Source: Macrotrachela quadricornifera (Eukaryota; Rotifera; Eurotatoria; Philodinida; Philodinidae). Taken from it: a stretch of 64,000 bases of DNA. Positions 1 to 64,000 of the stretch are shown here, one piece after another. Every line of letters starts with the position of its first letter. Within the stretch, counting starts at the first letter, position 1. The stretch is taken from positions 361,824-425,823 of the forward strand of contig JAJEKB010020358.1 in the NCBI GenBank assembly GCA_022393335.1, written 5' to 3'. Made by a program: the position numbers and the translations under genes. The notes below the pieces were generated by a model. That model did not search any database. It saw nothing but the letters and a program-made list of their open reading frames with translations, and was not told the origin of the DNA.

Positions 1-1
1 T

Positions 2-2767
2 TCATGTGCGAAGAATGCGCGATGCGACGGAGTCTACGACTGCTGCAATGGTGAGGACGAATACTGGTGTCACACAGATTTTATTAATGAGTTAAGCTAT
101 CGTGACGACAAAAAAAGGCCAAAAGTGTCTCAATTTGAACTTATCAAATGGTCAATATTTCCAAATTTGTCGGAAATATACAGTTCTCTGGAAAATACAA
201 CCAATACGCAAGAATCAGGTTCAGTCCTATCTCTATATGATTCTTTCAACGAGAGTGCATACACGTGCAATCGAGGTTTAGCTGTTATCGAAAGTGATAT
301 CATTAAATGTTTCTGTCCACCTGCCTATTATGGTAAATACTGTGAATTTTTCTCGGATCGAATTTCAGTCATTACTCATATCGATCTACGAGCAACAACA
401 TTACTGCATATGCCCACTCTCAAACGGCTCAAAATCAAAGCCAATCTAGTTTTTAACGAAACTGTTATTGATCATCATGAGTTGTACTACAACCATGAGT
501 TTGGATATATCAAGCATAAATTTTATTTTCTCTATTCACGATCTACCAAGATGTTGAAGCACAAGCAGAACCGCTATTTTAACCGAACCGATATCGAGCA
601 GAACCCTGTGTATGCAGTTCACTTCGATGTTTACTATCTGGAAGATAATAGAATTTTGGAATTAGGTTCTTGGCGTTATCCTGTCTACTTTGATTTTCTC
701 CCTGCTTTTCGAATAGCAATCGTTTTGAAGTTTCCTATCTGGTTTACTAATGTCACTTTGGATCCATGTTTCAATATACGATGTCCGTCGAATGCAGATT
801 GTAAACCTATTCTTAATGGAAAAAATTCTACTTACTGTTCTTGCAAAAGTGGATTTTACGGACCTAATTGCCAGAACTATGAGTTAAAATGTGATTCTTA
901 CTGTTCACGTGATTCTATTTGCAAGCCGAAGGGACGAGAACAATACGCAAATACAAAAAATCCTTTTTGTGTTTGTCCGATCGGTCATTTTGGACCTCGT
1001 TGTAATCTTCATCATGACAACTGTCCTTGTGTAAATAATGGTACGTGTATTCATACTTATGACCCAAGCGGAGAGCGTCCAAATTTATGCATATGTCGGG
1101 AACTGTTTTACGGCGATCGATGCCAATATGAGAAGTCGACCATTTTAATTCATGTCAATGTGCGTTCTACATCGTCAGTATCAGTAGTACAGTTTTACGA
1201 CATCGATCATAGTTCACTAGAATTGATTATTCAACATCAACAAATATATGGGGCACTACCTAAAACAATTCGCTACGATCACAGTCATGAAGTGGCCCCC
1301 GTTCTTGGTATCCTGAAAACGCATGACTGGTCCTTAGATATGCAGTATTTTATTTTATATGTTCAACCAAATGTATCCAAAATAAATACTACTTCAACAC
1401 CTCATCATTGTCCAAACGCCTTAAAGTTACTCCCCCAAGGTAAGCCGTTGTCTATAGATTCTCTTACTTTTCTTGTTACAGCAGACACATTGACTACACT
1501 ACCAGTCTTCAAATATCACCATATTTGCCAAAACGATACTAAGCGCTTGTGCTTTCATGATTCGAATTATCTTTGTATTTGCCAAGTTGATCACTATCGA
1601 GTCGACTGTTTTCGACATGATCCTCGCCTTGATCATTGTGGTTTCTGTCTCTCTGGCGGAAAATGTGTCAAAGGTGCTTTGAAAGATCCTAACGATTTTA
1701 TTTGCCTCTGTCCACCTTGTTATCAAGGTCGATTTTGCGAAATCAGCTTACATCCTTTTGGATTCACGATTGACTCCTTGCTTGTCTCGAGCGCAACTGC
1801 AGTTCAAGCAGCCTACATCGTTCTAGCCTGTCTTCTCTTTATCATCGGCATTTTTACCAATCTCTGCTCCATTGTGACATTCAACAGATCACGACCTCGA
1901 AAACTTGGCATTGGTAACTACCTCCTTGTTGTCACCATTCTCAATAAAGTTGCTTTACTTTGTCTTCTCTTCAAATTTGTCCACATTTTCCTCGGATCAT
2001 CAGGGATTATAAATGACAGATCGTGCAAATCGGTGAGCTATTTACTTTCCGTTTCTATTCGAGCCACTTACTGGCTAACGAGCTGGGTCACTGTTGATCG
2101 AATTTTTATAATTATGTTTCCCATGTCCACTACCTTCAAAAAGCCTCACTTCGCTATTTTCTCAAGCATTGGAACCATTGTCGTCCTTCTCGTCATGCAT
2201 ATTCATGAAATTTTGTTTTATACCACAATTCGTCAAACAGACTTTTCAGCCTTACTTTGTGTGACCAACTATAATCAACAAGCGGTGGCCACATACAATC
2301 GAGTGTCCACTCTTTTTCATTACTTCGTTCCCTTCTGCATACAGGTTATTTCGATTACTCTTATTATTATTCTCGCTGCTCGAAGGCGAGCCAAGGTCTC
2401 CACGAGGACAAGTTTTCAACAGGTATTGAGGAAATTATTGAATGCACAAAAGGAACTCTATGTGACGCCTGCCATCATTATACTATCAGCTCTTCCTCAA
2501 GCCATATTTTCCTTCAGTTTAGCTTGCACTCAGTTGAGCGATTGGAAACGACACACTCTTCTCATAACCTACCTTCTGTCCTATAGTCCCCAATTGTTAG
2601 GTTTTATCCTCTTCGTTTTGCCCTCCAGTGAATACAAGAAAGAGTTTGGAAAGACACTGTTGGCTGAAAGACTATTCAAGTGGATGTTTAATTCAAACAC
2701 AACCACAAAACATATATCCCACACCCAAGTGATTAGTGCCATGAAAACAGTAAGTGTTCTCAGATGA
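2..2767 (+). CDS. LDLa/EGF-repeat seven-transmembrane receptor, 5' partial
   Basis: The frame is open to the left edge of the window, so the true start lies upstream. The first codons give the end of an LDL-receptor class A repeat (RCDGVYDC..GEDEYWC). Roughly six EGF-like cysteine modules follow, several ending in the typical CxCxxGFYGPNC / CPCV..GTC pattern. A rhodopsin-like seven-helix bundle covers about 7TM-sized sequence from position 1780 to 2680: helix 1 at VLACLLFIIGIF, a helix-3 end reading VDRIF in place of DRY, and helix 7 near SPQLLGFILF. It is therefore a cell-surface GPCR with a cysteine-rich ectodomain; the ligand is unknown. The last codons overlap a good donor (GTAAGT at 2751), so the visible C-terminus may be replaced by another exon. 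Related EGF-GPCR fusions are known from rotifers. I am confident of the architecture, not of the function. Confidence 0.85.
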   Translation, partial: SCAKNARCDGVYDCCNGEDEYWCHTDFINELSYRDDKKRPKVSQFELIKWSIFPNLSEIYSSLENTTNTQESGSVLSLYDSFNESAYTCNRGLAVIESDIIKCFCPPAYYGKYCEFFSDRISVITHIDLRATTLLHMPTLKRLKIKANLVFNETVIDHHELYYNHEFGYIKHKFYFLYSRSTKMLKHKQNRYFNRTDIEQNPVYAVHFDVYYLEDNRILELGSWRYPVYFDFLPAFRIAIVLKFPIWFTNVTLDPCFNIRCPSNADCKPILNGKNSTYCSCKSGFYGPNCQNYELKCDSYCSRDSICKPKGREQYANTKNPFCVCPIGHFGPRCNLHHDNCPCVNNGTCIHTYDPSGERPNLCICRELFYGDRCQYEKSTILIHVNVRSTSSVSVVQFYDIDHSSLELIIQHQQIYGALPKTIRYDHSHEVAPVLGILKTHDWSLDMQYFILYVQPNVSKINTTSTPHHCPNALKLLPQGKPLSIDSLTFLVTADTLTTLPVFKYHHICQNDTKRLCFHDSNYLCICQVDHYRVDCFRHDPRLDHCGFCLSGGKCVKGALKDPNDFICLCPPCYQGRFCEISLHPFGFTIDSLLVSSATAVQAAYIVLACLLFIIGIFTNLCSIVTFNRSRPRKLGIGNYLLVVTILNKVALLCLLFKFVHIFLGSSGIINDRSCKSVSYLLSVSIRATYWLTSWVTVDRIFIIMFPMSTTFKKPHFAIFSSIGTIVVLLVMHIHEILFYTTIRQTDFSALLCVTNYNQQAVATYNRVSTLFHYFVPFCIQVISITLIIILAARRRAKVSTRTSFQQVLRKLLNAQKELYVTPAIIILSALPQAIFSFSLACTQLSDWKRHTLLITYLLSYSPQLLGFILFVLPSSEYKKEFGKTLLAERLFKWMFNSNTTTKHISHTQVISAMKTVSVLR

Positions 2768-3243
2768 ACTATCTAAATTCAAGTCTTTAACTACATTGCT
2801 ATATATGATTTCTTCGAAATATCTGCTCTTTTCTTCCGATCATCTTACAACTGGGATTATTCTCCGACACTGCTATACCAAAGAACCATAAGAATATAAA
2901 ACGTAAGTTGTGATTCAATTTTCAACAATGTATTTTCAATGGTCTAATACTGATATGGTACTTAATAACCTTTCTTGTCTATGTTATAAATAGTAAACAT
3001 TCTATAGAGTATAAACAGTAAGAAATGAACGAAATCTGATAATCCGCTTTATTGATTGTCTTGAAAATGACAAAGAACTACAAGCTATTTTGCCTGAGAG
3101 AAATGTAACTATACGGTAAAATCTGTACTAGGGGTAATCTTATAGTGTTACTTTATTAAATAGCGGTCAATGAATCCTTTATTTTTACAGATAAAAATGA
3201 GGGATCATGAAAAGTATGTATTCGTTAAAAGATAACGGATATT
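2768..3243. other. AT-rich non-coding DNA
   Basis: No supportable gene. It may hold the last exon or 3' UTR of the receptor gene, because a donor-like GTAAGT lies at 2751. Confidence 0.5.
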
Positions 3244-3547
3244 TAGGGATGTAACGGTGACGATCACAAATCGATGAATGAAAATAATAAATCAGGTGAT
3301 TAGTTGAACTGGTGAAACGATCATCAGTCTTACAGTAAAAGTCGATAAACACCTTAAAACTAACGATGAAGATCAGTACGTTAGTGAATTCATATCTTCC
3401 AAACAATGGTAACTAATAATACCAAAACACTGGTCTTCATCGTAGGTTAAAGATGTTTGCCGGCTTTCACTGGTAAACTGGCGACCGTTTCGAACCAATG
3501 AAACAGTAACGATAGACCGGTTATTGATCGTTACCGTTATATCCCCA
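3244..3547. mobile_element. Small hAT-like MITE with 23-bp inverted ends
   Basis: The stretch begins TAGGGATGTAACGGTGACG (3244 onward) and ends with the inverse of the same motif (3525-3547); 20 of 23 positions pair. Ends of the form (C/T)AGGGATGTAACGG are seen in hAT-type elements. I could not find a matching target-site duplication, so the exact borders are uncertain. It encodes nothing. Confidence 0.45.
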
Positions 3548-3950
3548 TAGATACCAAAGACAAAGGACCCCCTATAAACTGTTCGATAAAAGTAGTATGG
3601 GAAATTTTATATACTAAAAAACTGTACGGCTATCTGGAGGGCGATGATAAATGACTAATATACTTCTCACTCCGCAATAGAAGCTCAGGAGCTTCCAAAC
3701 TGCTTACCATCCAAAATTTTCAGATGGAGCTTTTATTAAGTCTTCCAGTTTTCAAAGAGCTTCCAATAGAAAATAATTCCAAAAGATTTCAGAGAATTTT
3801 ATCCCGACTAATAAGAAAATTGAACAAAGTATTACTTGAAGATTCTGCATGGAGAAAGTTTTCTGATAAAAATACGAAAAGAATATAAAAAGTTTGTAAA
3901 ATGAGAGTGCTTTTAATATAATCATTCACATCGATTTTCGTACAGTGGTA
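3548..3950. other. Non-coding spacer between two elements
   Basis: AT-rich, with short ORFs only and nothing recognisable. Confidence 0.5.
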
Positions 3951-4895
3951 TCCTGAAAGTCCCTTCCTAAAAGTTTTTGATGATATTTTCACTATTACAT
4001 TTTATTTTATCAACTTATTTTTTTTAAATGATAGGTAGATACACCGAGTTTTTTTTTATATGAACAAGTTTCATAAGTACTATTCTATGATATCATGTTT
4101 CATCAATATAGAAAAATCGACTCTTTTCTATTTGCAAAAAAATAACAGTTATATTAAATTGAACGTCAACACTTTGTATTTGAATTTTCATTCATTTAAT
4201 ACGTTGTATTAATAAAACAAATTATGCTAAAAGATGAAACATGAAAAGCTCTACAATTTGTTTAAGATTGATTATTTTATAATTGCGTTTTTCTCTTTCA
4301 AAATGGACAAAACTTTAAGCATTCAGATTTCGATCGTGCAAAAACGATGTTCTTTGTAATACAAAATGAATTTGTTTTTTTTCTTATTTCGTCTTTTTAC
4401 CGACCCATATGCATTAATACAGAGAGAAACAAAGTATACCAAAAGATGCAGCGTCAGAAGCTCTACAATTTACAATGAACAGCTTATTTTATATGCACAT
4501 TTTATGTTCAAAATTCTGTGCGACTGATTTTCGCTATTACGAAAATATCATTTTTCTTTTTTCATATATAAAACAAACTGTTTTTTTGCAAATTGTAGAA
4601 TTTATCATGCTTCATCTTTTAGCATATTTTTTTTTAATACAACGTATTAAATGAATGAAAATTCAAATACAAAGTGTTCACATTCAATTTAATATAACTG
4701 TTATTTTTTTGCAAATAGAAAAAAGTCGATTTTTCTATATTGTTGAAACATGATATCATAGAATAGTACTTATGAAACTTGTTCGTATAAAAAAAAACTC
4801 GGTGTATCTACCTATCATTTAAAAAAAATAAGTTGATAAAATAAAATATGATAGTGAAATTATCGTCAAACGCTTTTAGGAAGGATCTTTCAGGA
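3951..4895. mobile_element. 0.95-kb hairpin (foldback) element
   Basis: The left arm (about 3951-4261) is repeated in inverted orientation at about 4589-4895 with only scattered mismatches. The outer ends read TCCTGAAAGTCCCTTCCTAAA on the left and its near inverse on the right. The roughly 330-bp centre has no coding capacity, although it holds a further diverged copy of the AAGCTCTACAATTT motif that ends the left arm. No clear target-site duplication. Best read as a non-autonomous DNA element with long terminal inverted repeats. Confidence 0.7.
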
Positions 4896-6694
4896 CACAA
4901 TATAGACTAGGCTACTATTACAGGGGGATATATATATATTTTACTTTGCCTCCCTAGATTTATTCATTTCTGAAAAAAAAAGCAAGCTTCCCTCTCATTT
5001 AATTTTGCCATTCTCAAAATTGCTGATTTCAGTACCATCTATCGAAAGAAAATTCTTCTTTGCAAGTCTCCATTTTTTCCATTCAGTTTTTAACCTAAAA
5101 CTGTAAAGCTCATCGAGATCTTCTGGAATATGTACCCAGTTTTAATCTCATACTAAGTTTTATGAATAAAAACTGTCACTGATATGCTGCAAGACACTTC
5201 TCATTTTTTACAAAGCAGCATTAAAACGTTTGTTCTATCTTTTGAATTAGCTTTCAAAGAGACTTATTCGGTGAGAGAAAACTGGAAGCATAACAATCGG
5301 ACTAACGAAAAAGCTTTAATTAATTTAATCCACAAGTCAAAGATGCTTATACAAAACCAAAAACGTCGATTTTCATGCTAAATGTATAGTGACAATTTGA
5401 AGTTTCTTGTCACCATAACTCAATAAAAACAAATCTGTTTTAGTATTTTGGCGACAAAAACTGAAAATTTATGATTTCAAAATTTGAGTAGTCGACAAAG
5501 CTAAAATGTAGTAAAATAAGTCTTTTCAATATTTGTTGCATTCTAAGATAGATGCCACCGGGACATTATTACATATTTGATCAGGTCTGACTGCTGAGAA
5601 CAATAACTGCCTATGGCTTACGAAGTTTACAATACTAGCAATAGATTTTTACTGTGTTGTCTCTTAGTATAAGTCCACCATCACAAGGTAAAACAAAAAT
5701 TTATCCATTTTTCACACTGAAAAAGTAGAAAAACGATCCATAAAACGAACAAAGATCTTTTACTGTTTGGATAAAATTTGATTGTACTAACAAAATGAAG
5801 TGCGGTTTTTTTCAGAATACGTTTTTTATCGAAACTGAACGTACATAAATGTATACAGAGATGAGTTTTTTCTGAGAAGTCCTATCGTCATCTGGAAGGA
5901 GTGTCAAGATTTGGTTTCTGCGAGAATACTATGGTACCGATTTCATCAAGATCGAAATCCCGAACAGTTATTTTTTTTTGGATTGGGACGCGATCGAAAT
6001 CGAAATGAAAAAGGGTGGTTGAGAGTTGAGAGTGGGGTGTGAGGGTAAGGTGAGGATGAGGATGAAGAGAAAAGAATCATGCTTCATCCATGTAAAATCG
6101 GGCCCCATTCATCGACACTCACTAACTGATCCTGAGCTTCAAGACATTTCTCATATCTGATGTTTCTATTAGTTTACATATTTCGTTAAGAAAAGGCTTA
6201 AGACAATTTTCTTCATAAGAGTTGTCATCTAAAGTTCTACCTAAATCTACATTATGTGTAAGAGAACGCCTATTTGATTTAAAGGGTGTAGAAAATAATG
6301 TTTTTATCCCAAACCATTCTGACAAACAATAGTGGCTAGCAAGCCGTTTCCAATAATAGCATTAGTTAACTCGCGATCAATCTATCTATGATAAATTCAT
6401 TTCTGATGGATTGTAATACTCAGGACATACTAAAAGTAGTATGACTATTATCTTATTCCTTTACAGAAAGCTTGACGTAATTTTTTATTTTATGTGGTGA
6501 TAGAAAAAACTATATTCTATTTTTGTATGCTATTTGATCACTGTTTTAGTAATATTATAATAAGATAAAATTCAATAAGAACTGGCTTATGTAAAACTTC
6601 GCTCTCTCAGACACAAAACAAGCTGGTTTGTTTCATCATTTTAATATGTTGTAAAGCACAGGCTATACAAATTTTCAGTAAAACTTTTTCTATG
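4896..6694. other. Gene-free AT-rich DNA
   Basis: Only ORFs below 70 codons with no recognisable motif. There is a short GA/GT-rich patch near 6010-6070 (GGGTGTGAGGGTAAGGTGAGG). Nothing else is supportable. Confidence 0.5.
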
Positions 6695-8158
6695 TTATTT
6701 TACATCATTTGATAGAGCATGAGCCGCTGATCACGAAAAACCTTCCTTCTGATCAAAAAATATGAAATATTGTAAGGATACTGATTTTCAAAAAAGACAC
6801 ATCTTTTGTCAAAATCTGCGAAGTTTTCTCCTTTTCTCCAGCTTCTGAATTTTTTTTTCTTATTCAACATCGAAAACTAAGTCTGAAAAAACTGTTAAAT
6901 CGACTCTATGCCCAAAACGTTATTAGTGGTCGCGCTTCGAATTGCGTTGGCTACACTATATAAATGCTGATTTTATAAGTCCATCTAGTTTTTGTAAGAA
7001 AATGATAAAGGCAAATATTTTCTCGCATTTGGTTTATTATATCACCTGACAAAAAATTACATATCACTTTTTTTCTTTCCCTTCCCGTATTGACAAAAAT
7101 TGCTCTTACTAATATCGTCGGAGAATTGAAAGTTTTGTATACAGATTAAAAAATGAAAGTGTTAATTTAACTTGAAAGACATTTCGTTTGACTCATCTTT
7201 TTTCGCCGATTCAGAATTTCTATTTAATTTGTGACTAGAAGCTTCAATTACATTCGAAAAATATTCAATACCGACGAAAATATATATGGTATCAGTAAAA
7301 ACGATTTTTGTCAACACAGGAAAGGAAAAAAAAGTGATATGTAATTTTTCGTTAAGTGATATAATAAATCGAATGCGATAACATATTTGCCTTTATCATT
7401 TCATAAAAATACTAGATGGGCTTATAAAATCGACTGATATATATTACCAACGACGAAAATATTGCAACGCGTATTTCCGATTGATATTTTCAACGCTGAC
7501 AAATCACAAAAGGTAAAAGTTTTGTTAGGAATTTTTTTTTATTTATAGAACTTTGTAGGACTTGTAAAGCTGATCGTTTTAGTAAAATAATTGGGTTTTC
7601 TCCAAGAAATGATAATGATACTCTCAAAATCCTCAGAAGTCACAATTACTGCCGGATAACCGTCAGAAATAGTCAAAAGATTTTGAATATTTCGAGTGTA
7701 TCACCATCATTTCTTGAAGGAAACAAAATTCTTTTTCTAAAATGAACATCGTTACAAGTTCTATAAAATTCTATAAATAAAACAAATTTCTGATGAACTT
7801 TTGTCTTTTATTGTTTATCATCATTGAAAATATCCATCAAAAATACGTGGTACATTAATTTTATCGTTGGTAGATAGTGTAGCGGATGCGATTCGAAGCG
7901 CCACCACCAATAAAGTTGTAGGTATAGAGTCGATTTAACAGTTTTTTCATACTCAGTTTTCGATGCTGAATGAGAAAAAAATTATTTTCAGAAGCTGGAG
8001 AAAAGGAGAGAATTTCGCAGATATTGACAAACGATGTGCCTTTTTGAAATCGGTATCCATACAATATTTCATATTCAAATAGAAGGAAGGTTTTTGAAGA
8101 CTAAAAATTAGTTTTTCGTGATCAGCAGTTCATGCTCTATCAAATGATGTAAAACAAT
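6695..8158. mobile_element. Nested hairpin element: outer inverted repeat enclosing two further palindromes
   Basis: Three inverted repeats are visible. The outer arms are about 6695-6970 and 7860-8158 (ends TTTTACATCATTTGATAGAGC and its inverse). Inside lie two more: about 6967-7095 pairing with 7307-7435 (motif AGTGATATGTAATTTTT near the loop), and about 7505-7635 pairing with 7680-7820 (motif TTTATAGAACTTTGTA / inverse). The arms carry mismatches, so this is an aged structure. The order suggests either insertion of two foldback elements into a third or a single complex foldback. No coding sequence. Confidence 0.65.
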
Positions 8159-9875
8159 ACCATAAGCGTGGAAGTCGACGAATCGTTAGGACTATTCAAC
8201 TAGTCATTCTCCTTTTCGACTATTCCTATATTTAAATCACGCGAATAAAAATGCAAAGATAAATGACGACCAAAACTTAGACTTTTGAATAAAACGCTTA
8301 CAAATTCGACCACGTGAATGAGAACAACATGAAATAGTTACATACTCGCTCACCTGTGCTAGATTCTTGCTTGCCAAACACTTTAAAACTCATGGCAAGC
8401 ACGCCTGAGAAGAAAAACCAAGATATGTCAGCTTAGCACTGGTATTGTATTAAGGATAGGGGAAGGATGAATGACAGTGCTTTTCGACATTTCAATGATA
8501 TGCTCTTTCTAATAAACGATTTTCAAAGAATTTTTTCATCATTCGAAAGAAAGTATTTTGAACCATTTTTTATTCAAAAATCACCTTCTTATCACATGAA
8601 ATCACTGTTATTCAAGAAAGACAATAAAATTTTTAAAAATGTTATCCGAATTGCCTGAGGCGACTATCTGTATGCCATAGTTCTGTAAATAATATTTAGT
8701 CGCCCGACTGACCACGTAATTGGGTTTTGAATATATTGTCTTTTGCAATTGTTCATGCTCGTTCAAATGCTAGATTTTGAAATGAGGTTTGCTTAGAGTT
8801 TCAAAGAGATATAAAGCTTTCTCTGAAGCTTATTATACTTCTTCTAAACTTATGAAAAATAACTCTGTTAGTAAAATTTGTTCTGCTATTGAGCATCTCG
8901 ACATTCTGAACTGATTTTTCAGATAAGAAAATCTACGAATGAAGAGCGATCTGTTTACCTAAAACGAAAGCTTATCAGTGCTAGTTTCAATGGAAAGAGA
9001 TAGAAATAAATTACAAGGAAAAGGACTTGAAAACATTTTTTTCAATGGTGATCAATCAGTTTTCAGAACCATTGTATGTCAATCTTGACATGTGAATTCA
9101 ATTGAATAGTTCACTCTTGGAAAGTTGTATTTTAATATTCTAGCTTCAACTATTCAAACATAAGATTCCTATCGATAAGAGTACTATGGAAAGATACACA
9201 TAGTGTGTATGTCTTGCTGTAATTTGAGACTCGAAAATTGTTTGGTTGAAGCTTGAATTTTGAATTGAAGGCTAAAAGGTGAAGAGTAAGTGTTCAACTG
9301 AATTTAAATCTCAAGTTTGACACTAATATCAAAAGTGATAGATTCGACCCTCAGATAATCGTACAAAAATATAGATAATAGGCTGTGCTAGCTCTTAAAA
9401 TGTTACAAGTATCACGTTCCGCCAATCCATGACAACCTTTACGTGCCATATCAACGTAGCCATAAAAAGATTATCGACATCACTTTCACGTAGTCTCAAA
9501 AATTTACAGTTAACATCCTAAGATGCTTCTTCAAAAGTTGCAGACATAATGTGAAGATATTTCTCAAAATACTGTACGTATCTAAGCTACGTGTAAGAGT
9601 TATGACATTCCGGCAACATTATCAGAAGAAGGGAAGAAACTGAGTGGATCATGGTAAAGTACAAACTTCAATTTGGTTGTCTCATTTTTTTTACATGAAG
9701 TAAGCCACGTTTCTTTTGCTCACATGCTTGATTCACTTTCTATAGCCCTTATAGTTTTATTATAGTTTTATCAGAAATGTCTTCGGTAAAAGTGTAAATG
9801 TTTGTGACACTCAAAGACTCCTATCAAGGTTTAATAATTTTTTAAACTCTCTCATAAGCTGTTGTTAAAAGGTTT
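8159..9875. other. Gene-free DNA
   Basis: No ORF with recognisable sequence; the longest, 63 codons at 8467-8658, is unremarkable. It includes the 5' flank of the glycosyltransferase-like pseudogene that starts at 9876. Confidence 0.5.
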
Positions 9876-11015
9876 ATGAAAATTTCACGAACGATAAAAA
9901 ACAGTGTATTATACACTGCGCCTTTATAAATTCGTTCAACATTTATTATTCCATGCTTTTTTTTTCATAGTCTACGGCATTATTGTTATCTTTTGCGTGC
10001 TGTTTGTTTTTAATATCAAGAACGTACACAAAGCTTGCTCTCCTCTACAAGTAGTACTTAACTTAAGATCGAGAGTAAATCGTTTCACACAAAGCAAGGC
10101 ATGGCTAACAAGGAAGAGAAATCAATTACAAACAAAATCATAACTAAATCTGGCAACTTGAATTTGGATATTGTTATTAAAACGTATGCACGTGATCTAG
10201 ATGTCTTCATGCAACTGCAAGCAGACATAAAACAACATTGTTTCTTCAAAGGCCATATTTATGTGATTGTTCCTGAGCGTGACACGGATCTTTTTCAATC
10301 AGTATTGGACAGAGACTTTCGGTTATTCACGGTTGAATCTGTTCTGCAAATTTGGGAATATAAAGTTTCTGGTCAACGATTTGTTGAGTCGTGGATAAAT
10401 CAACAAATTATAAAATTACTTGCTGCAAAAATTGTCGAAATGGATCAATATCTCATATTAGATTCAAACACATTACTTAACTACAATTTTGACGAAAGTC
10501 ATTTTTTGCGTGAGGATGAGAATGGTCGTCATCTGTTTATTTACGGAATAGATGATTTTGATGATCATGAATGGGAAATCTCTTCACACGCTGTGTTGGG
10601 TCTTGATGATCAGTCTACTCCTATTTATGGTTTTCGTAGTGTTAATCAAATATTTATAGCAGACAATGTTATTCGTCCGAGTGAATATCTGCAAAAGAAA
10701 TTTAACAATACAGATTTCGTTTCTCTTTTATAAAATTTCACATGGACTGAGTACAATCTCTACGGTCTGTTTTGTAAATGTATTCTCAAAGATCAAAGCA
10801 ATCACTATTTTACCCGGATAGATGACGTCATGTTTGTAACGAAAACAGTTATGGAAATGCCTAACTACTTGAACACTATCCGTGATCTTCGTCCGCTGAT
10901 GATCAAATTGTATAAAAGAAGACCTGAGTATACGTTGTCCGATGTTGAGTATGATAAAGTTCATCGATTCATAAAGAGTTTATTTTTCGAAACGACAGTT
11001 GAAAAAGGAAAATAA
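9876..11015 (+). pseudogene. DUF6492-like glycosyltransferase, type II membrane anchor, single premature stop
   Basis: Proposed exons: 9876-9903 (ATG), 9971-10050 and 10095-11015, with GT-AG introns of 67 and 44 nt that keep the frame. The N-terminus then reads as a short basic cytosolic tail followed by a hydrophobic anchor (YGIIVIFCVLFVF), typical of a Golgi type II enzyme. The lumenal part contains LDIVIKTYARDLDVF, WINQQIIKLLAAK and YLILDSNTLL, then WTEYNLYGLF, the order seen in the DUF6492 family of putative GT-A transferases. In-frame TAA at 10731-10733 interrupts it between FVSLL and NFTWTEY; the frame resumes immediately and stays open to 11015 (about 341 aa in all). The usual acidic DxD is DSN here. 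One nonsense change in an otherwise clean reading frame suggests a very recent pseudogene, a segregating allele or a sequence error. Family assignment is moderately sure. Confidence 0.65.
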
Positions 11016-11092
11016 GCTGACAGTACAATGTTACGAGCTGTGTTCTTATATCACTCAAGATCCTCTATATTTCTCTTCGTTCTTCCTACTGT

Positions 11093-11297
11093 CAGAGGTG
11101 CAGAATCTTCCATAAAACACTCAAATTTGCGCCCCCGGGGAAATTTGTTCGCAAATCTTCCCCTTTTGAAAAGTAACAATTCAACAAGTTCATGCAGAAA
11201 TACTCCAAAAATTTCCCTAAAAATGAAAAATTTCCCCAAAAAAGAAAAATTTCCCCCCCCCCGCGCGGGGGCGCACGAGGAAGATTCTGCACCTCTG
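11093..11297. mobile_element. hAT MITE with perfect TIRs and 8-bp target duplication
   Basis: Perfect 19-bp terminal inverted repeats, CAGAGGTGCAGAATCTTCC at 11093-11111 and its inverse at 11279-11297. They are flanked by an identical 8-bp direct repeat CCTACTGT at 11085-11092 and 11298-11305. CAGNG ends and an 8-bp duplication are diagnostic of the hAT superfamily. The 205-bp interior includes C- and G-runs (near 11251-11270) and no gene. Perfect ends and duplication imply recent insertion. It sits 77 bp past the end of the glycosyltransferase-like frame. Confidence 0.9.
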
Positions 11298-11423
11298 CCT
11301 ACTGTCTTCTTTCGCTGCGTGATTTTATCTATTATATTCTCTTTAGTAGTGTGAAATGATACATCTTTTACTTTATATGTGAGATATCATGTTAACTATT
11401 TATCCACAGTTCCTCTCTTGTCA

Positions 11424-11441
11424 TCTATCTATCTATCTATA
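11424..11441. repeat. (ATCT)n microsatellite
   Basis: Four to five ATCT units in a row; a simple-sequence tract. Confidence 0.7.
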
Positions 11442-11554
11442 TGTGCCTCTCCCTCTTGAAACAATAAAGATTCGAACGTCATCATCTCTCTTCCATTATC
11501 CAGCATCCTCTAATACACAGTATATATGTGATTTAAAACTTTTTATAGAACAGC

Positions 11555-12079
11555 TTGAATATAACAAGACAGCAGAATGTTTGTGTTTTATTATTCTTAT
11601 CGTATGTTAAAGGCAATTACCGGGGACTATGGAGTAGACATTTAAATGTATCTAAATTTTGGAGATCTATTTTCCTTGCATTTTATACGAGGTTGATGTC
11701 GAAGTGGATGATGAACAGTTTAACTGAAAAACATTGGACCATTAAAAATGGCATTTTTGTTTTCATTTCACAGTTAACCCTTTATCCTGCTTCACTCTCC
11801 TTAGTTACTGGAGTACTCATTTACAGTTACATTGCAGAAAATAATGGAAGCTTGGAATTTGAAAACTGTCCAGACATTATTTGCGATCAATTTTACAAGT
11901 TATCTATCAGTGATAAATACTTTGTTTCATTATTGCCTCCGAGATATATGACTTTAAGAAATCATACGCTTGGAAAAACAAAACAGATGAATTTTTCTCT
12001 AAAATTCTGTTTTTACCCACAAGTAATAGATATCGCTCTGACACGTTATGTGATATATATTGACAAAACTGTCCACTAA
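11555..12079 (+). CDS. Hypothetical ORF with one membrane segment, doubtful
   Basis: An open frame of up to 174 codons. The only striking feature is a hydrophobic stretch around ASLSLVTGVLIYSYIAEN followed by a cysteine-containing tail (CPDIICDQFY) that could be extracellular. A GT dinucleotide with possible splice use lies at 11604. No family is recognised, and no convincing start context is seen. It could be a fragment of a membrane protein or a chance ORF. Confidence 0.25.
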   Translation: MNITRQQNVCVLLFLSYVKGNYRGLWSRHLNVSKFWRSIFLAFYTRLMSKWMMNSLTEKHWTIKNGIFVFISQLTLYPASLSLVTGVLIYSYIAENNGSLEFENCPDIICDQFYKLSISDKYFVSLLPPRYMTLRNHTLGKTKQMNFSLKFCFYPQVIDIALTRYVIYIDKTVH

Positions 12080-12484
12080 TACATTAAATTTATTTCAAAA
12101 ACTTCGTTAGAATTAGACAGATAAAAGAGGATAAAATATAAATTGCTTATTATAGTGACCGTTTGAGAGAGAGTTCATTCGAAAAATTACTCTTTTCACT
12201 ATATATATCGGGCCTCAAAATGTTTCAGCTGGTTGTGTTTTTGATTTTTTCGTAGCCATTAACGCTAAAAGGAATCTGAATAGCGGTTTGAGCAAAGAAA
12301 ATTATTTCAACGAGGATCTGAGAAAATAAAAATCGTTCCTGCTATTCGTTTCAAAATAGCATGTTCATTCCTGTTTTTTTATGAATAAACCAAGCTAGAA
12401 ACGAGCTAGAGATCTGTGAATTTCATCAGTCGATAGAGAACTTTAGAGGACACAGTTTTATAATAGAAACAGAAACCTAATTAT
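12080..12484. other. Non-coding spacer
   Basis: Nothing recognisable between the doubtful ORF and the left end of the next inverted-repeat element. Confidence 0.5.
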
Positions 12485-14654
12485 CTTTTAGTAATAGTGT
12501 ATTTTTTTGAATGTCTCAAAAGCCTAACTGCATAGTTTTGATATTTTTAATTCTTACATGAGCAATGAATAGCCTAAATCGCTCTCTATCGATTTATGCA
12601 AATCTGACTTAGATAGGTTTTATCGTTCAAAATATACTTATTTGTAATGTTTTTATTCTCAAAAAGCAATACTTCTGAATTTTTTTTTTGATATTTTTGA
12701 TAATTTATCCATCTGCTGGTCGTATTTTCTCATATTTTTCCCCTCGCTCATTAATGAAATATATAGCGTTATGACCAGTGGAGAATTCCAGATTTACTTC
12801 TGTTCAAAAAACGTTTCAAACTAGTGGAAGTTGTTTGGCTGATTAGATGTTTTACTATTATTTAGAAAAATGAGACTTTACAAATCACTTGTTTTTCTAT
12901 TTTTTTATTATGACTTTAATACCTATAGAAGAAGATATCCTGTCATAGTTGTTTATACCAAGTAGGTTTTGCAATAGTGAATATATGAAGTTTCTTTCAT
13001 GCAGAAACAAACTTAGTTTATCGGGTGGCTGATGACTAGATGTTGCTCTTTCAATGTTGGATCAGTCCTAAATGTAGATTCTGACAAAACACTAATAAGA
13101 TAAATTGAGAAGTCAGAGTTGGGTAACACAGTTTTTATTGTGGTTTCCAGAAAATGAAATAAACTTCGATGAACAAAATAGAAACCTTAAAGATCAACAG
13201 AAGAAAACTAGAGCAATATTTCTTTGTAATAATACGATTATTTTGATAAAAGAACTATAACTTGTACGCAATATATTTACTTAGGCACAAATTGTATATC
13301 GAGAAGATTGTTGGATATGGGCTGCTGCCTTAGCAATAGCATAGGCACTAATCAATAGTTTTAATAGTGTTTATATGTGGAATTACTAATCAATGCCAAT
13401 ATTAATACTAAATCATAATTCCTATAAACAAATTCATTTTTAGATTCAATTCTCGGAGAGGCAAAAGTAGGTTTCCAACAAATTTTTCTTTGAAACTGAG
13501 CAAAGCTGATCTATGTAATCATTTCAATCAGTTCTACTCGACATTTATCCGACCCGGTTGCAACTTTGAAGACATCACATTCTTAGCTGTACAACATTCA
13601 CGGTTTTCCCTAATATTAACAATTACAAACGAAAATCTGGAAATTATAATCGTTTCTGCAGAAAATACAGTTATGAAGTATACATGGTTTTCAATTAAAG
13701 GTATAGTTTAGAAGATTTCATAATAGAGTAGATCCATCAATACGTGTAATTCTTATAGATTTTCAACTATACTTATAACTTTTCGGCCTAATTACGATCG
13801 TAAACTTTGTTCAGAACTAGTTTTTTGATAAGCGCTAATCAATGTAATCATTTATGCTACTTATGATATTAAACCCATTGAATAAATTTACCACATTTAG
13901 TAAGATGTTTTTAGGTTAGATGTCAACATGTTGTCATTCATCTGATTCTTCTAGATCATTTAGCAAATATTTCTTTGTCTTTGACTAAAAGAGAGATAAC
14001 AGCACCTGTATCAATTCTCTCAATCTTCTTTTTTTCTTTTCTGTTTCACTGTTTTTCTTTGTTCATTGATGTATTAATGAGAAAGGCAACAAAAGTAGTA
14101 GAGTAATATGTCCATTGTCATATGTGGAGTGGGCTTATAAGAATAAGTAGAAAACGATCTAATAAATTATTTTTGTGTCAAAGTAAAAACATGCTTAATT
14201 ATACTGAGAAACAGCGTTTACTATATTGTGTGACAACCCATATGAAATATGATTTATATGTTAAAGAACAAACGTTAGAAGTCTATGAACGACTTTTAAA
14301 TTGTATTCTCAATTGTTCATAATTTGAATATTACCATTAATTACACAACAAAAAAAACGTACTTTCAGACTATGTATTAGTGTATGAGAGAAATATATGA
14401 GAAAATACGACCAGCAGATGGATAAATTATCAAAAATATCAAAAATATCAAAAAAAAAATTCATAAGTATTGCTTTTTGAGAATAAGAACATTGCAAATA
14501 AGTATATTTTGAACGATAAAACCTATCTAAGTCAGATTTGCATAAATCGATAGAGAGCGATTTAGGCTATTCATTGCTCATGTAAGAGTTAAAAATATCG
14601 AAACTATGTAGTTAGGCTTTTGAGACATTCAAAAAAATACACTATCGCTAAAAG
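12485..14654. mobile_element. 2.2-kb element with about 255-bp terminal inverted repeats
   Basis: Left arm 12485-12737 and right arm about 14394-14654 are inverted copies. The ends read CTTTTAGTAATAGTG and, on the opposite strand, CTTTTAGCGATAGTG; inner ends share the sequence TGCTGGTCGTATTTTCTCAT. The 1.65-kb interior holds only short ORFs (73 codons at 13490-13711, 66 codons at 14122-14322) without recognisable transposase motifs, so it is either a decayed element or a non-autonomous derivative. No target duplication was identified. Confidence 0.7.
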
Positions 14655-15102
14655 GTGAAAATTTATTTTTATTGAATCACATAGTAATAATTTTGAGATT
14701 TAACATTGTTACTATTTAACGTCTTTAAGAATAGGAAAGGTAAATTTGTTTTTGTACATTTTTTTCGAGCATATCGCTGAGTGTTTCCTCAGGGGAATGG
14801 ATGTTGATAAAGAACTACTATTAATTCAATATTTTTATGTTTAGCAGGAAGGAGTTCCGGTATAATTGTGTAACAGCCGAAATTCGAAACTTTTTGAATT
14901 TATTGATTAACATTAATTGATCAAATTCAAAGTAATGTTAGCGTCAGAAATAGATGAGAAAACCCCATGACGAATATCTCAAGAATGAAAGCAGCTAGCG
15001 ACCTGCAGTTTTCATTGTTGAAAAAAGCAATATGGGGCTATGAATCAATGTAAAATTCACTAGGCTCGAAGGATATTTCACCGGTATATTTGGGCGGATA
15101 TT
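14655..15102. other. Non-coding spacer
   Basis: No gene or repeat recognised. Confidence 0.5.
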
Positions 15103-15525
15103 TTGTTCGTTATCTTTTTTTCATCACTGTTCAGAGGACTCTCAACACACATTATACCAAAATATAGCCCCAAACATTCTGTGTTCATAGTGGACCTTTC
15201 AGAGCCTTCTATTATATTTTCAGCATTTAACTTCGATGAAGTTTCTAAAGAACGTAATACTTTTTATAAGAATATGCAGTGTTTGAGGTTATATTTTGGT
15301 ATAATTTGTATTGAAAATCCTTTCAATAGTGATGAAAAAAAAGATAACGATCAAAATACTCGTGTAAATATACCCGTTAAAAATCCCTCTGAGCCTAGTA
15401 AATTTTACAATGATTCATGGCTCCATATTGCTTTTTCCAACAATGAAAACTATAGGTCGCTATCTGCTCCCATTCTTGAGATATTCGTCATAGAGTTTTC
15501 CCATCTATTTGTGGCGCTGACATAA
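15103..15525 (+). CDS. Hypothetical 140-codon ORF, doubtful
   Basis: An open frame from a non-ATG start, with mixed composition (STHIIPKYSPKHSVFIVDLSEP near the start) and no family I recognise. It has no signal peptide or repeats. Some codon-like composition is visible, so it may be an exon fragment, but splice partners are not evident. Confidence 0.2.
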   Translation: MFVIFFSSLFRGLSTHIIPKYSPKHSVFIVDLSEPSIIFSAFNFDEVSKERNTFYKNMQCLRLYFGIICIENPFNSDEKKDNDQNTRVNIPVKNPSEPSKFYNDSWLHIAFSNNENYRSLSAPILEIFVIEFSHLFVALT

Positions 15526-16042
15526 TTACCACGGATTATGGGCTGCCATTATATATACATAGATAGTACTAAATTGGAAATGAAACCTCATTATGTGAAG
15601 AAATCTTTGTTGCTTTCAAAATTTGATGGAAGAATGTTCTAATTTTGAGAGACGTTGTATAATTGCAGAGGAATATGAATGCGGAAAAACTTAGTTACCA
15701 TCGTACACTCACTAGATTCCACGTAGAATGTGTTGTCCCTACTGTGAAAAAAGTTGTGTCATACACAATTCAGATCGCAAATTACAACAGATACGATAGA
15801 AAAATATGTAGAGTGTAATAAAGCTGAGAACTACGTGTCTACGAACGAACAATGATTCTTGACTAAATTGTGAAGTCCACTCTTAGAAGTTTGGAAAGCT
15901 AGGCAAGAGCCAGTAGGTGTACTTGAATATTTTATTGAAGAAACTCCACGAGCTGAAAGATGAAAAAAAGTGCATAAAACGTAGCATGAAGATTGTCAAA
16001 AGACTGAATCATAAGCTAGCTGTAATTCAGATTGTAAAATCG
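15526..16042. other. 3' flank of the six-domain enzyme gene
   Basis: No gene recognised; on the minus strand this is the downstream region of the large gene. Confidence 0.5.
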
Positions 16043-19000
16043 TTAGGATGAAGATGAGTTTCCAATCGCCTGGAAGATAGTCTGCATCAATGGATTTGTT
16101 GAAGAACGATCGTATTTATTGTTTTCATCTGGACCCAACTCGTAATCCATAGTATCCCAGTGATGTTCACGAAACGCGTAAAGACAGGAACTCCAACCCT
16201 GTGCACGACACGCCTGAAGTGTATCTTTCAAATACAGCTCCGCTCCTCGAATATTTCGTGAGATACCAATTTCTCCAACGAATACTTGCTTTGAACTAAG
16301 TCCAAGTACCTGGGTGACAACCTGTAGAATGTTACGGAAAAGGAGATTAATATACGTTGAATTCCATTCATGTGTCGTAGCATATTCCCAACCAGCATCA
16401 GGAACTATACCTGGATAAGTGTAACGTCCTTTGTTGAGCCGTTGAATAGTTAATTCCCGTGGTTCATACATGTGAAACGACACTTTAAAAAGGTCTGGAT
16501 CGCGTGTGTGACATTTCAGGAGAGGTGTAGTCATGTTAAGAAGCCGAAGAGCTCGCCAATTGCACCAGAAAGAAGATTCGAGAATAATTGGTGTGTTGGT
16601 ATCTTCTCCACGTATTGCATTCATAATAGCACCATAATAATTGAGCAAATCTTGAATAGAAACGTCATTGCATGCGTTCAAATCTTCTTTACACATATGT
16701 TGTTCTGATGGTGTGTAAGGCTCATTGATGAGGTCATAGCCAATAACATTAGGCACGCGATGCAAGACAGCTGCTATTTGTTGCCACACGTTAGGTGAAG
16801 CAATGTTTCGGTGTAACGTGAGGATAACGTTAATGTTATGTTTCCCCAGAAGATCGATGTAACTAATCAAACGCTGAAGCGAAACATCTCCAATGTTGCC
16901 CATACACTGCGGCAATAGAAAGGCAAGATCAGAGATGATGTTTTCCTCGGAGCTATCATCGAGTGTACTACATACAGCTCCCAATCGAACTACTTTCACA
17001 CCGAACTGTTGTAGAGCCTGCATGTCTTTCACCTGGAGATCCATCGGAATGTTGAAGCCAATAAATTGTTGTTGCCAAGCAGACGTTTTGATCGTTCGAA
17101 AGCTACTCTGTAGGTTTGTCAGCACTGTTTCTGCTAACGCTGAATCCATGCTTGGAAATTTTGGCCACCCACGAAGCATATGATAAACATATAGTTGCAT
17201 ACGAGCACTTTCAACCTTTGGGTTAAGATAAAGAGCAACACGTGCATCGTCAGCCGATGATGTTTTTGTGTACATATTTGTTTGCCACGGTATCTTGCAA
17301 AGGCGATATTGAAAGTAGTAGGACAAAACATATGAAAGCCAGTAATCATCAACAAGAATAAATTCTTCGTACACTATTGGGATTGTTGATGCATCACGTA
17401 ATGCTTGTCGAGGAAAGAGACAACCATCAGCATGAGCAAAATGGATAATATCAGAATGATCTGTATCATCGATAAATTGCACTGTCACACCAGACTTCCA
17501 CCTGTTACAAGGATTCTCTGTATCCAGCGTATGTGGCAAAAATTTGTGACCGTGTAGACAGAGAATACATCGCGAGCCATATAAGTCCTTTTGTTCCATG
17601 AATGTGGATAAAAGATTAGGACCCGGTAACATATCATCATCTACCGTTAATAACCAATCACTATGCATGAGATGAAGCATGCACAAACGAACGATACAAT
17701 AGTAGTTGTCACTAGAATGAATAAGGTGAATTGGTTTGTTAAAAAGACCACAGATGCGTTCGACTTCACCACGACGATCGAAATTGTTGTTCCACAAAAT
17801 GATTTCATATGTGCCTTCGAAATCTTGCTCATACAATAATGCCCGAAGTATGCGCGGCAAATCGTCTGTGCGCTTATATGAACAAATGCATATGGTAAGA
17901 TCAACTTGCCGAGCTACACTAGGCGAAGGAAGACCAATATAGGGAATGCTCTGGCTGAGTGAGCTGACGAAGTATTCTCGACTGAGGTGCATCTTGCTCA
18001 TTTTTGAAAGATAGAATACTGCATTTCGAATATTGACCTCTGTAAGTCGTCCAGCAGCTTCGTCAAGTGAATCGAGGAAAAGTGGATAGTGACAACCCAA
18101 ATATTCTTCTAATGATGCGAATCGTCGTAAAAGAATCGGTGTGTGACTGACAATGCATTCGACGACAAGTGTAGATGCTACACCATCCGATTTTAAACTA
18201 AGAAACGGTATGCTACTTCTCAATAGTGTTTCATAGTCCGCGTCAGAAAGTCGTTTCAGTACTCTAATGTTTTTATTCCTTGCTTGTTCTATGAGGCGTT
18301 TCTCTTCCATGCCTTCCATTTCGGTTAGTAGTAATATTTTTTCCATATTGGATGGAACTCGAAGCATAAAAAAATCGTCAACATTACGCATATAACCACC
18401 GATCATGACGACTTTGGTTCGACGTTGTTCTTCACTCGTTTGAATCACTTCGATGGGCGCACTGATAGGATAGAAAAGTCGGCAAACCGGAACTTCTGCG
18501 ATAGGCAAACGTTCGCGTATGTAGTTGCATAGATAGGTGCTCAAAGTGTAAATTCCACGGCACTTGGTAAGACTGGAGAGAAAAGACGGCGAGTGTAAGA
18601 GACGGTTGACGTCAGGCACCCAGACGGTATCACATTCTGGTGCTTGATGCATGATACCCATCCAAGGCACATTAAGAGACAGTTCATGTTCGAAAAAATA
18701 TTGCTCGACGGCCGGAATAAATAAGATATCTGCACGCTCATCGTGAAGCTGCTCTCGTACATATTTCATTACAGCACAAAAACCGCCTGCTCGATGATGA
18801 TTCCAATCCGATGGTCCTTCAGCAAACTTTACTTTGCGCTCTGGTGGTATAATACAGTTTTGAACAGCCGAAGGGCCAATATAAAGAAAGGCTTTGGCAA
18901 ATGTAGCAGGCTTGTGAAGTGGTTTCAAATGTAAGAAGTGGCGTGCCACAAATTCACATACACCCCGTGCGTAACCATATGTTTGTACGATAACAATAGT

Positions 19001-21898
19001 TTTGTTAGGTACTAACTGATATTGAAGCGTTTGCCAGAGGAGTTCAAGCTCATCGTCATCATCGCTGATGTCGAGAAAAACTAGATCAACAGGCCGAGTG
19101 AAGACACTCTTTAATGTTTCCATCCAAGTGCTCATATCATAGGAGAGTCGAACAGGCACAACTGTACATGTTTTTGATGCAACTGCTTCAACATTTGATA
19201 TGAAGGTTGAAAGAAACGATCGTCCAGCAGCTTGAGTTTGCCATAAATCGCCACGATTATTCATCCATTGTTGCCAACGAAAGCCATCAATGGCCGTGAG
19301 GTGAACATCTTTGAACTCATGAAGTGCATGAAGAATTTGAACAGTAGTTCCGCCTACCCAAGGGCCGAATTCAACTATCGTTCGACATTCATGTTCTACG
19401 GCTAGCCAACAAACTAGCTGTTGTACTTCAGCAGGTGTGGAAGTACGAATGTTGGTTTTGAGCAAAGGAACATCATGCCAAGGTGATCTTGATGTTGGAA
19501 CAGGAAGTATGTGATTATGAGCACGCATATCACCAAGGTATGTGCCAAAGAAGAGAAGGTTGGATCGAAGGTCTATATCGAGACTCGATTCAGCACCTAC
19601 CTCGAGAAGTACTGATTCCAACTCCTTGCTGATCGACCAATTTTCCCGATCCGTAGTGAAGAAAGCATGTAGTCTCATCATGATATTGGCAGTGTCGACA
19701 ATTATTTGTCGATCCTGGGTATCATTACCTCCAATTACATTCAAACGACCAGTCTTTGGATCAAGTATGGCAGATGCAGATGGCTTCACAAAGCATCTTT
19801 CTGGCAACGTCCACGTTTCCTGAGTGAAAAATGATAAAACAACGTTGCAGATATTTTTAACGTCTGTTTCTTGTAGCCAATAGTGAGAAGGCAAGTAAAA
19901 GCCGATTTCTGCCAGATGCAATGCTTCCGGGCACGCAACACGAGTAAATTCTGGAAGTTTGTTGAATGCCGGCTGAAGATTCAGCGGAGGAAAATAGTTG
20001 CGTGTTTCTATACCGTATTCACGTGCTAGATAGTTGCGGAGTTGATCTCGTTGTGACCGAGATGCGCATTCTATACCGAACACCCAGGGTCCGTCTGTAT
20101 CGCCTGCCTGAGGCATGCAAGAAATTCCATACGTACTCACCGAACGCAAACTCTGTCGGTACCATGAGGACATTTGTGCTCGATGTTCGATGACTTCGTG
20201 TGTATGACGAACAGCTTTTGTAACGAGAGCCGCAGCTAGACCGTTCATTTTGCCGTCAATGCATGGCTCAAGATGAACAAAGTGATACCGGGGTGTGAAA
20301 CCATGATTTACTATCGAAATAAGACGCGTTGCAGCTGTGGGATCACGAGAGAGAACGAAGCCGCCATCACCTGCTGTGATTGTCTTGTTTGCATATAGGC
20401 TCGCACAAGCGTACATTCCAAAAGTGCCTAACAGTTTGCCACCGACCGAAACGCCAATACATTCACTGATATCTTCAATAAGAATCCAGTCGTTTTGTAT
20501 GCACATTGCCTGCAATTGCTCGATATCTGCCGGTATCGAATACGTATGAGCTGTGATAATAGCTTTTACATATTTTTTGCATTCTGTACATCGGCGAGCT
20601 GCTTCTTCGTATTCCTCAACACCCGGATTGTACTTGTCACATGCATTATCTACGAAAACTGGTATTCCACCCGCATATAAGACTGCATTTGGAACAGCAA
20701 TCATTGTAAATGATGGAACTAAAACACAGTCGTTAGGTCCTATTCCAGCACATTGCAAGGCCAGAAAAAGAGAAACGAATCCATTGGCGCACGGTTGAGC
20801 AACAGGGACATTGTACATACGGCGCAGTTCGCCTGCCATTTCTGTGATTGGCAAAGAAGCCGAGGAGATGGAGCGTGTAGTCACAGCTTTGAACACGTTT
20901 GTCACAGCTTCTGGAGTAACATAAGGTTCTGCTACACGATAGGCCCAGATGCCAGTACTAGGCGAAGGCTCCGACTCAGGCCACCATGACTGTGACTGAA
21001 GACGGTGTCGCTCTCGAACTTCATTCAACATGGCTTCAACATCCAGTTGTTCTGTCTGCACCGATCCACTAAGTGAAAGCCAGTTCGAAATTTTAGCTGC
21101 TGGATCAGCAGGATTTTGCTTCTTCATAGCCGTTTCTACAGGAACACTCTGAAGACCACATGCTCGAAATATAGGTGCTACAGAGTTATCAGGAGATTGA
21201 ATCAAACTAGAATACTCAATCGGAATAATATTGACGTCAATGCCGATGCGTTCGATAATACTTTCCCAATGTTTGCGCGTTTCACTGCAGAACTGATTGA
21301 ATTCGTTTTCGTCCACATGAATTCGACATGTTTTTGACTCAGATGTTTCAGAATACCAACAATTTGTCGTCTCAGCAATCTTCAACGAGACAAATGAGTC
21401 CAGCAATGATCGACGCCAGACAATGACAACGAAAGAAAGGTTCAATCGTCGGATCAATTCAAGAGGATCGATATTGGTAGTAAAAAGCTGGGAAATGTGA
21501 ACCTTGAAACATTCGAAAGTGCCAGGGTAGCATGTACATAGTTCATCATCTAGATGTTGCAAGATTGAGAGAGGCTCCGTAGGTAATTCCTGAGTCTCTG
21601 CATTGAGCAGCTCGTCATGTACGTTAATATAAGGATGACAGTGTAGATAGGAGGAAAAAAGGGTTGAGCCAGAGCGTGGATCACTGAATATGACGAAGCG
21701 AGAACCACCCGTTCGAGGAATAACTTCATCCGAACCTTGCTTGGCAATCATGAGCAATGGCTCAGCCAACTTGTTCAATTTTACCCATTCCACTCGATCT
21801 TCCGCAGGTAAAAAATCACTTTTAAAAGTCGTATGAACGGCTCTAGCTAGCTGCTGTTGACGCGACAGCGAGTCGGAGAGCATTTTCATTTTGTCCAT
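16043..21898 (-). CDS. Six-domain fusion: sulfotransferase, aminotransferase, methyltransferase, two glycosyltransferases, GH5 glycosidase
   Basis: One uninterrupted frame of 1951 codons from ATG 21898. Domains (residues approximate): (1) about 66-270, Stf0/NodH-like sulfotransferase with SDPRSGSTLF as PAPS loop and WRRSLLDSFVSLKIA as 3'-phosphate region. (2) 330-695, DegT/DnrJ/EryC1 PLP aminotransferase; ED (Asp476) and YANKTIT (Lys505, Schiff base) present. (3) 820-1010, Rossmann methyltransferase with VEFGPWVGGTT, AIDGF and VDLVFLDI. (4) 1020-1300, GT-B-like transferase. (5) 1333-1550, GT2 transferase: TICICSYKR and VDDDM. (6) 1610-1950, GH5 glycosidase with R in VVRLG, LTLH, NEP (Glu1726), SFHMY and GEIG (Glu1876), so both catalytic glutamates are intact. 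No signal peptide or membrane helix is seen, which suggests a cytosolic protein. All catalytic motifs look intact, so the gene is under constraint. The absence of introns contrasts with the XDH gene and suggests bacterial ancestry of the parts. A TATAAAA lies at 21974-21980 on this strand; alternatively the exon begins at 21936, spliced from the ORF at 22450-23179. Confidence 0.88.
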   Translation of the reverse strand: MDKMKMLSDSLSRQQQLARAVHTTFKSDFLPAEDRVEWVKLNKLAEPLLMIAKQGSDEVIPRTGGSRFVIFSDPRSGSTLFSSYLHCHPYINVHDELLNAETQELPTEPLSILQHLDDELCTCYPGTFECFKVHISQLFTTNIDPLELIRRLNLSFVVIVWRRSLLDSFVSLKIAETTNCWYSETSESKTCRIHVDENEFNQFCSETRKHWESIIERIGIDVNIIPIEYSSLIQSPDNSVAPIFRACGLQSVPVETAMKKQNPADPAAKISNWLSLSGSVQTEQLDVEAMLNEVRERHRLQSQSWWPESEPSPSTGIWAYRVAEPYVTPEAVTNVFKAVTTRSISSASLPITEMAGELRRMYNVPVAQPCANGFVSLFLALQCAGIGPNDCVLVPSFTMIAVPNAVLYAGGIPVFVDNACDKYNPGVEEYEEAARRCTECKKYVKAIITAHTYSIPADIEQLQAMCIQNDWILIEDISECIGVSVGGKLLGTFGMYACASLYANKTITAGDGGFVLSRDPTAATRLISIVNHGFTPRYHFVHLEPCIDGKMNGLAAALVTKAVRHTHEVIEHRAQMSSWYRQSLRSVSTYGISCMPQAGDTDGPWVFGIECASRSQRDQLRNYLAREYGIETRNYFPPLNLQPAFNKLPEFTRVACPEALHLAEIGFYLPSHYWLQETDVKNICNVVLSFFTQETWTLPERCFVKPSASAILDPKTGRLNVIGGNDTQDRQIIVDTANIMMRLHAFFTTDRENWSISKELESVLLEVGAESSLDIDLRSNLLFFGTYLGDMRAHNHILPVPTSRSPWHDVPLLKTNIRTSTPAEVQQLVCWLAVEHECRTIVEFGPWVGGTTVQILHALHEFKDVHLTAIDGFRWQQWMNNRGDLWQTQAAGRSFLSTFISNVEAVASKTCTVVPVRLSYDMSTWMETLKSVFTRPVDLVFLDISDDDDELELLWQTLQYQLVPNKTIVIVQTYGYARGVCEFVARHFLHLKPLHKPATFAKAFLYIGPSAVQNCIIPPERKVKFAEGPSDWNHHRAGGFCAVMKYVREQLHDERADILFIPAVEQYFFEHELSLNVPWMGIMHQAPECDTVWVPDVNRLLHSPSFLSSLTKCRGIYTLSTYLCNYIRERLPIAEVPVCRLFYPISAPIEVIQTSEEQRRTKVVMIGGYMRNVDDFFMLRVPSNMEKILLLTEMEGMEEKRLIEQARNKNIRVLKRLSDADYETLLRSSIPFLSLKSDGVASTLVVECIVSHTPILLRRFASLEEYLGCHYPLFLDSLDEAAGRLTEVNIRNAVFYLSKMSKMHLSREYFVSSLSQSIPYIGLPSPSVARQVDLTICICSYKRTDDLPRILRALLYEQDFEGTYEIILWNNNFDRRGEVERICGLFNKPIHLIHSSDNYYCIVRLCMLHLMHSDWLLTVDDDMLPGPNLLSTFMEQKDLYGSRCILCLHGHKFLPHTLDTENPCNRWKSGVTVQFIDDTDHSDIIHFAHADGCLFPRQALRDASTIPIVYEEFILVDDYWLSYVLSYYFQYRLCKIPWQTNMYTKTSSADDARVALYLNPKVESARMQLYVYHMLRGWPKFPSMDSALAETVLTNLQSSFRTIKTSAWQQQFIGFNIPMDLQVKDMQALQQFGVKVVRLGAVCSTLDDSSEENIISDLAFLLPQCMGNIGDVSLQRLISYIDLLGKHNINVILTLHRNIASPNVWQQIAAVLHRVPNVIGYDLINEPYTPSEQHMCKEDLNACNDVSIQDLLNYYGAIMNAIRGEDTNTPIILESSFWCNWRALRLLNMTTPLLKCHTRDPDLFKVSFHMYEPRELTIQRLNKGRYTYPGIVPDAGWEYATTHEWNSTYINLLFRNILQVVTQVLGLSSKQVFVGEIGISRNIRGAELYLKDTLQACRAQGWSSCLYAFREHHWDTMDYELGPDENNKYDRSSTNPLMQTIFQAIGNSSSS

Positions 21899-22449
21899 CG
21901 TCAATTGGTCACATGTATGAACAGATCGAAGCGCATCTGCAAGAAAACAGTAATAAAAGAGCCAGTAATGAGCTTTTATAGGACATAACTAATACTTTAA
22001 ATGTTCTAAACGGATGGCGTCCTCAAACTTAAAAGAAGTCCATTGCTTTAAGAATAACTTCACAAAGCACGTATCTAGCCAGGTAAAAGAGAGAAGATTC
22101 ACTTAGATGGAAATAGATTTGATCAATGAACGATCAAATGATTAATGAAGGCTATTAGGAATGGTCTGAGGGTGTGAGGTGAAAGTTGGTTACTTGTTGA
22201 GAGGAATATTCTTTTGATGATGCTCGTCTGCAGACATCCTCAAGTGAACGAGAGATCTCTACCCTCATTTTGAAAATCAGCGAGTACCTTATGATCATTT
22301 CGCTTCATATAAAAATTTCTAAGCCCAAAGAAATGTTCTGCTAGACCAATAAAAATACGATTTTTAATTCGCAATCTTTCTAGTGAGTGAAGTAAACATG
22401 TGTTATTGTTTCTTCTTTGTATCCTTTTTTTTATGATATTTCTTCTAAC

Positions 22450-23179
22450 CTGTGAAAGCAGTCTCCATCCGAAAAGCTGATTTCACAAACTCCGGTATCA
22501 GTTCGGTCCAGGTTTGATATGATGAATGCTTGACGAGTTTAGTACAGCTGATTAGAAGATCATTCATTTTCGTAAAGAAAACCATACCACTTCTACCTAG
22601 CTGTAGATAGATGGTAAGAAAATTCAGGAAAGCGAATGAGAAAACGCTCTTCTCTTGAGAAGGTAGGTTGAGTTTGGTTGCCGATATCTGTTTTTCAAGG
22701 ACGATGAGTGCGAGGTTGTCCCATGCTCTATCCCATTCAGAGAGACGTTGAAAGAGTACGGTAACGATATACATGAGATCTTCTAGATTTTTGGTCTTCT
22801 TGCATTCAATGTGCATGTTGTCCACTCGATGCTGAACGTTTTCGATCAAAGTTGTGATCTTCTCGAATGAGGTAGCGGGAAATCGGTCAAAGAACCGTCG
22901 AAAGACGTTGCAAAGGCATGTATCCAACTCTTCATCATGCTCGATCAACAGAGCTTGTTGCAAATGCGAGATAATATTGGCGCTTGTCTCTTCATCCGTC
23001 TCAGATTTCGTATTCAAAATAGTATTCACCACGAAACACAGAGAACCATACCGACTTTCGTCAGTAACAGGACGGTTAGCGAGCTGAACTTGCACATCCT
23101 TCCAAAAAGAACTAGTATCTTCGGCATCGTGACGTTTTCGTTCGATGAATACATTGCACAAATTTATGACATTATCCAT
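22450..23179 (-). CDS. Helical ORF, possible 5' exon of the six-domain enzyme gene
   Basis: ATG at 23179 opens 244 codons of mostly alpha-helical, soluble sequence (FWKDVQVQLANRPV, LFQRLSEWDRAWDNLAL, FLNFLTIYLQLGRSGMVFF). No family recognised. The frame ends with ACA GGT TAG, and the GT there is a plausible donor at 22449. On the same strand, TTTTCTTGCAG is a strong acceptor ending at 21937. Joining 22450 to 21936 (513-nt intron) makes codon GAT and continues directly, in frame and with no stop, through TMDKMKMLS into the large fusion protein. The combined protein would have about 2200 residues with a helical N-terminal region. An acceptor-like TTTTTTTAG lies just before the ATG. As a separate gene it would encode a 244-residue protein of unknown role. 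Confidence 0.6.
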
Positions 23180-24671
23180 TTGTACTTAAAAATATCTAAA
23201 AAAAGAGCTGTTAGTTATGTTCCAGAAAAATTGAAAAGTGGAGCTTCTCTGCACTAACAGCCGTATGGCTGAACAGTATGAAACTATTATATCTTTCATT
23301 AGGAGAAGCTACACTTCGTACAGTGTTACAAGTTTTGTAGCCTACAGATTCCTGGAGTTCAGGCTACGGAATCGGAATTGATCAATGTATTAGATGATGC
23401 AAATGCATTAGAAAGTAATTTTAAAAAATGAATTCCATGATAATTTAATTTCCATATCCATAGATAATCAGATACTTGAATATAAATTGGACCATGCAAG
23501 ATTTTGGTCCCTTATGACAGACCCGAATAGAGTCTCCCATTATATAAAATATATATTCTTGAACTTTTTGTAACTTCTTTGCGTCATGAACTCGACAAAA
23601 ATGTTTATTTTATTTCAATAACCAATAACATTGATCTACTATTAATATATGTACATACCACACTGGTAAATTCTGCTGTTTAGCTACCCAACGATCTACG
23701 CTCCTCAGACATAATAATAAGACCAAAGGTAGAGTTTTCTCTCAATAGATATCAGCACAAAACAGCTAAAAGCACACAATTGAGAAAATCGTTAAGAAAT
23801 GTTAGTTTTGTCTTTAGCAGTGACTAAAGATCTGTGATAAATGGACCCTGGACAGTTCTATATGAGTTCAAATTTTGCGAATTGTCTGAACAGTTCTTTT
23901 TCGAGAACATATTTTAACTCTCTTGTTGTTTCTATACTTTTCTTATGAAATGTTAGAGAACGTTATTTGGTGAGATGATTATTTTAGTAGAGGAAAGACA
24001 TTTTTGTATGATTCATCTCTTCTTTCAAGTGAATTCGTCATACTCCGTTGTCTAATTATATTTTCATTGAATATTTTGCTTGAATTTATCAAGTTGTCAG
24101 TGTTTCACTTCTCTTATCTAAATAAATTCGCTGGTAATTGAATCGATTAACTAAAGAAAGTAATTTCAAGGGCGTTTAGGATAGTTTTAGAACAGCTTGC
24201 ATCTAATTACGAAAATTTGGATCTTCGGTGTCGATAAATTTTTTTTCAATTAAATATATATTGAAAATATATATGTATTTCCATTTAGGTGTCGAAAAAG
24301 ATTCGGTTCATAGAACTGCAATCTGTCCGAGGCCTAGCGATAAGTATACGGCTAATAGAGAATACAATCGAATATATCCCTAAGTAATTCATTAACAAGT
24401 AAATCATCTCTCCTGTCTACAAATGATGTCAATTATATAATAGTAAAATGCTTTCTGATGAATAAAAAATACGAGTTAATAACGAGCTATTATCAACCAG
24501 ATAAAACATTTGTTTAGCTCTTCAAAGAACGTACAACAGTAATTAATCGAAAATAGTTTAAAAAAATTACTATGTTCTATATCAATACCACTCGATACCA
24601 AACCTCCAATACTAATACTATCAATAGGAAATGGTATTGGCATTGTTACATTCCTATTTAAAGTCCACTCT
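23180..24671. other. Gene-free AT-rich DNA
   Basis: Presumed 5' flank of the minus-strand gene. No ORF or repeat with a recognisable identity. Confidence 0.5.
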
Positions 24672-25007
24672 AGTACATTTCCCTAATTCTGTCAGAAAAA
24701 TTTTGCCTATTTCTGTTTCGACTAGAACGAGTCTATTTTTGCATTCAATCAAAGATATTTTTATATATCTGGAATCTTAAAATTCTCCTCTTTCAAATGA
24801 TATATTATGGTTATTTTATTTTTCATGTTTTTATATTGAAATTAGCGGTTTACGAACAATGGTTTTCCCAGACAGAATTAGAAGGTACTTCTCTAATTCT
24901 GCCACTTCTCATAACATATATAGAAAAACTTAACTTATGAGAAAAAAGTCTTTTTTGATGTTTTTCGAGAAAGATGGAGGAGAAGTGTGTAAGACATTTA
25001 CATTGAG

Positions 25008-25305
25008 CGAACCAAGTTCTACTAGAATCCAAAGGTTGAAGAGAAATGTATTGTCTTTTATTAAAATACGAACGTTGAAAAGGAAATATCTAAAGTTAGT
25101 GGAAAAAATGTTGTCTCTAATTCTGTCAGCCAACTATTTTTGTCCCTAATTCTGCTAGTTACTATTTGACAAAATTAGGGACAAAAAATAGCTGACTGAC
25201 AGAATAAGGGAAAACATTTTTTCCACTAACTTTAGATATTTCCTTTTCAACGTTCGTATGTAAAAAAACAGGCAATACATTTCTTTTCATCCTTTGAATT
25301 ATGGT
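25008..25305. repeat. Near-perfect palindrome inside the 3.8-kb element
   Basis: Arms of about 145 bp (25008-25150 and 25165-25305) with a loop of about 15 bp. Each arm holds copies of the TCTCTAATTCTGTCAG-like motif that also ends the host element, so it looks like a small foldback relative of the same family. Confidence 0.75.
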
Positions 25306-25689
25306 AGAACTTGAGCGTTCTACAAAAATATCTTACTCATGTCGCAACTTTTCTAGCAACTATGGCACATTTGCGTATGACTACGACGGAGCATCCGCAG
25401 TTGTGATGAAATGGCGAGATTGCGTTTGCATCTGTGACGCAGTCATCGTAGTTCGTACTGACGCATGGAGTGCATCCGGTTTATCGTTTCCCGGGGAAAT
25501 GATAAAAAAAAAGAAAAACATTTCTTATAACTTGCACAGCTGTACAGCTAAATCAAAATCCAAAAATCATAACATTAGGAAGAAGTTTCTTATACATAAC
25601 ACAGCAGCACAGTATTAGGTCTCTCAACATTATATAAATCTATGTAACATAATAGTATATTCTTTCCTAACTTTTCTTCAGACACTTCT

Positions 25690-25920
25690 AAAATTGTACA
25701 TCCAAATCTTGTACACCTAAATGAGTACGTCTAAATCTGTACGTCTAAATCTGCACGTCTAAATCTGTACGTCAAAATGAGTACATCCAAATCTTGTACG
25801 TCCAAATCTGTACGTCTAAATTTTGTACGTCTAAATGAGTACGTCCAAATCTGTACGTTCAAATGAGTACGTCCAAATCTTTTACAACTAAATATGTACG
25901 TCGAAATGAGTACTGACAAA
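25690..25920. repeat. Tandem array of a 14-bp-type unit (GTACGTCTAAATCT)
   Basis: About 15 imperfect units, GTACGTCTAAATCT alternating with GTACGTCCAAATCTT and GTACGTCTAAATGA. The reverse complement of this array occurs at 27175-27465, so together the arrays form an inverted pair. Confidence 0.85.
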
Positions 25921-26744
25921 CAATCGTTAAACTCTTATACCTATCTAAGAAATACTTCTAAATAGAAATCTGTGTCATCCACCAACTCTGTTTAATTTTC
26001 AGAAAGTGCACAAAAATATTTTGTGATTTCAGTGTTACGTGTTAAAATAATACTATAATTGTGAGAACTTATTACTTATATTTGCTTATCAAAATGCTAA
26101 AAACTTTTGTATAGGATTTATCCAACGAAATCCATTAAAGAGAACTCACATTTAAATATTAGTAGCAAAAGATTAATGTATGAATAAAAACACACAAGAT
26201 TTAGATATACGAAAAACGGACTTCAGGTAGGAAATGAATTACAAAATAAATCCAAATTTCTATACAATAAATACATGCAATTTTGTTTGAAAAATAAATA
26301 TATAAATATAGTTATTTCTTTATTTATATAAATGTTTACATATAATTTGATTGTTTCTTTATTCATTCATGCATATATAACTACACACTTAATCTTTCAT
26401 ACGCTACTTAGGCCTAAAAGGGACTAATAGTGACTACTAGGGTCTACTAGCGTGTTCGTCTTTTCGTCTTCACCCTCATTCACATCATGGGCACTCTGAG
26501 TCGTACCTGTGTATTTCCACTCACCATTAGGCAAGAGACCAGTGTACCAATGTTTCCGCTATCACATTCGAAAGAAGTCACTCATAGCATCAAATGCTAA
26601 ACTACTCCCTCCTACCTTCAGTACTGTAAGATTTAAAGCTTGAATTACACGAATCAATTATTCAATTTTCAGCTGTTCATGTTTTCAGCGTTTCAACTGT
26701 TCAAATTTTCAAGCTTTGAACGTTTCCTCTCTTAAGACTCGCTG

Positions 26745-26980
26745 GCACATTCAGACAGATGTTTCTTCTCGTACTTCGTGGCATCCTCAAGCAAGACCTC
26801 CCTCTCCTCCTCCGTAGCACCTTCAAGCAGGCTCTCCGCTCTCATGCTTCGTAACATCCTCATGCAAGCCCTCCCCTCTCACGCTCCGTGACATGCTTAT
26901 ACTGGCCCTCCCCTCTCGTGTTCCGTAACACCCTCACCCTTCACTCTCGCGCTTCGCGGCACCCTCACACACGCGAAAAG
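26745..26980. repeat. Degenerate CT-rich minisatellite, unit about 45 bp
   Basis: Roughly five imperfect units of the type CTCCCCTCTCRYGCTTCGTR followed by ACATCCTCAAGCA. It is markedly more GC-rich than its surroundings. Confidence 0.6.
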
Positions 26981-27174
26981 GGTTCAACTATTGAATAATT
27001 GAAGAATTAAATAGTTGAAATCAAGTTTCAAGTTTTACACATATGAGTGGATGCTACTAGATTTTGGTAGATCATGGCACATAGAGATTAATAAGACTCA
27101 AGTAGTTTATCATACAATTTTTTTGAATTCCTTTATAATTCAGTTATGTCATCCTGTGAAATTACGACATACAC

Positions 27175-27465
27175 ATTTGAGCGTACAAAATTTACACGTA
27201 CTCATTTCGACCTACAAGCCTTGGACGTACAGATTTGGACATATAAGATTTAGACGTACTCATTTAGACGTACAAGATTTGGACGCACTCGTTCAGACGT
27301 ACTCATTCAGACGTACAAGATTTGAACGTGCAAGATTTGGACGTACAGATTTAGACGTACTCATTTAGACGTACAAGATTTGGACGCACTCATTCAGACG
27401 TACTCATTTAGACGTACAAGATTTGAACGTACAAGATTTGAACGTACAAGATTTAGACGTACAAA
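27175..27465. repeat. Inverted partner array (AGATTTAGACGTAC units)
   Basis: About 20 imperfect units, the reverse complement of the array at 25690-25920 (e.g. GACGTACTCATTTAGACGTA). Such subterminal arrays often serve as transposase-binding regions; that role is inference here. Confidence 0.85.
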
Positions 27466-28492
27466 AAGCACATATCATAGTTGAAGTATGATCCACATTG
27501 AGATTTAGCTGTATTCTTCATACCTCTGAGAAAGGGTTCTTCATTTTTTTATTAGCGTTTCCCAGAGAAATCATAAAGCGGATTATATGGACGCATGGGA
27601 GTATAAAAGGAGGTGTCGCAAGCACTCTAGCTCATTTTAACTTTTTACAGCGAGGAACATGCTTCATTTACTTTTCTAAAGAATGAAGGTAACTCTCAGG
27701 ATGTACTAAATGATCAATACGAATATCTAATCATTAAATGGATGATTATTAATTAATTAATTAATAATTTGTTTATTATTTATTGGTAATTTATTATTGT
27801 TTGGGAGTTTAAGCATTATATATTTATTAAATTAATTAGTTATTAATTAAATACTCAACGCTTAATTAATTATTAGTGAGATGTTTATTTGTATAGTAAA
27901 TACATGATTAACTAATTAATAATCGATTCTTAATGAGTTACTGACTCGTAATCCGTCGCTGGTTATCACTGAAAGTCAGTGAGTTACCTCTATTAATGAC
28001 TGATTAACTATGATAATATATGATGATCGTTAAGCATAGAACATGCTGAGATTGACTGGGCGGACTCCCTTACAAATGCAATTTTTTTATCGCAGTTTGC
28101 CTGCAATTGAACACATGGGTAGACACTTCCCCTCCATCTTTCTCGAAAAATATCAAAAAATTCTTTTATTTCAAACATGAAGTTTTTCTATGTATTTCAT
28201 TAGAAGTGGCAGAATTAGAGACATTATTTTTTTGGCTGACAAAATTAGGGGAGTACCTTCTACTTCTGTTATATGAAACCATTTTTCGTAGACCGCTAAT
28301 TTCATCATAAAAACATGAAAAATAAAATTACCATAATATATCATTTGAAAGAGAAGAATTTTAAGATTCCAGATATATAAAAATATCTTTGATTGAATGC
28401 AAAAATAGACTCGTTCTAGTCGAAACAGAAAAAGGCAAAACTTTTCTGACAGAATTAGGGAAATGTACTGTGCTTCTTCCTACGAGTCGATA

Positions 28493-30075
28493 CACGAAAG
28501 AAAAGACACAATTTGCTTAATCTATATTTCAGATTTCAATGAACTTCTACTCGTATGTAGCCGCAAATGAGATATGAAAACGCTGAAAACTTCAGCTTCC
28601 AAAATCGTTCTCTTGTTGAAATATTTCATTTTGCAACAGAGAGATTCTCAAATGAAAAATGAACATGACCATGGCAGTACTCATTAGTTATATATTTTGC
28701 CATTATTCATCAACAATGTTTCTAGTGATGAAATTTTGTGAGTATATACTATAATGAATACTCTACATGTTAACATGCTCAAAATCTGTTTTGCACGTAT
28801 TGGACAATATGGAAGAATTCTGCAGATCTTGGATAAGTGTCTCATTTTGTGATCAGTCTTTCCTCCTTATGAGGGACCTATAGGCGTCTGATTTGGAATT
28901 AAGTACTACTGCTCCTAGGCTATTAGTATCAGCTTTCAGGGTCTTGGTCTCTTCTTTTTCGTTCGATTAAGTATCTCATCTATAGTGTAAATGCCAAATG
29001 GAGCATACCTCACAAACAGATTCTCAGAAGCATTGCTCACTTGATGATCGTTGATTTTGTTAATTTCCCATGCACAATTTATAGACACATGTGTTAAGAG
29101 TGAGAGAGTCAACTTTTTTTGTTTATTTTATAAGCTTTATTTTCCAATCTACAGAGAATCATATGCTAGTCTAAATAACATATAATGTTGTTTAGTATGC
29201 TACAACTTTCTTAATAGTTTTTGAGCAAGTTTCGTTCTTTTGCATACGCATAACAACTAGGACTTTTTCACAATAGTGCTCTCAGTAAAACTTGAATATC
29301 TTGAGAATGATATAATATTTTCTGAGCATTTTCTCTAGAAATTTAATAAACCCTAGCCTCTATAAATCATACGTGAGAAACTAACTAAATCAACGATCAT
29401 CAACTAAACAATGATTCTGGGAGTCAGTTAGTGAGGTACGCTTGATTTGGCATTTATATCATAGATGAGATACTTCATCGGATGAAACAGAGGAGGTCAA
29501 GGTTCTAAAAACTAATACTCATAGCCTAGGAGCAGTAGTATTTGATTCCAAGCCGGAAGTTCATAGGTTGCTCATTAGGGGGAGAAAGACTGATCACAAG
29601 ATGAAACCTTTATCTGAGCAGCCATTCTGTCACCGTATACCATAAAAGGATTGCTCGATATTGACCAAGTTCCATTAATTCGCGGAATTAGGTGGAACTG
29701 GTTCCGGAATGTTCAATATCGCAGAGAAGGAAGTATTCTCTCTTATATAAGATCTGCGAAATTCTTCCATATTGTTCAACAGATTTTGAGCATGTCAACA
29801 TGTAGAGTATCCATTGTAGTATATACTCACAAAATCTCATCACTGGAAACATTGTTGATGAATAATGGCAAAATATATAACTAATGAGTACTGCCATGGT
29901 CATGTTCATTTTTCATTTGAGAATCTCTCTGTTGCAAAATGAAATATTTCAACAAGAGAACGATTTTGGAAGCTGAAGTTTTCAGCGTTTTCATATCTCA
30001 CTTGCGGCTACATACGAGTAGAAGTTCATTGAAATCTGAAATGTAGATTAAGCAAATTGTGTCTTTTCTTTCGTG
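28493..30075. mobile_element. 1.6-kb near-palindromic hairpin element
   Basis: The left arm (28493 to about 29070) and right arm (about 29380 to 30075) are inverted copies along nearly their whole length. The ends are CACGAAAGAAAAGACAC and GTGTCTTTTCTTTCGTG (exact inverse over 17 bp). The loop is about 300 bp. Mismatches and small indels are scattered, more of them toward the loop. No protein is encoded. It begins only 23 bp after the end of the 3.8-kb element. Confidence 0.75.
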
Positions 30076-30515
30076 CATTGATTCCTAGGGTTAGGTAGCA
30101 CTTGGGTGTTGTTCCGTACGCATACTATTACTGGATCAATATCATTCGGTATTTAAATAAAATAAAAAAATAGCCTTTATATGGTAGAAGAATCTATAGT
30201 TTTGCCATATCCTGTATGAGGAAAGGTGAACCGTGGAACTCCTTCCATTTTCTAAACAGTTTACAAGTGTTAGCGAACTAAAGTAATATACATACGCATA
30301 AATGCATCTTCAGGTTCAAAATTTCCAAACATATGTCAACGACTGTTTAAATAGAGGAGAGCGTTTGGAAAACAAACTCTTGAGAAGTGTCTTCTGGCTT
30401 TATGAAAATGATGACCCGTTTGAATAAGAAACAGATCAATCTTCCTTACCTAAACGCTATAAATGTTTCCAATGTGGGCTAGTGATTATAACTGGTAGGA
30501 ATTTGGAAGAAATGA

Positions 30516-30517
<2 letters not shown>

Positions 30518-30545
<28 letters not shown>
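30518..30545. repeat. (TA)n microsatellite
   Basis: About 14 TA units without interruption. Confidence 0.9.
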
Positions 30546-30549
<4 letters not shown>

Positions 30550-30649
30550 TCGTTATGTAAGAAGTGGGGCTTAGGTCGCTCTCGCATTATCTGATAAGGT
30601 GCTATGGCTTCACCAAGCAAACACGAAACATTTCGTAGAACCTTATGTT

Positions 30650-31225
30650 TGGTATCGGATTGAAAAAGAAAAATGTACTTCCTTGTTCTGTAGGTGTAAG
30701 AAAGTTCCGACTGAGTCAGTCTATCAGTATTATTTGCATATGGGAAAAGGGTACCATATTTGCTACCGAGTTGGAAAAGAAAATATACTTCCTTGTTCTG
30801 TAGGTGTGAGAAACTTCCGACTGAATCAATGTATCAGCATTATTTGCATATGGGGAAAGAACACTATATTTGCCTTATCAGATGCAAAGATAAGAAAACG
30901 GCATATGATCAGTCCTTTGCCTTCTTCTGTATGTGATGCAAAAATTACTGTTTCGCACTGGAAAAAGACCAAGTTCGTGACTCTAAACATAACACCAAAG
31001 CAACATGCAGCAAAACGAACCGGAAGAAGAGCAAGATAAGTTTTCTGGCTCTTTAAGAATAATAGTAGGCCGAAAGACTTGGAAGAAGAATCTTCTTACT
31101 TTTGGCCTACCATGTGTTATGGAGCGCCATGTGGAGATATTTTTGAAACAGAAAACTTCCTATCGATTTCGAAATTGCATCTTGTCTTCAATCTCATACA
31201 TGTTGTTGTGCTTAAAGATTAGTTG
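30650..31225 (+). pseudogene. Degenerate coding fragment with a duplicated Cys-rich 37-residue unit
   Basis: Two tandem copies of a roughly 110-bp unit (around 30652-30762 and 30763-30872). The first copy translates as EKEKCTSLFCRCKKVPTES followed by YLHMGKGYHIC. The second copy lacks one base in its A-run near 30780, which shifts the frame; corrected, it has the same Cys/His spacing. A second readable stretch (about 31045-31223) contains SSYFWPTMCYGAPCGDIF and ends in a stop. Cysteine/histidine spacing hints at a metal-binding domain, but I recognise no family. Probably a dead gene or transposon fragment. Confidence 0.4.
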
Positions 31226-31650
31226 CTCCGTTTACCACCTAATTCTGGTATGGACTTCCGAGAATTAACTGGAGACAGATTTTTGCCAAGTTTATCAATT
31301 TTTTTTCTAAATAGCACGTGTGATAGAGCATCATGTCCGCTATCGAATGCACTATAGTTTATTTTGTTTATGATGGATTTTAAGGGTTTTAAAGAGGTTT
31401 TTCTAAAGACTTTTATTCAAGGAGAACGGCGTCGTTCAAATAATTCAATGTTTTTGTGTATTTTAATTTGTAACGATAAAATATATTTCTTTTTATTGTA
31501 CAAAATCTTATCTTGCCTATAATTCTGTCACGTAGCGAGATAAAGGTGATGGTGAAATTGCATATACTCCAAATGAAGAAAACCTTGATTCTATTGTAAA
31601 CGATCTTACATTAGATCTCAATGAAATTGCATTAGAACTATCGTATGAGA

Positions 31651-34600
31651 CAGAGATGGGCAACTCCGGGTGTAGGCCGCTCCAACTTCACCCCAACTTC
31701 ATACCGAATTAAAAAATCAACTTCAACTCTACTCCAAGCCAGGCCAACTTCGCTCCAACTCCATAATCGAATTAAAAATTCCAACTCCAACTCCACTTCA
31801 ACTTCGATTCACTAAATCGAAATTGAGTGAATACTAAATCTAAAGAGAATATTTTTATCATAAATTTATCATCAATATTAAGAATAATTGGTTCCCGAAG
31901 ATTCATTTCTTTGAAGAGTTTCCATAAACTTCATAGATTTAACTCAGCAAATCAAAATTACATTTAACAAATGTTAATTTAGCTAAGGTATCCTTTAATA
32001 ATCGACTTCAATGTGTTCTCATCAACAAACCACTTCTTGAGAAAACACGTTCAGCAGGTGCAGAGGTGGGTAGAACGCATAGTACTCGTAAGGTCAATTG
32101 ATGCAAATGTGGAAAATGATTGTTTTTGATAAAAATAAGATCACTTTCATAATATTGATCTTTTAAAAATAACATAATTTTATCGTTGATCTCTTGGATG
32201 GTGTCGATACGCATTTTCTTTGGAAGTACTGATTTTGCTTCACAGTAAGAAAATAAACTTTTTCTTTTTATTGTTGGACTATCGATAGAACAATCTTTTC
32301 CATCAGATTGAGTGTTGTCATTGTTTATTAACATTGATTCAGCTTGTGCGTCATCAGCACTTTGATTGTTGTTGGTGGAGTGACAAACTTGAACGGCTGC
32401 TTGTACATCAAGTCATTTTATCTTCTCACAAAAACGATTCCTAAAAATGACAAATATACCACTTATGTTTCATATATAACGCATAAATCATATGTGGTTG
32501 TTCTCATTTCCATATGTTAACATAAGAATAGAAAAAGAAAATATCTACGAATAACTGGCAAACTTACTTAGCTTCTTCAGGTAAAAGAGATTGTAAAATC
32601 CAACGAAGTCGGAATTGTTCATCCAAAAAACTAGAAATAAGAAAAATATCATCAGAGAAAAGACTAAACGAGTTTCGACGCTTTATCGAGTCATCGACAG
32701 ATATTTCCAAATTTAATAAAAGACCACCAAATCGTTGTTTTAATGCATATATAAGCATCTTGCACAGCGAACTCGAATACTTGCATACTTTCTATTCATT
32801 TTCAAGATTAAAATAAATGCTAAGTATACGTGGTGCTACTAGTGATATAGAGACACATTGTTCAGTTTGTGTTTTTGTGTTCCGTTAAAATATCGTTGAG
32901 CAATACATTTCGTATATCAAGAGTTTGTGATACAGTGTTAAACTGAGAATTCCATCGGGTTATGACGGCTTGTGAAATATTATATTTAAACTCCTGTAGC
33001 TTTTCAGCTACTGGAACACTTGTATGGCTTAATTTCGCAATTTTAGCCACATTAGACATTGCAGTTCGAGTACAAGCACTCTCATTCAAACCGCCTTTTA
33101 CAACTAGTTGTAGAGTATGAATAAAACATGGGAGACATAATAGTTCTACTCCTTTTTTAAACTCATTCAGAATTTCTTGATCATTAGGACAATGTCCTTC
33201 AGACATGTTCAAGTTTGTTTCATCTACATCATCATCAGTTTCTTCACTATCACCTTCAGCTAAGAAATACGATTCGAAATCGGGAATAATTAATTCACCA
33301 AAAGTAGATAAATTATTCGAAGTGTTATCTGTAATCACCCGGACAATTTTATTTCCCATTGAAAATGTCGTTGATACACGCTCATATTCCATAAACAAAT
33401 TTTCACCAGTATGACTACCTATAATGTGTAATTAAAATCGAAATATAATGATTCGCATTTCAATTATAATCGATTAAAAATCGATTGATTCTTTTCATCG
33501 AAGTGAAGGCAATTATTATTTAGTTAATTCGTTTTTTATTTGATCGGATGTATTTAAACGCACTTAAATGACCTTGACTATTTTTTTCTTTTCTCTTGTT
33601 TTCTTACTCTATCTAAGTACAAAGTGCTGAATAGAATAGATAATCTCTTTTTTCGTTTACATAGCAGATCGACCATTTGTCCTTAAAGTGATCGAACCGA
33701 AAATAAACTAACAAGTGTTTTCTCTTTACTTAAATCGAGGCAGACGATATTTACACTGCTAATATGTCCTCAATGACCATTTATTATTTTTAGCCTCTTT
33801 TCTTAGAAATTATTATGCGCTCCTCGACCAAGTGATAAATCTTACCACAAAAAGAATTAAAAGCAAGCAAATGTGCTTTTATTTGTCCAATCTGATTAAT
33901 GTAATGCATTGTAACAGCATAAAAAGCTCTCATACGTCTATCTGTCCAACCATCGAAGGTTAAAGCTACAAATTTTGCTGATGAACATGCAGTTTTCAAT
34001 TTCAACATGACTTGATCATATGTGTTGGGTAGATAATCAGGTGTGATTGAACGACGAGATGGAACATGAAATTTCGGATCGACTATTGTCATAGCTCGAA
34101 CAAATGCAGGTTTTTCAGTAATCAATAATGGTAAATCTAATTCCAGGATAAAATCATTGAATACCATTTTAGTTAATTCAATTTGACGAGGATAACCTAA
34201 ACCATATTTCATTGTATGAAATGTAGGAGATAATATAGTGTCTAAGGTGGTTTGTTGCATTTTATTCTCCGATTTTTTTCCTTAAATGTATTTGTTGCTG
34301 ACTACAGCTGGAATTCTACTGGATGATTACGTTGAAGATGACGACTATAATTTGATGTGGACGCTTTTAAATGCCATACTGTTTTATTACATATAGTACA
34401 TGTTGTAGATGTTTTACCTTTAAGATCACCAACACTATATTCTTTAAAATCTTCATAATATTGTTCGATACCCTGTCGACTAGTTTTTGCTTTTGTTGTG
34501 TTGGGTGATTTGATACTTTTGGGTGAACTCATTTCTACATCAGATGATGAAAGGGTAAGATCGATTGTTGATGTATTAGATGATGAATTCATTTGTAGAC

Positions 34601-34906
34601 AGATTGATAATAAGCAAAGAATAGATATAGGTATAGATAAACAAATACACGTGCAACAGATAGAATGATTTAATAAATGATCAGCATTTAATTGTGGGGC
34701 CAGTCATTGTAAAAGTTCTCTTTTTCTTTTAATATCTCTGTTTTTCTCTCTTTCAGTGCATTTACTCAAGCTCAACTATGTCATTTTTTTGTCGTTCTTT
34801 TGTTAGTCATGAGATCAGTCGGAGTTAAATCGGAGTTGGAAACAAGTACCAACTCCATCTCCGGGTAAAAAAGCATCAACTTCGGAGTTGGAGTTGCCCA
34901 TCTCTG
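31651..34906 (-). mobile_element. Complete but inactive hAT transposon
   Basis: Perfect 17-bp terminal inverted repeats CAGAGATGGGCAACTCC at 31651-31667 and (inverse) 34890-34906. Subterminal regions are dense in CCAACTTC / GAAGTTGG repeats on both sides. The interior carries a transposase gene on the minus strand. The flanking 8-mers (GTATGAGA and CACGAAAA) do not match, so the duplication has decayed or a flank was rearranged. CAGAG ends plus a BED-hAT transposase identify the superfamily securely. Confidence 0.9.
31939..34592 (-). pseudogene. hAT transposase (BED finger to hAT dimerisation domain), several lesions
   Basis: From ATG 34592: a BED zinc finger (CTICNKTVWHLKA..YSRHLQRNHP); the RNase-H-like core with FDGWTDRRMRAFYAVT; FCGSHTGENLF across a GTAAGA-donor intron (33845 down to 33419); VITDNTSNN; CFIHTLQLVVK; ITRWNSQF; then, after a second intron (32567 down to 32441, donor GTAAGT), the C-terminal dimerisation motif LCVLPTSAPAERVFSRSGLL. 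Damage: a one-base frameshift in the A-run near 32866-32880, in-frame TAG at 32792-32794, TGA at 32413-32415 and TGA at 32008-32010; the original end is TAA at 31939-31941. A short break between 34302 and 34260 may be a mini-intron (about 53 nt) or another shift. The protein is no longer made intact. Confidence 0.9.
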
Positions 34907-35410
34907 CACGAAAATGAATTTGTCAAATCTATTTCATAAAAAAATCGAACTGAGTTGAGTGTGTTAGAAAATGGCAATTCATCTCTGAGCGTATCAATCA
35001 ATCTTTTCTACTTAATAACGGAAAATTAACTCGTATCATTGCTGCTTGTCTCAACATATACCGTCCCGTTCTTTACAAAGCTAATTCTGACCATGAAAAA
35101 GGTACTACACAACGAATGACTCATATGCTACATCAACAATAACATTAACTTTCCTGAACTAGATCTTGATTTTCTGCGTGACTACACATATAGAACCTAA
35201 CAACTCAAATAAAGCAAAGCCTATGCTAAAGCTCGTTTATACAAGCATGACAACGAATTCGAACTACAAATCTCATCTGACGAGGATCGTCTTATTCGAT
35301 ATCGACTTCATAGTCGCCATTCCAATGCAACTCGTTATTTCATATGCATCGAATTCGACAATGATGACGATAGCAAACCTATTAAGGACCATTATTGTCA
35401 ATGCAAGGAA

Positions 35411-35998
35411 CAGAATTGATCTTCTTCAGAACTTGTTATTACATACATATAATTGATGATTGATTTTCTATATATAAATATATATATTATTTTCTTTTCG
35501 TTTCTGTCTTCTGTTATTAATAGTAGCACAGATAAGACAAGTAACGCTCGTCTAAAAACTCGCTCAGCTCTTTCTCGTAGAAATCATACTTCTAAACTAC
35601 CATCAAGCTTTTCATTCAGAAAAAGTCAGATTCCAATTCCTCGCTCTGAACTGCCTTTGATCAAACTTCATAAATCCACACGTTTTATTATTAAAAACTA
35701 GTCGTCTGTTTAAGAAATTTGAATTCCTTGACTCTGATTACCCTTCTGTCAACGCTAATGTTTTATTGACCCTCGGCGGACATACAAGCAAGCAAGCAGG
35801 CAATTTATGTTTGTAAGACTCTTCTCTACAAGAAAGAGAATAAGACGGTGATACTGGTGGGAGATGACGCATAAGTTTCCTCATCCGTATCATTATCAAT
35901 AAAAGAAGAAAGAAACGAAAAGAAAATAATATATATATAGAAAATCAATCATCAATTATATGTATGTAACAAAAAGTTCTGAAGAAGGTCAATTCTGT
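35411..35998. mobile_element. 0.59-kb foldback element inserted in the SWIM-type remnant
   Basis: Arms of about 100 bp: 35411-35515 (CAGAATTGATCTTCTTCAGA at the end) and 35890-35998 (the near inverse). They include TATATAAATATATATATT and TTTTCTTTTCGTTTC. The interior is not coding. The segment 35768-35850 is similar, in reverse orientation, to 58066-58140. It interrupts the reading frame of the preceding remnant. No clear duplication was found. Confidence 0.65.
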
Positions 35999-36005
35999 AT
36001 CGAAA

Positions 36006-38099
36006 CGTCAACAAGTAATTTAGTTTTAATATCATCTTATATTAATTACATTTATTTATTAATTTATTTATTATTTATGTATATTATTTTATTTTAATTG
36101 TTATATAATCATTTTTTACAAAAATTTCTTAAATAAATTGATTATTATATACAAAAAGAGAAATTTTTAAATTTAAAAATAATTCTCTAAAATGAAATAT
36201 ATTGAAAAACTCTTTTACTGCATTTTATTAGCCTATCGTGAGTATGGTCATGAAATATAACAATGTCATTTATCAATCGCTAAAGCTATAATAGAGTGGT
36301 AACAATATTTGTGTACACTTCAGTTTTTCTCCAATTTCACCTAAGAATATTATTGTATATAATTTTTTGAAATTTCTAGTATTACTCTTTGAAACTTTTC
36401 AAATTTGAATTTTTCTTATTATTGAAAAATGTAAAATAAAGACCTCAGGCAACATCTCTGTATACGTTTTTCAAAAAGTATATTTTGAACGAGAAAAAAT
36501 TTTCTCAGGGCGAGATGACATTGATGAAATCGGTTCTCAAATAATGAATTCGCTTTCAGCATAAAACTGTTTATTTTAATACAATTATAAGAAATATATT
36601 TATTTTAATTATAAAAATTTTACATTAATGACTGAGCAGTTTTACTACTACTAATGGTAAGATTGTTTCTTAATATCGTGTATTTCTTCACAATTGCTGC
36701 AAAGAAATGTAAAAAGACGTCTTTTTCTGCGTAAATACGTAGGCACACATTTTCTTTTCTTCAAGTAACAGAGCGCATACAGGTAAAGTAATCGTTTTTA
36801 CATTCTGCTGCTTGCTCCATTGATAAAACCATTTGATTTGCTATGAATCATATTTCTGTTCTTCTTTATATGTAATATTATGTTTTTTTTCAGTAACCAG
36901 AAAAAAAAACATTCTTCGTCGTTCCTTATAATTGCGACGACCCACATCTGTCGCACTACATTTTTTTGCACATTAATCGACATCAAAAACAGTAATATTT
37001 AGGTGTACTAGAATATGAGAAACAGATTATACTTCATCTAGATTGTAATTTAACTATAGACAAGGTGTCGTTTGTTTGAAGTTTTCATGAACTATAGAAG
37101 GTAAAATACTCAATAATATCATCATGCTATATTCTAACTTCTTACTTTCAATATGTATTAATAATATTATATGTTTCATAAATATCAAGATATTTTTCAC
37201 AATTAGATATCTGTATTATTAGTGACATGACATTAAGTCCTCTTGATCAGACGCGCGATTTATGTAATATTCAAATCTTGATGTAAGTCTTATAGAAGAG
37301 AAGACATGAACAAAAAGACAAAAAGAAAAGAGCATATAAAGTTTGACATACAGAACAGAACACACAGAAAATGACGTAGAGAAAAGAAATATACAATAGA
37401 ACGTAAAGAAAAGGACTTATAAAAACAGATATAAAGAAAACAAAACGTACAAGAAGAGATAAGAATGTAGTCTAGAATTGTCCTATATAAATATAAATAT
37501 CTAATGAGATATAGAATAGCTACCCATATCGTATTCTTAGTAAGACCACTAGTGAACGGCGACAAATCGACAGTGAACTTCAATTTATTGGTGGTTTCGT
37601 TTAGCTATTTTAATTTATACAACTAAATAATTTTTGGTTCAAATACATTTATTCTAACAACTAATTCAATAGTAAGCATTTATTGATTAAATTAAATTGA
37701 TATTAATTTATGGAATAAATCGAGTTTGTTCTGTGATGAAAATGTGAGGAAAGGAGGATGAGATAGTCCTGAGAAAAACCGACCAGATGGCCGTAATTAA
37801 TTATCCAGAAATCATGATTAGTCATCAATCTGAATTAGTCATAAATGTACTATCATTTATTTTTATCGATTTCGACGAAAACAATGAATTTGATGGACTT
37901 ACATTCACAATTTTGCAAAAACTAACACTAGTAAATCAAAGCAAATCATAGATATGCAAGTCTCCTTAGCTCTTGAAAATTCATTGTTTCTCATAATATC
38001 ATTTGTGTTATGACTAGAAAAATCATGTATATTCGTATTCTAGATAAATTCTATACCAAACTCATCTGGTGTTTTAATATCATTCATTTAATTGTCACG
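36006..38099. other. AT-rich intergenic DNA
   Basis: Very AT-rich, with low-complexity stretches (TTTATTTATTAATTTATTTATT near 36050) and A/G-rich sequence at 37300-37450. No gene recognised. It contains the 5' flank of the gene at 38100. Confidence 0.5.
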
Positions 38100-39755
38100 A
38101 TGCTTTCTGAAATTGATAAAACATTACGACCATATCCAATTGATGAGGCACAAGATGAAGTTGTTCGTAGAATTGTGCGCCTGAGACAAAAAGGTCTTAT
38201 AAGAAGAATGCAAGTATTTTTTTCTAATATATCTCAACGTACAATTTATCCTATCCGTATGCGATGTAATCGAACACGAACAGACGAAAATCTTGAAGAA
38301 AAAAATGCTGATGAAATTATTGCTCCACTTGTTCATACATCGATTGATGCAATGGATTCAAAATATTTCTATGCAATTCGAGATGGAAAACTATGGTTTA
38401 AACCAATTGGTGCTCATCAATATGCTCGATGGAAATTATTTGATGAAAATGGATATGCTAATAAAAGAAGAACTCCATTAATTTATGTAAGTGCTGATGG
38501 TGATAATCTTATTGTCATTGATCAAAATCAAACAATTCATTATGCAAAAACAAATCTAGTTATTTGTCAAGTTTCATTTGATTGTCCACAATGGAAAATA
38601 ATTCAATCAATTGTTACATGGAAAGAAAAATGGTTTAGTATGGATGGTGTTTCGTTAATTGTTAATATTTTTAAAAATCCAATTTTAAATCCAATTGAAA
38701 ATGCAAGAAGTATTGCTATGTCACATAAAGGTTCTGATACAATGTATTATACAGATATGAATGGAAAAAAACATCCAGATCCATATGTTGGTGTCACAAC
38801 AATATATGCACTTAATGAAGATGGTACAAGAATTTTTTTTGCTGATCCATGGTTATATAATAAGTTTAAAAATGAAATGACCGGTCCGGAAGATGGTCGA
38901 TTTAAAGCTGAAACATTAGCTGCAAGTGGTTCGACTATAATGCTTTTTCAAAGAGCACGTAATGAACATGGAGAAGAAATTAATAAAATATTTACACGAT
39001 TTGGTGATTTCGATAGTATTGGATCGAATCCAGCATTAAAAGCAACTTATAATAAAAAAAATCGAATACCATTAATGCGTTATCTACCATCAGAAGATTG
39101 GATTCAACAACCATCAATACAACTTTCTGAAAAGGCTCGTTTAACAAAAAATATAGCCATAATTCAAATTGGATGGGGACAAAATAATCGACAATTACGT
39201 GTTCAAGGTCAAGATACATCTGGTCATAATGGTTATTATTTTAAAAATATCTATGATGCAGTATGGAAATTTGAAGGAATGGATAATATTATAATTGATG
39301 AAACAGAATTTCTATCTGAATCATTTCCTTTTACAGGATTTGAACAAGGTCCTATTATAATTGAAGATTATACCAATGGCACGTTGAAATCTCGTGCTAT
39401 GAATACACCACTAGAAATAACATTAGAAAAATTTTCTAGAAGAGGTCTTAATGAAAGAGGTTTACATACAAAAATGATTTTTACTATGGAAAATGGTCCT
39501 CAATTATCTACATTACTGTATGCTAAACGAGGATGGAAAAGTTTATTCGGAATTTCGGATAAAAATATTTGGATGTTAATAATTCCAGATGAATATTATG
39601 ATGGTGAAGATGTTCAAGTACAAGAAATTTTACGTAGAATTTTTAGAAACAAACGAAAGCTTGCAGTAAATGTATATGAAAGAACAGATGAAGTCTGTGT
39701 TACTAATAAATTTGGTAGTCGTTGTAGATTCAAATTCGATTTTAAAAAACAATAA
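38100..39755 (+). CDS. Uncharacterised intronless protein, possibly beta-propeller
   Basis: A single frame of 551 codons from ATG 38100. The frame also runs 30 codons further upstream through a hydrophobic stretch (LIWCFNIIHLIVTM), so a membrane-anchored start at 38010 is possible. The sequence is rich in short beta-type segments with spaced aromatic and Gly/Asp residues (YVSADGDNLIVIDQNQTIHY, TTIYALNEDGTRIFFADPW, IMLFQRARNEHGEE, TRFGDFDSIGSNP, QDTSGHNGYYFKNIYD). This looks like a repeat-built propeller or a related beta fold; no catalytic signature is recognised. It has no introns and no disruptions, unlike the XDH gene nearby, and could be of bacterial origin. Codons are strongly biased to A/T endings like its neighbours, so any transfer would be old. 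Confidence 0.7.
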   Translation: MLSEIDKTLRPYPIDEAQDEVVRRIVRLRQKGLIRRMQVFFSNISQRTIYPIRMRCNRTRTDENLEEKNADEIIAPLVHTSIDAMDSKYFYAIRDGKLWFKPIGAHQYARWKLFDENGYANKRRTPLIYVSADGDNLIVIDQNQTIHYAKTNLVICQVSFDCPQWKIIQSIVTWKEKWFSMDGVSLIVNIFKNPILNPIENARSIAMSHKGSDTMYYTDMNGKKHPDPYVGVTTIYALNEDGTRIFFADPWLYNKFKNEMTGPEDGRFKAETLAASGSTIMLFQRARNEHGEEINKIFTRFGDFDSIGSNPALKATYNKKNRIPLMRYLPSEDWIQQPSIQLSEKARLTKNIAIIQIGWGQNNRQLRVQGQDTSGHNGYYFKNIYDAVWKFEGMDNIIIDETEFLSESFPFTGFEQGPIIIEDYTNGTLKSRAMNTPLEITLEKFSRRGLNERGLHTKMIFTMENGPQLSTLLYAKRGWKSLFGISDKNIWMLIIPDEYYDGEDVQVQEILRRIFRNKRKLAVNVYERTDEVCVTNKFGSRCRFKFDFKKQ

Positions 39756-41202
39756 ATATTGAGTATCCATTTTGCATCATACTGATTATGAAATATGTAG
39801 TTTTCAACAAGCAATATGACCATTTTTTAATTATTCATTCATAAGAAACGAATTTTTGATATTTTGTTAAATCACAACTTTGCAAAAATTTTTAAATATA
39901 TTATTTATGTCTAAACCATATACATGATCAGCAAGAAATTCACAAATATAAGAAGTACATGTCATTAATGAATACAAATCTACGCGATTTTAATTTCGTT
40001 GTTAACTATTTGTAACAAAAAAAGAAAAAGTATTGTTTTATTAACTTTTTTTTCGAGAAGTGACTATGAAATAACTTTCCTATAATTGATCTTAAACTAT
40101 TGAATTATGTTAATCAAATGGAAATTAATACTGTTGACTATTCATTGTAAATCATAGAATTTATCTTAGATTTTACTCTAAAATTAAAGCCTACTATGTA
40201 GAAAGGAATGAATTAAGAAAATTTTCTTGAATTAAATCATGTTATAACTAAGAGTTTTCCAAGGTCTTCAGTAATATAAGATACGTATGTATTATTTGAT
40301 GAAATTATCTTGTCTAATTCTGGATTATCAAGATAGTTTTGATCAAGACTCTAATGCCTGTCGATGTGAATGACGGATTGAAAATTTTATTGGTCAGCTG
40401 CGTTGCAAAACTACTACTTCAGATATTACAATTGCTAATGGTGAAATAAAAAATCGAATTCATGGATCTATGAAATAGTTTTTCTATAATACCATATTTT
40501 ATAAAAAAAAAATCGTAATTTTCGATGATAAACAATGAAACATTTTATTAATAGTACAAACTTGAGGATAAAAGTACTGTTGAAAAGGTTCGTTTAGTTT
40601 TTAAGCTTTCATTTGCATCTCTCATATATCCTTCTTTCAATTGCCACAATTTCACTTAATCAAATTCATTATAACACTGGTTATTTGTGCACAAGGATAT
40701 TGATGATTATCGTAATGGTCTACGAATCATGAGCTGAGCTATTGCTCGTATAATCCATTTTTGATTATCTTTTATTATTATTCCATATAGTTATCGCTAT
40801 TTAATATAATTTTTTACCTTATTTATTCTTATCATGAGACTTTCTTAATAGATAATCTTTATTTATAATCTATAAAATATTAATTGAACATCATTTTTGT
40901 CTATCTCTATGACTAATTTATTTACTAATGACGATTCAGTCGGTATATTGAGTCTTTGCTTAATTACGGGATATATTTAGAGAAAAAATCAATCATCAAT
41001 TAAACATGCATTAAGTCACGTGTTTGTACACGTACAAGTTTATACGTGGATCATCATAATGAAGAATGAAAGAAGAAAATTTTATATCTCTTATCATTGC
41101 ATATAGAAGAGGAGGAAAGAAGTGAAGCGTAGCGATCATTTATTATTATACATAAATACATTTGATATTAATAGTTTAATAGAATTAAAAAACAACATTA
41201 CA
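39756..41202. other. AT-rich intergenic DNA
   Basis: No gene recognised; it includes the presumed promoter region of the XDH gene. Confidence 0.5.
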
Positions 41203-44200
41203 ATGAAGAATTATATCTTTTTTTATGTCAATGGAAAAGAAATTATTGATCATAATATTGAACCTGAATGGACTCTTCTTTGGTATTTAAGAAACAGTAT
41301 GTATTATAAATATTTATTCTTTTAAAATAATCTTGAGATAAATTTTTTATTTCTATTTTATATAGAATTAAGGTTAACTGGTACAAAATCAGGTTGTGGA
41401 GAAGGTGGTTGTGGAGCATGTACAGTTACTGTTTCAAGATGTATTGATAAAGAATCAAATGAAATTGAATATCGAACAATAAATAGTTGTTTAGCATCAA
41501 TATGTTCTGTTGATGGTTGTCATGTAATAACAATTGAAGGAATAGGTTCATTGAATAAATCAAATCTTCATTCAACTCAAATTCGTTTTGCTGAATTATA
41601 TGGATCACAATGTGGATTTTGTACACCAGGAATGATAATGTCTCTTTATGGTACTCTTACATCAAAAGATAATTTATCTCTAACATTAAAAGATATTGAA
41701 GAATCATTTGATGGAAATCTTTGTCGATGTACTGGATATCGTCCAATTCTTGATATTGCAAAAACATTTGCAAATGATATAGAAAATATTCATTATGATA
41801 AATCATCATCATCATTAATAAAATCAACTACATATGATAAATGTTTTTCATATGTTCAAGAAAATTCTTTACCAATTAATCAAATTGAATTTCCATCTAA
41901 ACTTCGAGATTATATTCCTCAATCAATTCATATAAAAGGTAATTCAATTGAATGGTATCGTCCAATATCACTTAATGAAGTTCTTGAACTTCGTCATACA
42001 TATCCAGGTAATCAATCAAAATTTGTTTTTGGTAATACAACCGTACAAATAGAAAGAAAATTTCAACATATTTATTATCCTCGTCTTATTTCAATAACAC
42101 ATATTAAAGAATTACAAGAAATAAAACGAACTAAAGAATTCATTTATATTGGAGCTGGTGTTACATTTACACAATTAAAGTTAAAATTAATTCAATGGAA
42201 TAATGAATATAATAATAATAATGAAGATGGTGGTTTTTGTCAATCTTTACTTAATCAAATAAATCAATTTGCATCAACACATATTCGAAATGTTGCTTCA
42301 ATTGGTGGAAATATAATTGCTGCATCACCTATGTAAATCATATTTTATAAAAATATCCTTTTTTATATATTAATTTTTTTCTTTTTATTTAGTTCTGATA
42401 TAAATCCAGTGTTAGAAGCTGCTGGTACTATACTTGAATTACATTGTATTGATAAAAATAAAATTCGATATATTCCATTATATGATTTATACCTTGGTGA
42501 TCATCGTATATCAATAAAAGATGATGAAATTCTTATTAATATTCATATTCCACTTCCAAAATCGTTAAAAAATAAATATTTTCTTCAATCATATAAACAA
42601 GCTCGTCGTCGTGATGATTCAAAAGGAATTGTTAGTGCTGGTTTTCATGTTGAACTTGAACAAATAAATATAAATAATAATCAATGGAAAATTGTTTCCG
42701 TTTGTTTTTCATTTAGTGGAATGTCATCAAAAACAATTATTCCAATAAATACTCTACAAAAATTAATTGGTTTATCATGGACAAAAGAAACAATAAATCA
42801 AGCATGTGAACTACTTCTTAAAGAAATGCCACTTAATGAATTAAGTCCAGGTGGACAAATTCAATATAGGTTATTATATTTTTTATCAATAATAGAATTA
42901 TTTTCATATATATATATTTAGACGAACATTAGTTCAATCATTTCTTTTTAAATTTTATTCATATGTATGTAATGAATTACAACAATCATTAATTGATTCA
43001 AGTATTCTTCCTTATCATCGACCAATATCTCATGGACAACAAATAATACCTGAAAAACCGCAATCACAAAATATTGTTGGTACTTCATTACCACATCGAT
43101 CAGCTTATTTACATACAACTGGAGATGCCATTTATTTAGATGATATGCCATCTTTAATCAATACACTGCATGCTGCACTTGTACTTAGTACAAAACCAAA
43201 TGCTAAAATCCTGCATATTGGTAAGAAGTTTTTTTTGTCTGTTTTGACAATTCTAATTAAAATAATATAATATAATAGATATTGAAGCTGCTTCAAAAGT
43301 TCCTGGTTTTGTAACATTTGTTAGTCATATTGATGTACCCGGTTCGAATATAACGAATGATCGTCTACCAGACGAAGAAGTATTTGTATCATCTATTGCA
43401 CTTTGTATTGGAGCAGTTATTGGTGTTGTTGTTTGTGAGACAGAAGATGCTGCTCAAAAAGCTTCAAATCTTATTAAAATTGATTATGAATTATTATCTC
43501 CATTAATTTTGACAATTGAAGATGCTATTAATTATCAATCTTATTTTGGTGAGGAAATAAATATTTGTCGTGGTGATGTTAAAAAATCTTTTCTTGACAG
43601 TGAACATATATTAGAAGAAACTTTATTTATGGGTGGTCAAGAACATTTTTATATGGAAACAAATTGTTGTATGGTTATACCATCTAATGATGATAAAGAA
43701 GTAACATTGTATAGTGGAACACAAAGTCCATCTGCAACTCAAGAATTAACTGCATTAGTACTTGGACGTGATGTTAGTCATATAACATGTCATATTAAAC
43801 GAGTTGGTGGAGGATTTGGTGGAAAAGAAACAAGATCGTAAGTGATTTATATCTTTTTTCAAATGTAATATACATGAAAACTTGACATATTATAGTATTC
43901 CATCGTGTCTAGCTGTTGCAGTGGCTGCTGTTAAAGTTAATCGTCCTGTTCGTTTAAATCTTGAACGTCAAATTGATATAGCTGTAACTGGACATCGACA
44001 TCCATTTAAAATAAAATATAAAGTAGCTTTTAATAATGAAGGTCGTATTCAAGGACTTGATATGCAATTTTGGAACAATGCAGGTTCCACATTAGATGCG
44101 TCAGATGTTATAATGGAAAAAGCATTGCTTCATATGTGTAATGCCTATCAAATTCCTAATGTTGAAATTCGTGGTCGTGTTTGTAAAACACATTTACCAT

Positions 44201-45606
44201 CAAATACTGGTTTGTCACAACAATTATTAAGATATTTAATCAGAATTTTTTTCTAAATTTAGCTTTTCGAGGTTTTGGTGCGCCACAGGCAATATTTGCT
44301 ACTGAAACAGTTATTGAACATATTGCTGCATATCTTAAACGTGATCCATATAGTATTCGTAATCTTAATTTATTTAAAGAAGGTGATAGAACTCATTATG
44401 GACAAGTTTTAGAAGGATGGAATATTCCTAGAATATTAGATGAACTTAGTAAATCAAGTGATTTCTTTCAAAGACAAATTAATGTTAATGAATTTAATCA
44501 AAAAAATATCTATCGAAAACGTGGTATATCAATGATTCCAGTTAAATTTGGTATTGGATATCCACTTCGACATCTTAATCAAGCCGGAGCTCTTGTTCAT
44601 ATTTACAAAGATGGTTCAGTATTAATCAGTCATGGAGGTGTAGAAATTGGTCAAGGTCTACATACAAAGATGATATCAATAGCTGCTGAAGCATTACGTT
44701 GTAATATTGATAAAGTACGAATTAGTGAAACAGCAACAGATAAAGTACATAATACAGTTTCAACAGCTGCTTCTGTTTCATCAGACCTTAATGGAATGGC
44801 TGTAAAACGTGCATGTGAACAACTTCGACAACGATTAGATAAACTTATTAATGAAAAAAAATTAGATATTTCATGGGAAGATCTTATAAAACAAGCTTAT
44901 TTAGCTCGTATTGATTTATGTGAACATGGATTTTATGCAACACCAAATATGTTTGATGTTGATTTTGATCGTAATCGAGCACGTTTTAATTATTTTACAC
45001 AAGGTGCAGCAGTAACAGAAGTTGAATTAGATGTATTAACAGGAGATTGGCATATTTTACGTGTTGATATTCTTATGGTATAGAAAGTTATCTTTAAATA
45101 ATAATAAATCTATTTATTTATTTATTTATTTACAGGATGTTGGTATATCACTTAATCCTCAACTTGATATTGGACAAATTGAAGGTGGTTTTATGCAAGG
45201 AATTGGTTTATTTACAATGGAAGAACTTATTTGGGGTGATGATAAACAAAATAAATGGATTGAAAAAGGAAAATTATTTACATGTGGACCAGATACTTAC
45301 AAAATTCCATCATTTAGTGATGTTCCAATTGATTTTCGTGTTTCACTTTTATCTAATTCAACAAATTCTCGAGCTGTTTATTCATCAAAAGGTATTGGTG
45401 AACCACCATTATTACTTGGTACTTCAGTTTTTTTTGCTTTAAAACAAGCATGTATGGCCTATCGTAAAGAACATGGTTTATCAGATTATTTTACATTTCA
45501 TTCACCAGCAACTGTTGAGAGACTTCGAATGATTTGTGTTGATGAATTTACTCATCGTGCATGTTCGGATGAATATGAAATATTTCCACCAAGAGGTTCA
45601 TATTAA
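41203..45606 (+). CDS. XDH: Xanthine dehydrogenase, eight exons
   Basis: Oxidises hypoxanthine to xanthine and uric acid in purine breakdown; cytosolic molybdo-flavoenzyme. Exons: 41203-41296, 41366-42332, 42393-42869, 42922-43220, 43279-43837, 43896-44209, 44263-45077, 45136-45606. All seven introns are GT-AG, 52-69 nt, and the splices restore conserved motifs. The sum is 3996 nt, 1331 aa, the usual length. Seen in order: first 2Fe-2S site TGTKSGCGEGGCGACTV; second site CGFCTPGM and CRCTGYRPI; FAD domain with IGGNIIAASP(I)SDINPV and QARRRDDSKGIVSAG; Mo domain with GGQEHFYMET, GGGFGGKETR, NTAFRGFGAPQ, and C-terminal SKGIGEPPLLLG. The Glu in GGQEH, RRxDD and the Glu in GEPP favour XDH over aldehyde oxidase. 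Start chosen because MKNYIFFYVNGKEI matches the family N-terminus. No lesions seen, so probably active. Confidence 0.93.
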
Positions 45607-46330
45607 TATTATTAATTAGAAGATTTCTGTACTATGTATTTGTATTAATTTAAAATATAAGTTCAATATTTGATCTATTTACAACTGATTGTCAGATGAT
45701 AAAAGAAAAACAAATACACTATTTAACTAAAGAAAGAAGTTTTATGAATTATAACCTGATAAAGTCATTGTAATCTTGAGCGTGAGGGTAAGGGGAGAAG
45801 GTAGAGTCCAAAACATGCTTTTGGAAATGACTGTACATAAATTGATTCTATTAAATTTTTTAATAAGAAATTTATTTATAATATTTTAATCATTGAAAAT
45901 GAGATAATGATTTAACAAATGATTTTCACAATAAAATTTCATTAAAATTATTCTACGATATCTGTGAATATTGGATATGTTAAATAGATGTACACAATAT
46001 CGTATGTTAGTTATATTTTTGAAAGGAAAAAGTACCTTATTTGAAAAATAATTAACGTGTCGGAATGAATTAAATCCTTATAAAAATTCTTTTCTTTTAT
46101 GTCAAAAACTATTAAACCTTTTTCTTTTTAGAAACAGAACTAATGTAGAACATCGCGTTTATCTCGTTAACATGTTTAATATTGAATTAATTTATTTTTA
46201 TTTGAATAGAAACTGTATTATTTGAAATTGAAATTTCTACTAAAAGATAATCTAATAACTTGTTTTATTATTAATTCTATTTAGTATTTTTACTTTTTCT
46301 TCTGTCTAATAAATTATTTTAGATTAAGAA
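45607..46330. other. AT-rich spacer between XDH and trehalase remnant
   Basis: No gene recognised; it probably holds the 3' UTR of XDH. Confidence 0.5.
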
Positions 46331-47525
46331 ATGCTAAAAGATAACAAATCAATTTTAACTTCTGATGAATTATATGAAAAACTTTACAAACATGTTCATT
46401 TAAGTCATATATTTCATGATACAAAATTCTAAAAATTTTAATCTAAAGAAATTTCTTAATAAATATTTTAATATTCCTTGTTCACCTGCTTTAAATTTTT
46501 CATTTGATTATATTGATCGTCTTTGATGATAATCATATGAAAATAAGTTCTCTTATATCTCTTTCATATTCTTATATTGTACCTGATGATCGTTTTTGTG
46601 ATTTGATTTTATTGGAATACATATTTTACTATGTTAAGTTTATCTTTTTCATCAAATCGATTATCTCTTATTGAAAATATGATTAATAATTTTGCTTATT
46701 TAATTGATTCATATGGTTTTATACCAAATGGAAATCAAACTTATTTTCTTAGTCGATCTCAATCATCATTTTTTGCTTGTATAATTCAATTATTTTCTGA
46801 TATTCGAAAGAAATATTTATCTTATTTAAATAAAGAGTATCAATTTTGGATAATGGGTAAAGAACAATTAACAGAAACGAATATTACGAATCGAGTAAGA
46901 ATAAATCAATTAAATTAATATTTAAAAAGAATATATTTATGATTTTTAGCATGTTGTTCGTTTATTTGATGAGACAATTATGAATCGATATTGGGATTCA
47001 TTAACAAAACCACGTTCAGAATCTTTTCCAGAAGAATTATTTATAATGAACAAAAAGATTATAAAAAATCCAACCAATTTAAACAATTATCTGATAAAAG
47101 AAAAAAATATTATTTAAAATTTATTTTTGAATGATAGAAAATAATTTTTATGGATTATGATTTTATTAATAGTCAACACATACATCAATTCTTTCATTAG
47201 CTGGTGTTTATCCATTATTTTTTAATATAGCTACAAAGGAACAAGCTGAATATGTTCATCAAAAATTATATAAAGATTTTCTTAAAGATAATGGTCTTGT
47301 TACAACACTTGAACGAATAGGAGAACAATGGGACTATCGAAATGGATGGCCTCAATTACAATTTATAGCTTATCAAGCTTTAAAAAATCACAGATTTAAT
47401 CAATTAGCTAATGAAAGAATATACGAAGAAACAGGTCAAAAAAATGAAAAATACAATGTTGTTGAAAATAAAAATGGTGAAGGTGGCAATTATTCGTTTG
47501 AACACGGTATTGGATGAACAAATAG
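46331..47525 (+). pseudogene. Trehalase (GH37) pseudogene
   Basis: Trehalase splits trehalose into two glucoses. Landmarks lie in the right order but in changing frames: SSDELYEKLYKHVHLSHIFHDTK-type N-terminus (about 46331-46430); VPDDRFCD then FYWNTYF (signature 1, 46575-46635, with a frame change inside); LIENMINNFAYLIDSYGFIPNGN and YFLSRSQSSFF (46655-46770); KEYQFWI; VVRLFDETIMNRYWDS (46950-47000); AGVYPLFFNIATKEQAEYV (47200-47270); IGEQWDYRNGWPQLQ (signature 2, 47317-47360); EKYNVVE..GEGGNY, and GIG*TN where the Trp of GFGWTN has become TGA (47515). The middle section with the family's DFSSRW region is not found. Multiple stops, shifts and a deletion make this a dead copy. Confidence 0.85.
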
Positions 47526-48389
47526 AATTTATCTCAAATTTCGTCTTTCATAAAATTAAAAATAAATTAATTTAATATTTTTTTTTATAATAGATGTTCT
47601 TACTCAAATCGCATTTCTCATCGAGTATATACAAGAGCAATCAACGTACTCCTCACTAGAGTTATCGGTTGTTTCTAGGAGTGGTAAGAGCTAAAAATTT
47701 GGTAGAAAGACAAATTTTAATAAATTGCAGCTAAAAATAGTCTCTAAAGAGAAACAAATAGCTCATATTCTTCAAAAAATAGCGACGCTTTCAAATATAT
47801 TTAAACATTCAAGAAATGGAAAAAAATATTCTTTTCTTCATGGCTGTTGTTCATGAAAATTTTGATGTTCATAGATCTTGCTTGGTCGGAATGACTTACA
47901 AAGTCACATATAATAAATTGAATAATTTCATTACTTACACATCGAACTAATGTTGATGCTTTAATATATATTTCCACTTTAGGATCACTAATCTAATTAC
48001 GTTATCAAGATTTAATTCGACAAAGTGTGGAAAATGATCGTTCAGCTTCGTTAGAGTCAATAGCAAATGTACGTAACAGTCGGTGAAGTTTATACCATTT
48101 AGAAGCCCGTTGTTATCCATATACAGCAAATTGTTGTAGTATCGATTGAATTGAATTTAAATCATTTTTTAATACCAAAAACAAATGAACATTATCTTTT
48201 AATCGATTGATATTCACTAGAACTGGATCGACTCCTTTAATTTTTTTTAGCGATACTTGTATGTTCACATGAAATTTCATTAGTATATGTATAAATTAAT
48301 CATCTCGAAGTAATTCATTGGATATCAGTTTGGTTTCCTCAATGTACATAAGTATTTATTGCCAAAAGTCGTTCAGAGATTACTTCTTT
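47526..48389. other. AT-rich DNA with no clear gene
   Basis: No supportable gene. A 60-codon minus-strand ORF (47947-48129) reads LNDHFPHFVELNLDNVIRL, which faintly recalls the hAT C-terminal region, but this is too short to call. Confidence 0.4.
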
Positions 48390-48930
48390 CTATTCGATAG
48401 ATTCATTTATTCTGCAACAACCTGGATAGCTGAACTCTGTTTGTTGCTGCAAACTCTTACATTTGACTGGTCATATGACACTTCCATTTTCTTGAATATT
48501 CTTTGCAGGAACTGGACATTTTCTTGATGAACGATGATGATCACTTGATTCGTGATTAGAAATACCTAAAATTGAAAAATCAGTGTTGTGAATCTTGTGA
48601 TGAATTATAATTTTTCATAAGAATGCTAACATACTTTCAATGCCTTTGTGTTTTAATTTCCAAAACGACCGAAATACAAAAGCATCTCCATTTTCAGTTA
48701 TTTTCATACTATCGGAAGGAAATTCCCTTCAATAGGTACAAAATAATTCATGGTTGCCATCTGAACAGTTCGTTCTGAGTCACTCACGATCACGAGTAAA
48801 CCACTGGATGCTAGGTATATGATGAAACTTATCTTGTTGATATCGATCTATTTTATCTGAATATCATTTAATGTTTGGATGCACTGCACGTTATTTATTA
48901 ACAAAGTTTAACTCCTGACTATTAGTAAAG
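48390..48930 (-). pseudogene. Decayed minus-strand coding remnant, unidentified
   Basis: Read on the minus strand, two stretches look coding-like. About 48930-48645 gives DRYQQDKFHHIPSIQWFTRD, NCSDGNHELFCTY, and DAFVFRSFWKLKHKGIES, with two internal stops. About 48570-48395 gives SNHESSDHHRSSRKCPVPAK and QQTEFSYPGCCRINES with one stop. A GT/AG pair near 48645 and 48570 would join them. I do not recognise the family. Confidence 0.35.
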
Positions 48931-49001
48931 TATAATATCTGGAAGAGATTTTAGTGTTAAATTAAGACAATTTGAATTCTAAATATCAGTTGTGTTTAAT
49001 T

Positions 49002-49226
49002 CTAAACAATTAGTTTTACTAACACTAGACAATCGACTGATGAAGGCACATTTGTAATAAGATTGCTACTCCGATGTTGAGTAGCAGAAACGTAACTTGT
49101 ATTATCACTATTGATGTTATTATTACTACTGTTGACACTACTATGTTTAATTGTGCTTATTGTTGGCGAGTTTTTCGTTAATGAAAAATGTTTCATAGAA
49201 ACTAAAGTATTTGTTGACGATTGCAA
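49002..49226 (-). other. Ser/Thr/Asn-rich ORF, possible exon fragment
   Basis: A 74-codon minus-strand frame of low complexity (SSTNTLVSMKHFSLTKNSPT, NSSNNNINSDNTSY). It could be a disordered exon belonging with the remnant just to its left, or chance. Confidence 0.2.
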
Positions 49227-49589
49227 CAGTCGATGACTAAGATGAACATGTAAATGAGGTGGTTGTTTGTTTCAACTTTTCATATTTTTTCTGGAGCTTT
49301 TCTTCTGATAAAATCATGTAATATTTTGTTTGACAATGATCTCTCTAATTTTTTAATAGCATTTTTTTGTAGATTTTGGACAGCTAACTTCTTTACTTGT
49401 AGTATAAACTGTTCTAGAACCCATGTCATGAAAATCGGGCAAGAATCGACGATTTTACTGCGATACCTCGGCCGATTAATCGTGCGGTTAATCGCGATAA
49501 ATCGTCCAAAATCGTGATTTTTACCGATTTTTTCTCCGATTTTGCAACAAAATCGCGATTTTTCTTGAATTGACAAGCACTTTATTGCT

Positions 49590-50215
49590 ATTCTTAATTT
49601 CATATCTAATCTCTTATTTCTGTCCTTAACCTCTTAATTCCATCTCTAATTCCTTATTTATATCCCTTACTCCTTATTCCTATCCTTAATCCCTTAATTC
49701 TATATCTACCCCTATCGTTATTGTTAACTCCTTAATTCTATATTTACTCCCCATCCTCATTCCTATCCTTAATCACCTAATTCCATATCTGTTCCCTTAT
49801 TCATATATCTCCCCGCCTATTTCTATTCTTAACCCCCATAATGCTATATCTGCCTCCCTATTTCTATCCTTAACCTCTTCTTCCTATCGCTAACTCTTTA
49901 TTTCTACATATATTCCTCAGGAGTATATACAACCTGTTATAACTATTACTGACCCCTTACTCCTATACTTAAACTGTAACGGAACTTTTATTTGTATTTT
50001 GAAGTTATTATATTAATATCTTACCATTTACAATTAAATCTGACCTGACACTTGTATCTAACCGCTCATAACTGTGCCTTTCCTATTATAGCTATGCTTC
50101 AAATTCGAATAACTATATCTCGCCATTGCTAACAAAGTGTAAACTCTTATATCTATACTGAAACACCTATTACTAGCGGTTAGCGGTTATATCTGTATCT
50201 AACTCAATAAAACAA
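49590..50215. repeat. Degenerate pyrimidine-rich minisatellite
   Basis: Many imperfect copies of a roughly 20-bp unit like CTTATTTCTATCCTTAACC, with variants CCTTAATTCTATATCTACCC. Clearest at 49590-49960, fading to about 50215. One strand is strongly pyrimidine-rich. Confidence 0.75.
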
Positions 50216-50928
50216 TGTCTAACCTCGGCTTGTGTGCTCAGCAGAAAAGTTAAAAAACTGTTAAAACTTTTGTGTTTTCTCAAAAAAAAAGTTTTACATT
50301 CTTCTGTAAGTTTCAAAAAAGATTTAATGCTTTAGCATTCGTATGAAGTTAGCATTACCACAATAAATATTTATCTTACTCATGTAAGCTTCATTTGGGT
50401 ATATGAGTAGAGTTATAATGTGTAAAGAGAACAAAATTGTTGTGACACTGAGGACAAATGTCCAAAAATACACCAGATGTAATGTTGTGTTGTTAGGAGC
50501 ACTATTTGTTTGCACAATACCGATGCTAACTTAATACAATTGCGAAAATATCCAGGTGCTTTGTTAACACTAACAGAGACATTTTGCATCCGTTTTTCAA
50601 TTTTAATAGAGAAATATTAGAGATAGTGTTAAATAATGGAATCCTATAGCTAAGACGATGATACTGCTCTAATCTCTCATACTTATTATCTAAGGCCCTT
50701 TCACCTAACTATATAAGAGCCTTTATATTCGCTCTTAGCATATTTATTGATGCCAATCCACTTAAATCTGACAATAATCTGATGCATATATTTCAACTCT
50801 CAATACCTATTTCCATCTAGCTGCACTATATGTATCTTATATGTCTTTTTTTTATTCCGATATTCATGAATGTCTCGTGACAGGAGAGCGGCACGAAAGT
50901 AATCACATCAATAGTAAAGATTTATTTT

Positions 50929-51180
50929 ATTCCCTCGACTGACAGGAGGGTCATACGAAAAAAATAGTTTGTTTGTTTGCTTGCTTGTCGTCGGGGTCAA
51001 AGGTCAAAAAAACATCTTCTTAGAAAAGATGTTCAGAGAACCACAACTTCAAGGTCAACTAGACGCCTAACGGTTGACCAAAGGTTTTTGGGATCGGGGA
51101 ATCGAATGGCACTATCAGTTTTTGAATTTTCCCGAATAATTTTTTTGCTGAAAAAAGGCTTTTTTTAGTGAAATCACGAT
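50929..51180 (+). repeat. Dispersed repeat copy A
   Basis: Starts ATTCCCTCGACTGACAGGAG, continues TTTGTTTGCTTGCTTGTCGTC and GGTCAAAAAAACATC, then one unit GTTGACCAAAGG..ATCGGGGAATCGAA. The same modules recur at 58066-58620 and, inverted, at 61448-61811. Confidence 0.6.
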
Positions 51181-52597
51181 TTGTCTGATAGATTGGAGGA
51201 GAGATCATATAACATAAAATAACTTTTTAGTTATGTGGGTATGCTTCCTTCTATAGTTACGGTGTATCTTTCTGTGTTCAAGGCAATCTGAAAGGGTTGT
51301 TAGCTAGATTAATATCAAAAGCTTGTAATATTCTAGTTGAAAACTATATGAAGGTAAAGAATTTGCATCTAGAGTCAAATTTCTGGCTCATAATAAGTTG
51401 CCAATCAATTAGTAATTAGCTTTACTTATCTTCCTGAGAAGTTTGATCCAAGATGGTCGAAGATCAGTAAATGAAAACTGAGTTAGTTTGCTAAATAATT
51501 AATAATCAATAATATAAATTGTCTCCAGTAAAACCCCACCACAGACAATTGATTATGACGAATCGAAATCTGTAGTTAGTTTTTCAATATAGGTAGGTGT
51601 TAAATAATGATAGATTAGTAAATCATCGTTGCTAGTAAAACTTGGCTGATTGGTATCAAGCACGGAAAATACGAATGCGAATTTAGTAAAAATGTTTCCG
51701 ACCTATCTCCTAGCTTTCTTTGAAGACCTGTTTGTTGTTTTAAGTTTCACTCGCAGATATTCAAGAGTCGTGAATCTATGTTCGATATTGATCCTAATAT
51801 AAACAGTTTCCTTTGTTGAGTGCTATATGTCTGATCTTTGAGTAAGATCTATACAAAAATATGTAAATAACGAAGCCACTTTTCGAAGTGCTGTTGTTGA
51901 GTCTCCATAAGTATCAACCGTAAAATTATATTTCAAAATAGATGAATCTCTTTCCTAGACTACAATGTGTTGCATTCGATTTATAGCAATTATTAAATAG
52001 TTCTCCTTTCTTATTTTCTTCTTAACGAACGTATTAACAAATACCCCGTAGCTTTTTTAGAAGAATTTAAACGAGATGTATCTATTAACTTCAAAGCTGA
52101 AGTAATATCGGTCGATATAGTGACGTCAAATATGCAAGTGGCTAGTCGTGAGTGGCCGACGAACGACTAGACGTTGATTTAAACAACTTTATCGTAATAC
52201 AATGAGTTAGAGTTGAGGCACCTTGAGAAAATGGGGAATGATTCGATTCTTGAGACAAAATAATTTTTTATTAGACATTTGACATAAAAATGACCTATAT
52301 TAAAGGATTTCTGAATTCAAATATGATGCTATTTGCTTGTTGTTATTCCGAATTCCTCTTCGCTCAATTCCGAATATCATGCATTTTTTCTGATATTAAG
52401 AGATTGTAACGAACCAATGCTGCCAGAAATCCCAATGAAAAGTTTGGACGAAATGTTTTATTCCTACTTTCTTGACTCAGAGTGGAAGTCACATGAAAAA
52501 CATAACTCTGTGTGTGTGCTTGCGTAGGATACAAGGTCAGGCTAAAGTAATTTAGCTGGAGTCAATGGGAACGTTACGTTTTGTCTAAGTCTTGCGT

Positions 52598-52668
52598 TAT
52601 GAACTCCGATTAAACTATAGTCCAGGCGACTCATGTCAGTACTCTACCAATGCACCATAAAAGCCAAA
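52598..52668 (-). other. tRNA-like sequence, possible tRNA pseudogene or SINE head
   Basis: On the minus strand, TGGTGCATTGGTAGAGTACT resembles a D-arm/box A. About 40 nt on, CGGAGTTCATAACG weakly resembles box B (GGTTCGANNCC). I could not fold a convincing cloverleaf, so a functional tRNA is unlikely; a tRNA-derived repeat is possible. Confidence 0.25.
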
Positions 52669-53218
52669 AAAATGTTATGTATGATAAGAAAATCGTAGGT
52701 ACTTGATATTTTTCGAATTTAAGATTGATAGTTCTAGTTTTAGAAATTACAAAATGTAGGAGATTTGTTCAAACTAAGCTGGCTATAGTATCACAATTGT
52801 TGACCATTTATTTATCAATGATTCTCGAAATAGATAGAATGAATTCAGTCGAGGGTTTAGCGAGTCACCTTTGACGAGCGTTACTTGTGAATAATCGTTT
52901 TTTACACAACAGAGTTATTGATTTGGATTGTCAATGCTTTGCTTAGAAATGCTGTTTACTCTTTTTCTGAATTAAAAAATATTAAATTCAGTAAATCCGT
53001 GATATAGTCGCAACTTAGTAGCAATAAAACAAAATCGCCGATTAATCGCGATTAATTGGTGATTTTTTTCTCGAAATCAAGGCTTCACGTCATTATTTAA
53101 AAAAGTCGTCGATTAATCGCGAATCGGTGTCAAAGCTCAAAAAAATCGTCGATGAATCGTGACTTTTGGTCAATATCGCGCTTAGACGTCCAAACCTAGG
53201 CCATTTTGATGACATGGG

Positions 53219-53734
53219 ATATACTACTAGTTGGATAGCGATAATATAGTATAGAAAAATAGTGCTTCATTTTCTCGATCATTCTACAAAAAAAGAATTT
53301 TTTTAAGAACTTTTTATAAATAAATAAGATAATCACGACGTTACTTTTTGGATGCACCTAAGTATTGAGTTATTGTCATTTGATAAAGATACTAAATTGG
53401 CATTATTTGATGTTGATGGTGAATTGTTGATGATTCTAGGTAATGCACCAAAGTAAATATTCTATTTCTGCCTCTCTAATCATTTTCATAGATCTCTCGT
53501 TCAAAAAAAATCAGGAATCAACAATCCAAGATTTACGAGAATATAGTGATAATTAAAAATTTGTCAAATCTTTATGTTCTATCTTTTTAAAATTCAGAAT
53601 CCAGTAGAACAAGTGACCGTTTTCATCCAATTTGGGTTCGACGCATACCTAGCTAAGCAGATAAGATAGATAAGAGAATACCTTTTGTGCACACTAAATT
53701 TGTAGTTATTTCGTTTTACTTTAAGTACATTCTT
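53219..53734. other. Upstream region of the FAD oxidoreductase gene
   Basis: No gene recognised. Confidence 0.5.
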
Positions 53735-55461
53735 ATGATAAAAATAGCGTCTTCAGTCGTTGTTTTTTTCTTAATATTATCCCTTTTTAATTGTTCATTC
53801 AGCATCGCATATGCTATAATCATCTATGCTGCCACACCTAGCGGTATTGCCGCTGCAATCACTGCAGCACGCACATCCTCTTCTTTGTCAATTGTCATTA
53901 TCGAGCCAACAGCTTATATTGGTGGAATGGTATCCGCTGGTGGTATTGGTTTGAGAGATATGATGTTAGAAGATGCTAGTGAGTTCATCCATTATTGGAA
54001 GTTTTTGATAGATTACTGGTATGTTTTTTTTTATTGATCATAGTTAATGGCTCTGTGGCAATAGAATGGGCATTAAATAATCGAAAATATTATAAAAATG
54101 CTACTACTCCGATCTATCAGGCTGATATGAATATCGGTACTGAAAGTTTTAAAGATATGCTTTCTAAGTATCCCAATATTCAATTGATCACCAAAACAGG
54201 TTTATTAATTCGTGAAAGTGTAGAAATGAATGGTACACGTATTGTTAAAATAACAACAGCAAATGATCGTCGCACATGGAAACCATCAGTATATATTGAT
54301 ACTAGTTATGAAGGTGATCTTGTTCAATATTCTGGTGCTTCATATACATGGGGTCGGGAATCACATGATCAATATGGAGAACGAGATGCTGGCGTACTTC
54401 CCTACGAAACATTTGCTAATTTCTTACCAAATCATCCAGTCAATGCTACATTAAGCAATGGAACATTAGCTCCATTTGTTTCATCAGAAAAATTAGTTCC
54501 AGTTGGCTCTGGTGACTTGAATATAATGACATTTACTTATCGTTTATGTGTCACAACAACAAAAGAAAAACAGGCACCATTTTTACGACCAAAAAATTAT
54601 AATTCAAATAGTTTTGTAATTCTACAGCGATATATTGATTCATTGAGTGCTTCTGGAAAATATCCTTCTGGTGTGCCAATCAGAGCACTCCTTGATATAT
54701 ATTCATATAAAAATTGTCCAACTTCAGATATCTTTGATTTGAATGGTAGTTTTAATAGTGCTTTCACAACTGATTCTGTTAATTTGAATCAGGGTTATGT
54801 CAATGGAACTGATGACGATCGTCGTCGTATTACTCAAGATACATCTGATTATGTGCTTGGTATGCTTTGGTATATTCTTACATCGCCAGATGTTCCACAA
54901 TATACACAAAACGAATTGCGACGCTATGGATTATGTAATGATCAATGGCCAGAAAATAAGCATATGACTCCTCAATTGTATATTCGTGAAGGTCTTCGTT
55001 TAGTAAATGAAAATGTTTTTACACAAAATCATGTTGTTAGTGGTTTGTGTCGTAATGATACAATTGCTTTAGGGAGTTGGCGTCATGATGTTCATGTTGT
55101 TACTCGAACAGTTAATGGTTCATATGTTACTAATGAAGGACAAATGTATAAAGATGTTGCTAAAGTAAATGGTTCAAAAAGTGGACCGGCATTTGAAATT
55201 CCATATTCTGTTTTATTACCAAAACGAAATGAAGTAACCAATCTACTTGTTCCTGTTTGTCATGCCGCTTCTCATGTCGCGTATGCTGCAACACGTTTAG
55301 AACCTACTTTCATGTTATTAGGTGGTGCTGCTGGTTACTTTGCTGCGTATTCCATATTGAATGGTCGTATTGATGTACAAGCAGTAAATGTTCGTCACAT
55401 ACAACAAGCATTGGCACAATACGGAGTACTTTTACATTATCCACGTGGACATTGTGATTGA
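53735..55461 (+). CDS. Secreted FAD-dependent oxidoreductase, two exons
   Basis: Exons 53735-53978 and 54044-55461; the 65-nt intron has GTGAGT donor and CATAG acceptor and joins GIGLRDMMLEDA to INGSVAIEWALNNRKYY in frame. Total 553 aa. ATG 53735 gives a signal peptide (ASSVVVFFLILSLFNCSFSIAYA), so the enzyme probably enters the secretory pathway. The FAD-binding start is YAATPSGIAAAITAAR with IVIIEPTAYIGGMVSAGGIG, typical of the FAD_oxidored (PF12831) family. The C-terminal signature is also present: FEIPYSVLLPKRNEVTNLLV, ASHVAYAATRLEPTFM and LGGAAGYFAA. The substrate is unknown. Several N-glycosylation sequons (NGS, NATL) fit secretion. The family is widespread in bacteria and fungi; a foreign origin with later intron gain is possible. 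No lesions. Confidence 0.85.
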
Positions 55462-58065
55462 TTTAGATGATAAAATCATTTTTGTTCACCAAAAAATATT
55501 CAATAATAATAAAGATTTCATTTAATTATTTGCTTTTTTTCTAAATCGTTGAATTTTATTTTTCACAAATCATAATTAATTTTTAATATTTTCTAGCAAA
55601 GAACAAGTAATACACTGAACGTTTCAAAAGATTTACAATGGACTGAGTGGTACAAAATAAATTGCGGTTTGAGTATTTTTGAACTTTTTAGCTAGGTTCT
55701 TCGTAGTTATCAACGATTATTTGAATATCTTAATTTTAATTTTTAAGACCTATCTAGGTACAACATGTGTAATTTTTTAGAACTACTTAAGGATGACAAG
55801 TGTGTATTTTTAAGGACTCTCAAGAACGGTACTTGTAAGTTTGAAAATCTATTTAAAAACGGTAGCTATAGTTTTTTTTAGGAATGCTCAAGAGTGATAT
55901 CCCGAAGCTTTTAAGCACTACGGAGGTGAATCCTGTAATTTTCTGAAACTTATCTAGGCATCGCATCTCATCAGGAAAGTTTTCGGTTTTCTTTGCCGAA
56001 TCTATGCAGGTTCGAGAATGATCCCTTAAAAATTTGCTCTTCGTTTCTGAGGAAACGAACGCCGCCAAAAGGAGCATATAGCTAGGCAACTTCAATTTAT
56101 TCACAGAGTATGAAATAAAAGAAACCATCCTATATATTGTTTTTGAGATTTTACTCAAAGTTAGCATTCAAATTACTGTTGTAATCTATGGATCTAAACA
56201 TTTTAAGCAGATCTAGAACAGAAGCTAACAATTATCTTGATCAAAGCTTTTCATGGATTTTTTTCTCAAAATCCTGAACAGAATAGGTTTCGAATCTTGA
56301 AAGGATCCAAAACAATCAAATTCTCAATAAAATCAAAACACATATCCACAAAGATATTAACTACCCGAGAAGAATCACACAAACAGGAATGGAATCGAAC
56401 CTACCCAGGTCGACGAATATGAAGACCGTATACGGTCTCCGTTTAATAAGGTGATAAACGACCGTGTTTTCCTTCGTATATTACCGTATTCTTTCGTATA
56501 TGACACGGAGGTATACGATCGTAATACTGAAAACGAAAATACGGTGGTATTTCTCTGCGCACGATCGTTTACGATCGGGCTGTTTCGACCTGATTATAGT
56601 TTTTAGTAATTACTCTCTACACCCAGTGTATAGCAACAGTCGAGGATCGTGATATCGAAAATAATGGTTACTCCTATTGGTATCTGCTGATTAGTCTAAT
56701 AATACTTGCAAATCGTAGAAACAGTTTTTTAACAGACATTTCATCTACAGAAAGAAAGTGTGACGCGAGTTTTTTCCTTTCTTCTGATTCAAAAAGAATG
56801 TTCCATAATTCAAAACAAAAAATATTCTCTTTGAAGTGACGCAGAGAATCACCTTTGTGAGCGGAATAAAATTACTCTTGTGGCCTGAGTCGTTACATTG
56901 TTGCTAAGAAGCACATAAAATTACTTTTTTTCATGTGTGAATCAGTAGCAGTTGTATGGCGTCTACACTGAATAAACAACTTCAGTTGAGAATAGAATTT
57001 TTTTCCAAGTAACAACAATTTAAAAGCAAGCGTTACGACTCACGATCAGTCTCTCATTTCATCTAGCCTAGATCGACAAAGTTTGTAGGTAAGCAACGGC
57101 GAAACAATACCTTTTCTTCTTTTTCAAATTGGAAAATATTTCTTTCTTCTTAGCACTTCTGCAGTAAAGTAGATTTTACACCGTCAGCTTTTATCTACGA
57201 AGATAGAAGTTTTAGGATTCTTACTTTTGCATGATCTCTTCTTGGGAAATAACTAAGCAATATTGATGAAAAGCCCACAAAGAATTAGACTCATCCGAGT
57301 TTACTTTTTCTCACTTTATATAAAGAGTTATTCTTGGTGGCGACCACTTAAATCCTCTGGTCCTATGAGGTGCTCATCACTGAGGCCCGTTGGCCACAAT
57401 ATGGATATGATTGACACTTATTCTTATTCATATCTTCAACGGATCAGTGTCAAGGATAACCCGTTCACATATTATGGGAAGAATTAAATTGGGATAAATT
57501 AATTTTTCATGGACTTATGATATTGATTACAGGCTTGAATTTCCTCTCTAGATGACTAATATAGTCGATATTATTTGGTAAAGTTTCGAAATGCTTGTTC
57601 TGGCACAAGTCCACATAGAAACCTGAAAAGTTTAGAAGAAGTCTTCATAACGAGAATAAACAGGAACTAAAACAGACTACCAAGGCAAACTTGGTTATAA
57701 CGATATCACTTTTGCCCTTTCTTCGTCGTCCTCGAAATAAGGACTGGGCTCCTGTTTCCTGTTTCCTGTTTCTGAGAATAGAGAATGCCAAGCTGAAAAC
57801 TCTCTGGTATTGGATCTCATATTTTATTTTACACAGGTACCCACAAGTCCTCATGTCGTATTCGATTGGAGTTGTCATAGGTATTTACACTCTGTTTTAT
57901 GATATACTACCATCGAAGTCTCCTCAAGTTAAGATGATTCATTGATTTTTCGTTTTTTCCTTCTAAAAACACAATTTCTACCCTAATGCATACCAAAGGG
58001 CTGGAAATGTCAGGCCATACTAAGAATGAGTTATTTTCGTGCCGCTGAAGAACTTAACTCTATCC
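55462..58065. other. Gene-free DNA with weak local repeats
   Basis: About 55740-55960 shows loosely repeated units of 40-50 bp (ACTTAAGGATGACAAGTGTG / CTCAAGAACGGTACTTGT). At 56440-56580 there are clustered CGTATA/CGATCGTTTACGATCG motifs, including the perfect 16-bp palindrome AGACCGTATACGGTCT near 56423. No supportable gene. Confidence 0.45.
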
Positions 58066-58620
58066 CTTATTCTCTTTCTCGTAGAGAAGAGTCTTAGAAA
58101 CACAAATTGTTTGCTTGATTGTATGTCCGCAGGGTCAAAAAAACATTTTACTAATGTTTTCTACAAAACTTGACCAAAGGGTAATCGAGTATGAGGAATC
58201 CGAAGCTGATGTTAGTTTTAATTAATAATATTAGTTTATTAATAATTAATAATTAATTAGCAATATTTTTAATAAAAATTGACCAAAGGGTAATCAGGCA
58301 CGGGGAATCCGAATCTGATGTTATTTTCTCAAAATTTTTTTCGATTCATTTTTTTACACAAAGCATCACTTTTTTCGCAAAAAATTTTTTCTATAAAACC
58401 TGACCAAAAGGTAATCGGGGTCGGGAAATCGATTGCTAAAGTTAGTTTCTCGAAATTTAAAAAAATTTCTTTTTTTCCCGATCCAGTAGCCACTTTCTTA
58501 AGAATAAAACGATATTTCCGTAAAGTTTAACCAAAGGTTATCTAGGCCAATAGACTGATGAAGTCAGTTTTTCGAAATTAAAAAAAGTTTTTTTTCCGGT
58601 TAGGAAGCATGCCTTAAGAA
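58066..58620 (+). repeat. Dispersed repeat copy B with four tandem 115-130-bp units
   Basis: After CTCTTTCTCGTAGAGAAGAG, TTGTTTGCTTGATTGTATGT and GGTCAAAAAAACATT come four diverged units starting at about 58168, 58278, 58400 and 58527. Each begins TGACCAAAGGGTAATCGG (variants) and most end in a CTCGAAATTTAAAAAAATTT-type run. One such unit is present in copy A at 51065. Confidence 0.75.
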
Positions 58621-61447
58621 AAGTAACGATATTCCGCGACTTAATTGAGCATCATATCAAGAAAATAGTTCGTGTGGCAAGGTTAAGAACACATCTATTT
58701 AGCTTGACCTACACAGTTGATAAATGCGAGCAGTTAGAAGTGGTGGACCGAATGGACGCCGACGACTGACTGTGAGCTATACTTGATAGAAGATATTATA
58801 GAGTTCTTCTAAGTAGAATACATGTTCAGCTATTTTAGAAATACCTTTGAATAGAAGGATTGCAGAAGTTTTTGGAAGATTTCTTTCAATGAAAACTATT
58901 TTCAAAGTTGAAGCTTTCGAGAAAATGTTGTGGGAAGTTGCGTAAGTGATTGATATTAATTCTTATTTAATTCTACACAAACACGGATAAAATGTTGCTC
59001 TTGATAGGAAGATGAATGATTTGAGTAAACTACCTATATGATCATTATAAATATCAACAATATATCCAGGAAAGATGTGAAATATAAGATAAAAAGAAAA
59101 TTCAACCGAGGGTTAAGCGAGTTGCCCGTGACGAGCGTTCTTTATTTCTGAGGTTTGAACGAAGGCTAATCGAGATGAAGGGATATCTCAACATTAACCT
59201 TCCACAAATCCGACCCTTTTCTATCCCGAAACTCCATTAAAATGTCTATGGTGAACGTATGTGAAACACGCGAGTGCAGTACGCTGTCTTTCCTTGTAGA
59301 ATTTTTTTTTATATATGAATAGCTTGTCGATAGTTTCGAGAAACATTTTCTACGAGAAAGAGCTGAGCGAGTGCCCGCACGAGCGTTACTTGTGTTTTGT
59401 CTGGTGATAAAATAGTTTGAGCAATCTTTTCTACAAATGTTTTTTCACGTGAAAAGCTTCTCCCTAATTGGAGTGACATTCCAATACAGTGCCATACGAA
59501 GTAAACTAGGTTTTTTTATTCAAAAAAAGTGTGAAATCTACCAATCTTGTAAAGCTTAGTTTTTTGAATAACACTTTCGTAATATTATATTGATACGTAT
59601 TTTTCCTATTAGTGTACCATTTTTCAAGAATTTTTCTAGTAAATGAACTTGTCAACTCTCTTCTATGCTAGATAGAACTTTTAAAAAACGACCCTCACAC
59701 GCCTTGAATCACGTTATGATTTTTCGAACAAAAAACATAAATTCGATGAAAGACTGCAGCGAAATCTCGCGAACAAAATGAGCAAATTTTGACCAATTTC
59801 TGACTCTTGATTTATCCTCGTCTAGTACGCATCTCCCTCAAGCCGCATGAATGCCTAAAAGTTTTACACAGTTTACGTCCTACAGTCCTAATATATTTCG
59901 AAAAACTTCATGAAATATCGTTACACCTAACCCTGAGATCGAGTTTCAGAGATCTTTAATTTGAGAGCTCGTATGTCTAGGCGAATCACACGGTAGAACG
60001 TTACATCATAATTCGCTCTGAAACAAACACAACTTTAACTTCAGGAGGAGACTACGTATCTTATGGTTTCTGAATAATGTATGTTTGTTGTTCTCTTGAC
60101 TGATGATGCGAAAGGATTCACGAAACGTCTCAATAAACATGTTAAAATCGATGTCTATTATTCTTCTTGTCACTATTAAATATATTCGCCGTATGGAACT
60201 AAATAACAATTCAACTTTTATTTATTTAAATGGTACAAACACGTAGTGCTATTCTGTACATTAATCATCTGCACACACTTGTAGATATTGCAGTCGCGTT
60301 TAAATATTTACACTTTCAACACTGCCCAAGTGATTGTACAACTATTTTTTGTCGTAGCTGTGGTCTTAAAGTCAAGAAAATCAATTGTGTACTCTCATTT
60401 CTGTTATATGGATTCATTTATCGTTTACTCTTCTTCCTCACTTGGTACTGTTTCGCTATTGTTACTTATTATTATTATTAGGAAATAAATTCAGAAAAAG
60501 ATTAAAGTTTGTCTGCATCTATCTTCCGATTCTCTCCTTCTGCTCATGAACTTTTTTCGTTATAATTTTGATAGAATACTAATATTAATACGAAACCTTG
60601 CAGCAGCATCTCACTACAGATTACACTAAGTGAGTCGAGGTCAGGATGGCGCTGTCATAGCACACACTAAAATAGCTGTGTCGTGAATTATAGTGTCGCA
60701 ACATCAACGGAGAGTATGTGCCGTGCGCAGAATGTGTCGTACATTGTGTTGCAAAATGCGACATATACGATACATTTTATTTTGGTATGCAGTATAAAGG
60801 CCCTGTAAAAGTGATACCACAGCCCTGTCAAAAGAACGATACGAAACCTTTATCAAATTTCAATATGCAAGCCCTGTAAAAAAAATCATAAAATAACAGG
60901 ACTTTCCAGGTCGAACTCACCCTGTCGAATGCGACAGAAATTCCTCGGAATCCTTGTCACAAAGTTCCGACTGGGAGTTCTGGATGTCAGAAAGTGTCGG
61001 ATTTTCGGGGGCACCAACGGGATCCTGATCTTTCTGACACTCCTGTGTCAAGGATTTCGACAACTTTCGACGAATTCATATCGGATCCTATAAAATTCGA
61101 TAATTTTTCCGATATGATCCGTTGATATCCGACTGTCATATCGAATCACCAGGGTTCATAATAGACTGTTACGAGTTGATACCTTTCGTCATTAGTAACC
61201 ATTACAATTAGAACTAGTAAGCTTTACTGCCTGTAATAAATAACCGTAATTACTCTTAATGATACTTAACTGCCCTTAACAACCGTAGTTATGCTGGACC
61301 ACCCTTAACTAGTTCTAATAATTTTGTACCTATTATTATTGATGTTTCCTTACCACACGTTTTTCATCTTTAACCTTTGATCCTACGACAAGATCGCATC
61401 CAAGTTCATTCTATTTCATATGACACTTGCTTCAGTCGAAGAAGAAA
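58621..61447. other. Gene-free repeat-derived DNA
   Basis: Contains the recurrent motif AGCGAGT..CCCGYRACGAGCGTT (59113 and 59367, also 52858), probably the far end of the dispersed repeat. At 60900-61145 there are many TGTCGAA / TTCGACA motifs. No protein-coding gene recognised. Confidence 0.45.
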
Positions 61448-61811
61448 AGCTCGTTTCTGATTAGTCCAATTTTTTACCAATGGCCAGTTGGATCAAAAAC
61501 CTGATTTCAGTTTTGGGATCATGGCCATTGATAACCTATAGCAAACTTTCAACAAAAGTTCGAAAAACCCTAATATAAAAAAGCTCATTTATGATTGGTC
61601 CGTTTTGCTGATCAGTGGTCAGTCGAATAAAAAACCTTACTTCAGTTTCAGATTCTTGACCATCGATAAGCTATAGCAAACTTTCATCGTAAACCCAAAA
61701 AACCCTAATATAACTTGTATTAAAAACTTCCTTAAGTCAATGGTTTTTTGACCTGGCGAACAGACGACAAGCTTTTTTATTTCATATGACCCTCCCGTCA
61801 GTCGAGGGAAT
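61448..61811 (-). repeat. Dispersed repeat copy C, inverted, with a tandem duplication
   Basis: Ends at 61785-61811 with the inverse of the copy A terminus (CCCTCCCGTCAGTCGAGGGA). To its left are two tandem, diverged units (about 61448-61578 and 61590-61710) sharing CTATAGCAAACTTTCA and AAAACCCTAATATAA. Confidence 0.6.
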
Positions 61812-61967
61812 AAGAATGAAGTAAATGCTTTCGCTCAACATGGCGAAACAGAAATAGCATTTGATTAATCTATATATTAATCACTACAAAATAGTTTTTC
61901 AGATTTGTTCTTCGTTTTCTTGCTATTAGAAGCTCTAAAGTATAATTCACATCGATATTTTCTATCG

Positions 61968-63848
61968 ATGGATCAAACAGACAACGCTACTATAGCACGT
62001 CTCTTCGAATGTACAATTACTAAACAAATATTCCGTGATCCAGTTGTGGCAGAAGACGGATATACATATGAACGAGAAGCCATAATGAAACGGTTACAAA
62101 CGAATGGAGGAACAAGTCCGAATACACAACAGTCCTTGCACATTGATCGGCTCTTTCCAAATCTTCTTGTGAAAGAACTTATTCATGAACATTTCGACAT
62201 AATACTGCGAAAAAAGAAATACATATTCAAACTTGGGGAAGACATAAAGAAATTAGATTTTTTATTCGAGCATTTTGGAAAGATAATCTATGAGGCCGAA
62301 TGGATAAAGAAACCCAATGAACAACCAACTATTCGACTACCAATTATTCTGATGTCAATCCTTGGCGCCCGAGCGAAAAAAGAAGCAGTATTCTACGTTG
62401 AAATGAGTAAACATGCACATATCGTGCGTACGTACGGATTAGTTGTTAATCCGCGCAATGAAGTCATGCTTGTGCAAGAACGTGCTGAACATCGTAGTTT
62501 GAAGAACTTTTTGAGAACGCGAGATCAACCTATTAGTGAAGAGGTCTTGAAGGAGATATTTATCCAAATAGCGGATGGAATGTCTTTTCTAGCTCATAAC
62601 AGCATTGTACATGGCGATATTGCTTGTCGAAATATACTTGTATTTAAATTCGATGAACAAAATCCCAAACAGACTCTCGTTAAAGTGACTGATTTCGGTC
62701 TTAGCCAAGAAAGTTCAATATACGAGAGCGTATCAACATCCGCATTTACTACTCTAAATATGCTTCCTATTCGATATGCGGCACCCGAAATACTTCAAAA
62801 TCCGAAAGAGACGAAATCTTATACCGAAAAATCAGACATGTATTCAATGGGTGTACTAATGTGGGAAGCTTATTTTCCAGGAGAAGAACGACCATGGTCA
62901 CATATTGATGACGACAAAGATGTGAAGCAACGAGTAGTTAATGGAGAACGACTTCAACAGCCGCTGACATGCAGCAAAGAAATGTGGTCACTTATTCAAA
63001 CCACGATGTCACAACAGCCAAGCGGTCGACCAGCATTTGCCGATCTGCATCGCCAGCTTATCGAACTTAAGATTTGCATCCAACCGCCTGAGGTCTTATC
63101 AAGAATCGTGAAAGAAGCCTTGGAAGCGATCAGAACGAAAAGCACAAAGATTACTCTGTCCAGGAGCTATTTATGCGACGAAGACATGAAAATAATAGCT
63201 CAAGAACTAAAGACAAACGAAACTGTTGATTGCTTGGATCTTCGTCACAATAACTTATCAAACGAAGGAGCTATAGCTATTGCTGAAATGCTTGAAGTGA
63301 ATAAAACAGTCAATGAAGTGCTGCTTAACGGAAACAATATATCTTCAGAAGGTGCGAAGCGATTAGCGAAAGTTCTCTTAGTTAATAAGACATTAACCTC
63401 TCTTCAAATTGGCCGTAATCCATTGTCCGATGATGGAATTCAAGCAATTTGTGAAGTATTAAAAACAAACAAAACACTGCAAAAGCTGTGGATCCACGGA
63501 ACTCAGCTATCGATCATAGGTTTAAAATTAATAGTAGAAATGTTGCGCACAACTACGGCATTGACAGAGCTTGCTATGGGAACAAACAATATCAGAGACG
63601 ATGGTGCTAAACTAATTGCAGAGGCACTGAAAATAAACACATCTCTCACATGGCTGTATATGGAAAGCGGTGACATAACAGACGAAGGTGGATTTGCATT
63701 GGCAAAAGGAATTGAAGCACATAGAAAAAAAATTGACTATTTTTTTATTACTCCTGATCCCCCAATGACAGATAATGGAAGAAATGCAATCAAAGCTGCG
63801 CTACGTACAAACGCAACATTTGACCTACATAATTTCAGATCGATGTGA
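61968..63848 (+). CDS. U-box / protein-kinase-like / leucine-rich-repeat fusion
   Basis: 626 codons from ATG 61968, with no intron; an acceptor-like TTTTTCAG at 61894-61901 leaves open an upstream exon. Residues 11-80: U-box (FECTITKQIFRDPVVAEDGYTYEREAI), which in E3 ligases docks the E2. Residues 87-370: kinase-like domain with HGDIACRNIL (catalytic Asp 217), TDFGLS (242-244), YAAPEIL and SDMYSMGVLMWE; these resemble tyrosine-kinase-like enzymes. The glycine loop is not recognisable and the VAIK position reads IILMS, so the ATP-anchoring lysine seems absent. Residues about 410-620: six to seven ribonuclease-inhibitor-type LRRs (VDCLDLRHNNLSNEGAIAIA and similar, 28-residue spacing). Suggested role: LRR recognition coupled to ubiquitin signalling, with the kinase domain acting as scaffold. 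Cytosolic. The frame is intact. Confidence 0.88.
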   Translation: MDQTDNATIARLFECTITKQIFRDPVVAEDGYTYEREAIMKRLQTNGGTSPNTQQSLHIDRLFPNLLVKELIHEHFDIILRKKKYIFKLGEDIKKLDFLFEHFGKIIYEAEWIKKPNEQPTIRLPIILMSILGARAKKEAVFYVEMSKHAHIVRTYGLVVNPRNEVMLVQERAEHRSLKNFLRTRDQPISEEVLKEIFIQIADGMSFLAHNSIVHGDIACRNILVFKFDEQNPKQTLVKVTDFGLSQESSIYESVSTSAFTTLNMLPIRYAAPEILQNPKETKSYTEKSDMYSMGVLMWEAYFPGEERPWSHIDDDKDVKQRVVNGERLQQPLTCSKEMWSLIQTTMSQQPSGRPAFADLHRQLIELKICIQPPEVLSRIVKEALEAIRTKSTKITLSRSYLCDEDMKIIAQELKTNETVDCLDLRHNNLSNEGAIAIAEMLEVNKTVNEVLLNGNNISSEGAKRLAKVLLVNKTLTSLQIGRNPLSDDGIQAICEVLKTNKTLQKLWIHGTQLSIIGLKLIVEMLRTTTALTELAMGTNNIRDDGAKLIAEALKINTSLTWLYMESGDITDEGGFALAKGIEAHRKKIDYFFITPDPPMTDNGRNAIKAALRTNATFDLHNFRSM

Positions 63849-64000
63849 AGATAGCACGAAATCCAATCAAAATCAAACATGAACAAACCAATTAAAATAT
63901 TATCCACAAAATACCAAGCAAAGAGCCTTAGTTACCATGAACATTCATTGCATACACGAAAAACGATTCTCATCGCAAACTTTAATCACCCTCCATCTCT

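Follow-up and report, generated by a model that had tools for sequence, protein, structure and literature searches.

Multi-enzyme polypeptides, in which consecutive enzymes are carried within a single chain, are familiar from AROM, CAD and fatty acid synthase; to our knowledge none of these uses nucleotide sugars and also carries out sulfation, methylation and the cleavage of glycosides. Most of the foreign genes reported in animals encode single enzymes, and heparosan synthase 2 and EXTL2 are polysaccharide enzymes of the membrane or Golgi. The protein described here, encoded within a 64,000-nucleotide stretch of DNA (the window) from the rotifer Macrotrachela quadricornifera, resembles AROM, CAD and fatty acid synthase in that consecutive enzymes are fused in one chain. 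The explanation that we prefer, and consider quite likely to be right, is that a bacterial-type carbohydrate-modification cluster was fused stepwise into one animal gene, which is under strong constraint and encodes a probably cytosolic amino-sugar enzyme.

The open reading frame concerned (P0001, 1951 aa) opens with an ATG at 21898 and occupies a single exon on the minus strand (16043..21898), followed about 107 bases past the stop by an AATAAA motif resembling a polyadenylation signal (15931..15936, minus strand). The first-pass annotation had described it as one 1951-codon frame holding, in order, a sulfotransferase, a DegT aminotransferase, a class I methyltransferase, a GT-B and a GT-A (GT2) glycosyltransferase and a GH5 glycoside hydrolase, and profile matches together with predicted structures bear this out. 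It had also called the gene intronless, and on this point the evidence favours a different structure. A stretch of 243 codons plus one base without a known domain (22450..23179, minus strand) is, to judge from codon usage and an in-phase join, probably an upstream coding exon, and the splice-site letters and phase suggest that it is separated from the main frame by a probable phase-1 intron of 513 bases (21937..22449, minus strand; GTTAGA...TTTTCTTGCAG): the upstream frame stops at CAG/GTTAGA, the main frame resumes after TTTTCTTGCAG/, and joining the two stays in phase to give 2207 residues. With codon usage learned from the main frame, only the joined frame of the upstream stretch looks coding (0.095 per codon, whereas the other five frames score -0.11 or less), and the GC content is 0.42 in the upstream exon, 0.43 in the main frame, 0.34 in the intron and 0.31 in the flanks. 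Since the in-phase intron and upstream exon are probable, the main frame is better regarded as one large exon than as an intronless gene; the gene as a whole probably comprises at least two coding exons, encoding 2207 residues in all.

Nothing significant was returned for the upstream exon by Pfam or PDB searches. One relative, P0007, carries an N-terminal extension of its own (some 540 residues, without detectable similarity to 22450-23179), and the idea that the upstream exon might be its homologue was rejected when BLASTP found no similarity between them. As regards location, no 19-residue window is strongly hydrophobic (the maxima are 1.68 in the main frame and 1.16 in the upstream exon), and since no segment resembles a signal peptide or membrane anchor, the six-domain protein would probably stay in the cytosol.

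Given that the domains belong to typically bacterial families and that the GC content of the frame (43%) exceeds that of its flanks (31%), one might suspect an artefact, either bacterial contamination or a long frame arising by chance. This can be considered extremely improbable, however, as the frames around it encode eukaryotic proteins (a 7tm_1 receptor and a U-box/kinase/leucine-rich repeat protein), the probable in-phase intron leads to an upstream exon with the same coding bias and GC, the same frame is found in Rotaria socialis and other sources with its catalytic residues conserved, and the longest frame in 200 mononucleotide shuffles averaged 118 codons and never exceeded 214. Elsewhere in the window, the U-box, kinase and leucine-rich repeats lie together in one 647-aa frame (61905-63848, plus strand), an FAD-dependent oxidoreductase frame (PF12831; 53995-55461, plus strand) is possibly another foreign gene, and pieces of a molybdenum hydroxylase (FAD_binding_5, Fer2_2 and MoCoBD_2; 41551-45606, plus strand) probably belong to one intron-containing gene; no RNA genes were found in the window.

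Assignment of the six domains, all on the minus strand, rests on profiles for every one, supplemented by alignment for all except the GT-B domain and by predicted structures for all except the first and last. The sulfotransferase (residues 66-299; 21002..21703) is of Stf0/NodH type, with a PAPS-loop-like RSGST at 75-79 and Glu96. It scores 22.3 bits with Sulfotransfer_3 against a curated cut-off of 27, while relatives P0009 and P0054 reach the Stf0 Pfam cut-off; NodH (9vki) is found by the family profile at 2.7e-9, and by the window domain alone only at 0.19. Next comes a sugar aminotransferase of the DegT/DnrJ/EryC1/StrS type (residues 318-692; 19823..20947), for which the DegT Pfam score is 200.7 bits against a curated cut-off of 19.8. 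A fast-evolving region (693-814; 19457..19822), recognised from pairwise identity, precedes the class I methyltransferase (residues 815-1008; 18875..19456), which is Methyltransf_24-like: the window protein scores 21.3 bits against a curated cut-off of 26.3, a level that is reached by relatives P0008 (33.1 bits), P0010 (31.4) and P0054 (34.3). The GT4-like domain that follows (residues 1022-1325; 17924..18835) has a GT-B fold according to both profiles and predicted structures. The GT-A domain (GT2/GT64-like; residues 1331-1583; 17150..17908), carrying DDD at 1420-1422 and DD at 1517-1518, scores 26.5 bits with the GT2 Pfam model (cut-off 23.3), and the GH5 domain (residues 1604-1935; 16094..17089), carrying Glu1726 and Glu1876, scores 45.6 bits with its model (cut-off 23.5).

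The catalytic residues named in the first-pass annotation (Lys505, Asp476, DDD 1420-1422, Glu1726 and Glu1876) are indeed present, and are conserved across 21 aligned relatives, counting at each column only those rows that have a letter there. Asp476 and Lys505, which we take to be the PLP-binding aspartate and the PLP lysine respectively, are kept in 19/19 and 20/21 rows, the one exception being a Q in P0011 at the point where its model starts. The DDD motif is kept in 16/16 rows and Glu1726 in 15/15; Glu1876 is kept in 12 of 14, P0010 and P0055 differing near their ends, and P0057 is counted among the 12 even though its GH5 match ends before the site, so that its agreement is perhaps due to chance. 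Glu96 of the sulfotransferase is kept in 11 of 12 rows (P0010 has Asp), and in the methyltransferase Gly845 is kept in 16/17 (the exception being P0058) and Asp871 in 17/19 (the exceptions being P0011 and P0064). Both the six-domain architecture and its conservation are well supported.

Three protein searches were made across 5.8 billion proteins, and in two of them scoring was limited to the top 8,000 or so candidates. The whole-protein query yielded ten relatives, from P0002 (80% identity) to P0010 together with the partial P0011, among them Rotaria socialis (P0005) and Rotaria sp. Silwood2 (P0007), so that full-length homologues in other rotifers, which the first-pass annotation had proposed looking for, were found in that genus. 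Eleven relatives were returned by a query with the N-terminal half (best 7,997 candidates scored), including proteins from the velvet mite Dinothrombium tinctorium (P0054), the fungus gnat Pseudolycoriella hygida (P0059) and the nematode Panagrolaimus davidi (P0064). In all, the same domain order is seen, whole or in part, in 17 database proteins. When 18 family rows are considered (P0001-P0011, P0054-P0058, P0061 and P0064), domain profiles match all six domains in 12, P0055 and P0057 being partial at their ends, while six rows have fewer domains in the same order (P0011, P0054, P0056, P0058, P0061 and P0064); of these, the mite protein spans sulfotransferase to GT-B and the nematode protein DegT to GH5. 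Left out of this count were P0059, since the gnat gene model repeats and reorders its pieces, and P0060, P0062 and P0063, which contain nothing but DegT, alone or together with a sulfotransferase or methyltransferase portion. None of the species-assigned non-rotifer records found (mite, gnat and nematode) has all six domains; P0009 and P0010, complete divergent members with all six, carry no species assignment, and their DegT domains are 46-49% identical to that of P0001. The first-pass annotation knew of no described protein with this architecture, and likewise no description of a six-domain protein was found in the literature searched, mostly outside subscription journals, among the matches listed.

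Not every part of the chain is equally fixed. By profile, no methyltransferase match was detected between DegT and GT-B in the nematode protein P0064 or in P0011, the relative closest to it, and the match in P0058 is weak, so that the methyltransferase step looks dispensable; identity to P0003-P0006 is only 31-37% over residues 693-800, compared with 54-70% for the methyltransferase and the domains after it. Both observations would fit a more modest interpretation, namely that there is one polypeptide and no assembly line, the domains acting separately, some of them being structural and the fusion serving only to fix dosage. We would lean against this, as the order and the named catalytic residues are kept in the rotifer-type rows and P0009, and mostly in P0010.

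Partial versions of the fusion also exist. A query with the two glycosyltransferase domains yielded 41 proteins (best 8,000 candidates scored), of which P0015, P0016, P0018 and P0019, plus the MMETSP transcript P0047, have the architecture GT-B-GT-A-GH5, P0023 is GT-B-GT-A-methyltransferase and P0013 is GT-B-GT-A-GT-A; the remainder are GT-B-GT-A or parts of it, including a two-domain protein from the sponge Oscarella lobularis (P0021). Since both GT-B-GT-A-GH5 and sulfotransferase-DegT (P0060) exist alone, the fusion looks to have been stepwise. As a separate observation, 23 of the proteins returned by this query (P0027-P0029, P0031-P0045 and P0048-P0052; 382-532 aa, from the ena and lgn sources) in 23/23 cases have a GT-A match that reaches no further than position 170 in a profile of 255, and that mostly ends near 156; these GT-B-GT-A models look as though they were cut at one intron, and may represent intron-bearing animal genes.

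Mobile elements were also searched. A viral source was considered and rejected, since an IMG/VR scan with the full alignment as query matched 27 stretches and gave 0 confirmed relatives, and neither P0013 nor the GH5 DNA was matched in phage records. Plasmid records matching P0016 number 55, the ten listed covering 34-35% of it (its GH5 part), and P0013 matched one cyanobacterial GT-B on a plasmid of Crinalium. In this Crinalium epipsammum plasmid (L036, 11611-13011) the same-family GT-B is fused to TPR and lies near NTP_transf_5, PqqD and ABC-transporter genes.

Two short peptide patterns were used to scan 84,980 genomes of bacteria and archaea. This approach, which is therefore not exhaustive, gave 35 loci, two of which, both from Bacteroidota, have GT-B-GT-A-GT-A genes. 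In Fulvivirga marina (L001) a LegB-like 4,6-dehydratase and a DegT gene lie directly upstream of this gene, a DUF6492 gene lies directly downstream on the opposite strand, and a methyltransferase is found 4.4 kb further on; in Chryseosolibacter histidini (L002) two sulfotransferases, a DegT, a dehydratase and a DUF6492 gene lie within 8 kb downstream. Four of the six domains are thus represented by relatives in each locus, and five in the two combined, the sulfotransferase and methyltransferase occurring together in neither. GH5 is missing from both, and no cluster with all six types was present among the bacterial loci scanned. The other 33 loci from the scan (some of them shorter than the full flank) lacked any match to DegT, sulfotransferase, methyltransferase or GT-B: the GH5 profile alone was matched in 31 of them, and the GT2 profile alone in the other two (L034 and L035). 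When 36 loci were compared (E 1e-5), relatives of the dehydratase or DUF6492 were absent from the other 34, including plasmid L036. As DegT identity between the window and L001 or L002 is only about 30%, these two are not the donors.

The DUF6492 gene may provide a further link. When the proteins of L001 and L002 were compared with the window by tblastn, only the six-domain frame and one DUF6492 gene (10101..11015, plus strand; tblastn and profiles) were found, with no 4,6-dehydratase. This gene, a relative of one in both loci (36% and 29% identity, E 5e-39 and 3e-33, to L001 and L002 respectively), lies 5 kb from the six-domain gene and tail to tail with it, an arrangement that is seen in L001 and not in L002. 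Its reading frame continues past an in-frame stop at 10731-10733, because of which the gene may be decaying. Descent of the six-domain gene from a bacterial-type cluster is likely on present comparisons. The first-pass annotation had proposed a captured bacterial cluster fused into one gene; what stands of this is that relatives of several domains do lie side by side in L001 and L002, while the fusion now appears stepwise and is not peculiar to rotifers, the order being found in part in the mite and nematode, whole in P0009 and P0010, and as rearranged pieces in the gnat.

Phylogenetic trees bear on how the gene came to be where it is. In a GT-B-GT-A tree of 36 rows chosen from 61 (the partial mite row being present only in the 61-row set), 14 six-domain rows form one clade (100/100), and a single origin for the fused proteins is well supported. 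With outgroups included, this clade divides in two, the rotifer-type rows (100/99) and all others (100/100), and the same split recurs in DegT, GH5 and sulfotransferase trees with support of 84 to 99; the rotifer label rests on two Rotaria rows out of eight, and the label ecdysozoan-type on P0054, P0059 and P0064. An arrangement that unites the rotifer-type rows with the GT-B-GT-A-GH5 proteins can be rejected (p-AU 1.4e-6); one that unites all six-domain rows with those proteins (p 0.059), or with P0047 alone (p 0.50), cannot. The methyltransferase tree is weakly supported and leaves the family unresolved, with the non-family rows L001 and P0023 placed beside the rotifer rows.

Such a pattern is what one might expect of ancient vertical inheritance, under which the six-domain gene would date back at least to the ancestor shared by rotifers and ecdysozoans and would have been lost almost everywhere since, the bacterial clusters being distant cousins. 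A 19-row family tree, built without an outgroup, pairs the mite with the gnat (96/94; the gnat row has letters in only 19% of the columns) and sets them apart from P0064 with P0011 (100/100). This branching agrees with animal relationships and therefore fits old inheritance with many losses, without proving it, and the two separate clades within one family, the deep divergence of P0009 and P0010 in DegT and the two-domain relative in a sponge all point the same way. We would rate this explanation as not far short of an even call, given that very many losses would be required and that few members turned up in the 5.8 billion proteins searched: one insect, one mite and one nematode species, from searches two of which scored the best 8,000 or so candidates.

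Patchy occurrence could also be produced if the already fused gene moved from one animal lineage to another, or if several animals acquired it from a single microbe not yet sampled. The matches are scattered among Rotaria, a velvet mite, a sciarid fly and Panagrolaimus, and in the DegT tree P0060 and the DegT protein P0063 do not fall within the animal set; moreover, bdelloid rotifers are known for foreign genes, according to PMC4632278, and trombidid mites carry laterally acquired terpene synthases, according to PMC6275457. Against this, the ecdysozoan-type branching follows animal relationships, as far as the rows carry species, and no donor was found; transfer of this kind is thus possible, if somewhat doubtful. 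The scattered occurrence makes the choice between old inheritance and transfer between phyla directly testable.

If we return to the preferred explanation, that of a bacterial-type cluster fused stepwise into one constrained animal gene, then the product, judging from the domain families, would be a sulfated, methylated amino-sugar compound. In the scheme that we infer, which extends to step order, substrates, product and cytosolic site, a separate 4,6-dehydratase would supply an NDP-4-keto-6-deoxy sugar, to be aminated by the DegT domain with PLP carried on Lys505; the two glycosyltransferase domains would transfer the amino sugar and another sugar, probably of hexosamine type, to an acceptor; the methyltransferase (using SAM) and sulfotransferase (using PAPS) would decorate the product; and the GH5 domain would trim, release or re-transfer the glycan by a retaining mechanism involving Glu1726 and Glu1876. 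A bolder version, to which we would give rather less than half our confidence, holds that the whole assembly line was fused once, before or across the rotifer-ecdysozoan split, and makes a sulfated, methylated amino-sugar product of a kind not on record for animals, possibly as a metabolite for defence or protection during drying. If the amino-sugar chemistry is active, a bacterial-type 4-amino-sugar chemistry would be added to those of animals.

It is against the known systems that the protein can best be placed. Among stand-alone enzymes, its DegT domain is similar to GDP-perosamine synthase (PDB 3bn1 and 3dr4) both by profile search and by comparison of predicted structures, while in relation to the LegC-family aminotransferases its score with the NCBIfam model (168 bits) falls far below the curated cut-off of 420. 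To heparosan synthase 2 and EXTL2 the window protein shows 16% identity. The four GT-B-GT-A-GH5 proteins from lgn and jgi (P0015, P0016, P0018 and P0019; 921-933 aa) and the MMETSP transcript P0047 (a 734-aa fragment) correspond to its C-terminal half in the same order, but lack the sulfotransferase, DegT and methyltransferase, whereas P0023 (jgi, 929 aa) combines GT-B-GT-A with the same type of methyltransferase placed after the transferases rather than before them. The loci of Fulvivirga marina and Chryseosolibacter histidini share with it DegT, GT-B-GT-A and either the methyltransferase (L001) or the sulfotransferase (L002), with DUF6492 as a neighbour; they differ in that the genes are separate save for the GT-B-GT-A fusion, a second GT-A replaces GH5, a LegB-like dehydratase is encoded locally, and the sequences are distant. 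Since pre-fused intermediates and separate-gene relatives are both still alive, the path from cluster to megaenzyme is traceable, and it would lead to a case in which most of a bacterial-type pathway has apparently become one conserved polypeptide.
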